Made by a program: the position numbers and the translations under genes. This document shows, one piece after another, positions 1-42,727 of a stretch of DNA of 42,727 nucleotides (positions within the stretch are counted from its first letter, which is position 1; every line of letters begins with the position of its first letter). This DNA is from a virus. The notes beneath the pieces were generated by a model. That model did no database searches and was not told the origin of the DNA. It saw nothing but the letters and a program-made list of their open reading frames with translations. The stretch is taken from positions 1-42,727 of IMG/VR virus record IMGVR_UViG_3300046009_000477; one strand, written 5' to 3'.

Positions 1-424
1 CGGGGGGGGCCGCCCCCCGGGCGCCCCGCGGGGGGACCACCCTTCGCTAATTTCTGACCCCTAAGCCGATTTTCACTTACGGGAATCCCAAAAGGCTTAC
101 CGGGGAGGCCAACAGCTTTAAACCGCTTATAGGGGGATTTTGGGTTGGGATGGTCCTTGGTCCCCTTCGGTCTAACCGGAGCTGTCTCCGGGCATCGTAG
201 GCGAAATAAACAAGGGTTAAAACCGGGGGGAAACCCCGGAGTGCGATGATCAACAAGGGATCACCTTTGTTGTTATTATTGTTGTATTAATAACTAAAGA
301 ATCCCCTAGGCTCCACTTAAGGAACCTAGGGGTGTATAGGTTAGCAAAGACAATACAAAACCTAAATTCAAACTATAGGGGATATCCTAGGGGTTAACCT
401 ATGGTATATCTTCCATAGCCCCAA
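1..424. other. Non-coding, hairpin-rich region downstream of the last late gene
   Basis: No credible ORF is seen on either strand. The first ~36 bases are almost pure G/C runs and unlike the AT-leaning rest of the window. Perfect or near-perfect inverted repeats follow: TAAGCC 62-67 with GGCTTA 94-99; CCGGAG 176-181 with CTCCGG 186-191; CCGGGG 223-228 with CCCCGG 234-239; CAACAAGG 251-258 with CCTTTGTTG 264-272 (one bulge); CCCCTAGG 303-310 with CCTAGGGG 325-332; CTATGG 399-404 with CCATAG 413-418. I checked for tRNA-like arms and found none. It is the 3' end of the late transcript and could lie near a genome end, but the sequence does not prove that. Confidence 0.6.
303..332 (-). terminator. 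Probable late-operon terminator hairpin
   Basis: A perfect 8-bp stem, CCCCTAGG with CCTAGGGG, encloses a 14-base loop; inside the loop TCC and GGA can add three pairs. Read on the minus strand it is followed by a weak T-rich tail (ATTCTTTAGTTATT). It lies about 95 bases beyond the stop of the giant ejection gene, where a terminator is expected. The loop contains ACTTAA, the same six bases as the loop of the strong terminator behind the capsid gene. The tail is weaker than in a textbook intrinsic terminator. Confidence 0.5.
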
Positions 425-448
425 CTATTCGGATTGACCTAGGATATC
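381..448. repeat. Inverted repeat GATATCCTAGG / CCTAGGATATC spanning the giant gene stop
   Basis: GATATCCTAGG at 381-391 is matched by its exact reverse complement CCTAGGATATC at 438-448. Between them lies a second stem, GGGG 390-393 plus CTATGG 399-404 pairing with CCATAG 413-418 plus CCCC 419-422, leaving an eight-base loop. The right arm encodes the last residues of the giant protein, whose stop is at 425-427. It could form a large structure at the mRNA 3' end; the function is unknown. Confidence 0.55.
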
Positions 449-3400
449 ACCTAGGATACCAGATACACCTTTCTGGTCGTTAAATCCTATAGCTGGAGGT
501 CGAATAAGAGATTGTTGTTTCTGTCTTTTTTCTAGGTCTTTGAGATATTGCTGTCTCTCTAGATCTAGGTTTCTTGGTGTGACTACATTCTCAATACCAA
601 CTGGCTTGACTCTAGAAGCTGCCTTATCCATGTAAGGATATGGGTTTCTATGTACAAGCTCTAGATACTTTTGAATTGCATCGGCCTCTTGGAAAGCATT
701 GTTAGTTTCTAGCATTCTTGCGGGAATAGCTAGAGGGCTTCGGTTAATCAGAGTCTCAGCTCCGAATAGACCAGACAATGCCTTAAGGTTGGCTTCGCGT
801 TTCATAATAGCATCTGAAGTAATATCAGATAGATTGTAATAAATTCCTTGGATAGCACTCATGCTGGCTCCTGCACCCGCAGGCATTAAAGGCACACCAT
901 AGTACTGATAAGAACCTCCGGTCATACCAGAGATGGCACTAGCGCCAGCTTCTACTAGACCGTTGGCAATACCAAGGAATGGAATACGGCTTACACCGCG
1001 TAATACAAACTGAGAGGGCTGGTCTTCAAACTCCTGCATGATATCCTCAGTTTCTCTACCAGCCAACCATTCCTTAAACAATCCAATGATAGTATCCATA
1101 GCGGCATATAAGAAAATACCACTAGCAATATACTTGACTGTACTACGACTACCGAAATCAAGAATTACATTGTCTTGATAAGCGCGTACCCAAGAAGTCA
1201 GAGCATAGAACATTCTTCCAAAAGTACTACGAGAGTCTAAAGAAGTAACCTTATTTAAACCCTTAAGTTCAGAAGTAGAAGTTTTAATAATCAGGTCTTC
1301 AACCATATGAGCATATGCTGATATAGCAGATGCTAGAACTTCAGGATCAAACCCATCAACTGGATTATCTCTGAGGTCTTCATAGATATCTGAAATGTTA
1401 AAGATATTAATTCTACCATCTCTATGTCCTGCCTTTTCCATTGCCCATCGTAAATGTGCAATCTGTTCCTTGGTACTTAGACCATACTTTAGGAACAAGG
1501 CTGCTTCGTTGGGATCACCAAACTTAGCTTCGTGTCTGGCAATGCCAGCAAACTTTTTCCATAGAGCTGCTTCTGCTTTACTATCGGAAGCTGCTGCTTT
1601 TTTAAGAGCAGCTAGTTCATCAGCTGTTAAGGATTCTTGTAGAGCATCAAACAGCTTTTCAATACTACCCTTCTTCATATACTTCCAGATCAGTCTTTGA
1701 ATACGCTGTTTAGCCAATGCTCTTGTTCCATTGGTTATTGATTGCAACGAACCAATGCTTTGCATCCACTTACCAGCTTCTTCAAATGTTCTAGTTGAGG
1801 TTTCTATGATACCTTGAGCATCTCGGATATTCAACACACTGTTTGCTACTTTGGTTCCTAGACGAGAATCAGAACGGAATGCTCCGTATCCAATCTCTCC
1901 CATGAAACGGTTAGCAAAGTCAGTACGGAAGTTTTCTAGAATAAAGGTCATATCGCCAATATCTGACTCTAATAGCTTACGCTTTGACAGCCGATAATCA
2001 GCAAACACATAACGCATAGCTTTGATAACATTTACAGGTACACTGTATAACTCTGGGCTTTGCTTTGCTAGCTCAACCATAGTTTCTGCAAAAGCTGAGA
2101 TACCGTAACCCGCAGAGAACTTGAACCGAATAGCAGCAAGACCAACTCTAGCTAAGTAACCAGTTTCAGAATTAAGATAAGGTAGGGTATCAGCATTGAA
2201 CTGATATTCCTCTCTTAGTCTTTTAATACCTTCAGCCAAATTCTTTTGAGCATAGCTTAGTTGTTCTGGAGTCCATCCAGCAAGTTCTGCAATCCTATCA
2301 AAGTCTTCATAACTAGCTTTTTCTACATAATCAAATACATCTAGTATTGTGATTCCTGTCTGACCAAACATCCTATCTAGCTCTCTTTGGAACGCTAGTT
2401 CAAAATAGCGTCCCTTTAAGAAATAGAAGTAAGATTCAGAAAGGTTTGTTCGTAGAACAGCTCTAGTCTCAGGCGTACTTAATACTTCTTCTGGAGTTAA
2501 TCCACGAATGGGCAACGCAGTTTTACCCTCTGGATCAATCTTAAAGAAAGGTTGTTTAGCAACTGAATGGAAATCATCTGGGTTATTATAAGGATATTGC
2601 TTAGTCTTAAACTTAAGTATTTCCTTCATTTCCCGTTCAATGAGATTCTTGTTGTTAAGAATGGTACGCCATCTATCAGTATACATTGCTGTATTACCTT
2701 TGATAGCTTCCACATACTTAGCTTTATCAGCTGGAGCAAGATCAGTAACTTTTTCTGGAACACGGTAGATAACATACTTATCATCGAATTCCAGCACAAA
2801 GAATTTCTCTGGATTGCTCTTTCTGAGCAGCCTCAGAATTTCTGACTTACGACCAGTGATACCTTCCTTTTTGATTTCAGAATCAAATAACTTAAGAAGG
2901 GTATCATTACTAAACATGTTAGCAGATTCAGAATACTTAATTGTTCGATCAGGAGCAAAGACACTTAATGTCTTAGCATCGTCATCAAAGGCTACATCAA
3001 GCCAGCCCATAACAATCATGGTATTCATATCAAGCATTGGATCATTTAACTTCCGATTAGTTCGGGCAGTTACCATTGCGTTGATCAATGCTGCTCTAGA
3101 ATTTTGATCTAGTCTTGCCAGACCTTCATGGTCTAGCTGCACAGGAGCATAGGTTAGATGGGAAACAGGATTACCATTTTCATCTACAATACTCATTCGT
3201 CCTGTCTGTGTTTCTAGTTCTAATATGTTTCTATTGGCAATTTGCGAAGACTTGATAAGCATAGATGCTTGTTTAGCTACTTCTTGAGCTAGGTGTACTG
3301 GTACTCCTAGTGCAACAAGATCAGCTTTGTTAGGCTGTCTATTTTTATATAATGACTCATATACATACATATCAAGTTTAGCTCTCACATCATTTGTCAT

Positions 3401-6400
3401 TCTAGGAACAATGTTGTGGAGTCTAGCATACTCTCGGAAAATTCTAGTCATTAACCGACCTTCTTCTGAGCGTAGCTGCATTGCTGTTTTAAATGCAGTT
3501 TTACCAGCACCAACTAAGTGAGCCGTTTGTGTTCTTGTGTCATCAAAGAATCTAGAAGCAAAGGACAAACGATCTACAGTACTACGAATAGTTTTACCTA
3601 ATGCAGATGTACCCTGCGTTGCATTGGTTGACTTATTCATTAAGTCTTCCCACCACGATTTACTATCTCGTTGGTTTCCACCAAAGATAGCTCCCACCAT
3701 ATTATTAAATCTAAGCAACCTAGAAGCACCAGCTTCAGATTGATTGATTTTACTATCAATGATTTTTTCTTTAGGTGTTGGTGGTTCTTCTTCAATCTTA
3801 ATTGGTAACTCTGGTTGTCCCTCTCCTTCTCTGATAATTACATCAGCTCTAGGAGGTCCGGGTAATTTAGGGTCTTCACCAGCAGCATCAATAATGTCTT
3901 TTGCTTTTTTGCTTCTGGCTGATAACCTATAGTCACCTTCTGCATTTACTTTTACAAACTTAATTTCTTCAGGTAACAGAGGAATTACAAAGTCAGACTT
4001 ACCATCTACTTTAATTTCTTCTGCTGCCTTTTCTAACATCTGTCGATATGTTAGTGGCTTCTTTCCTGCTGGTCCTTCAGTTACTTTACGAAGAAGAGAC
4101 TCAGTGCGAAGACGGTCAACCGCCTTCCAGAACTTATCCATAATATCATCACCAAGAACACGCTTGTTTGCGTCAGCAATGTATTGATTTACATTGACAA
4201 AGTGTGCCCACATATTCTTAAACATTGGGGTCATGGTTGTGCCTGAGTCGGCTTCAATCTTTGATTCCCAATACTTTTTGATGAATGTCTTTAAGAAGTT
4301 AGAATCCATTCCAGCCTGTCGTAGCAAAGCAGGATCATCGTTAGTCTTGCGTTCTACTACATCAGTTTCTGGAGTCTTTACCAAATCGCTTTCGATTGGT
4401 TCGACAGGTACTTCTCTTTTTGGAGGAGTTGGAATTCGTGGAGTACTTGGTGTTACTGAAGGTGCTTCTAATTCTTTACCTTCACTAATTTCTTTTACAA
4501 CAGAATCAATAAAAGCTTTTACTTTATTATAAGGATCGCCTTTTTTAATTCCAGAAGTATTTAATGTTTTTAGTAGAGTAGAAAGAGAATCAACAGCTTT
4601 TTTGTTTTGTGCTAATACACCATCAAGACCAGTTTCTTTATAAAACTCAGATCTAATAGATCTCATTTCTTCTAGGGTATTACCCATTGGTAGCTGTTGC
4701 ATTTCATCATCAAGATTACCAAAGGATTCGTCTAATAGTTCTTTAACTGCTTTTAATTCAGGAGAACCATAAACATCATTAATCTCTTTACCAGTAAGTT
4801 TGATAAACCAAGAATTATCTTCTGTCATACCAAAGAATGGATACCATTGTCCAGCAGCAACATCTTTTTTACCGCCAAGACCAGTGCTAATATAAAAAGG
4901 AATATCTTTTCCTTTTACATTAATCACCACAGTCAATCGGTCTTCTAGTAGAACAAAAGGAGTATTACCTGAATCAGTGTTAAAAACTTTTGCATAACCA
5001 AGTTTAACTAAGTGATCTATTCTTTCTTTTCGTGTTTTAAACGAAGTAAGCAATTCTTTTTTAAGATCACTTAATTTTGTTTTACTTCCACCCTTTGATT
5101 TGGGTTTTGTTTGTAAAACTTTTTTCTTTACCACCTTAACAGGGAAAGATTCTTTTCGTGCTTTAGGTTGTGCTGGCTGTCTTGGTTTAGAGATAACATT
5201 TAATACAGGAGTCTTATCTACTGTAGTAATCTCAACCTCAGCAGGGGCATCTGGTTCTTTTTTAATAACAGTCTTTCCAACCACAGGAAGTTCTTCAATG
5301 TTGATTGGAATTACAGAACCATCCTTAAACACAAGAGCATCAAAACCCAATCTACTTGCAGACCTTAATACGCCTGCAAGTTTTTCAGGTTGACTCGCTA
5401 GTTCTTGGCTTGTACCAAAGTCCATTCCTAATGGCTTCTTTGGCGTAAACGCTACAGCTTCTTTAGCCGCTGTCTGTGAACCATGAATGATAGCATCAGC
5501 TTGTTCTGATGGTCGTAGAACCTTTTCTGGTTCGTTGCCAGTAACTTCATCAGTTACTTTGTAAAGAACAGCTTCTGTGTTTGCAGGCACAGGTACAGGA
5601 ACTGGATCTGGGTTCTTGTTCCTCAGCTTTTCAGCAAGCGCAGCGGTCTGTGCCATTCTTGCTCCAGCTTCAACAGGACTCTTTTCAGGCTTAGACTTAG
5701 CTTCAGTTACTTTGCTAGTTACTTTCTTTTCTGTATCTGGTTTTGCTTTATCAACAACACTAGCTACAGTATCAAAGTATTTGTTTAGAGCTGCTGTAAT
5801 AGCAGTTCGATCACTATCAAGTCTGATTGATGCTTGCTCAAAGACATCAGTAATCTTTGCAATTAGCTTTGCTCTATAGTTTCCAGCAGTTCGTGCTGAA
5901 CGCTTTAGCTTAGCTCCAGCTTCAGCCATGCTGCTTGATTCATTGAATACTCTGATGAGTTCAATCTCTTGTGGAGTAAGCAGTCTACCTTGGGTTGCTG
6001 TGTTGAATGCTAAAGCTTCACTCAGAATAGTAAACCGTATATCTTTCTTAGTAGTTACAATCCTATCAGCAGCAGTTGCTTTTACTTCTGGAGCTTTCTT
6101 TTGCTGATTCTTTCTGAGATTATTAGCAGTAGCATGGATATAGTTTACAAAGTCTTTAACTGTTGCTAGACTACCATTTTCAATCTTAGATAGAATTAGT
6201 TCTAAGTTTCCAGCGACACCACCAAGTTCTTTAGCTTGCTCTCTTGGCATCATCATGCTAGCAAGGGCTTCAGTAAAGTATTCATCAGTATCTGTACCTC
6301 TTGAATACTTTTCTCCAATACGAGCAATAACCTTCATTAAGTTATCTTTTGTTAAAACCGTAGTCTCCAAGCTTATAGCTTGAGCTTGAGCTTCAACAGT

Positions 6401-9400
6401 AACTTTAGGTTTAGCTGATGTTAACTTAATACCCCATCGTTGAGAGTCTTGATTAAACACAAGACCATCTTCGTCTATTAGTTTACTTACTGCTCCAAGA
6501 AGTTTCTTAGGAGTAGAGTACTTATTGGTAATATAACTATAGGTTGAAGATGAAAGGTTGGCTTTTAGAATAACTTTGATTTGCTCTACTGATAGCTTTT
6601 CTTTTAACATTAAAGCTAGTGAAGTATTAGCAACTTCTTTGTTAGGCCAGATAGGAGTTGATGGCTCAACATCTAGCATACCCTCAGTCTTGAGTCTTTC
6701 AATGTAAGCAAGATGGTTGACTTCAGTTACAACATTAGCTAGTTCTGGCAGTCCAATGTTATCTAAATAAATTCTTAGACGATCAATTAGATTGGTTGTA
6801 AGAGCTGCGTCTGTTCTCATTGCTTCAACAAGCTTAGCAACATCATCAGCAGATAGAGCATCGGCAACCAAAGCTTTACCTTTTGGTTGTGTAGAAGCAA
6901 TAGCATTGATTAAAGTCTCACCACTTGTTCCAAAGAATCCGACAGCATATGGAACACTGTTGCCTGTTGGGTCTAAGTAATCCATTGTATCTAGATTCTT
7001 TAAAGCATCTAAGTCTTCATAAGTTGCTGGAACCAATGTTCGCTTAGACTTGCCTTTAAAGATTGTACGAGAATAAACTGAGAATAGCTCATCCTTAATA
7101 AAGTCTAGTCTATCAAACTTATCCAAAGCTTCAATCTTTTTATAATCTAATGAGCCAACTAAGAATGCAATTTTGATCTGCATTGAAGTAAGCTGTGTTG
7201 TCTTATAATCATTATAGGTTTTAACTAGATCAACAAGGCTCTTAGTAAAGTTTCCGTTTGCATCAATAAAGGATCTTCGATCTGCTTTCATAATTGTCAT
7301 TGCAATAATGAAGCTAGGATCTCCTTTGGTTTTTGCGAATAGATCTACTTCAGCTTGATTGAGATGATATGGCTTCATATCCTGATTAGGAAATTCAGCA
7401 TCAATCTTTTTATTATATTCAGCAGCATCAGTTACAGTATCAAACATTGGATAAAGCTTAGAATAAGTTCTAGCCAAGGTTGGCATTGAAACCCTATCTT
7501 TTAGCTTGCTATCAACCTCTGTAATTGAATCAATAATATCTTTAGCCGCGTTATAGTAATCAGACTTATTAAACATTGCAGCAGCTAGTGTTATATTAGT
7601 TGCCAGTTTGTCTAAAACATTCCTTGCTCTAGATACTTGAGGAGGACTGAATGTGTTAATGGCTGCTTCTGCTTCGGTAAACAGAATTTGTGAGAATGTC
7701 TGAACAAACATTTCTTCTGCGTTTTGCATGTGGTACTGACCTAAGAAAGCTGAATCCAATAATGGATCAGTAGTCTCTGGTCGAACTCTCATTAGCTCAA
7801 CGCCACTTGTAAGAATTGTTTTGTTGTATAGTCTTAGAGCATCTAAGTAATTAGCTCCGCTTGCTTCGTGTGCAAAGTAAGCATGGCCTAATTCATGCAA
7901 TAGTGTCTTAGCTCTTCGGCGCTTAATGCTAGCTGTTGTTCCTGTGAAATCGGAATTCATTACAATAGAGTTGTTTCTTCTTCTGAAGATTCCAACAATA
8001 TCTGGCTGAATCTTGCCGTTCTCTAATACACTTTCAACAGCAAACTGAATATTAAAAGCTTTAGAACTAAAGTTAAGATGAACAGTAGAAGCTAGAAGTA
8101 AGTTTCTATCTATCTCTGAAATCATGTCATTTAAGACAAGTTCATTTACAAAGTCAAAGAATCTTAAAGCATTGTCTTTATCGCCATCAATAACAGATAC
8201 GAAACTATCTGGATCTTTGATAATAGCTTTGATTTTCTTTACTCTGTCTGGGCTAATCTTTGCAACAGTAATTGCATTCTTAGCGGCTCTAGCAACACGG
8301 TTGAGCGGTGAAAGTTTAGTTTCAACTTCTTCACCAGCAATATTCTTTATAATACTATCGGCAGTTTCATCACTAATAGTACCAGTAAGGTGCTGTTCAA
8401 CAACTGCTGCTTCAAGGCTATCTAATACTTCAGGAGGAACCGTTGATCTAATAGCAGCCTCACGGTCAGGCGCAGCTGCCATAGCAGACGCTGTTTCAAG
8501 CAGTCTGGCAGCTAGCTCATCTGAAGCAGCCTTGCGCTCTGCGGCTGTCTTACCTGTGTTACGAGCTTCTTTAAGTAGATCAGGCAGTCGCTTGCCAGAA
8601 GCCTTTTTGTTTTCTTCTAGTTCTTCTTTTAAAGCTTTGAATGCAGCCTTTGGCAGTTTCTTTTTTAAACGAGCAAACCAAGACTTTCGGCTTTTTTCTA
8701 GTTCGTCATAAAGACGCTCTCGCTCTTTAGGTAGACCTACTGAGTCTGTTTCTGCTTTCTTTGCGTCTTCCAATACCTTCTTGGAATTGAACAACACACG
8801 CATCTGGTCTTGAATAGACATGTTATCAAACTGTTCTGAGGATTCAATTAGACGCAAGCTACCTTCGGTTGGGGTTCGTCTAGCAACCTCAGACATGATT
8901 TCATAAATGTTTCTAATAGCACGGTTTGGTGCTACACGGGCAACATACTCAGGAATGGTTTCACCTTCGTATCGTCGTGTACCAGCATCTTCTGGTGTTG
9001 CTCTTGCAGCATCAGGAGATCTAGCAGCCTCTCTTGTTTCAACCCGGTCTACTCTTGCTTCTGTCCTAGAAACTAAAGTATCAGTTGTTACTTCTGTTTT
9101 GTTTAGAATTGATTCAGCTGCAAGCTGATCAGGAACAGGAGCATCAATTAAAGCTCGTTCTTCTTTACCAACAAAGTTACGAATGTTGTCAATTGTGTTT
9201 CCTAATGGGGTGCTTTCAAAAGTAAAGCGTTGATCAGCAATGTTTCTAACTCCAGTTACTGGATCAATTAGAACACCACTCATTCTATTTTTAAGAGCGC
9301 CAACGCCACTTCTTAGTAAACCACCGCCAAGTCCAAACACAGCACCAAATGCAGCACCACTTTCTAATGCGCTTCTAGCAACAAGAGAAAAATTGTAATC

Positions 9401-10696
9401 AGTCATTGCGTTTGGTGTAGCATACAAGGTAGACGCACCGAAAGCAATTTCTCTTTGCTGTCTTGCGTATTCAGCCATACCACCTTGAACAGCACCAAAA
9501 GTAAAGGATGCAGCAGTTCCTCGGATTAAACCAAAGTTCTTTACATAACTTGGCATGATACCAATAGGCATCTTATACAAGGTTTCTGCAGCATAGCCAG
9601 CTACCTTCATTGTTTTACTGGCTGCTCCGATAGCATCATATGCTTTTTTAAGACGCATGAATACGGATGTTCCGCCTAATGCACTTGTTACTGCACTAGT
9701 TGCACCTAGGGTAGCAACACCAGCAGCAGGCGTTCCAAATACAGAAGCTATACCAGCTAATCCTAATTCAGCAACAACCGATGGAATTGTATCGGGGCTA
9801 TTGATAACACCAGTTATAATTGTATCTCGGAATAGCCGACCTTTATCTAGTGTTGTTGGAGTATATGAAGCAGCTCGTCGCTGAAGATCTGTAATAGAAA
9901 GACGAGACATAATTCGCATAAAAGCTGCGTCTTCATTAGGAGCATCAGCAATTAAGTCAGCTGTGATTCCGTTTTCCAACAAACCTCTAGTTACAATCTC
10001 ATCAGAAAATTTAGAAGCAAACCAAGACTTAGAATCAAAGTTTGGATCAAACCTTGATAGTCTTTCTTCAATATCTTTAGTGTCACCCGCTAGTTCTCTG
10101 TCGGATAAAGAGATACCAAAAATTTCTTGAGCATCTAAAAGATCAATCCAGTTAAATCCTAACTTATCTTTTGCTTTCTTTTCTGCTTCAACATAAGCAA
10201 ACTTACTTGCAAGTTTTCTAATTAGGTTTTGGTTTTCTGTTAGTTGATCGACAGGAATAGAAGCAATATCTATTCCTTGCTCTGCCTCTAATAGTGTATT
10301 TAGTTCTTTTTGGTCTTGTGCTAAGGCTTCTTCTGTAAGTTCACTATCGCTCCATCTCCACGGAGTAAGAGGAGCTTTGCCTACTAACTGTCTTAATGCA
10401 GCACCCTTTAGTGGTTCATTAGCAATACCTAAGTACTGATCGGAAATACCAGTAAGGTTTCCTTCTAAAGTTCCAAGAGCTTGCTGAATAGCAAACCATT
10501 CATTATAGGTTTCTGTTTTCTTAGTTTCACCTCTGGTCCAATATAGTGGATCAGATATTTTTGAGCTATCTAAGAATTCTAAGTTATCTCCATCATATGC
10601 AGATAACACCTGTGCTGGTGTGTAAGCCTTAAGACTTAACAGGCCAGCACTAGGTCGGTCTTCAACTAAAGGAAAACCTTGTGTGTAATTAAACAT
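425..10696 (-). CDS. Giant ejection (internal virion) protein, 3423 aa, gp16-like position
   Basis: Largest gene in the window, about 2.6 times T7 gp16. ATG at 10696 follows AAGGATATGA. From the N-terminus: a helical region; small-residue-rich hydrophobic stretches at about 302-346 and 437-466 that could insert in membranes; a charged coiled-coil-like region (about 600-800); a zinc-peptidase motif HELGH at 934-938 with candidate third ligand E994/E995; two segments resembling sigma-factor regions 2 and 4 (about 1440-1525 and 1573-1625); proline-rich linkers near 1699, 2089 and 2280-2305; and a long helical C-terminal third with a hydrophobic segment near 3189-3206. I see no lytic transglycosylase motif of the sort T7 gp16 carries. 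By size, architecture and position after gp14/gp15-like genes it is inferred to be packed in the capsid and ejected into the host. The mix of domains also resembles phage polyvalent proteins. Role confidence is moderate; the ORF itself is certain. Confidence 0.8.
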   Translation of the reverse strand: MFNYTQGFPLVEDRPSAGLLSLKAYTPAQVLSAYDGDNLEFLDSSKISDPLYWTRGETKKTETYNEWFAIQQALGTLEGNLTGISDQYLGIANEPLKGAALRQLVGKAPLTPWRWSDSELTEEALAQDQKELNTLLEAEQGIDIASIPVDQLTENQNLIRKLASKFAYVEAEKKAKDKLGFNWIDLLDAQEIFGISLSDRELAGDTKDIEERLSRFDPNFDSKSWFASKFSDEIVTRGLLENGITADLIADAPNEDAAFMRIMSRLSITDLQRRAASYTPTTLDKGRLFRDTIITGVINSPDTIPSVVAELGLAGIASVFGTPAAGVATLGATSAVTSALGGTSVFMRLKKAYDAIGAASKTMKVAGYAAETLYKMPIGIMPSYVKNFGLIRGTAASFTFGAVQGGMAEYARQQREIAFGASTLYATPNAMTDYNFSLVARSALESGAAFGAVFGLGGGLLRSGVGALKNRMSGVLIDPVTGVRNIADQRFTFESTPLGNTIDNIRNFVGKEERALIDAPVPDQLAAESILNKTEVTTDTLVSRTEARVDRVETREAARSPDAARATPEDAGTRRYEGETIPEYVARVAPNRAIRNIYEIMSEVARRTPTEGSLRLIESSEQFDNMSIQDQMRVLFNSKKVLEDAKKAETDSVGLPKERERLYDELEKSRKSWFARLKKKLPKAAFKALKEELEENKKASGKRLPDLLKEARNTGKTAAERKAASDELAARLLETASAMAAAPDREAAIRSTVPPEVLDSLEAAVVEQHLTGTISDETADSIIKNIAGEEVETKLSPLNRVARAAKNAITVAKISPDRVKKIKAIIKDPDSFVSVIDGDKDNALRFFDFVNELVLNDMISEIDRNLLLASTVHLNFSSKAFNIQFAVESVLENGKIQPDIVGIFRRRNNSIVMNSDFTGTTASIKRRRAKTLLHELGHAYFAHEASGANYLDALRLYNKTILTSGVELMRVRPETTDPLLDSAFLGQYHMQNAEEMFVQTFSQILFTEAEAAINTFSPPQVSRARNVLDKLATNITLAAAMFNKSDYYNAAKDIIDSITEVDSKLKDRVSMPTLARTYSKLYPMFDTVTDAAEYNKKIDAEFPNQDMKPYHLNQAEVDLFAKTKGDPSFIIAMTIMKADRRSFIDANGNFTKSLVDLVKTYNDYKTTQLTSMQIKIAFLVGSLDYKKIEALDKFDRLDFIKDELFSVYSRTIFKGKSKRTLVPATYEDLDALKNLDTMDYLDPTGNSVPYAVGFFGTSGETLINAIASTQPKGKALVADALSADDVAKLVEAMRTDAALTTNLIDRLRIYLDNIGLPELANVVTEVNHLAYIERLKTEGMLDVEPSTPIWPNKEVANTSLALMLKEKLSVEQIKVILKANLSSSTYSYITNKYSTPKKLLGAVSKLIDEDGLVFNQDSQRWGIKLTSAKPKVTVEAQAQAISLETTVLTKDNLMKVIARIGEKYSRGTDTDEYFTEALASMMMPREQAKELGGVAGNLELILSKIENGSLATVKDFVNYIHATANNLRKNQQKKAPEVKATAADRIVTTKKDIRFTILSEALAFNTATQGRLLTPQEIELIRVFNESSSMAEAGAKLKRSARTAGNYRAKLIAKITDVFEQASIRLDSDRTAITAALNKYFDTVASVVDKAKPDTEKKVTSKVTEAKSKPEKSPVEAGARMAQTAALAEKLRNKNPDPVPVPVPANTEAVLYKVTDEVTGNEPEKVLRPSEQADAIIHGSQTAAKEAVAFTPKKPLGMDFGTSQELASQPEKLAGVLRSASRLGFDALVFKDGSVIPINIEELPVVGKTVIKKEPDAPAEVEITTVDKTPVLNVISKPRQPAQPKARKESFPVKVVKKKVLQTKPKSKGGSKTKLSDLKKELLTSFKTRKERIDHLVKLGYAKVFNTDSGNTPFVLLEDRLTVVINVKGKDIPFYISTGLGGKKDVAAGQWYPFFGMTEDNSWFIKLTGKEINDVYGSPELKAVKELLDESFGNLDDEMQQLPMGNTLEEMRSIRSEFYKETGLDGVLAQNKKAVDSLSTLLKTLNTSGIKKGDPYNKVKAFIDSVVKEISEGKELEAPSVTPSTPRIPTPPKREVPVEPIESDLVKTPETDVVERKTNDDPALLRQAGMDSNFLKTFIKKYWESKIEADSGTTMTPMFKNMWAHFVNVNQYIADANKRVLGDDIMDKFWKAVDRLRTESLLRKVTEGPAGKKPLTYRQMLEKAAEEIKVDGKSDFVIPLLPEEIKFVKVNAEGDYRLSARSKKAKDIIDAAGEDPKLPGPPRADVIIREGEGQPELPIKIEEEPPTPKEKIIDSKINQSEAGASRLLRFNNMVGAIFGGNQRDSKSWWEDLMNKSTNATQGTSALGKTIRSTVDRLSFASRFFDDTRTQTAHLVGAGKTAFKTAMQLRSEEGRLMTRIFREYARLHNIVPRMTNDVRAKLDMYVYESLYKNRQPNKADLVALGVPVHLAQEVAKQASMLIKSSQIANRNILELETQTGRMSIVDENGNPVSHLTYAPVQLDHEGLARLDQNSRAALINAMVTARTNRKLNDPMLDMNTMIVMGWLDVAFDDDAKTLSVFAPDRTIKYSESANMFSNDTLLKLFDSEIKKEGITGRKSEILRLLRKSNPEKFFVLEFDDKYVIYRVPEKVTDLAPADKAKYVEAIKGNTAMYTDRWRTILNNKNLIEREMKEILKFKTKQYPYNNPDDFHSVAKQPFFKIDPEGKTALPIRGLTPEEVLSTPETRAVLRTNLSESYFYFLKGRYFELAFQRELDRMFGQTGITILDVFDYVEKASYEDFDRIAELAGWTPEQLSYAQKNLAEGIKRLREEYQFNADTLPYLNSETGYLARVGLAAIRFKFSAGYGISAFAETMVELAKQSPELYSVPVNVIKAMRYVFADYRLSKRKLLESDIGDMTFILENFRTDFANRFMGEIGYGAFRSDSRLGTKVANSVLNIRDAQGIIETSTRTFEEAGKWMQSIGSLQSITNGTRALAKQRIQRLIWKYMKKGSIEKLFDALQESLTADELAALKKAAASDSKAEAALWKKFAGIARHEAKFGDPNEAALFLKYGLSTKEQIAHLRWAMEKAGHRDGRINIFNISDIYEDLRDNPVDGFDPEVLASAISAYAHMVEDLIIKTSTSELKGLNKVTSLDSRSTFGRMFYALTSWVRAYQDNVILDFGSRSTVKYIASGIFLYAAMDTIIGLFKEWLAGRETEDIMQEFEDQPSQFVLRGVSRIPFLGIANGLVEAGASAISGMTGGSYQYYGVPLMPAGAGASMSAIQGIYYNLSDITSDAIMKREANLKALSGLFGAETLINRSPLAIPARMLETNNAFQEADAIQKYLELVHRNPYPYMDKAASRVKPVGIENVVTPRNLDLERQQYLKDLEKRQKQQSLIRPPAIGFNDQKGVSGILGDILGQSE

Positions 10697-10734
10697 TCAT
10701 ATCCTTTCTGGGGGTTCTCACGCCATAAACAGGA

Positions 10735-13700
10735 TTATTGTTGTAACATTATAGCGGGTACTTGTTCTCTTGGTTGAGTAATCTGTAAGAAGAGCTGCTG
10801 TCTAAACTTTTCTCGTTCAGTTAGTGGACTAGTTCTAGAACTAAACAGCATAGATTTAGCTTGCTCAATCCTATCTTTTTTAGTTTTTAATACAGTAAAA
10901 TCTGTAGGAGCTTGTTGATCTTTATTGGCATGATCTATGATTAACTTATAACCACTGCTTCTAGCTTGCTCAATACTCAATTCATCAGGCTTAAACATAT
11001 AGTACTGATTACCTTTAGCAAATAAATTGTAACCAGTACTGACATAAGCATCGACACCATCAAAGAATCTTACAGTGCTAGGCTCATACAGCACAACTCC
11101 TTTTTCTTTTCCTTCTTGTCCTAAGAAAGCAGTAAAGGGGGAGTTAGTAGCTTCAGCTAAAGATACTTTTCTTCCGGCATCTTGCTGATCGTTTTGCTGA
11201 TAATTTCGCATAGCTCTAAAGATATAACCAACATAATCTCTATTGGTTTTAGCGCCTTGCTTTACAGCCTTATCAAATAGCTTTCGTAGATTTGTTCGTG
11301 AGAAAACTGTTTTGTTTTCTTCATACATTACTGTTCCGTCTTTATCTCTAGCAACTTCGTATAGCAACGGAACAACATCTTTTAATGAAGGATCTGCTTT
11401 AACAGCTTCCTGAATAGCTTGACTATTGATGATTCTAAAATTATCAGCTGCTTCAAAGGTAGTTAATGGAGCATCAGCATTACCTACAGGATTAAAGTCA
11501 AGTGGTAGATATCGTTCATTTGTCACATTGATTACATCTTGGGCTGACAAGGGACCAACATTTGGAGGTCGTTCTGTAGAATAATCTACATATCTAATTG
11601 CTGGCTTACCTCGTTTAGCATCTAAGTATTTACTAATACTAAGATTGAGTCTATACTGATCCATTCCTTGGGTATCTGTTTCAGCTTTGATAAACATTAT
11701 TGGAGTGTTGTCATCTAGCTTTGGAGAGAATGCTCCGAAGTTTCTTTGTGAGTCACCAACAATAAACGGAAAGTAGTCTTTACCAGACTTTCCTTTTAGC
11801 TGTCTAATCTTTAATGGAATACCACCAGTAGGTGCGCCCATAAAACTAAACATAGCTGGATTAGTATCAAACTCTAAGACAGCGTTATCAGAGCCATCAT
11901 TAAAATCAGTATCATCCCATACTTGTTTAGCAGCTGCTAATCTGTCTTTAAATTCGGCAACCGTGTTCTCTCTACCTTCGATTACAACTTTACCTGTTTG
12001 TTCCATTGCAGCAGGAGAAGAAGCAACAGCCATTCTTAAGATTTGACCAAAGGTTAAAGGAGCTTGTGTTCTAGCTGCCACTCTAGCTTTTGTTTTTGGA
12101 TCTTGGCTTACAGTTACTGCAGCATCGTAGATTGCTTCAAACACTTCTAAATCAACTTGTGGGTTGATTCTTCTGGCAGTATCAAAAGCAATTTGTTTTT
12201 CATCTGCTGCGTTTCTGTTAGTTGCCCACTGAGTTTCATATAGATATGAATTAGCAATAACACCATCAACAATATTTGGATCTTCTTTAGCAGCCTCTTG
12301 TAGTTCTGGAAGATCCTTTAGCATCATTGGATCTTCTTTAATAAGTTGTCTTGCTTTATTAACATGACCCAATCCGCGAGAGTAAACAATAAGAGGACTT
12401 CCTGTGTTTGGGTTTTGAGTTACAAAGTATCCTTCGGTAGTGATTACTTCTTTAAAGATACGCTTCATTGTTTCTTCTTTTAACTCTGGGTCGTTTGCGT
12501 ATAAAGATGGATTTGAATCCATCATTGTAGAAACCCGAGCTAAAGCATAAACCAATACAGGGTTGTCTTGTAGTAAAGCAGATGCAGTTAATCCGTCTGT
12601 ATCAGTTAAATCATATGGACCTTTAGTAAGACTAAGTGCATTGTCTTCAACAGGAAGTTCGTATTGCTGAGCAATTTCTGTTAGGGTTGTTGTTAGCTCT
12701 TTATACTTAGCAACTTCAGTTGGCCTTGTAGCTACACCAGCAATTGTAGGACTTAAACGAAGCTTTTGAATTGCTGTTGCGTTTGTTCTTAGCACATCTC
12801 TGTTTAATCCAGTAATGCTTGGCATGCTGTCTTTACGACCACCATTAATAAAGTGTTGCCGTAGCATTGAAAGCATTAACCTATCATCTTCTTCTAGACC
12901 GCTCAATCCACTGATAGTTTGTGTTGCTGTATGATCTGGTAACTGAGCTAATGCAATAGCTGTATAAGCAGTTAATCCTGCATTAAGCTGTGGATTCTTT
13001 GCTGCTTGCTTAAGTGCCCCTTCAAAGAATGTTGTTGGTTGACCACCAGCACTAAGTACGGCAGAGCTGTCACCATAAGCTTCTTGATCAATCCTGAAAG
13101 CAAGTTCTAATTGTTTTTCAGGAAGGGCTTCAAGAGCTTCGGGAATTAAAACCCAATTGTTGTTTTCATCTTTCTGAACAACAGGAGTTTCCACCCCGTT
13201 AATCATTGCTGTGTAAGGAACAGTTGGAGTTCCATCTTCAGTTTCTTGGAAACCAATAATTGGATACCCATCTTTGGTTGGGAGTGGAGCGTTACCAGTA
13301 AGAGCAAGAGGCTCTAGTTTATCTGGTCGCTTTCCAATATCAGAATTCTTCCATGAACCAAACTCAGACTTTTCTTTTTCAAGTCCGTTTACTACTCGCT
13401 GTGTATCATAAAGCAAACGACTAGATCGTGTATCGAAATCTCTCAGAGAGTTTCGTGCAGTTAGAGCTAGTCGTTGATAAGCCATACCATATTTTTTAAT
13501 ATCAAACTCGTCTGCAAAGTATTCATTTGTTTCTAGTGCTGTGCCTGATTCAGATAAAAACTTATCACGAAGTTCAATAATTTTAGCGTTTACATTATCA
13601 ATGCTTTGCTGTGGAGTAATCCGCTTAGCTGGATCTTTAGAATATAGTGCTGTGCTTTGCTCATTATAAAAAGTGTTTAGTTCACTTTCATACTTATCTT

Positions 13701-13950
13701 TTAATTCTTTAACAGCATTGCCTTTAGATTCAATCAGATAATTCAAAGTGTTTTCAAACAAAGTACTTGCTGTCTTTGCAGCTTCAGCTCCTAACGCCTC
13801 CCATGCAATGCCGGGATCAACGGTGTAGATGGGCTGACCAAATACAACCTGACCCTCTTGATATACCTGTGCTTGCTGAGCTGGAGGTACAAAGGTAGCC
13901 TGTGGACCCTGCTCAAATACTGTCTGCTGTAGCGGTACTATTTCAGCCAT
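10735..13950 (-). CDS. Large internal virion (ejection) protein, gp15-like position, 1071 aa
   Basis: Intact ORF. The frame can be extended five codons upstream to a TTG at 13965, but ATG at 13950 is preferred because GGAGAAAA lies at ideal distance and the first residues then read MAEIVPLQQTVF. The start overlaps the stop of the preceding 347-aa gene by 8 bases (ATGGCTGA). The protein is soluble, mostly helical, with a glutamine/proline-rich N-terminus and no recognised catalytic motif. It sits between the gp14-like/347-aa pair and the giant gp16-like gene, which matches the gp14-gp15-gp16 order of T7 core proteins. It is therefore inferred to be part of the ejected core or trans-envelope conduit. 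Sequence alone does not identify the family. Confidence 0.65.
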   Translation of the reverse strand: MAEIVPLQQTVFEQGPQATFVPPAQQAQVYQEGQVVFGQPIYTVDPGIAWEALGAEAAKTASTLFENTLNYLIESKGNAVKELKDKYESELNTFYNEQSTALYSKDPAKRITPQQSIDNVNAKIIELRDKFLSESGTALETNEYFADEFDIKKYGMAYQRLALTARNSLRDFDTRSSRLLYDTQRVVNGLEKEKSEFGSWKNSDIGKRPDKLEPLALTGNAPLPTKDGYPIIGFQETEDGTPTVPYTAMINGVETPVVQKDENNNWVLIPEALEALPEKQLELAFRIDQEAYGDSSAVLSAGGQPTTFFEGALKQAAKNPQLNAGLTAYTAIALAQLPDHTATQTISGLSGLEEDDRLMLSMLRQHFINGGRKDSMPSITGLNRDVLRTNATAIQKLRLSPTIAGVATRPTEVAKYKELTTTLTEIAQQYELPVEDNALSLTKGPYDLTDTDGLTASALLQDNPVLVYALARVSTMMDSNPSLYANDPELKEETMKRIFKEVITTEGYFVTQNPNTGSPLIVYSRGLGHVNKARQLIKEDPMMLKDLPELQEAAKEDPNIVDGVIANSYLYETQWATNRNAADEKQIAFDTARRINPQVDLEVFEAIYDAAVTVSQDPKTKARVAARTQAPLTFGQILRMAVASSPAAMEQTGKVVIEGRENTVAEFKDRLAAAKQVWDDTDFNDGSDNAVLEFDTNPAMFSFMGAPTGGIPLKIRQLKGKSGKDYFPFIVGDSQRNFGAFSPKLDDNTPIMFIKAETDTQGMDQYRLNLSISKYLDAKRGKPAIRYVDYSTERPPNVGPLSAQDVINVTNERYLPLDFNPVGNADAPLTTFEAADNFRIINSQAIQEAVKADPSLKDVVPLLYEVARDKDGTVMYEENKTVFSRTNLRKLFDKAVKQGAKTNRDYVGYIFRAMRNYQQNDQQDAGRKVSLAEATNSPFTAFLGQEGKEKGVVLYEPSTVRFFDGVDAYVSTGYNLFAKGNQYYMFKPDELSIEQARSSGYKLIIDHANKDQQAPTDFTVLKTKKDRIEQAKSMLFSSRTSPLTEREKFRQQLFLQITQPREQVPAIMLQQ

Positions 13951-14986
13951 TGTTATTTTCTCCAAGCATATTGCCGTATTTGCTCATTGCTGTGTAGATA
14001 GTCTGAGCAAGGTCTTGATAAGTCTTAACTCTCTTTGCAGAGATTTCCCCCTTTAAGCCACGGAGAATTTCTTCTTGTGGGTTTGATTCAGGATTCATTG
14101 AGAAAGCTTCGCCCCAACGATCAAGCGTAAACTTACCGTCCTCAAGCATACGACTCGCCATCTTAGCGGACATCTGCTCTTCCCGGTTGATTGTGCTTTG
14201 GTTGGTATAGATCTTTCGTTCAACAGCCTGCTTAAAGTAAGGTGTTGTTGTTTCTTTAATTCGTAGTTGTTCTTCAGCAGAGGGCGCTCCATAAGGATCA
14301 TCCGATAGGATTTCATTCCTACCTTTGATTGCAAAGCTTGGTACAAACTCTTTGCCATTCTTATAGACCCCAACTCTACCGTTTATAACAGCACCAATAT
14401 CAAGAAGATTCATTTGCTCAAGCCGAACCATGTCGGCAGTATGATCCTCAATAGAAACATCGGGATCAAGTTGAGCGTTGGCTAGGAATACATTGGATCT
14501 AACCTTGACATCTTCTTCGTATACCTTGGTTGCCTTGCTATAGTTGGCATTGGCAACAACGGTAGATAGCTTGGCTAGCTCTGGTTCCAGCACAGGCTTA
14601 ACCCATTCTGGGGCATTAGCTAGTTGGTTGCGTAGATAGAACTCTTTACGAGACACACCAGAAATCTGGTTTAGTTCTCTGGAGGTTATGTTAATGTAGT
14701 CTTGCTTAGTGCCCTCTAGACCCCTAGGATTAATCTTCTGGTACTGATTCCAATAAAAGTTCTTAGCTTCTGGAGTCATACCAGCGATATCGACAGTCTT
14801 CTTAAAGTAACCAAACTGGTTATCCTTGTTATTAGGATACATCTTGGAAGCCAAGTCAGTAACTTTTTTAATTTGGTCGATCTCTTTGTTAATGATCTGT
14901 TTATTTGGGTCTTCTTCGATTGGGGTAATTGATACAGCTTGCTTAGCGATTTGGGCTAAGGATTGATAGAGATCTTTTGTAGTCAT
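13943..14986 (-). CDS. Putative internal virion protein, 347 aa
   Basis: Complete ORF whose ATG overlaps the stop of the 221-aa gp14-like gene by 4 bases (ATGA) and whose stop overlaps the next gene start by 8 bases, so the three are translationally coupled. The product is hydrophilic and helix-rich, without signal peptide or membrane segment. Residues about 60-130 contain many aromatic and Asn/Lys residues. No catalytic motif was recognised. By context it belongs to the ejection/core module; it may be the N-terminal part of a gp15-like function that is split over two genes here. Family assignment is inference only. Confidence 0.6.
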   Translation of the reverse strand: MTTKDLYQSLAQIAKQAVSITPIEEDPNKQIINKEIDQIKKVTDLASKMYPNNKDNQFGYFKKTVDIAGMTPEAKNFYWNQYQKINPRGLEGTKQDYINITSRELNQISGVSRKEFYLRNQLANAPEWVKPVLEPELAKLSTVVANANYSKATKVYEEDVKVRSNVFLANAQLDPDVSIEDHTADMVRLEQMNLLDIGAVINGRVGVYKNGKEFVPSFAIKGRNEILSDDPYGAPSAEEQLRIKETTTPYFKQAVERKIYTNQSTINREEQMSAKMASRMLEDGKFTLDRWGEAFSMNPESNPQEEILRGLKGEISAKRVKTYQDLAQTIYTAMSKYGNMLGENNNG

Positions 14987-15648
14987 TTGTTACCTCCATC
15001 GCCGCCACCATACTTTAGTTGTGCGTCATAACCAGCAGCAAAGCCTTGGATGCCTGCACTAATGAGTCCAGTTGTTAGAGCGGAGCTAGCAGAATTTACA
15101 ATACCACCAGTTGATGGTAGGTAAGTTACCTGATTGGGGAACATGGTGTCGGCTCTCTGAGCCAAGCGACCAGCCTGCTGTGTTTCAATATCCCGATAGG
15201 CATTACGATAGGTAGTCTTCATGGCTAGCATGTTCTTGCCTAGAGCTTCCATGTTCTGTCGGAATAAGGCTCTGGCTGTGCCACTATCGCCACCAATACC
15301 CTTACCTTGCATAGCGGTAAGGAATGCAGCATTGGCTAGATTGGTTTGCTTGCTAAGGGTTCCCTTTTGGTTTTGGAAGTTGCGGTCTAGGTAGACTTCC
15401 GCAATGGCTCGTTCCTTGTTTGCAGCTTGCTGAACCTGAACATTACGCTCAAGTGCGGCTTGGTACTGCCTAAGTTGGTTTCGGTTCTGTGCTTCTGTTT
15501 GCCATTTGTTTCTAAAGTTTTCATTACGCTGCTGAATTAGTTGGGCCTGATATTGAGCTTCAGCTTGCTTTGATGCACCAAGGGCACTAAATACACCCTG
15601 AACTAAAGACAAGCCACCCATCGTCAGAGAGACAGGATCTATCGCCAT
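14983..15648 (-). CDS. Internal core protein, T7 gp14-like, 221 aa
   Basis: The N-terminus (MAIDPVSLTMGGLSLVQGVF) is a hydrophobic glycine/alanine-rich stretch followed by a long Gln/Ala/Asn/Arg-rich helix (about 30-170). The C-terminal part (about 178-208) is again small-residue-rich and hydrophobic. This hydrophobic-helix-hydrophobic layout, with QAEAQYQAQ and NKERAIAE segments, is typical of gp14-type core proteins (T7 gp14 is 196 aa), which insert in the outer membrane during ejection. The start overlaps the end of the large terminase gene by 10 bases. Finding it directly after the terminase instead of before the fiber gene is a rearrangement relative to T7. Confidence 0.72.
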   Translation of the reverse strand: MAIDPVSLTMGGLSLVQGVFSALGASKQAEAQYQAQLIQQRNENFRNKWQTEAQNRNQLRQYQAALERNVQVQQAANKERAIAEVYLDRNFQNQKGTLSKQTNLANAAFLTAMQGKGIGGDSGTARALFRQNMEALGKNMLAMKTTYRNAYRDIETQQAGRLAQRADTMFPNQVTYLPSTGGIVNSASSALTTGLISAGIQGFAAGYDAQLKYGGGDGGNK

Positions 15649-17330
15649 TTGTTTTGCCTTTTTAAAATTGAACTTCCAAAGCCATTTGTCTTTGGGGTCT
15701 TTCCATTCAATAGGATAGCACCGGAGATGCGATCACCCAATAGGGCAATACCTCGACGGTTACTCATCCATTCCTTGATCTGAGCTTTGTATTCTTCTTG
15801 TTGCTTCTGTTCCATCTCACGGTCTGGATCTATTGCTAGAGCATCAGTCCAATAAGAAACAGCAGCAGCAAGAACATCCACTCGGTCATCGTGCTTTAGT
15901 GCCCCACGCTTTTCTTGCAGGCGTGTGATTTGAATCTGGTTTTCCTTATCCTGAATAGCCTGAGTATCAATGACCAGCCGATGCTGAGCCATTACTGGTT
16001 CTAGGATGGAAAGGATTCGGGCTTCCTTTTGACCGGATACCTTGTATTCTTCTATAGCAACCTGACCGCAGTTCTGAGCGATAACTGGCGATAGCACTTT
16101 TCCAAACATGCCGTCACCATAGTTAGACTCAAAGCGGATTAAATTAATGTCGTATTGGTTTACGAGCTTGCAGATTTGCTTAAGGGTGGGTGTATCATAG
16201 CCTCCCTGAATTCCTGTGAGTTCATGTGTGACAATGTAGCCGTGGGCAAAAGACGCAATACAGATTGCAGTCTCGTCCGCACCGCGACCTGAAGGGTCGA
16301 TAAACATGGCCGTCTGTGTATACGGGACAAACTTAGGTTCGATATGCATTGGTTCATAAACCAAATCTCCCTTCATTCCAAACGAGGATACTCGCTTGTT
16401 TACTTCGCTTTTAGCATGAACAACCTTTACTGGAAAAACTTCTGGATCTACATCCAACACAATTAGATCTTCCAATCGTAGTGGATATTTCTTTTGATCC
16501 GCAGAAGAAGTCATCAACCGATAGTGCAAGTCAAAGTTGGTAGGACCAATCTTGGCTTCAATCTCAGCCAGCTTTTCTGTGGGAAATCTTTCTGGTTGTG
16601 TAGATTCTCCTGCCTCAATACCAAGATTAAGAATATAAGAATCAACATCTTCTGTTTCTTCTATGCTACCTAAGTCTGGCATGACTGCAGGGAACTTGAT
16701 AATTTTGTAGATACCACCAAGCTTATTATACACGGAGTCTTTGGACTGTGGTGTACCTAGGAATCTAACTTGGGTATCGTCGTGCTTGTTAATTACATTC
16801 TCCAACTCCAGACATCTTTCCCATAGTTTTTCTCTAGCCTGTGGACTGTCTGAGTTTTCTGGAATCTCAATATCATCACAAATAATCTTGTCTGCGTGTA
16901 GACCTGTGATCTGGCTAGTGATGCCTCGGGCAGTCATGGACAAGTCCTGTCCAAACTTAGTCCTAGCATGTACATTAAAACCAAATGCAGAGTCTTTATC
17001 AAACTCTTGGGGTTCCAGATATTTCATGTAAGGAACCTGAGTTAGAATGGCACGGGTCTGGCTGATAAACTTAATAGCCTTATCTGCTGCCGCTGAAAGT
17101 ACAAGTATTGTAGTATTGTGATCCTTCAGAAGGAGCCACGATGCGTAGCATGCCATGATAACGGACTTGCCATCCCCTCGGCCTGCCTGCAATATAAAGT
17201 TATTCGGACCTTCCTGCAGCCTATTAGCCATAGCGTACTGCTTGGGGGTGGGTTCCCCTAGGCCCAGATACTTAAAACTAAAGTAGAGGTGATTTCTGAA
17301 GTCCTCTACGACTTCCTTGGGAGCCTGCAT
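15639..17330 (-). CDS. terL: Terminase large subunit, T7 gp19-type, 563 aa
   Basis: ATP-driven DNA packaging motor and headful/concatemer nuclease. Walker A is GRGDGKS at 50-56; the Walker B strand IICDDIE is at 149-155. The C-terminal RNase H-like nuclease shows its acidic residues in MFIDPSGRGADETAI, RFESNYGDGMFG and LKHDDRVDVLAAAVSYW. Length is close to T7 gp19 (586 aa). AGGAGG lies 8 bases before the ATG. The gene is preceded by a terminator and an extended -10 promoter candidate, so it may have its own transcript. It works with the small terminase encoded just upstream and the portal at 38.6-40.2 kb. Confidence 0.95.
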   Translation of the reverse strand: MQAPKEVVEDFRNHLYFSFKYLGLGEPTPKQYAMANRLQEGPNNFILQAGRGDGKSVIMACYASWLLLKDHNTTILVLSAAADKAIKFISQTRAILTQVPYMKYLEPQEFDKDSAFGFNVHARTKFGQDLSMTARGITSQITGLHADKIICDDIEIPENSDSPQAREKLWERCLELENVINKHDDTQVRFLGTPQSKDSVYNKLGGIYKIIKFPAVMPDLGSIEETEDVDSYILNLGIEAGESTQPERFPTEKLAEIEAKIGPTNFDLHYRLMTSSADQKKYPLRLEDLIVLDVDPEVFPVKVVHAKSEVNKRVSSFGMKGDLVYEPMHIEPKFVPYTQTAMFIDPSGRGADETAICIASFAHGYIVTHELTGIQGGYDTPTLKQICKLVNQYDINLIRFESNYGDGMFGKVLSPVIAQNCGQVAIEEYKVSGQKEARILSILEPVMAQHRLVIDTQAIQDKENQIQITRLQEKRGALKHDDRVDVLAAAVSYWTDALAIDPDREMEQKQQEEYKAQIKEWMSNRRGIALLGDRISGAILLNGKTPKTNGFGSSILKRQNKWR

Positions 17331-17351
17331 ATGGTTGCCTCCTAGGGCGGC

Positions 17352-17424
17352 TAGAATGCCCTATAAACGATTCCTGATTCCGGGGGCTACCGTGGCCCAT
17401 TATAACAATAGAAACGCCCTATAA
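17352..17424 (-). repeat. Direct repeat TTATAGGGC(G/A)TT..CTA between the terminase genes
   Basis: On the minus strand TTATAGGGCGTTTCTA (17409-17424) recurs 57 bases downstream as TTTATAGGGCATTCTA (17352-17367), differing only by one substitution, one deleted base and the flanking T. The first copy is the 3' arm and tail of the terminator; the second forms its own TAGGGC (17343-17348) / GCCCTA (17358-17363) hairpin directly before the large terminase ribosome site. TATAGGG also resembles the initiation end of T7-family RNA polymerase promoters. Confidence 0.5.
17399..17407 (-). promoter_or_regulatory. Extended -10 promoter candidate for terL and ejection genes
   Basis: The minus strand reads TGTTATAAT, an exact extended -10 (TGnTATAAT) for a housekeeping sigma factor, about 70 bases before the terL start and directly behind the terminator stem. 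The only -35-like hexamer, TTGGGT, is 19 bases upstream inside the terminator loop and stem, so a -35 contact would be poor. Extended -10 promoters can work without one. It would restart transcription for terL and the ejection genes. Confidence 0.4.
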
Positions 17425-17446
17425 CCCAATTAAGGGCCATAGGGCG
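17415..17446 (-). terminator. Intrinsic terminator after small terminase gene
   Basis: A perfect 8-bp outer stem CGCCCTAT (17415-17422) with ATAGGGCG (17439-17446) continues, after a 2x2 internal loop, into CCC 17425-17427 with GGG 17434-17436 around the loop AATTAA. On the minus strand it is followed by TTTCTATTGTT. It begins 7 bases beyond the small terminase stop. Confidence 0.7.
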
Positions 17447-17452
17447 GAAAGG

Positions 17453-17677
17453 TCAGATTGTCTCTGACTTAAACTTGAACGGCATCTTAGACTTCATAGT
17501 GGCCTCTAGGGTATCTAGAGTACTATGGCTAATACCATCCAATGCCTCCCGGTTGTCGTTTACGATACCACGGACAACCGTGTATAGACCGGGAGTGCAT
17601 TTGGTGTCATCCTTAAGATCGTCCAGTAGACGCTCAATAAGGCGACTGTTGAGGAGATTGATTAGTTCTTTGTTCAC
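17453..17677 (-). CDS. terS: Terminase small subunit, T7 gp18-like, 74 aa
   Basis: Short helical protein starting with GTG (MNKELINLLNSRLIERLL). The pattern LIxxLxxxLxxRLLxDLxDxxxxxPxLYxxVxxIV matches my recollection of T7 gp18 (89 aa), which has the same R-L/M-L-x-D-L-x-D, then P-x-LY spacing. It recognises concatemeric DNA and hands it to the large subunit. It sits directly upstream of terL, as gp18 sits near gp19 in T7. The GTG start shares GTGA with the stop of the preceding 37-aa membrane protein gene, so it is probably translated by coupling. Confidence 0.65.
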   Translation of the reverse strand: MNKELINLLNSRLIERLLDDLKDDTKCTPGLYTVVRGIVNDNREALDGISHSTLDTLEATMKSKMPFKFKSETI

Positions 17678-17787
17678 TTTTTCTTGAACAACTCAGGTAG
17701 CTTGGTTACTGGAACGACAGAACCAGCAATGTACCCAACAAAAAAGAGCATAACTCCAAACCAAACTGAACCTAGAAATGATGCCAT
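17674..17787 (-). CDS. Small single-span membrane protein, 37 aa (holin-like candidate)
   Basis: ORF reading MASFLGSVWFGVMLFF and ending in KLPELFKKK. One hydrophobic span covers about residues 5-27, rich in Gly and Phe; the short C-terminal tail is basic and predicted to be cytoplasmic. AAAGGA lies 8 bases before the ATG. Start and stop fit tightly between the neighbours: one base after the stop of the 156-aa gene and a GTGA overlap with small terminase. In T7 the holin gene 17.5 sits just before gene 18, so a lysis role is plausible, but no family is recognised and 37 aa is very short for a holin. Confidence 0.6.
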   Translation of the reverse strand: MASFLGSVWFGVMLFFVGYIAGSVVPVTKLPELFKKK

Positions 17788-17788
17788 A

Positions 17789-18259
17789 TTAGTGTCCTTT
17801 CACTTTTTTGTATGCTGCATCGAACGCAGGATCTTGCGCTCTAAATGCAGCAATGGCTTCTCGTATAGTTGTAGGATCTTCTTCATCCTTAACTTCAGCT
17901 AGCAACTTAGCCTGCTGAATCTTTTTATCTGGAATAAAGAGTCCCAATGAATAGACAACCTTTTTAATAAGACTGCCTATTCCGGTGTACCATAATAGTA
18001 CGCATACACCAATGATTGCTAAGGCAATAAAGCCATAGCTAATCATGTCTGCCCACCAAGGGGTAATATCTGTAATGTTGCCAGCGGCTTTTGCAATATC
18101 TGCAGACTCACCAATAATACGGTGGGCATGCTTATGAGCGACTTTAATATCTTGGGTTTGCAGTATAGACATTGCTTCACGCTGAATTGCGTGGTTGCTG
18201 GTAGACACAGCTTCAACTGAAGAGCATCCAGCCAACAACAGCAAGAATAGATAACGCAT
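17789..18259 (-). CDS. Lipoprotein with internal membrane span, 156 aa (spanin candidate)
   Basis: The N-terminus MRYLFLLLLAGCSS is a compact signal peptide with a lipobox (LLAGC, Cys12). A hydrophilic, His/Ala-rich helix-prone segment follows (13-70), then a strong membrane span at about 73-95, then KK and a charged tail (about 99-156) predicted to stay in the cytoplasm. A lipidated N-terminus plus inner-membrane span is the topology of unimolecular spanins such as T1 gp11, though the periplasmic part here is short and the cytoplasmic tail long. The start shares TAATG with the 84-aa gene upstream. The location in the fiber-to-terminase interval fits a lysis cassette (T7 18.5/18.7). Alternatively it is a lipoprotein of unrelated role. 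Confidence 0.65.
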   Translation of the reverse strand: MRYLFLLLLAGCSSVEAVSTSNHAIQREAMSILQTQDIKVAHKHAHRIIGESADIAKAAGNITDITPWWADMISYGFIALAIIGVCVLLWYTGIGSLIKKVVYSLGLFIPDKKIQQAKLLAEVKDEEDPTTIREAIAAFRAQDPAFDAAYKKVKGH

Positions 18260-18513
18260 TACTTTTGCTCCAGCATCTCTACGCGATAGCGCAAAGCCTT
18301 TAAGTCACCAACAACACCAATTAAATTCTTGCTGTGTTCGATGTCAGCCTTGACTAAATCTTTGGTAATGTCTTTTAACTGACGCAATTCTTCTGCGTTA
18401 GATTCAATCAGGGCTTCTCGTTTTCCCAATCTAATTATTACAGTTACTACGCCAATGGTGAGAATCGCTAACTGCATAGCAGATACATATAATGCTAAGT
18501 TATTCTCAGCCAT
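18259..18513 (-). CDS. Membrane-anchored coiled-coil protein, 84 aa
   Basis: One transmembrane segment at about 7-27 is followed by RLGKR and a continuous charged helix with heptad-like leucines and isoleucines to the C-terminus (MLEQK). Positive charges after the span predict an N-out, C-in orientation, which argues against a classical inner-membrane spanin. AAAGGA precedes the ATG. Together with the 156-aa lipoprotein and the 37-aa protein it forms a three-gene membrane cassette between the fiber genes and the terminase. A lysis or superinfection role is possible; none is demonstrated. Confidence 0.6.
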   Translation of the reverse strand: MAENNLALYVSAMQLAILTIGVVTVIIRLGKREALIESNAEELRQLKDITKDLVKADIEHSKNLIGVVGDLKALRYRVEMLEQK

Positions 18514-18523
18514 AGTTTTTCCT

Positions 18524-18859
18524 TTAATTTACTAAAACCCATTGTTGCTGTTCTTCATTCCATTCATACAGTGGAACTGTAGGTTTAGGAATAGGAGGAA
18601 TCCATTGACATGTTGTTTCATCTAAAACCCACGAAGAGCTGTTTTCTGGTTTAGGAGGAATAAACGCATCTAATACTGGATTATAAGTATATCCAATACC
18701 AGCAAAGTTTTTTCGTATTTTATTATTGTAAGAAGTTTGAATCCAATTTCCTCCAAAGGTTTGTGAACACCACTCAGAACCAATAGATTCTAAATTATTA
18801 TCAACAACAATAACTCTTAATACAATATTGTTTTCATCTATTTCTGCAAAATGTGCCAT
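18524..18859 (-). CDS. Tail-associated protein of cyanophage type, 111 aa
   Basis: The frame is open up to 18913, but the extra upstream residues are hydrophobic and overlap the 881-aa gene. The protein most likely starts at ATG 18859, giving MAHFAEIDENNIVLRVIVV, 4 bases after the previous stop. This beginning, the middle KNFAGIGYTYNPVLDAFIPP and the C-terminal segments CQWIPP and YEWNEEQQQWV are the recurring pattern of a small protein that I recall near tail fiber genes of cyanophages. The function is unknown; tryptophan-rich strands suggest a small beta domain on the fiber. Two cysteines, in EWCSQTF and TTCQW, could pair. Confidence 0.75.
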   Translation of the reverse strand: MAHFAEIDENNIVLRVIVVDNNLESIGSEWCSQTFGGNWIQTSYNNKIRKNFAGIGYTYNPVLDAFIPPKPENSSSWVLDETTCQWIPPIPKPTVPLYEWNEEQQQWVLVN

Positions 18860-18863
18860 AGTA

Positions 18864-21509
18864 TTATGCCGTATAAGAACCAGAAGAATTAAAGATAACA
18901 ACTGTATCAGCATCTACAGTTGTAACACTAGAAGCATTTGTTACAGTGCCAGTATAGTTTCCTGAAAGAATTCTTAAAATAACTGTACCAGCCCCGCCAT
19001 TACCTCCAGTAGTGCTTTCATGGGTTGCTCCACCGCCTCCACCACCTAAAGTAGCGGTTCCATTTTGAGATGTACCTGTCCAGCCAGCTCCATTACCACC
19101 ACCACCTGATCCACCAGCACTCGCGCCATTATGCGCCCCTGCTCCACCGCCACCGCCTCTTGTAATGGCTGTTCCTGTAATAGAAGATGTTTTTCCGTTG
19201 CCTCCTATTCCGGGCGCACTGGATGTTCCATTTGTTCCTGCAGCGTTAGCGCCACCACCACCGCCACCAGCATACGGCCAACCAGCCACTCCGGTTCCTC
19301 CAGCGTTTCCTTGACCACTAGTAGCAGCACCACCTATAAAAGTACCGTTACCACCGCCACCGCCACCACCAGAACCACCAGCACTACCAACACTATTGTA
19401 ACCACCGCCACCTCCTCCAATTGCTGTTAAGCCATTAAATGAAGAATTACTTCCACTTGTGTTTTTAGCGCCTCCAGCGCCAACAACAATATCGTAAGAA
19501 CGACCACGAATAACATAAGTAGCTGTTGATTCTAAGTAACCGCCAGCACCACCGCCACCTCCACCATAATTAGTACCGCTTACAAATGTTCCTCCACCAC
19601 CACCACCAGCAAGTATTAAATATTGAATACCATACATAGTATTATTATCTGAAATTTGTTGAAGGTTTGAATCTGTTAAAGCACCAGCATAGAACTCTAC
19701 TTTAGAAATTATGCAGTTAGCAAAATCACTAAATGTTCCGGGTACTCCTGATGATTCTGTAGCTTTAGCACCTAATGTAATAAAATCTATAGAAGTAAAC
19801 GATGAAGCATTGTTTGTTCCTGTTTGTACTTCACTACCGTTAATACAAAATTTAGATGTTGTTCCATCCCAATAATGTATGGCTTTATGTACAATACCAG
19901 CATCGCCAATAATACCTGTTGCTGTGTTTCCACTTGACCAAAAAGCTCTTGCAGCCGTTGTCGAACTTGCTTCTAAACCAAGCTGTTGGTTTGTTTGGTT
20001 GTCAGTTGAAAACAAAGTTCCTGCTTTTGGTGGTGTATAGAAATGAACACAAATAGCACCAGTTGATGCCCAATTTGTTATTTTGTTTTTAGGGATATGA
20101 ACTTTGTCTTCGTTGCGTATAACTGCAGCTGTGGTGGTTGGAATATATGAATTTGGGTTTCTATTAAAACCTTCGCTTTGAAGACCCCAAATAAATAATC
20201 CATTTCCTGTAACAGCAGTATAATCTTCTGAACCGTTATCTGCTCTACGGGTTGGGGTTGGTGTACTATTTATGGAAACACTGTGCTGAATTGAAGTATT
20301 AGAAGGAACTGTTGCACGAATCCAACAACGATACCAACCATTTCCAACATTTTCCATACCAGAACCAGTGCTTGTAAAGGTACTACCAGTACCTGTAAAG
20401 ACTTCTGTAGATGTTCCAGCATCTAAATTAAAAGTGCATAATAACCAGTTAGTACCTGTAATCCAAAACTTTAAACTTGCGGCAATTCTTTCAGCTTTTT
20501 TCATATAAGCTGAAAACACAACATTTGTTCTTGTGACATCTTGATAAATTACATGGGCTGTTGTAGATGTTTCGATTAATTTACTTGCGTTATTTAATCC
20601 AGAAGGTGAAGTAGTTGCGTTTGCTGTAATAGATACTGCGCTAGCTTGCCATGTAGCTGTAGCTGTATAAAGCTCACTTTGCAAAAGACCATTTGTAATA
20701 GATTCTTCAATTAAAAGCCCAAGTCTATTTCCATTTCTGTCGTGGGTTAAACGAGGAATAGCTGTAGTTCCTGTAGATGGATTATGAGTATAAGGTAACG
20801 CATTACTTCCTCTAACAACTTGTACGCCCCATAATAAAATATCACAAGCTGTTCCGGGTCCAGCAGGAGGAACAGTAGTTCTTTGATCTATTCCAATTTC
20901 TAAACCACTTGTTGTAGTTGTTGTTATTGTATAAGAATATCTTTGCCAAGATGTTGGTGTTGTTACCGTTTCAGATACTAAAGTAGAAGAATCACCTATA
21001 ACACGAATACGAACTTGTTGTGGTGTGCTGGTTGCTTTCATATAAAACGATAAAGTAAAAGTTCCACTAGTAACAGCTCCGTTTGAACCTTTATAAATAA
21101 AACCATTACTTTGAATTTCAAATCTACCTGCATTTTGTTCGCCTGATGGCGATACCGCATAATTAACAGTGCCTGTTACATTAGCAGCGTTAGTATTATT
21201 AGCTCCAAAATTGTTTGAAGACGGGGCTAAATTGTATCCGTTTACTACAATATATCCATTTGAGTCTGTAATAGTACCTGAGTTTTCTGGTCTAGATGAA
21301 GTATAAGAATACTGTACACCATCTGACCAAGGTTCACTAGTACCGCTAAAATTTAATGACCAAGTTGGTAGAGGTGTTGAACTATTGTCTAAAGGCCAAA
21401 TACCACTTTGTTTTGCTACGGTTTGTCTTTTAAGGTTCCATACACCACCAGAGTCAAATAATGTAGTTGGTTTAAATAAACCTACATAACTTCCATTCCA
21501 ACGAGTCAT
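18864..21509 (-). CDS. Glycine-tipped tail fiber/adhesin-like protein, 881 aa
   Basis: The N-terminal part (MTRWNGSYVGLFKPTTLF) looks like an attachment module. Two similar jelly-roll-like modules follow (roughly 80-265 and 270-475); each ends with a WGxQ strand and a closing (Y/P)TxxPSTGTT or SYIPTTTAAVIRNED segment. A LamG/concanavalin-like module covers about 485-640 (CVHFYTPP, YWDGTTSKFCING, KVEFYAGALTD). The last ~240 residues form a domain with repeated GGGGGG loops between short beta strands, ending in VVIFNSSGSYTA. This resembles other phage glycine-rich receptor-binding tips. It is inferred to bind host glycans. The start shares TAATG with the preceding 124-aa gene. Confidence 0.75.
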   Translation of the reverse strand: MTRWNGSYVGLFKPTTLFDSGGVWNLKRQTVAKQSGIWPLDNSSTPLPTWSLNFSGTSEPWSDGVQYSYTSSRPENSGTITDSNGYIVVNGYNLAPSSNNFGANNTNAANVTGTVNYAVSPSGEQNAGRFEIQSNGFIYKGSNGAVTSGTFTLSFYMKATSTPQQVRIRVIGDSSTLVSETVTTPTSWQRYSYTITTTTTSGLEIGIDQRTTVPPAGPGTACDILLWGVQVVRGSNALPYTHNPSTGTTAIPRLTHDRNGNRLGLLIEESITNGLLQSELYTATATWQASAVSITANATTSPSGLNNASKLIETSTTAHVIYQDVTRTNVVFSAYMKKAERIAASLKFWITGTNWLLCTFNLDAGTSTEVFTGTGSTFTSTGSGMENVGNGWYRCWIRATVPSNTSIQHSVSINSTPTPTRRADNGSEDYTAVTGNGLFIWGLQSEGFNRNPNSYIPTTTAAVIRNEDKVHIPKNKITNWASTGAICVHFYTPPKAGTLFSTDNQTNQQLGLEASSTTAARAFWSSGNTATGIIGDAGIVHKAIHYWDGTTSKFCINGSEVQTGTNNASSFTSIDFITLGAKATESSGVPGTFSDFANCIISKVEFYAGALTDSNLQQISDNNTMYGIQYLILAGGGGGGTFVSGTNYGGGGGGAGGYLESTATYVIRGRSYDIVVGAGGAKNTSGSNSSFNGLTAIGGGGGGYNSVGSAGGSGGGGGGGNGTFIGGAATSGQGNAGGTGVAGWPYAGGGGGGANAAGTNGTSSAPGIGGNGKTSSITGTAITRGGGGGAGAHNGASAGGSGGGGNGAGWTGTSQNGTATLGGGGGGATHESTTGGNGGAGTVILRILSGNYTGTVTNASSVTTVDADTVVIFNSSGSYTA

Positions 21510-21883
21510 TAGGATATCTCCTCATATGAACAAATGATTGTTAGATCGTTTGCAGCACTAGCAATAGCTCCTAATGATTTATTTTCTTCTAAGTAAATTG
21601 AACTGTTTTTATCTAATATAACAAGCGAAGCATCTGCAGGAACAACAATAGTATTTGCAATTGCAGTTGCAGTACCTCCTATATCAGCTAAACTATAATA
21701 GTTAATAGTTACAGAAGCGTTTATTGTTCCATCAATATTAGCTACCATTAAAGAATTGATCTTAAATACTTTATTGGAGTTACTAGGATTACTAATAATT
21801 GCTGTAGCATTTGTGCTAGATAAAGTAACTACTGAAGTTTTTCCGATTATTGTACTTACATTTACGATATTAGGTGCAGCCAT
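21509..21883 (-). CDS. Conserved virion/tail protein, cyanophage type, 124 aa
   Basis: Beta-rich protein beginning MAAPNIVNVSTIIGKTSVV and ending LTIICSYEEIS. Segments KVFKINSLMVANIDG, TIVVPADASLVILDK and SIYLEENKSLGAIA match a small beta-sandwich protein that I remember in many cyanophage tail modules; its role is not established. AAAGGA precedes the ATG. It lies among the fiber accessory genes, so it probably decorates a fiber or the baseplate-equivalent. Confidence 0.7.
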   Translation of the reverse strand: MAAPNIVNVSTIIGKTSVVTLSSTNATAIISNPSNSNKVFKINSLMVANIDGTINASVTINYYSLADIGGTATAIANTIVVPADASLVILDKNSSIYLEENKSLGAIASAANDLTIICSYEEIS

Positions 21884-21894
21884 TGTTTATTCCT

Positions 21895-22113
21895 TTATCC
21901 AAATACGATAGCCATAGCAATGGCTTTACCTGTTGAAATTCCACCACCACCACCGCCTGCTCCAACCTCAACAATTGAAGCAGTACCACTATCTTTCTTT
22001 AGATAGAGCTTGCCATCATATGTATTAATGGCAAGCTCACCGAGATTAAGATCTCCAGTAGTGGGAACTTTGTTCGCAACTGCAGATCTTTTTAGTCTTA
22101 TTGTTTGTGCCAT
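21895..22113 (-). CDS. Short fiber adaptor-domain protein, 72 aa
   Basis: The protein is essentially one N-terminal adaptor domain: MAQTIRLKRSAVANKVP then LGELAINTYDGKLYLKK, followed by a polyglycine stretch and a short C-terminus. The IRLKRS...GELAxNxxDxxLYxxK pattern is a common phage tail fiber N-terminal domain and recurs in the next two genes upstream. AGGAGA sits before the ATG. A free-standing copy could plug an adaptor site or anchor the neighbouring adhesin; either is inference. Confidence 0.65.
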   Translation of the reverse strand: MAQTIRLKRSAVANKVPTTGDLNLGELAINTYDGKLYLKKDSGTASIVEVGAGGGGGGISTGKAIAMAIVFG

Positions 22114-22146
22114 TTGAATCTCCTATATAGGCTGGCTAAGTTTTAA

Positions 22147-23535
22147 TTAGAATGTACCGCCGTCGATGGTATCAGTCCAGACAGGAGTGCCGCTTGAGTT
22201 ATGCGATAGTAGCTGTCCAATGCTGTTTGTGGAATCCCATGTTCCGGCAGCAGTTGCACCTACGGTAGCTCCACCATAGAGAATACCATTGGTTGTTAGT
22301 GAGGTTACACCAGTACCACCCTTGCCAACGCCAATGGTAGTAGCATTCCAAGTACCAGTACCAATTGTACCAAGGGTTGTAATGGAAGTCTGACCAACAT
22401 AGGTGCTAGCAATGTCAACGGCATCTGCACTTACAGTAATGCGGTTGACTGTGCCACCTACATTGAGAATTGTACCAGACTGTGTAAGACCGTCACCAGC
22501 ACTGACATTGCCTGCACCAGTAAACTGAGCAAAGGTTATTGAGGTTGTACCAATAGTACCACCAGAATCGACAGTGCAAATGAAACCGATATCTTGATTT
22601 TGCGCGCCTTCTTGTACGAAGACATAAGCCGAAATAAGTTCATCCCAAATATCAGCGTCGGTTGCTCTAGTCCATGCACCAGAAGCTACGACATAGATAC
22701 CGTTTTGAGAAGCAGTAGTCTGATCCTTAACAAGTACACGATTACCAGCAACAAGGGTAACATTATCAACAGTCAGAATACCTGACAATGAAGCAATGTT
22801 AGTTGTTGTAGCTGCTCGTACAGCCTGCTTTGGGTGTAGACCTTGAATTGCTGAATCTACATATAGCTTGTTAGCAGCATCAGTATCTGCTGTTGGGGTT
22901 GCAAGACCAGTAATCTTACGACTGTTAAAGGAAACATCAGCAGTTGGAGCGGCCATCTGATCCAGACGGCTTGTTCTAACCTGTGTATCAAAGTTTGAAA
23001 TCTTTGATGCAGTAAGGGATGGAACATCTGCTTCAGCCATAGCTCTGAATGTGGGAACACCAGAAGTTCCGTTTGGAGAAGCCAAGAATAGATTAGTACT
23101 CTTGCTGGCATATGGGTTCTGGGTATCACCGTAGCCAGAAGCTAGGCTGATTGCTGGAGCAGTACCACCAGATGAAACAACTGGTGAAGTTCCAGTAACA
23201 GCAGTAATAGTACCAGCACCTGTACTATAACCTAGTGACTTTACCCAAGCGGTTGTTGCAACCTTGGTTGAGTTTTCTCCAGTACCTAGCTGTGTCTCGC
23301 TGATTACTGGATGCTGAGAGAAAGTCTTTAGACCATTGATTGTCTGATTGACATTTGACAGACGGACAAACTCACCAAGACCAGCCAGCGGTACAACCTG
23401 TGGAGTACCGTTGTTGTGTGTGCCGATGTATAGTGTGTTGTCCATTTCGTTGTAAGCAAGTTCTCCTACTGCTAGTGAACTTGGCGCACCTGTGCTACCT
23501 GTAATGCGTCTTTTAATACGAATTGTATTAGCCAT
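22147..23535 (-). CDS. Tail fiber-like protein, 462 aa
   Basis: The N-terminal adaptor domain (MANTIRIKRRITGSTG, then VGELAYNEMDNTLYIG) is followed by low-complexity Ser/Thr/Gly-rich beta repeats. A module at about 225-345 contains VRAATTTNIASL, NRVLVKDQTTASQNGIYVV and WTRATDADIWDEL, a widespread phage fiber segment. The C-terminus is Gly/Thr-rich and ends DTIDGGTF. The closing DGG(T/S)F tag is shared with the 372-aa protein encoded just upstream. The N-terminus shares its pattern with the 72-aa and 372-aa proteins. Inferred role: side fiber or short spike subunit. Confidence 0.75.
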   Translation of the reverse strand: MANTIRIKRRITGSTGAPSSLAVGELAYNEMDNTLYIGTHNNGTPQVVPLAGLGEFVRLSNVNQTINGLKTFSQHPVISETQLGTGENSTKVATTAWVKSLGYSTGAGTITAVTGTSPVVSSGGTAPAISLASGYGDTQNPYASKSTNLFLASPNGTSGVPTFRAMAEADVPSLTASKISNFDTQVRTSRLDQMAAPTADVSFNSRKITGLATPTADTDAANKLYVDSAIQGLHPKQAVRAATTTNIASLSGILTVDNVTLVAGNRVLVKDQTTASQNGIYVVASGAWTRATDADIWDELISAYVFVQEGAQNQDIGFICTVDSGGTIGTTSITFAQFTGAGNVSAGDGLTQSGTILNVGGTVNRITVSADAVDIASTYVGQTSITTLGTIGTGTWNATTIGVGKGGTGVTSLTTNGILYGGATVGATAAGTWDSTNSIGQLLSHNSSGTPVWTDTIDGGTF

Positions 23536-23546
23536 TATTGTTTCCT

Positions 23547-24665
23547 TTAGAAGCTACCGCCATCAAGGGCTGATGAGCTTACAATTGTATCAACCGAAGT
23601 TGAAAAGTTTGTGACATCTGCGCTTACATGCGTATGCGCCAATGGAGTGCGACTATCAGTTAAACGAGTATCAGAGCCAAGAACAACCTGAGTACTGGAT
23701 GCATTACCAGAAGATGGTGTATCTTTGGTTGAAGCAGTACCTAGCCCTATGGCTATCCTTGCTTGTTCCGTGGTAGCTGCAGTAATAACGCCTCTACCAA
23801 TTGCAGTTGAGTCTGCAATATACTCTGCCTTGGTAAACTCTGGATTAATTCTAACCAGAAGCTTACCGTTGTTTTGATGTTGATATTCACACCAACCGAT
23901 TTGAATTTGAAAGTTAGGAGATTCGGGTTCTGTTGTGGTTAGACCACCAGCTACCGTTGCCGATAGATATACAGAACTTCCCTGAGTGAGTGTAGAAGTG
24001 TCTAGTCCCTCTAGTAAACCAAAGCTTATAGCATAACCAAATCCATTGTTGGATATGGCTGCATCAAGAACACCAATTACTTCGACTGTTCCATATGCAT
24101 TTGCTCTAGCTAAAGCTACGAGTGGGGTTTGACCAGATGCTCCAGAAATATAGACAGCAGCTCCTTTTGGCAGGACAGCTCCTGTTGTGTTTCTTACATA
24201 AACCCTTTGGGGGGCAAGACCATTGACAGATACCGTAGTACCTGTCATGGTCAAGCCTGTCCCCAAAGTTATTTCTTGTGGATCACCCGCTGCAGTGCTA
24301 CCTCTGCCCAATAGGACAGAGGCAGCTGTAGTATCCTGCAGCTTAGCATAGGTAATTGCATTGTCTAGAATGCTACCTGTGCCGTGTGTATGACCCAATA
24401 GTGAGTATCTTAAATCGCCACGACCTTGAGTAAGGTATTGTGGATGATCATCATCTAACAGTCCACTAAGGGTTCCGTGATCTGAGGCTCCACCGGAACC
24501 TCCAACTACAGCAGGCAAAGTAGACCATGCTGTAGTTCCATCACCAACTTTCAGGATATTGAGAGTCGTATCTAAACCTAGCTCACCCGATCCAAGGATT
24601 GGGTTTTGAGCAGTCCAGTTGGCTGATGTATCCCGCCTAATGCGGATCTGTAGCAGTATTGACAT
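23547..24665 (-). CDS. Tail fiber-like protein with Mtd-type N-terminal domain, 372 aa
   Basis: Residues 1-55 (LQIRIRRDTSANWTAQNPIL, GELGLDTTLNILKVGDGTTAWSTLP) match the N-terminal domain of major tropism determinant-like receptor-binding proteins. Residues about 150-275 (YVRNTTGAVLPKGAAVYISG, GLDTSTLTQGSSVYLS, IQIGWCEYQ) form a common beta module of phage fibers. The C-terminal part has a DTRLTDSRTPLAHTH segment like those in the long fiber and ends SSALDGGSF. No reverse transcriptase or template repeat is in the window, so nothing suggests a diversity-generating system. Inferred role: receptor-binding or fiber accessory protein. Confidence 0.75.
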   Translation of the reverse strand: MSILLQIRIRRDTSANWTAQNPILGSGELGLDTTLNILKVGDGTTAWSTLPAVVGGSGGASDHGTLSGLLDDDHPQYLTQGRGDLRYSLLGHTHGTGSILDNAITYAKLQDTTAASVLLGRGSTAAGDPQEITLGTGLTMTGTTVSVNGLAPQRVYVRNTTGAVLPKGAAVYISGASGQTPLVALARANAYGTVEVIGVLDAAISNNGFGYAISFGLLEGLDTSTLTQGSSVYLSATVAGGLTTTEPESPNFQIQIGWCEYQHQNNGKLLVRINPEFTKAEYIADSTAIGRGVITAATTEQARIAIGLGTASTKDTPSSGNASSTQVVLGSDTRLTDSRTPLAHTHVSADVTNFSTSVDTIVSSSALDGGSF

Positions 24666-24667
24666 TG

Positions 24668-24913
24668 TTATGCCCCCTCTGCATCAAATATTAATGTATC
24701 CGCTGGTATGCTTGAGGAGGCAGAGCCACCCTCAAGTACCAGAACTGGACGAAGATCTATCAAGTTGATTGGTTTCCATACCAATCCATTGAACATTAAT
24801 AGATCGTTTTTCTTTGGATTATCGACCTGAAGATTCAGGAAGAAATCTGAGTTTTGAGAATTGACTCTATATCCGAGACTAGTTAAACTTGTGTCGGTAT
24901 AGAAGGATGACAT
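24668..24913 (-). CDS. Small fiber-associated protein, 81 aa
   Basis: ORF between the long fiber (4-base gap) and the 372-aa gene (2-base gap). The N-terminus (MSSFYTDTSLTSLGYRVN) is followed by NPKKNDLLMFNGLVWKP and a C-terminal LVLEGGSASSSIPADTLIFD. The EGGSAS...TLIFDAEGA end resembles the Gly-Gly-Ser C-terminal segments of small phage tail proteins. I do not recognise a defined family; position implies a tail structural role or a short adaptor. Confidence 0.6.
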   Translation of the reverse strand: MSSFYTDTSLTSLGYRVNSQNSDFFLNLQVDNPKKNDLLMFNGLVWKPINLIDLRPVLVLEGGSASSSIPADTLIFDAEGA

Positions 24914-24917
24914 GGGA

Positions 24918-27900
24918 TTATTCTATTACAAAATACTCAATGCAAATAGCGCCACCCATACCACCTCTGGCATTATTTGCATCCCGCCCACTTTCAGCAG
25001 CACCACCAACTCCGGGTGGATAAAGGCTGCTTAGAGAAAAAGTAGAAGGAGCAGTACCAGAAGGAGCATTTGGTATGACTATATCTGTATTAGGTGCACT
25101 ACTAAATAAAGTTAAATTTAGATCTAAAGTTACACCAGAAGGTAAAGATCCGATTGAAAAAGAACCGCTGCCGTACGCACCAAGCCCTCCTGTTGCTGTT
25201 AAACCTAAGAAAGTTGTACTTCCTCCATTAGTACCAGTACCTGAATTTGAACCTGTGCCGCCACTACCAATGGTATAAGAATAACTGTTTCCGGGTATTA
25301 CTGATAGTTGTACAATACCAAAGCCACCAGAACCACCATTTTTACCGGGAAGTTGATAGACTGGAAATCCGTTAGTTTGATCGCCGCGACTACCGCCACC
25401 GCCTCCACCAAAAACCGTAACTGTAATATTTGTTATATTATTAGGAACAGTCCATGTACCAGAACTAGCAGTTAAAACTTGTGTAACTTTTTTAACTTTA
25501 AAATTTGTTTTAGCAGCAGTTACTGCTCCATCAGCAATCATGTTTGTAGAAACCTGAACAGCTTCTACGGTCCCTGATGTTGTACCAAGTACACGATTAG
25601 CAGCAATGTTAGCAATCTTAGCAGGAGTAATAGCACCATCAGAAATACTTCCAGTACCTAGTGTACCAAATTGTAGTGTACCGCCTGTACGATGGAGAAC
25701 TTGTCCATCAACAGAAGCAACAATATCAGCAACATTACCTACGGTGTTAGCAGACCGACCGATTACGGAGGTTGCTGCACCTGTTCTTAGCTTGGCATCG
25801 GTTACTGCATTGTCTGCAAGCTTAGCACCAGTGACCGCAAGGTTTACAATCTTACTGGTTGAGACAGCATCGTCAAGAAGCTGACTGTTTCCAATGCTGA
25901 GTGTACCTAGCTTAGCTGCAGTTACTGCACCATCGGCAATCATATTGGTCTGAATCTGAACTTCGGTATAAGCAGAACCAGCGGTTGTTGTACCAAGTAC
26001 ACGGTTAGCAGTAGTACTTAGTGGAAGCTTAGCAAGTGTTACATTGCCATCAGCAATCTTAGCTGTAGTTACAGCATTACTGGCAATCTTAGCATTTGTT
26101 ACGGCATTAGTAGCTAACTTATCTGCGGTAATTGCAGAGTCAACAACCATATCTGTAGCAACCTGTACTTCGCTAACTGCACCGCCAGCTGTGGTAGAAC
26201 CAAGGAGTCTGTTTGCGGTAGCGACAGCCTGCATCTTACCATAGGTTACTGCATTATTGGCTAGTAGCCCTGTGGTAATAGCAAGGTTCGCAATCTTGGC
26301 TGTGGTTACATTGGCATCCGCAAGCAATGCGGTTGTGATGTTTCCGTTACCAATGTTTGCTACGGCTGCTCCAGAAGCTAGCTTAGCTGCTGTGACATTG
26401 CCATCAGCAATTTTAGCTGTAGTGACTAGACCATCAGCAAGCATGTTGGCATTGATCTGAACTTCAGCAACAATACCACCAGCAACTGTAGAACCCAGTA
26501 CACGGTTGGCTGTAGCAACGGTTTGTAACTTGTTATAGGTTACTACACCGTTTGCAAGTTTATTACTTGTTACAGCACCGTCTGCAAGTTTATCACTTGT
26601 TACGGCAAGGTTATTAATCTTAGCGGTTTCGACAGCACTAGCAGCAATCTTACCAGCAGTGATTGCCAAGTTTGCAACCATGTCTGTGGCAACCTGTACT
26701 TCAGCAACATCAGCATTGGCTGTAGTAGAACCAAGCAACCGATTGGCTGTGGCTACCTTCTGAATCTTTGCATAGGTTACTGAGTTATTATCATAACCAG
26801 AAGTGCTATGGGTGTGAGAAGCAGAAGCAAAAGCTGTGGATGGCTGAGTAGCTGCAGTACCTAAGCCAAGAGTTGTTCTGGCATCAGCTGCAGTAGCATC
26901 ATCAATAAGACTTGCACCAAAGGTGCTTACAGAACTTGTATTGACTTTGCCGTTGAGGGCAGTCTGTAGACCAGTTACATCATTAATAACATGTGTGTGA
27001 CTACTGGCTGCTTTACCATCCAGAGCTGTCTGTAGATTAGTTACATCTGAGATAGCATGAGTATGGGATAGCGCGGCCTTGTTGTTTAGTTCTGTCTGTA
27101 GGTTAGTTACATTTGAAATACCATGAGTGTGACCAACATTGGTCTTACCATCAAGGGTTGTCTGAAGGTTGGTAACATCAGAGATAGCATGGCTATGTAC
27201 TGTGTTGGCCTTGCCATCAAGACTTGTCTGTAGGTTTGTAACCTGTGAAATGGTATGAGTATGGCTAGCTGCAGCAAAGGCTGTAGAAGCCTGAGTAGCA
27301 GCTGTACCAAGACCAAGAGTTACTCTCATGCTAGCAGCGTCTGTATCATCTAAAATAGTTAGAGCAAAGCTACTGATTTGGGAATCATCAACCTTAGCAT
27401 CAAGCGAAGCCTGTAGGTTTGTAACATCACTAATTGCGTGGGTATGTGCAACTGGAGTTCTAGCGTTAGTTAGACGGCTATCGGAACCAGTAACAACCTC
27501 ACCACTAGCAGCATCTCCTAGTGCAGAAATATTTAGAGTAGCAGAAGAACCTAAACCAAGAGTTGCTCTAGCTGTTCCAGCAGATGCATCATCAAGTAAA
27601 GTCAGTGCAAACGCAGAAATCTGCGAATCATCTACCTTAGCATCTAGTGATGCTTGTAGATTTGTGACATCACTGATTGCATGAGTATGTGAGGCCGCAG
27701 CAGCACCAAGGGTAGTCCTCTGTGCGGCGGCATCAGCATCATCCAGCAAGGCACGACCAGCAGCGGTTACTGTGATTTCTTCGACATCGCCAGTTCCTGC
27801 AGTCGCTCTACCTAGTACGGTATTGGTATTAATATTCTGAATTTTACCAAATGTGACAGCATCGTTTGCAATCTTAGCACCGCTAATAGCATTGTTTACA

Positions 27901-30869
27901 ACTGTCCAAGTATTGCCAGCAATTGTAATATCACCATAAGTACCATCCGCAAGAATTGCAGAAGGTGCTACTGGCTCACCAACCTGACTAATTGTAATAC
28001 CACCGGGAGTATTGCTAATTGCAATATTAGAACCACCAAGAATATTAGCTAAAGTAAATCCTGTGTTATTACCAATAAGAATCTGACCAGCCGTTGGTGT
28101 TGTTGAAACACCAGTACCACCTCTTGCAACTGATAGTGTACCTGAAGTAATATCAGTAGTTGAGTGTGTATGGCTTGTTGCTGCCTTGCCATCTAGTGTT
28201 GTTTGTAAATTAGTGATATCACCAATTACATGGATATGAGCTGTGGGTGTTCGTGCATTTGTTAGACGGGTATCATCACCCATTACAACCTGAGTTGTTG
28301 TGGCATTTACACCAACAGCTGGAGCAAACTTAGCTGCTGCTGTTCCAGCATCTGTAATATCAGCAAGAACATGTGTGTGAGCAGTTGGAGTTCTAGCATT
28401 TGTTAAACGAGTATCATCACCCATAACAACTTGAGTAGTGGTTGCGTTTACTCCAATAGCAGGAGCAAATTTAGATGCTGCTGTTCCGGCATCTGTAATA
28501 GCTGCTAATGTGTGGGTATGGCTAGCTGCTGCAAAGGCTGAAGAAGCCTGTGTAGCGGCAGAGCCTAGCTCTAAAGTTGTTCTGGCTGCAGCAGCGGTTG
28601 TATCATCAATAAGAGTTAGACCAAACGCACTGATTTGAGAGTCATCAATCTTAGCGTCTAGAGCGGTTTGAAGACCAGTGACATCACCAATAGCGTGGGT
28701 ATGTGTGGTATTTGCCTTGCCAGCAAGGGTGGTATCAAGATTAGTGATATCACTCATTGCGTGGGTATGGCTGCTAGCTGCCTTGCCATCTAGTGCAGTC
28801 TGTAAACCAGTTACATTGGCAATAGTATGGGTGTGGCTTACAGCGGCTTTATTATCTAGCTCTGTCTGTAGGTTAGTAACCTGAGAGATAGTATGCGTAT
28901 GGCTTGTTGCTGCTTTACCATCTAATGATGACTGAAGATTTGTTACTTCAGCGATTGTATGGGTATGTGCAATAGCAGCCTTATTATCAAGGTTTGTCTG
29001 TAGGTTTGCTACATCTGCAATAACATGGGTATGTCCAACAAGAGCCTTAGCATTTAGCTCAGTCTGTAAGTTAGTTACATCTGAGATTGGATGGATATGG
29101 GCAAGTGGTGTACGAGCATCGCTTAGACGAGCATCATTACCCTGACAGAAAGTACTTACAGTTGTGCCGAATGTACCAGTAGAAATCAATCCATTAGAAC
29201 TAGTAATGAGAGGAAGGTTTGGTGTTGTACCAATCTGTCCTGCACTATTGATGGAGCCGTGGCTGTGAACAGCTGGTGCAAAGAAAGCTACAGCTTCTAA
29301 AGCTGCGGTCCCTAACTGGAGATACTGACGCATATCAGCTACGCTGTTTTCGTCAATTAGCTCTCTACCAGCAGCAGTAATAGCAATGGTTTCTACATTG
29401 CCTGTACCAGATGCTGCTCTTCCTAATAATGTATTGCTTGGAATCTGCTGCATCTTGGGGAAAGATACGGCATTATCCACAACCATATTAGTGTTTACCT
29501 GTACTTCAGATACTGTTCCGTTTGCTGCGGTAGAACCAAGAACACGGTTTGCTGTTACGACTGTCTGTAGCTTATCGTAAGTTACAGCGTTGTTGTTAAT
29601 AGCATTAGTTAGGACAGACCCTGCCTGAAGATTTGAAGAACTTACAGAACCATTTGCTAACTTAGCATTGGTTACTGCCGCAGTTGCAATCATATCAGCA
29701 TTAATTTGTACTTCTGAGATATGACTATCTGCGGTTGTTGTGCCTAGTACACGATTACCAGTAAGTGATAGCTGCATCTTAGCATAAGTTACAGCATGGT
29801 CTGCTAGATCTGCAGTAATTACAGCACCAGTATTAATTGTAAATGTCGTACCATTGCTTCCAACGGTTAGGTCGCCTTTGTTACCATCTGTAAGTGGCGT
29901 AGTTACATTGAGCTGAGTACCAACCATAGATAGGCTGGAGCCTACAGTAAGTTCCTGTGGGTCGCCTGAGCCAGCTGCAGAGCCACGACCAATAAGGCGT
30001 GAGGCTGCGGTGACATCCTGCATCTTACTATAAGTAACAGCATTGGGATTAATACGCCAGTCTGTAAGTGGAGATACGACTTCAATATCGTTTCTCTGTC
30101 CAGCTGGTAGTGGCTTTACATCAATAGTGTTACCAGTTACATCAAAGCCCGGACCTACGGACATCTCGCGTACATCGCGGAAGTTAATAGGATCAGAACC
30201 TGAACCAAGAAGCTTTAGTGGACCACTAAGATCCTGAAGTTTGGCAAAAGTTACTGCCTTGTTTAGAATCTTAGGACTAGTAATTGCATTGTCTAGAATC
30301 TGTTCGGTGCTGACGCTGACAATAGTTACCTTGTTTAGAATTTCTTGAACTAGGAATAGAAGCTGTGTTGTGTTCAGGTTTAGCTGAGCAGTTGTTAGCT
30401 TGCTACCGGGAGTCCAAAGAACTAAAGAAGTATTACTGACAGTCTTACGGCGAACAATAATATTATCGCCTTCTCGTAGTTGTGGTACAGCAATTGTCTG
30501 AGTAGTACCAGCATTTGGTCCACTGATTGGTACATAACTAAAGTTATATACATCAGGTCCAGAGGCGGGTAGGTTTACATTTACGATTCGGTTTCCAGTA
30601 GTATCATAAGTAATACGATCACTTGGAATAATAAACACATTCTGTTTATCAACTACGGATACATTGGTGTCGTTTAGGAAGTCAGGAATCGTGGCGGTTA
30701 CGCCGTTTCTATCAATAGAAAAGATTCGCTCAACTTCTAATTGGGCATTGTGAGGAATACCGGGAATCAAATCCAATGTGTTATAAAGAATTGGATTGAA
30801 GGTGGTAGCTCCTACAGAATAGCCATAAGTACCTTGCGAAGTGACAACAGTTATGTTGGAATAACTCAT
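24918..30869 (-). CDS. Long tail fiber protein, T7 gp17-type anchor, 1983 aa
   Basis: The N-terminal ~180 residues are the tail-anchor region: NAQLEVERIF at 41-50, then VYNFSYVPISGP, IIVRRKT and a helix with PGSKLTTAQLNLNTTQLLF, which parallels the gp17 anchor layout. The shaft holds two repeat types: about 22-residue units HTHxIxxVTxLQTxLDxKAA, with 20 HxH motifs in all, and units AVTYxKMQ...ANRxLG(S/T)TTA...VQVxTDM...AITxxKLA. The last ~175 residues form a glycine-rich tip (GGGGGG, GGSGGFG, CIEYFVIE) likely to contact the receptor. Length is about 3.6 times T7 gp17 (553 aa). GGAGA sits before the ATG. Residues 41-142 are similar to part of the neighbouring tail tubular protein B. Confidence 0.88.
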   Translation of the reverse strand: MSYSNITVVTSQGTYGYSVGATTFNPILYNTLDLIPGIPHNAQLEVERIFSIDRNGVTATIPDFLNDTNVSVVDKQNVFIIPSDRITYDTTGNRIVNVNLPASGPDVYNFSYVPISGPNAGTTQTIAVPQLREGDNIIVRRKTVSNTSLVLWTPGSKLTTAQLNLNTTQLLFLVQEILNKVTIVSVSTEQILDNAITSPKILNKAVTFAKLQDLSGPLKLLGSGSDPINFRDVREMSVGPGFDVTGNTIDVKPLPAGQRNDIEVVSPLTDWRINPNAVTYSKMQDVTAASRLIGRGSAAGSGDPQELTVGSSLSMVGTQLNVTTPLTDGNKGDLTVGSNGTTFTINTGAVITADLADHAVTYAKMQLSLTGNRVLGTTTADSHISEVQINADMIATAAVTNAKLANGSVSSSNLQAGSVLTNAINNNAVTYDKLQTVVTANRVLGSTAANGTVSEVQVNTNMVVDNAVSFPKMQQIPSNTLLGRAASGTGNVETIAITAAGRELIDENSVADMRQYLQLGTAALEAVAFFAPAVHSHGSINSAGQIGTTPNLPLITSSNGLISTGTFGTTVSTFCQGNDARLSDARTPLAHIHPISDVTNLQTELNAKALVGHTHVIADVANLQTNLDNKAAIAHTHTIAEVTNLQSSLDGKAATSHTHTISQVTNLQTELDNKAAVSHTHTIANVTGLQTALDGKAASSHTHAMSDITNLDTTLAGKANTTHTHAIGDVTGLQTALDAKIDDSQISAFGLTLIDDTTAAAARTTLELGSAATQASSAFAAASHTHTLAAITDAGTAASKFAPAIGVNATTTQVVMGDDTRLTNARTPTAHTHVLADITDAGTAAAKFAPAVGVNATTTQVVMGDDTRLTNARTPTAHIHVIGDITNLQTTLDGKAATSHTHSTTDITSGTLSVARGGTGVSTTPTAGQILIGNNTGFTLANILGGSNIAISNTPGGITISQVGEPVAPSAILADGTYGDITIAGNTWTVVNNAISGAKIANDAVTFGKIQNINTNTVLGRATAGTGDVEEITVTAAGRALLDDADAAAQRTTLGAAAASHTHAISDVTNLQASLDAKVDDSQISAFALTLLDDASAGTARATLGLGSSATLNISALGDAASGEVVTGSDSRLTNARTPVAHTHAISDVTNLQASLDAKVDDSQISSFALTILDDTDAASMRVTLGLGTAATQASTAFAAASHTHTISQVTNLQTSLDGKANTVHSHAISDVTNLQTTLDGKTNVGHTHGISNVTNLQTELNNKAALSHTHAISDVTNLQTALDGKAASSHTHVINDVTGLQTALNGKVNTSSVSTFGASLIDDATAADARTTLGLGTAATQPSTAFASASHTHSTSGYDNNSVTYAKIQKVATANRLLGSTTANADVAEVQVATDMVANLAITAGKIAASAVETAKINNLAVTSDKLADGAVTSNKLANGVVTYNKLQTVATANRVLGSTVAGGIVAEVQINANMLADGLVTTAKIADGNVTAAKLASGAAVANIGNGNITTALLADANVTTAKIANLAITTGLLANNAVTYGKMQAVATANRLLGSTTAGGAVSEVQVATDMVVDSAITADKLATNAVTNAKIASNAVTTAKIADGNVTLAKLPLSTTANRVLGTTTAGSAYTEVQIQTNMIADGAVTAAKLGTLSIGNSQLLDDAVSTSKIVNLAVTGAKLADNAVTDAKLRTGAATSVIGRSANTVGNVADIVASVDGQVLHRTGGTLQFGTLGTGSISDGAITPAKIANIAANRVLGTTSGTVEAVQVSTNMIADGAVTAAKTNFKVKKVTQVLTASSGTWTVPNNITNITVTVFGGGGGGSRGDQTNGFPVYQLPGKNGGSGGFGIVQLSVIPGNSYSYTIGSGGTGSNSGTGTNGGSTTFLGLTATGGLGAYGSGSFSIGSLPSGVTLDLNLTLFSSAPNTDIVIPNAPSGTAPSTFSLSSLYPPGVGGAAESGRDANNARGGMGGAICIEYFVIE
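25500..29800 (-). repeat. Tandem repeats coding the fiber shaft
   Basis: About 66-base units encoding HTHxIxxVTxLQTxLDxKAA are densest at 28600-29120 and 26960-27280. Units encoding AVTYxKMQ/ANRxLG/AxITxxKLA lie at about 25500-26800 and 29440-29800. Several are near-identical at the DNA level, for example the DTRLTNARTPTAHTH stretches near 28250 and 28390. Such arrays are prone to unit gain and loss and to assembly collapse. Confidence 0.8.
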
Positions 30870-30883
30870 GGTGTCTCCATTTA

Positions 30884-33800
30884 TTAATTAATTGTAGAGT
30901 ATTTCTGTTTGAATGTACCTTTGAATTCCATTGTTGAGATGTTTACAGGAGTAATGTAGTCAGATACAATCTTTATATTGGTTGAATCTGAGTTACCAAA
31001 AACCTTGGCAACAAATTCTCCTTGGCCTTCATAGGGTTCTAGTGGAAGGCTATCTTCAGCAAGGGTGAAATCTGGTCTAATGGCAGTAAAGGAAGAAACT
31101 AATGGGTTTCGACCTCTATGAGTAACTACAATATCATAATTACCTGTGTTGAAATGCCGGAAGACACCTGTTCGTAACTTAAGTACACCATCTACAATAC
31201 CGCCATTTTGATCTCGGACAAACAAGGGGCTTAATTCGACAGTCATTGTGAATGGATTGCCGATATAAACATAGTTGTCATCAAAATCATACTTGCCTAG
31301 CACGACTACATTCAGATAGTTACCATCTGAACTGATAGATACAAGAGGAGGGAACGCTGTTCCGACCAGATCTTCAGGCTGTAGTCCTTCTTGAGCAAGA
31401 TAGTTGGGGTCGTTTACCCAAGGCTTAGCAACAACAACCCTAAAGGTGTCGTTAACACCATAGTTTGCTGCTGGTAGTCTAAAGGTTGTTTCATGTAGAC
31501 CGGGATTGTAAGTTACATTAGGTTCATTCAAGCGGCGTAAAGTAAGGGACTGACCATTACTTAGACCGGGAACTTTAATTGTTTGTTGTATTCCAGTATT
31601 TGGCCCACCAATTGGAGTGTAAACAAAGTCATACACATCACCAGTAGCTGGTAGATTAATGCTGGTTATTTCTTTTGCTAGTTCATTAAAGAATAGACGA
31701 TCATTAGGAATGATAAACAAAGCTGCTTTATCGGCAATGCTTACATTAGGATCGTTTAAGAAATCTGTAATGATAGTTGAATCGCCATCTCTATCTGCGG
31801 TAAAGATACGCTCCACTTCGACCTGTGCGCTGTGAACCTTGCTTGTGGTTGGATTCAAAGCAACATAACTAATGTTAGAACTATCTGAATAAGTTACATT
31901 TAGTTCTTCACCACCAATGTCAGAGTTAAGTTTGATCTTAAACATATGATCCATTCGTGGTACATCATTCTTTTCATTCTGAAGTAGAGTGCGCTCAATA
32001 ACAACCTTATTGTTTCTAGCAATAATGACATACAAGTAGTTACTGTAAACTTGCATGCTGTTTACTAGAGACTCTGAATCCAGAACATAGCGATAGAATG
32101 AACTTTGGATTACACGCTCACCACTAAAGCGAACCGTGTACATATAAATCATGTTTTCATTATCAGCATCAGTCACAAAGATTGTGTTCTGAGCTGGCCC
32201 TGTGCAGGCAAATCCAAAGTTTTCAGGCAGATAGTCTTGGGCTTGGCTTGAAACCTCAACTGCTGAACTATATCCAAGGTTGTTCTTACCTGTAAATAGA
32301 TATAGTTTTCGGCGGTCAAAGAAGTAAAGCTGTGATCCAATGGTCTGAGGATCAACAAAGGACACCGCAGCATAGTAAGTTGTTGGAGACAACATGACAT
32401 TGAAGGGTGTAAGCACAAGATCGTTGGCATCCTTAGAGCCAGCTGTGAGCTGGAACTGAATGTTTGCTTTTGTATTGATAAAGATATAGTCTTCAAATGG
32501 TGTCATGTGAGTAATCTGAGCAAATGCATTTGAAGAAGCACGGATATCAATAGGATCTGTAGCAATAATGTTGGCAGGGTCTTCAATAAAGAAGCTCTCG
32601 TACTTACCAATTTGAGAAGAGAATGCAACATCATCAGCCGCAAACCATAGTCTGTCTTTAAATACACAGATGCTAGTAAGAGGAGTCTGCTTGATTTGCT
32701 TTCGATCTGTCGTTCTGAATACAGAAGGACCGGGATTGGTATCATTAGTACCAGACTGCCGTGGAGTCCAGCGAACAGGACCGATAGACCACTCTAAAGA
32801 GTTAGCGCCAAGCAGTAGAGAAATCTTCTGAGGCATTCTATTGGGGTCTATGTATGACCACTTATCTGGAGTACGAATCTTTTGAAGATATGGTCTGCCA
32901 AATGGAATAATCTTATTAGCTTCTACACCAGTAGCAGTGATCTTGGGAGGTAGAGTAAAGTTGTAGTACTGTGCTGGTGTGTCTTCTCTCCATGAAATCA
33001 CACGATAGTATCCACTTGTTAGGTTTAGGAAGGGGTTCTGACAGTAATAAACTTTACCACGACCACCAACGAGATTCTTTCCATTGTAGTTTCCATAGGG
33101 ATGGAAAGGATCATATAGCAATTCAAGCATGCGCTGTGCTGAAACATCAGCCACGCTGTTACTGCCGTTACTATTGGTGTTGTACCAATCATCTACTTCA
33201 GGTGGAAGACGGATTTCACTTGCATCATTAAGTCTTTGTCCAAGATAAGCGAGAGAATTCTGGAAGTATTTATAATCTTCAACAGGAATATGCTTTGCTG
33301 TGACAGTCGAACTTAATGAGAAGGCATAGCTTTTAATTGATATGTTAACAGCATTACCGTTTAATGGGGCGCTTCCTGTCCAATCAGTAACGATAGCTTG
33401 CTTAGTTGAACCAGTGTATTTAATTACAGAACCAGAACCGGGAGTTGCTACAAATAACACATCAAGCTGATAGTTCTTATAGAAATCATTGGTGCTTGAA
33501 GCACTTGAATCTAGAGTTACAGAGTAAGTAACTGGAGTTAGGTTATAAGGTTTATCGTTTGTTGGGTTAATGTAAGTAAGAGTAGCAGGAATATTACCAT
33601 GATAATAAGTAGTTTGTACAGAAGTCCGGCCCATAAAAGTTATTGTAGTAACAATTTTAATACGATAAGCAGTTCCAGATACAATATTACTAGGACCACT
33701 CCAGTTTTTAATTCTGATCTTTTTGGTAACACTATTGTAGGAATAGATTGTAGCTGTTCCAACGACAGTAGAACCATTCATTATTTCAATGGTTTGGTTA

Positions 33801-34960
33801 CGGTAAAAGTTAGCTGTAGTAGAAGCATTAGTTCCTAATTCAAACTCATAAGAAGTATGAACTGTTGGAACTAGTTCATAAGTAACAGCATCAACTCTAG
33901 TTGGAGCAGTAACAATAGTTGCGTTATCCTGTGGAAGTTGGCCTGTCCATAAAACTCTTGCAATCTTTGTATCTCCAAAGTATTGCTGAACAGTTCCTGA
34001 TGCATTAATCTCTGGAATCTCTAGCTTATATCCGTTATAGGTAGAAGAGATAGCAGAGATTGGATTGGTTCCAGAAACTTCAGAAGGGCTTGGCTGCAGT
34101 TCAAAGTCAACAACAAGAGGTGACTCAGAGAAAACTGTAGTAGATTTAATACTACCACCAACAGCAGTAGTCGCTGGCTTATAACCAAGGAACACATCGT
34201 CTTCTTTAGTCTTGTAATCCGAACCACTAGCATAGATTGGAATAACCTGAGCTGATGAATAATAAGTAACCTTCTTACCAGCTACATCTTCTTCGGTTCC
34301 CTTAGTGCCATCTAGATTAAATAACAAGCCATCATCATCTGAAGAAAAACCAGCATATACATTCTTGTTTAGAATGATAATGTTTGTTCCTAATGATACC
34401 GCTTGCAAGGATTCTTTAGCAGTCTTTGCTGTACCTAGATCACTAGTATCAGATCCAAAGGTTAGATAAGCTCTGGTCTTAGCAGGAACTGTGGTTTCTG
34501 GAAAGCTTCCATTGATTGCATCAGCTGATTGACCTTGGGGGCTTCGGTCTTTCCATGTTCCATTAGGAAGTAACTGAAATACATAATAAAGATTGTGTTC
34601 ATTGGTTCGTGCAGAGTAATCTACGACGATCAAGAACCTAGTCTCTTCGTTAATGTTGTGCCAGTAGTACCATAGATCGTGGTTAAGAGCAACTAATCCA
34701 TCTAATGGGAACAAATCCACTCTTGTTTGAGGCTGGTTAAAATCCCAATCGGTAATGTCGGGAATTGTGTACTGTGGTACAACTTCAAAACCGGGACGCT
34801 TTTCAAAGTTTCGCTCTAATGATACAAAACAATTGTCAAGGTTCTGTGCTTCATAAGCAGCTCTCTTGTTTGGTGCGTTACGACCAACACTATTAATGGT
34901 TGGTACTGGTAAACGGGTGTTTATCAGACCAGCGCGTGGGCTTGTTCTTCTTATTGCCAT
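30884..34960 (-). CDS. Tail tubular protein B (nozzle), T7 gp12-like, 1358 aa
   Basis: Starts MAIRRTSPRAGLINTRLP; the N-terminus, with NKRAAYEAQNLDNCFVSLER and KRPGFEVVP, is characteristic of gp12-type nozzle proteins. Segment TSICVFKDRLWFAADDVAFS at about 755-775 and the FxxxxxAFAQITHMTPFEDY region are the beta-propeller core of this family. T7 gp12 is 794 aa, so this version is much larger. Residues 1044-1143 (VEVERIFTADRDG, DFLNDPNVSIADK, FIIPNDRL, VYDFVYTPIGGP) are closely similar to residues 41-142 of the tail fiber. The start shares TAATG with the stop of tail tubular A. It forms the distal tail tube and the fiber docking surface. Confidence 0.88.
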   Translation of the reverse strand: MAIRRTSPRAGLINTRLPVPTINSVGRNAPNKRAAYEAQNLDNCFVSLERNFEKRPGFEVVPQYTIPDITDWDFNQPQTRVDLFPLDGLVALNHDLWYYWHNINEETRFLIVVDYSARTNEHNLYYVFQLLPNGTWKDRSPQGQSADAINGSFPETTVPAKTRAYLTFGSDTSDLGTAKTAKESLQAVSLGTNIIILNKNVYAGFSSDDDGLLFNLDGTKGTEEDVAGKKVTYYSSAQVIPIYASGSDYKTKEDDVFLGYKPATTAVGGSIKSTTVFSESPLVVDFELQPSPSEVSGTNPISAISSTYNGYKLEIPEINASGTVQQYFGDTKIARVLWTGQLPQDNATIVTAPTRVDAVTYELVPTVHTSYEFELGTNASTTANFYRNQTIEIMNGSTVVGTATIYSYNSVTKKIRIKNWSGPSNIVSGTAYRIKIVTTITFMGRTSVQTTYYHGNIPATLTYINPTNDKPYNLTPVTYSVTLDSSASSTNDFYKNYQLDVLFVATPGSGSVIKYTGSTKQAIVTDWTGSAPLNGNAVNISIKSYAFSLSSTVTAKHIPVEDYKYFQNSLAYLGQRLNDASEIRLPPEVDDWYNTNSNGSNSVADVSAQRMLELLYDPFHPYGNYNGKNLVGGRGKVYYCQNPFLNLTSGYYRVISWREDTPAQYYNFTLPPKITATGVEANKIIPFGRPYLQKIRTPDKWSYIDPNRMPQKISLLLGANSLEWSIGPVRWTPRQSGTNDTNPGPSVFRTTDRKQIKQTPLTSICVFKDRLWFAADDVAFSSQIGKYESFFIEDPANIIATDPIDIRASSNAFAQITHMTPFEDYIFINTKANIQFQLTAGSKDANDLVLTPFNVMLSPTTYYAAVSFVDPQTIGSQLYFFDRRKLYLFTGKNNLGYSSAVEVSSQAQDYLPENFGFACTGPAQNTIFVTDADNENMIYMYTVRFSGERVIQSSFYRYVLDSESLVNSMQVYSNYLYVIIARNNKVVIERTLLQNEKNDVPRMDHMFKIKLNSDIGGEELNVTYSDSSNISYVALNPTTSKVHSAQVEVERIFTADRDGDSTIITDFLNDPNVSIADKAALFIIPNDRLFFNELAKEITSINLPATGDVYDFVYTPIGGPNTGIQQTIKVPGLSNGQSLTLRRLNEPNVTYNPGLHETTFRLPAANYGVNDTFRVVVAKPWVNDPNYLAQEGLQPEDLVGTAFPPLVSISSDGNYLNVVVLGKYDFDDNYVYIGNPFTMTVELSPLFVRDQNGGIVDGVLKLRTGVFRHFNTGNYDIVVTHRGRNPLVSSFTAIRPDFTLAEDSLPLEPYEGQGEFVAKVFGNSDSTNIKIVSDYITPVNISTMEFKGTFKQKYSTIN

Positions 34961-35643
34961 TAGATACCTCTTGTTCTCCAGAATCTAAACCTATTAGGGT
35001 CGTTGATATATGGATTTCTTCTGACTGCTGCTTTAACGGCAGAGTCTCCTGATTCAAAGATGTTTCGTTTCTTATCGTTGATGTCTGCAGCGCGACCCTT
35101 AGCTCCAAACAAAGCCTCTTGATGGGCTAGGAACTGGTCGGTTGCAGGATCGCCTTGGGTAATAGCCTGATAATGCCGCATTGCTGTGGCAAGAATAGCT
35201 CTTTGTGCTGGTGTATCCAGAAGTTCCCAAGGAAGTTTCATAATCATTTCAAGATAATACTTTGGTGTGGTTGACCAAATACCAGTATCATCCGTGATAT
35301 TCCAAAGAATAGGTTTATTACCCTCATAATTGATACGGGCAACAATGATTTGCCCCTTCTCATTATAATGTAGTGAAACCAACTCAGCAGAAATAACTCC
35401 TTGCTCATCATCATCATTACCATAAGGTAGGTAAATCTTGCGTGAGATTGGATCAGGAATTACTTCTCTAATGTACTTGTTGTTTGCCATCCCTCTCATT
35501 TGAAAGTCAAGAGAGATTTGATCTAGCAGTGTTTCAGCAATGCCTGTATCGACACCGCTGTCATTAACAAGGTCAGCTACTAGGTTTTCACCAGCGGCCA
35601 ACAGCATCTGATTAACTGCTTGTAGTTTTGTAATGAATCCCAT
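34960..35643 (-). CDS. Tail tubular protein A (gatekeeper), T7 gp11-like, 227 aa
   Basis: The protein begins MGFITKLQAVNQMLLAAGE, the typical start of gp11-like adaptors, followed by DSGVDTGIAETLLDQISLDF and RKIYLPYG. Length is close to T7 gp11 (196 aa). It forms the ring between portal and nozzle. AGGAGGCTACT precedes the ATG, and the ribosome site begins right at the end of the T-tract of the capsid terminator. Its expression therefore depends on read-through of that terminator or on a processed transcript. The stop overlaps the tail tubular B start. Confidence 0.9.
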   Translation of the reverse strand: MGFITKLQAVNQMLLAAGENLVADLVNDSGVDTGIAETLLDQISLDFQMRGMANNKYIREVIPDPISRKIYLPYGNDDDEQGVISAELVSLHYNEKGQIIVARINYEGNKPILWNITDDTGIWSTTPKYYLEMIMKLPWELLDTPAQRAILATAMRHYQAITQGDPATDQFLAHQEALFGAKGRAADINDKKRNIFESGDSAVKAAVRRNPYINDPNRFRFWRTRGI

Positions 35644-35667
35644 AGTAGCCTCCTTTTAGAAAGAAAA

Positions 35668-35695
35668 CCCTCCGTCCCACTTAAGGGACGGAGGG
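35668..35695 (-). terminator. Strong intrinsic terminator between capsid and tail genes
   Basis: A perfect 11-bp stem, CCCTCCGTCCC (35668-35678) with GGGACGGAGGG (35685-35695), encloses the loop ACTTAA. On the minus strand it is followed directly by TTTTCTTTCT. It lies just after the capsid gene, like T7 T-phi after gene 10, and would make capsid mRNA more abundant than the tail mRNA. Confidence 0.9.
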
Positions 35696-35702
35696 CTAGA
35701 TA

Positions 35703-35718
35703 TTGGATCACCTCCTTA
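35703..35718 (-). promoter_or_regulatory. Full-length Shine-Dalgarno match without a start codon
   Basis: The minus strand reads TAAGGAGGTGATCCAA, complementary over 16 bases to the 3' end of E. coli-type 16S rRNA as I know it (TTGGATCACCTCCTTA). No ATG, GTG or TTG follows at usable distance: the next bases lead into the terminator stem. A second strong site, AAAGGAGG, lies about 25 bases upstream and is followed by TTG opening a 5-codon ORF. Possible roles: ribosome parking that protects the capsid mRNA end, or a remnant of a lost gene. Confidence 0.5.
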
Positions 35719-35771
35719 AGAAAGAATAAACAATGTTATCCTCCTTTCTTGCAAAGGTGATGTAGTTTCTA

Positions 35772-36938
35772 TTACGCGGTTACTGCATACTCTGCAGCGA
35801 AGCCGCTTGTGAGGTTAGCACCGAGGGCAGTGCGTAGCTCAGAACGAGCGTCAAGAGTACCAGCGGCAGCGCCGACTAGTGCCTGACATAGTTCTGGACG
35901 GAGAACGCCTGTACCCTTCTGCATGCTAGCAACGGTGAACTGAGTGTTGCGTCGTACATCCTGTACGGTGTCAACCTTCATGCCCATAAGTGATAGACCA
36001 GCAACGGCTTCTGGCTGGAAGATCATACCGTGTAGGTTGATAGCAGAGCAGTTGAGGTTATACTTGGAAGCACCGATTGAAGCGGAGCCAAGGTTGGTCT
36101 TTGGTAGGTGGTTGCTCTTGATGATGCGGCAACCCATGTACTCCAGTGAATCAGTGAGGCTGTTCATGCCCATGCTGAGAGCAGCACCGATACCACCGTA
36201 CTCCTGACCGCCACCAAACAGAGGAACCTTCTCAAAGGCATTGGTGTCACCAGCGCGGGTAATACCGAGAGCGCGGATAACTTGGAATACCTTTGGAGTT
36301 ACTACGCAGTAGACACTAGCTGCTGGATAGTTGTTCTCCTGCATGAATACAAAGTAATCTTCAATGGCCTTGAGAATCTTTAGACCAACTGAATCATCAG
36401 CCGCGCTTGGAGCGCCTGTTGAAACTTCAACTGGCTGTGGGAATTCAGCATTGGTTAGACCGCGTGGATCAGAAGCGAGTGGACCTACGGCGCAAGCAGC
36501 GAGTAGGGATACTGCAACCTGTGTATCACGGGTGTTAGCAAGAGTCATACCAGCCTGACGAGCTAGCTCTGAGCGGTAGTCCCACTGAGTAATGAGTAGG
36601 TCTACATTGTCAGTCTCAAAGTGAGCAGCCATTGGGCGTGGGTCAAGGTTTACCTTGAAGGTGGTGCTTGAGGAGTCGCCACCAACGAGTTCCTCACCAG
36701 CGTTCCATGCAGCCTTTAGAGCGATGGTTCCGGTGACGGGGAATTCCCAAGAAAAACCTCCGGTGAGGGTCTTGGCAGTGATGACATTCTCAAATACATT
36801 GTAGTGATCGTAAGCATTGATTACTTCACCAGACCAAAGTGGGAGCCAAAGCTTGTTAGCTCCAGCAGCGCCACCTGTGGTGGCTGCAGCTACATCTGTA
36901 CGCATTACAAGATCAGCTGCTGTTAAATTATCGGGCAT
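35772..36938 (-). CDS. Major capsid protein, T7 gp10-like, 388 aa
   Basis: Begins MPDNLTAADLVMRTDVAAAT, then WLPLWSGEVINAYDHYNVFE and a GGFSWEFPVTGT strand; Ala/Gly-rich with NTRDTQVAVSLLAACAVGP. Length and layout fit the HK97-fold capsid of T7-like phages (gp10A is 345 aa). AGGAGA lies before the ATG. The gene has a private 169-base leader upstream with a promoter candidate and hairpin, and a strong terminator downstream, consistent with high expression. It ends in tandem stops TAA TAG. I see no sign of a gp10B-like frameshift extension. Confidence 0.93.
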   Translation of the reverse strand: MPDNLTAADLVMRTDVAAATTGGAAGANKLWLPLWSGEVINAYDHYNVFENVITAKTLTGGFSWEFPVTGTIALKAAWNAGEELVGGDSSSTTFKVNLDPRPMAAHFETDNVDLLITQWDYRSELARQAGMTLANTRDTQVAVSLLAACAVGPLASDPRGLTNAEFPQPVEVSTGAPSAADDSVGLKILKAIEDYFVFMQENNYPAASVYCVVTPKVFQVIRALGITRAGDTNAFEKVPLFGGGQEYGGIGAALSMGMNSLTDSLEYMGCRIIKSNHLPKTNLGSASIGASKYNLNCSAINLHGMIFQPEAVAGLSLMGMKVDTVQDVRRNTQFTVASMQKGTGVLRPELCQALVGAAAGTLDARSELRTALGANLTSGFAAEYAVTA

Positions 36939-36996
36939 TGTGTTTTCTCCTAAAAAGGAATGAGTTAAAAATGAGACAATTAAATTGCTTAACCAT
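36928..36996 (-). CDS. Possible 22-residue leader peptide overlapping capsid start
   Basis: GAGGAATAATCT precedes ATG at 36996, opening MVKQFNCLIFNSFLFRRKH and ending with TAA at 36928-36930, 11 bases inside the capsid gene in another frame. Its translation would run through the capsid ribosome site. It has no recognised homolog and could be chance in AT-rich sequence; a decent ribosome site and position are the only support. Confidence 0.2.
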   Translation of the reverse strand: MVKQFNCLIFNSFLFRRKHNAR

Positions 36997-37029
36997 TAGA
37001 TTATTCCTCTGGAGTCTTTAAGTTAAGTT

Positions 37030-37082
37030 GTTATATGGAAAGCCAACCATTGCCTTCCGGGGGTTTTGCTAATCCATATAAC
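37030..37082. repeat. Long inverted repeat in the capsid leader
   Basis: GTTATATGGA (37030-37039) is exactly reverse-complemented by TCCATATAAC (37073-37082). The 33-base interior can fold further (AGC with GCT and AACC with GGTT on the minus strand), giving a long stem-loop in the leader of the capsid mRNA. No T-tract follows on either strand, so it is not an intrinsic terminator. An RNase III processing site or mRNA-stabilising element is the best guess. Confidence 0.7.
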
Positions 37083-37111
37083 AAAATAGATTAGAACTAA
37101 TCCTGTCTCAA
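37083..37111 (-). promoter_or_regulatory. Sigma-70-type promoter candidate for capsid gene
   Basis: TTGAGA (37106-37111) overlaps the scaffold stop codon and is separated by 17 bases from TATTTT (37083-37088). Spacing is ideal, the -35 is good, the -10 imperfect. It would start a transcript just before the inverted repeat. A promoter for a phage-coded polymerase cannot be excluded because that polymerase is not in the window. Confidence 0.3.
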
Positions 37112-38049
37112 GGAGTTAGTTTTGTGAAGTCCGTCATTAACATACGCTTCTCAACAGCTGCCCTATATTTGGCATCTGTCATAAAGCGTGGGTTGTTTCG
37201 TTCGACTTGGAATTCCCGCTTAGTTTTATAAGCAGTTGCTGGAACCTGAGTTGCAGATACAGGAACTTTCTTACCTGTTGCTGGTGGCTCATTAGTCTTA
37301 GTTGTAGTTCCATTAGCCTTTTCGTATTTAGTCGTTAGTCCTAACAAAGCAATTTCCCAATTGGGTGTTGCTAGTGCAGAGTTAATTCCATCTTGCTCAG
37401 TCTGAGAAAGATTCTTGCTAGCCCAAGTAAAGACCTTATTGAGTTTGTCATTACCACCAATTAGATCTGCTGCCTTTTTATAGGCAACCTCAAGCTTTGC
37501 TTTCTGACCTGTCATATAATCATCAATTACATAATCAGGAAGCTTTGTCTTTTGCTTGATCTGTTCCTTGGTTTCAGCAGACAGTTCTCCCTTGGTAGCA
37601 AACTCAACAGTCCAAGACTTCCAATCATCCTGAGTAACAGCGTACTCAACGGGAGCTTGCTCTGTCTTTTCTGGTTGCTTAGGAATCTGCAGCTTATCGA
37701 CTGCGATTACTTCTTCTTCTTTGGCTGCTGGCTTTGGATCTTCTGTCGGAGCTTTGAAGTTTGGATTGTCGCCTGACTTCTCATACTTCTTTTTAAGATC
37801 CGCGATTTCTTGACGCGACTGTGTATATGCTTTCTGTGCATTTTTAAGTGAGTCGAACCATGATCCAACATCCTTGAAGTTTTCTGGAATAGCAACACCT
37901 TGAGATTTTACATAAGTCTCAAAGGCTGCTCGTTCTCTCGCAGTTACAATATCCTGCTCACTAGCAGTTGGAGATTGTTCCGCATTGACCGCAGCCTCAG
38001 TCTGTTCGACTTGTTCCTGCATGTCCAATTCTGGAGTCTCATCTGTCAT
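37108..38049 (-). CDS. Capsid assembly scaffold protein, T7 gp9-like, 313 aa
   Basis: Highly charged, Glu/Lys/Gln-rich protein with an acidic N-terminus (MTDETPELDMQEQVEQTEAA), a helical centre and a basic C-terminus ending KRMLMTDFTKLTP. This acidic-to-basic layout, with the C-terminal helix that binds capsid protein, is typical of scaffolds (T7 gp9 is 307 aa). It sits between portal and capsid exactly as gp9 does. A lysine/glutamate linker at about 95-130 is low in complexity. Confidence 0.88.
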   Translation of the reverse strand: MTDETPELDMQEQVEQTEAAVNAEQSPTASEQDIVTARERAAFETYVKSQGVAIPENFKDVGSWFDSLKNAQKAYTQSRQEIADLKKKYEKSGDNPNFKAPTEDPKPAAKEEEVIAVDKLQIPKQPEKTEQAPVEYAVTQDDWKSWTVEFATKGELSAETKEQIKQKTKLPDYVIDDYMTGQKAKLEVAYKKAADLIGGNDKLNKVFTWASKNLSQTEQDGINSALATPNWEIALLGLTTKYEKANGTTTKTNEPPATGKKVPVSATQVPATAYKTKREFQVERNNPRFMTDAKYRAAVEKRMLMTDFTKLTP

Positions 38050-38052
38050 TTG

Positions 38053-38148
38053 TTATTTACCTTTCTTGGGTTTCACTACTTTAGTAGCGTCCTTACCTGT
38101 TAGTCGTGTGGTCTTGCCACAGTTACATTTGAATGTTTGCTTTGCCAT
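38053..38148 (-). CDS. Tiny basic CxC protein, 31 aa
   Basis: ORF starting MAKQTFKCNCGKTTRLTG and ending KPKKGK. Its ATG shares TAATG with the stop of the 43-aa gene and it ends 3 bases before the scaffold start. The KCNCGK pair could bind a metal or be the remnant of a zinc ribbon. Nine of 31 residues are lysine. Tight packing between real genes supports it; function unknown. Confidence 0.55.
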   Translation of the reverse strand: MAKQTFKCNCGKTTRLTGKDATKVVKPKKGK

Positions 38149-38279
38149 TACTTCTTTTTCTTTTTCTTGGCATACTTGGGAAGCTTCTTACCCTTTGGGG
38201 TTTCAGCTGCCCACTTCTTCGCCATCTTCGGATGGGTAGCAAACATATATTTGCGTTGCTGTTGTGATTTAAAAGGCAT
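38148..38279 (-). CDS. Small lysine-rich protein, 43 aa
   Basis: Starts MPFKSQQQRKYMFATHPKMA and ends with a run of basic residues (YAKKKKKKK). The beginning resembles small phage proteins with K-S-x-x-Q-x-x-Y/M-x-A-x-x-P patterns seen near head genes. Its ATG shares TAATG with the 101-aa gene stop. Probably binds nucleic acid by charge; a role in head assembly or DNA packing is inference. Confidence 0.6.
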   Translation of the reverse strand: MPFKSQQQRKYMFATHPKMAKKWAAETPKGKKLPKYAKKKKKK

Positions 38280-38584
38280 TACTTACCTTTCTTGCACTTG
38301 CGTCCCTTGGGACAGCTTGCAGTTGAACCACCGGGACCAGCCCAAAGATTCTTGCAAGCCCAATACTTAGCGGTTAGTTTGTTCTTGGCTTTATCGCATC
38401 CATGTCTTGCACGGAAAGACTTACGAGCAGCAGCACTATAGTTGTGACCGTAGCCAGTTGCTCCGTAATGAATAATCTTTTCCTGACCATTGGCACAAGC
38501 CTTAACGACTTTCTTTTTGCCAGCCTTGGGAGACTTTTGTGGTCGATTACAAGCCATCTTGCTTTTATCTAATCGCTTCTTCAT
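38279..38584 (-). CDS. Basic cysteine-containing phage protein, 101 aa
   Basis: Contains KKVVKACANGQEKIIHYG, YSAAARKSFRARHGC and KLTAKYWACKNLWAGPGGS, ending CPKGRKCKKGK. It has six cysteines and a strongly positive charge. I recall a conserved phage protein with the same AARKSFRARH and Cys core, without assigned function. It overlaps the portal stop by 4 bases (ATGA). Likely metal or nucleic-acid binding; a minor head component is possible. Confidence 0.7.
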   Translation of the reverse strand: MKKRLDKSKMACNRPQKSPKAGKKKVVKACANGQEKIIHYGATGYGHNYSAAARKSFRARHGCDKAKNKLTAKYWACKNLWAGPGGSTASCPKGRKCKKGK

Positions 38585-40155
38585 GCTTGTACTCCTAGGT
38601 TGCCAAGTACTTCTGCAATACCTTGCCCACCTGTTTGCTGCACATCCTGCATAGCGGCTTGACCAGCAACATTGCCAGCCTGTTGCATCATTTGCTGCTG
38701 CATCATTTGCTGTTGTTGTGCCATCTGCTGCTGTTGCTGCATAGCCATAGCTTCTTGCTCAGAGATAACCCAATTGCGTGAGTCAAATCCTAATGCAGTT
38801 ACTAAAGCCTTAGCGTATTCGCTCCATTTAAATGCAGCCTGTGCTTCTGGTGGTAGGTTGCGAACCATTTCACCCATCTGGAGTAGTCGCTGAAGATCAG
38901 TATCACGGGACAATGCCTGCAATCCTGTGACAATCTCAACACTAAGAGTGCCATCCTTGTCAAAGAACTGCTCATACATTCTCTTGTCTAAGTCTTCATT
39001 CTCAATCATAAGGAAGACGAATCTTCGTAGGATTGGAGACATAAGATCTCTGGCAATGGCGCTGAATGCGCCACCTAGAATTGTTTCTAGTTCTGATCCG
39101 ATCATTCGTACTGCTGTGGCTGTAACACGATCTCCAGTAGGTAGAGATGCGCCTGTCATTAGGAATGAATTACCTAACTCCTGTCGCATTGTCTGCACAG
39201 CTACCTGTGCTGACGATACCTGTGGGTTCATGGTTTGACTGGGTGATATTACAGCAATGTCTTGTGATCGGGCAGGAACCCAAGAACCATTTGGCTGATC
39301 TGAGATATCATCTATCTCAGTAATACCACTTGGATCTAGTCCCATCCAGAAAGCTGTGCTAGCTGCCATGCCATCAATAAGGCACTTAGTATAAGCATCT
39401 AAACTCTGAAGATCACCAAAGTTATCTTCACAGTGAGAGCGTCCATAGTTCTCACCGGGGATTCCATACCAACGAACAACCGCAACAGGAAGTACTTCGT
39501 ACTGTCCCTCTGCAATTACTTCGCCATCAGAATCTTCCTTGCGGTACATCCATAGCTTGTTGTCTTTGTCGTACATGTACTGACAGTAGACCTTTTCATA
39601 TCCTGCCTTTTCAGAAACAGGAACTGAAGCTGGATAACTCGCAACCGTGGGATCTTTAAGCTCATACTCTACAGTAATAATTTCTTGTACATCACCTTCT
39701 ACTGTACGCTGAATAACATAATGATCCAGACGAGAAGTGCGTAGTTTAAAATCATCTTCAACATGAACCAAAGCATCTCCAACAACGATTAGTGATTGGA
39801 GAACTTGATAAGTTGTTTCTCTTAAATTAGTAGCCATCAGTTTTCTAAAGACCTGATAGCTCATTGTTTCTAGATACTGCTGAATTTCAGTAGTGGGTTC
39901 TGCACCATTCCGTAAGGTAAACTTAAAGAAGGGAGTATCATTTAGTGGAATCATAGCAGACAGCATTCGACTTGCCAATGCTGTAGTTCCACGCGAACCG
40001 ACTGATGAATGAGGCTGAGGCAGTTGCTGGTCTTCGGTCCATCCTTCTGGGGGAAGAAGAGATGGGATTGTCAATGAAGCACAAGCCCGTCCGATTGTCA
40101 GTTTAGATTGCCTCTGTCCATGCAGCAGATTAAAACGATCTGCTAGTGATTCCAT
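38581..40155 (-). CDS. Portal (head-tail connector), T7 gp8-like, 524 aa
   Basis: The N-terminal region (LADRFNLLHGQRQSKLTIGR, then LTIPSLLPPEGW and SSVGSRGTTALASRMLSAMI) is the signature start of podovirus portals; T7 gp8 is 536 aa. Central strands include VVRWYGIPGENYGRSHCED, and the helix near GNSFLMTGASLP is followed by the ring wing. The C-terminus is a glutamine-rich barrel (AMQQQQQMAQQQQMMQQQ) coded by CAG/CAA repeats, prone to slippage. It forms the dodecameric ring through which DNA is packed and to which tail tubular A docks. AGGAGT precedes the ATG. Confidence 0.93.
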   Translation of the reverse strand: MESLADRFNLLHGQRQSKLTIGRACASLTIPSLLPPEGWTEDQQLPQPHSSVGSRGTTALASRMLSAMIPLNDTPFFKFTLRNGAEPTTEIQQYLETMSYQVFRKLMATNLRETTYQVLQSLIVVGDALVHVEDDFKLRTSRLDHYVIQRTVEGDVQEIITVEYELKDPTVASYPASVPVSEKAGYEKVYCQYMYDKDNKLWMYRKEDSDGEVIAEGQYEVLPVAVVRWYGIPGENYGRSHCEDNFGDLQSLDAYTKCLIDGMAASTAFWMGLDPSGITEIDDISDQPNGSWVPARSQDIAVISPSQTMNPQVSSAQVAVQTMRQELGNSFLMTGASLPTGDRVTATAVRMIGSELETILGGAFSAIARDLMSPILRRFVFLMIENEDLDKRMYEQFFDKDGTLSVEIVTGLQALSRDTDLQRLLQMGEMVRNLPPEAQAAFKWSEYAKALVTALGFDSRNWVISEQEAMAMQQQQQMAQQQQMMQQQMMQQAGNVAGQAAMQDVQQTGGQGIAEVLGNLGVQA

Positions 40156-40165
40156 AGGTTACTCC

Positions 40166-40489
40166 TTAAAGGCTTATGCCTGAGTATAGTGATGAATAGA
40201 AATCAATAGCTTTGCGATCTGTTGTTCTCATATCCGATGCAGACTGAGCCTGAGCTTCGGCTTCCTTCATTGCTTCCTCTTCCGCCTTGGTTGATTCGAC
40301 AATGGCCTGCTCTTCCATGAGTTTCATCTGTGCGCGCTCTTCCTTTTCACGGCTAATACGACGAGCCTCAGCAGCTTCAGACGATGCTCTACGCTCACGC
40401 TCTTGTGTTGCCTGAAACTCGCGCTCTTCTTCCATCAGTTTTTGCTGTTCGGCATATGTCATACCACCAGCGATCTTTGGACTACCCAT
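40166..40489 (-). CDS. Coiled-coil protein upstream of portal, 107 aa
   Basis: Starts MGSPKIAGGMTYAEQQKLME and continues as one long Glu/Arg/Ala helix, ending SLYSGISL. No membrane segment or cysteine. It overlaps the stop of the 72-aa gene by 8 bases (ATGGGTAG) and ends 10 bases before the portal. Small helical proteins at this spot are common in T7-like aquatic phages; the role is unknown, possibly head assembly. Confidence 0.7.
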   Translation of the reverse strand: MGSPKIAGGMTYAEQQKLMEEEREFQATQERERRASSEAAEARRISREKEERAQMKLMEEQAIVESTKAEEEAMKEAEAQAQSASDMRTTDRKAIDFYSSLYSGISL

Positions 40490-40700
40490 ATAGTTCCTCC
40501 TTCTGTCTTTGTACGACAGCCTTTAGTTTTCTAACGACCTCTAGTTGGCCTGCTCTGAAGGCAGCTTGTCGTGCAAAAGCTTCAGAAGAAATATCAGGGT
40601 TGTAGTCCAGAGGGGGGTATATTCTCTCTAGAAGGTCTACCAACTTTGGGTCTATCCGAGGAAAGTTTTCGGATTTCAATCTTGAGTTGTTCGATTTCAT
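40482..40700 (-). CDS. Small conserved-looking protein, 72 aa
   Basis: The C-terminal two-thirds (ERIYPPLDYNPDISSEAFAR, then AAFRAGQLEVVRKL) look like a real helical domain; the YPPLxYNPD and RAGQ segments resemble small phage proteins encoded before portals. It overlaps the 64-aa gene by 107 bases in another frame. The ribosome site before ATG 40700 is weak, so the start could be further inside, but any start that keeps the YPPLD segment still overlaps. Confidence 0.6.
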   Translation of the reverse strand: MKSNNSRLKSENFPRIDPKLVDLLERIYPPLDYNPDISSEAFARQAAFRAGQLEVVRKLKAVVQRQKEELYG

Positions 40701-40788
40701 TGTATAAATCTTTCAGCAGCAGCTTGATATCCAAGGGGGATAACCCCGTTGGATATTCAAGCTTTGCTTTAGCAGTATCTTTTGTCAT
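40594..40788 (-). CDS. Small coiled-coil protein, 64 aa
   Basis: MTKDTAKAKLEYPTGLSPLD leads into a helix (KLLLKDLYNEIEQLKIEIRK) with leucine/isoleucine heptads and a basic, proline-containing tail. Its ATG overlaps the ribonucleotide reductase stop (ATGA), which supports the start. The tail region is shared, in another frame, with the 72-aa gene. An unusually stable hairpin lies within codons 11-21. No family recognised. Confidence 0.6.
   Translation of the reverse strand: MTKDTAKAKLEYPTGLSPLDIKLLLKDLYNEIEQLKIEIRKLSSDRPKVGRPSRENIPPSGLQP
40727..40756 (-). repeat. 12-bp hairpin inside the 64-aa gene
   Basis: ATATCCAAGGGG (40727-40738) pairs with CCCC 40744-40747 and TTGGATAT 40749-40756, with a five-base loop GATAA and one bulged G. 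It encodes EYPTGLSPLDI, so it is both coding and strongly structured. No T-tract follows on the minus strand. It could slow ribosomes or be an RNase III site between the nucleotide-metabolism and head genes. Confidence 0.6.
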
Positions 40789-42665
40789 TTGATTTCACAT
40801 CCTCCAGCAGTGCAAGCCATCTCATGTGAGCTGGTTGTCATATCTTCTTTCTCGTATAGAGATAAAAGATTAAAGTCAACATCAACATGGGTGTATGCTT
40901 TAAAAGTAGTTTCGTCAATTCTTTCAAACGGAGCCTGAGCATATACATGATCAGACTTAGGTAGGAATGAGATGCCTGAGATCTTATCAAAGTTATCCCA
41001 AACCCATTGACCGATTGGAAGGAACTCATTATCTGAGTAATTGACAGTAATGCTTGGCTTATGCTGACAGTAGTATTCTTGATAAGCAAGCCATAAATCA
41101 AGATGGTCAATAGCAAGCAGCTCGTCTTGGGTTAGCGATCCTGCAGGGGATCGTTGAACAAAGGTGAACACAGCAGTCGATGCGGAATTCATTACGCAAT
41201 CTTCTACTGGAACCTGAGCATCTCGCATCATTGTATATAGTGGATCTTTTTTGTCAATACGAACCCGACGATAGTAATAGTCAGAGTATCGTGGATGAAG
41301 CCCACTAGCTGAGTTAGCCAAGCATGAAGTAGTTCCTTCTGGCTTGATACAAGTGATTGACTTACTTGGATTAATGCCAAGCTTCTTAGCCCAATCAAGG
41401 TTTGTCTTGATGGCTGTTTCTTTCAGGTTACTGAGAACATGCTTTAGTTTGCCGTGGCCTAGTAGACCAGACATAAGCTTGTTGTCAAAGATACCTGTCA
41501 TTGATACACCAAGGAGTCGTTCCTCTGTGCAGTTCTTCTCCCACGAACTATCCATCTTCGACAGATAGGGGTAGTGAGTGAACATGCTTTGTACTGTACC
41601 AATGATTGTTGCCATCTCAATCTTTTTAGCAAGAGTCTCTGGTGTATCGCTTGCGCGGACAACAACAGTAGATAGATTACAGAATTGATTGGGGCGTAGG
41701 ATGATTTCACTGCATGGGTTTGTGCCATACATGATATCAGGATCTCGCTCTGCCTTCTTTGCAATCTCCTTCATGGCATCTCTATTGCAGATACCACGCT
41801 CTCCACTGTGTGAGTTGAACAAGTCTGTCCATTCTTCTAGGAACTGACCCATGCATGGTCTACCATTGTAGACAGCTGAGTTGTTCGCTAAAGCGCGGTG
41901 GTTTGATTGTTCCCACCACGCACCACTCTTGCAAGTAGCCATCTCTCTGTCGGCTAGATCACTTAGGCTAATCATGGCAGAGCGGCGTACACCACCCACA
42001 ATGACTGACTGTGCAATCTTGCAGCAGATATCGTGGCACTCTAGCGGAGATAGTCTCCTGCCTTGTGCCTTGTAAAATGTCTGAGTAACAAAGCGGAACA
42101 CTTCTTCAAGTGGAGCGGGGCCGCTTGCACGACCACCGAATGTCTTAAGTCTTTCGCCAGACTTACGCACCTTACTTGTGTCCCACTTATAATGATTACC
42201 CTTGTAGAGGTTGTCGATGAGCTGATAAAGCGCATCGCACCATCCCTCACGGCTATCCTCAACATACATCACAGTATCAAACTGCTTGTTGATTGTTGGG
42301 ATAGTAGATAACTTATCTGTGCAGCGGCGTTCGACACTATAGCCTACACCTGTACCGCACATTAGAATATACATTAGGTTGGAGAATGATTGGATTGAAT
42401 CAATCTCCAGATAAGAGCAATTGTACAGAGCAGTATGATCTCTATCAAGAGCTGGCCCTGCGGTCATAAGACCACGCATACTAGGCAGCACTTCTAGATT
42501 TAGAATTGCATCCCGAATGTCTGGGCGCTCTGATAGGAAGGGAACCTTCGTAGTGAAGTAGTTCCACCACCGATCTACTGTCTCGTCCCAAGTCTCTCGT
42601 CTATTTGATTCTGGTAGCCAGCGACTATATCGGCTGACTGCAATGAATTGTTGGAATGTATCCAT
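40785..42665 (-). CDS. nrdJ: Class II (B12-dependent) ribonucleoside-triphosphate reductase, 626 aa
   Basis: Reduces ribonucleotides to deoxyribonucleotides with adenosylcobalamin, supplying DNA precursors without oxygen or a second subunit. NPCSEI at 316-321 holds the thiyl-radical Cys318 and Glu320; Cys83 (NCSY) and Cys329 (FCNLS) form the redox pair, with the same spacing as C408/E410, C119 and C419 of the Lactobacillus leichmannii enzyme. The C-terminal C618-x4-C623 (CTAGGC) is the reducing shuttle. GTGVGYSVER at 104-113 is also typical. At 626 aa it is shorter than the 739-aa bacterial enzyme, as phage monomeric forms are. AGAAGG precedes the ATG. It follows dUTPase and overlaps the 64-aa gene. 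Confidence 0.93.
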   Translation of the reverse strand: MDTFQQFIAVSRYSRWLPESNRRETWDETVDRWWNYFTTKVPFLSERPDIRDAILNLEVLPSMRGLMTAGPALDRDHTALYNCSYLEIDSIQSFSNLMYILMCGTGVGYSVERRCTDKLSTIPTINKQFDTVMYVEDSREGWCDALYQLIDNLYKGNHYKWDTSKVRKSGERLKTFGGRASGPAPLEEVFRFVTQTFYKAQGRRLSPLECHDICCKIAQSVIVGGVRRSAMISLSDLADREMATCKSGAWWEQSNHRALANNSAVYNGRPCMGQFLEEWTDLFNSHSGERGICNRDAMKEIAKKAERDPDIMYGTNPCSEIILRPNQFCNLSTVVVRASDTPETLAKKIEMATIIGTVQSMFTHYPYLSKMDSSWEKNCTEERLLGVSMTGIFDNKLMSGLLGHGKLKHVLSNLKETAIKTNLDWAKKLGINPSKSITCIKPEGTTSCLANSASGLHPRYSDYYYRRVRIDKKDPLYTMMRDAQVPVEDCVMNSASTAVFTFVQRSPAGSLTQDELLAIDHLDLWLAYQEYYCQHKPSITVNYSDNEFLPIGQWVWDNFDKISGISFLPKSDHVYAQAPFERIDETTFKAYTHVDVDFNLLSLYEKEDMTTSSHEMACTAGGCEIK

Positions 42666-42692
42666 ATCTGTCCTTCTTAAACGGCTAGATTC

Positions 42693-42727
42693 TTATAAAC
42701 CTGTACTTCCAAAACCACCAGTTCCTC
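42693..42727 (-). CDS. dut: C-terminal end of dUTPase (gene runs off the window)
   Basis: The last eleven codons before TAA at 42693-42695 read GTGGFGSTGL, preceded by an incomplete codon ending GA, consistent with Arg. This is conserved motif V of trimeric dUTPase, the glycine-rich flexible arm that closes over the active site. dUTPase hydrolyses dUTP to dUMP and PPi, so it complements the neighbouring ribonucleotide reductase. Only the end is visible; 27 bases separate it from the reductase start. Confidence 0.85.
   Translation of the reverse strand, partial: GTGGFGSTGL

Follow-up and report, generated by a model that had tools for sequence, protein, structure and literature searches.

A predicted LuxR/GerE-type helix-turn-helix in the mosaic middle of a giant, probable ejection protein of viral origin

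The window, i.e., the whole stretch of DNA analysed here, is a viral record of 42,727 bases, and the region under study (window 5855-6331) lies inside a single minus-strand frame of 3423 amino acids, at a place where the plus strand is not open. The motifs quoted in the initial annotation are all present in this frame, at residues 1456-1467, 1471-1482, 1513-1529, 1572-1591, and 1595-1614, and the features of the locus are collected in Table 1. The neighbouring genes form a set typical of T7-like podoviruses, which includes the head-tail adaptor (approximately 30% identical to its counterparts in T7-like phages), capsid, scaffold, tail tube, nozzle, terminase, and ribonucleotide reductase.

The gene of the giant protein closes a block similar to gp14-gp15-gp16 of T7, in which a weakly gp14-like gene is followed by one or two more and then by the giant-protein gene, which therefore appears to occupy the gp16 position. 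As neither Pfam nor the comparison of profiles with PDB chains detected similarity to gp16, the reading of this product as a probable ejection (internal virion) protein is drawn from its position and its size. It resembles T7 gp16 in apparent gene position, size class, and phage type, although it is more than twice as long and has a mosaic middle.

Table 1. Features of the giant-protein locus, in window positions
Feature	Position	Strand	Basis or remark
Giant protein, 3423 aa; probably a polyvalent-type ejection (internal virion) protein	425..10696	-	Open reading frame, position
Residues 1868-2076, in the window and L001 only; includes the Cellulophaga-phage-like stretch (~1910-1992)	4469..5095	-
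LuxR/GerE-type helix-turn-helix, residues 1573-1615 (flanking helices ~1551-1625)	5852..5980	-	Profiles, model (predicted)
All-helical domain, residues 1447-1535	6092..6358	-	Not sigma-like on test
Upstream domain, residues 1345-1425	6422..6664	-	Alignment; conserved among close relatives
Site after residue 1343; ADP-ribosyltransferase (ART-PolyVal) domain in relatives L001 and L003, absent from the window	6667..6668	-
HELGH zinc-metallopeptidase-type motif, residues 934-938	7883..7897	-	All homologs (HEIGH in L006)
gp14-like internal virion protein, 221 aa	14983..15648	-	Weak: Pfam T7_gp14, E 0.0074, residues 7-213, below cut-off

Homologs of the giant protein were found in seven viral contigs, one of which (L001) is 98% identical, while the others share 46-78% identity over the conserved parts. 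Isolate phages yielded no relatives of either the region or the C-terminal part, bacterial genomes yielded no homologs of the region, and a wider search through the tail gene returned 14 loci, with the region being absent from all 13 records examined. The alignment of the homologs indicates that the two ends of the protein are conserved (N-terminal residues 1-880 and C-terminal residues 2077-3423) and that the middle is a mosaic which contains effector-type domains, namely an HExxH motif, for which the family support consists of a weak PHROG metallo-protease match, and, in the sister phages, an ADP-ribosyltransferase.

This ADP-ribosyltransferase (ART) occupies a slot approximately 100 residues upstream of the region under study. 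The ART-PolyVal domain of L001 was identified above the cut-off (E 1.5e-17), and at this site L003 has another ART, which shares only 34% identity with that of L001. Two close pairs, the window and L001 (98%) and L004 and L003 (95-96%), differ by the whole of the domain, which means that on at least two occasions the slot has either gained or lost a domain, and these near-identical phages with and without the enzyme represent natural material for probing the function of the domain. In L006 and L007, an insert of approximately 850 residues is found near the slot instead of an ART (residues ~1434-2286 of 4160 aa in L006), and no convincing family match was obtained for this insert.

The second half of the region is supported, by both profiles and a structural model, as a helix-turn-helix (HTH) of the LuxR/GerE type. 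When compared with the alignment of the entire giant protein, the LuxR profile selects residues 1573-1615 (E 8.7e-5), and the reversed profile has no match in the protein. Applied to single copies, the LuxR HMM matches this position in each of the six close homologs with 6.0-11.5 bits, in comparison with 2.3 bits for the best of 300 shuffled proteins, although the HTH cannot be recognised with this HMM in the most distant homologs, L006 and L007. The signal is thus beyond chance; hand-entered LuxR-family, RpoE, and RpoD sequences served as yardsticks. A single-sequence search returned RcsB at the HTH position (E 0.16), a six-row profile search returned DevR and further LuxR-type regulators (E 0.14-1.1), and these and other response regulators recur there as PDB and NCBIfam matches. 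Pfam GerE was matched in three of the six members (best E 0.0063) and, over whole records, in four of eight (E down to 8e-5), always at the HTH and always under the curated cut-off, which no match at this position exceeds. Further Pfam matches below threshold (Shikimate_DH, CHAD, YopH_N, HTH_Tnp_4, and RNase_3_N) were left unused, and PDB matches to a designed TIM barrel and uteroglobin fusions were discarded, being sums of weak repeated matches.

The structure prediction and Foldseek search proposed in the initial annotation agree with these results, given that the AlphaFold2 model has three HTH helices (134-145, 149-155, and 160-180) and matches the C-terminal, DNA-binding domain of DosR with a probability of 0.80, a TM-score of 0.77 on the target, and a superposition at 1.2 Å. 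The sequence signature and the helix lengths are shared with the output domains of DevR/DosR, RcsB, and NarL. Structurally, sigma region 4 and the LuxR domains fall within the same broad group, and the initial annotation had named both for these residues, of which the LuxR assignment stands, so that one refuting outcome it had named, an absence of sigma and LuxR matches, did not occur. The sigma-specific one is not supported, given that the sigma region-4 profiles do land on the HTH, albeit with scores no better than the shuffled and reversed controls, that Sigma70_r4_2 has no match in the window record, and that the LuxR profile is by far the better match to these residues.

On the other hand, the first half of the region, which had been proposed as sigma region 2, did not behave as such in any of the profile searches. 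The profiles of ECF and sigma-70 region 2 land elsewhere in the protein, with scores no better than the reversed or shuffled controls, and Sigma70_r2 of Pfam was found in none of the eight records. By contrast, when 17 left-out real sigma factors were embedded at the same position, hhalign found all 17 with E below 1e-15, although these were public records chosen by their similarity to RpoE or RpoD, so that the control favours detectable sigma factors. The residues that recall region 2 are not retained in the relatives either, where VIARIGEKYSRG is replaced by VVSRIIKQSMRG or IVSQIIKKASRG, and DEYFTEALASMM by DDYFTGAASSMI, with the loss of the likeness to the sigma motif. While the order that the initial annotation had described, of a helical domain, a linker, and an HTH, is indeed that of a small sigma factor, the spacing it had invoked is not, with approximately 43 residues between DEYFTEALASMM and KDFVNYIH in comparison with approximately 24 between the corresponding motifs of Escherichia coli RpoE.

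That the region might be a degenerate ECF-type sigma factor, with regions 2 and 4, which is ejected and redirects the host RNA polymerase, is favoured by this order of domains and, in particular, by the Foldseek search with the whole region, the one place where sigma factors were matched, in which the ECF sigma factors BldN and CnrH come first, many other sigma factors follow, and phage sigma factors appear in BFVD. These matches have a TM-score of 0.25 per query length, hardly above the 0.22 obtained for the DosR domain, which is an HTH only, and their rmsd of 15-20 Å suggests that only one part of the model superposes, for which reasons the first half was modelled alone. This model is of good quality (pLDDT 83, pTM 0.76), and its 24 Foldseek matches in the PDB include zero sigma factors. 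The whole-region matches thus most likely stem from the common HTH, and the identity as a sigma factor was rejected, as region 2 has no profile, Pfam, or fold match under conditions in which embedded real sigma factors are detected. The ejected sigma factor of the initial annotation, left with neither region 2 nor a sigma-specific region 4, is very improbable.

The conservation of the HTH points in two directions. It is present in all six close copies, no copy has a frameshift or a stop, and the positions of the LuxR signature (LT..E..L / S..TA..Y...L.AK) are retained among the close relatives while the remainder varies. However, it diverges more than its surroundings and is among the least conserved stretches of the giant protein, with 38-64% identity among the closer relatives in comparison with 72-81% for the C-terminal part (identities were used for this comparison, and dN/dS was set aside, as synonymous sites are near saturation except in the closest pair). 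This low conservation, together with its being unrecognisable in L006 and L007, places the HTH outside the core work of the giant protein; selection on it may be shifting, or it may simply be in decay. A three-helix bundle that has decayed or is purely structural, that does not bind DNA, and that was left behind when a domain was inserted into a rapidly changing spacer, would account for this divergence, for the loss in the two distant homologs, and for the Pfam scores below threshold, and it would leave the retained signature and the intact frames unaccounted for; it is rather unlikely, though it deserves more weight than the other alternatives considered here.

The loss in L006 and L007 also bears on a role of the HTH in the capsid or at entry, in which it would hold the end of the phage DNA to the internal core and pass this end into the channel. 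In T7, the gp16-like proteins belong to the core that surrounds the portal and are active in genome entry, and the gp14-like neighbour gene is consistent with such a role. Parts that handle the genome would nevertheless be expected to be conserved, whereas this HTH is lost where the N- and C-terminal parts persist, which makes a capsid or entry role distinctly unlikely.

The HTH is read here most likely as the part of an ejected effector that targets DNA. We infer that the protein is ejected, that its middle reaches the cytoplasm, and that the HTH binds DNA there, the choice of DNA being equally a matter of interpretation, and we give about even chances to the reading of a LuxR/GerE-type DNA-binding domain which targets DNA from the variable middle of an ejected, polyvalent-type protein at the gp16 position. 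The giant protein would be incorporated into the capsid and leave it early, by ejection, with its ends forming or crossing a trans-envelope channel and its middle entering the cytoplasm, where the HTH may bind DNA and tether the adjacent enzyme domains to the host nucleoid or to promoters. For a DNA-binding domain beside an ART slot, the simplest aim would be to bring enzyme domains to DNA-bound targets. Alternatively, the HTH itself may block or aid transcription by the host RNA polymerase until the T7-like RNA polymerase of the phage takes over. A phage-type polymerase of this kind is encoded by relatives, being present in five of the eight records, so the need for the host enzyme probably falls mainly in the opening phase, the time at which an ejected protein could act. 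The most specific form of this proposal, in which the LuxR-type domain of an ejected, sequence-specific DNA-binding effector steers interchangeable enzymes, such as the ADP-ribosyltransferase and the peptidase, to promoters of the host or the phage in the first moments of infection, is unlikely as a whole.

LuxR HTHs are usually dimeric and C-terminal. In comparison with the LuxR/GerE regulators, that of the giant protein is internal to 3423 aa, comes without a receiver domain, and scores below the Pfam cut-off, and its DNA binding is putative. A few phages are known to achieve early takeover through proteins that they eject, namely T4 with Alt, and N4 and the crAss-like phages with their polymerases; if the present reading is true, a T7-type ejection protein that carries a DNA-binding module, beside the variable ART slot, would provide a further way of aiming ejected effectors. 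The N4 virion RNA polymerase and the virion proteins of the crAss-like phage phi14:2 are also giant proteins that act, or are thought to act, in the cell, although no polymerase domain was found in the giant protein, unlike in that of N4.

A further likeness is found in the polyvalent proteins of phages and conjugative elements (Iyer et al. 2017, PMC5512222), which are likewise very large and multidomain, and with which the giant protein shares the ART-PolyVal domain of its sister copy, a metallopeptidase-type motif, and variable domains. The word sigma is absent from that paper, where the term helix-turn-helix is used solely for the winged HTH of SnoC. Polyvalent proteins commonly carry ARTs, and T4 Alt is the model of an ejected enzyme that acts on RNA polymerase.

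Outside the region under study, residues ~1910-1992 (window ~4720-4970) have 42% identity with the structural protein gp039 of the Cellulophaga phage phi17:2 and are weakly similar to g067 of phi14:2, which is encoded beside the virion RNA polymerase gene of that phage; this stretch is missing in L003, L004, L005, L006, and L008. Finally, elsewhere in the window (24918-30869), a protein of 1983 aa is built from ten or more phage tail repeats (PTR) together with DUF5907 repeats.
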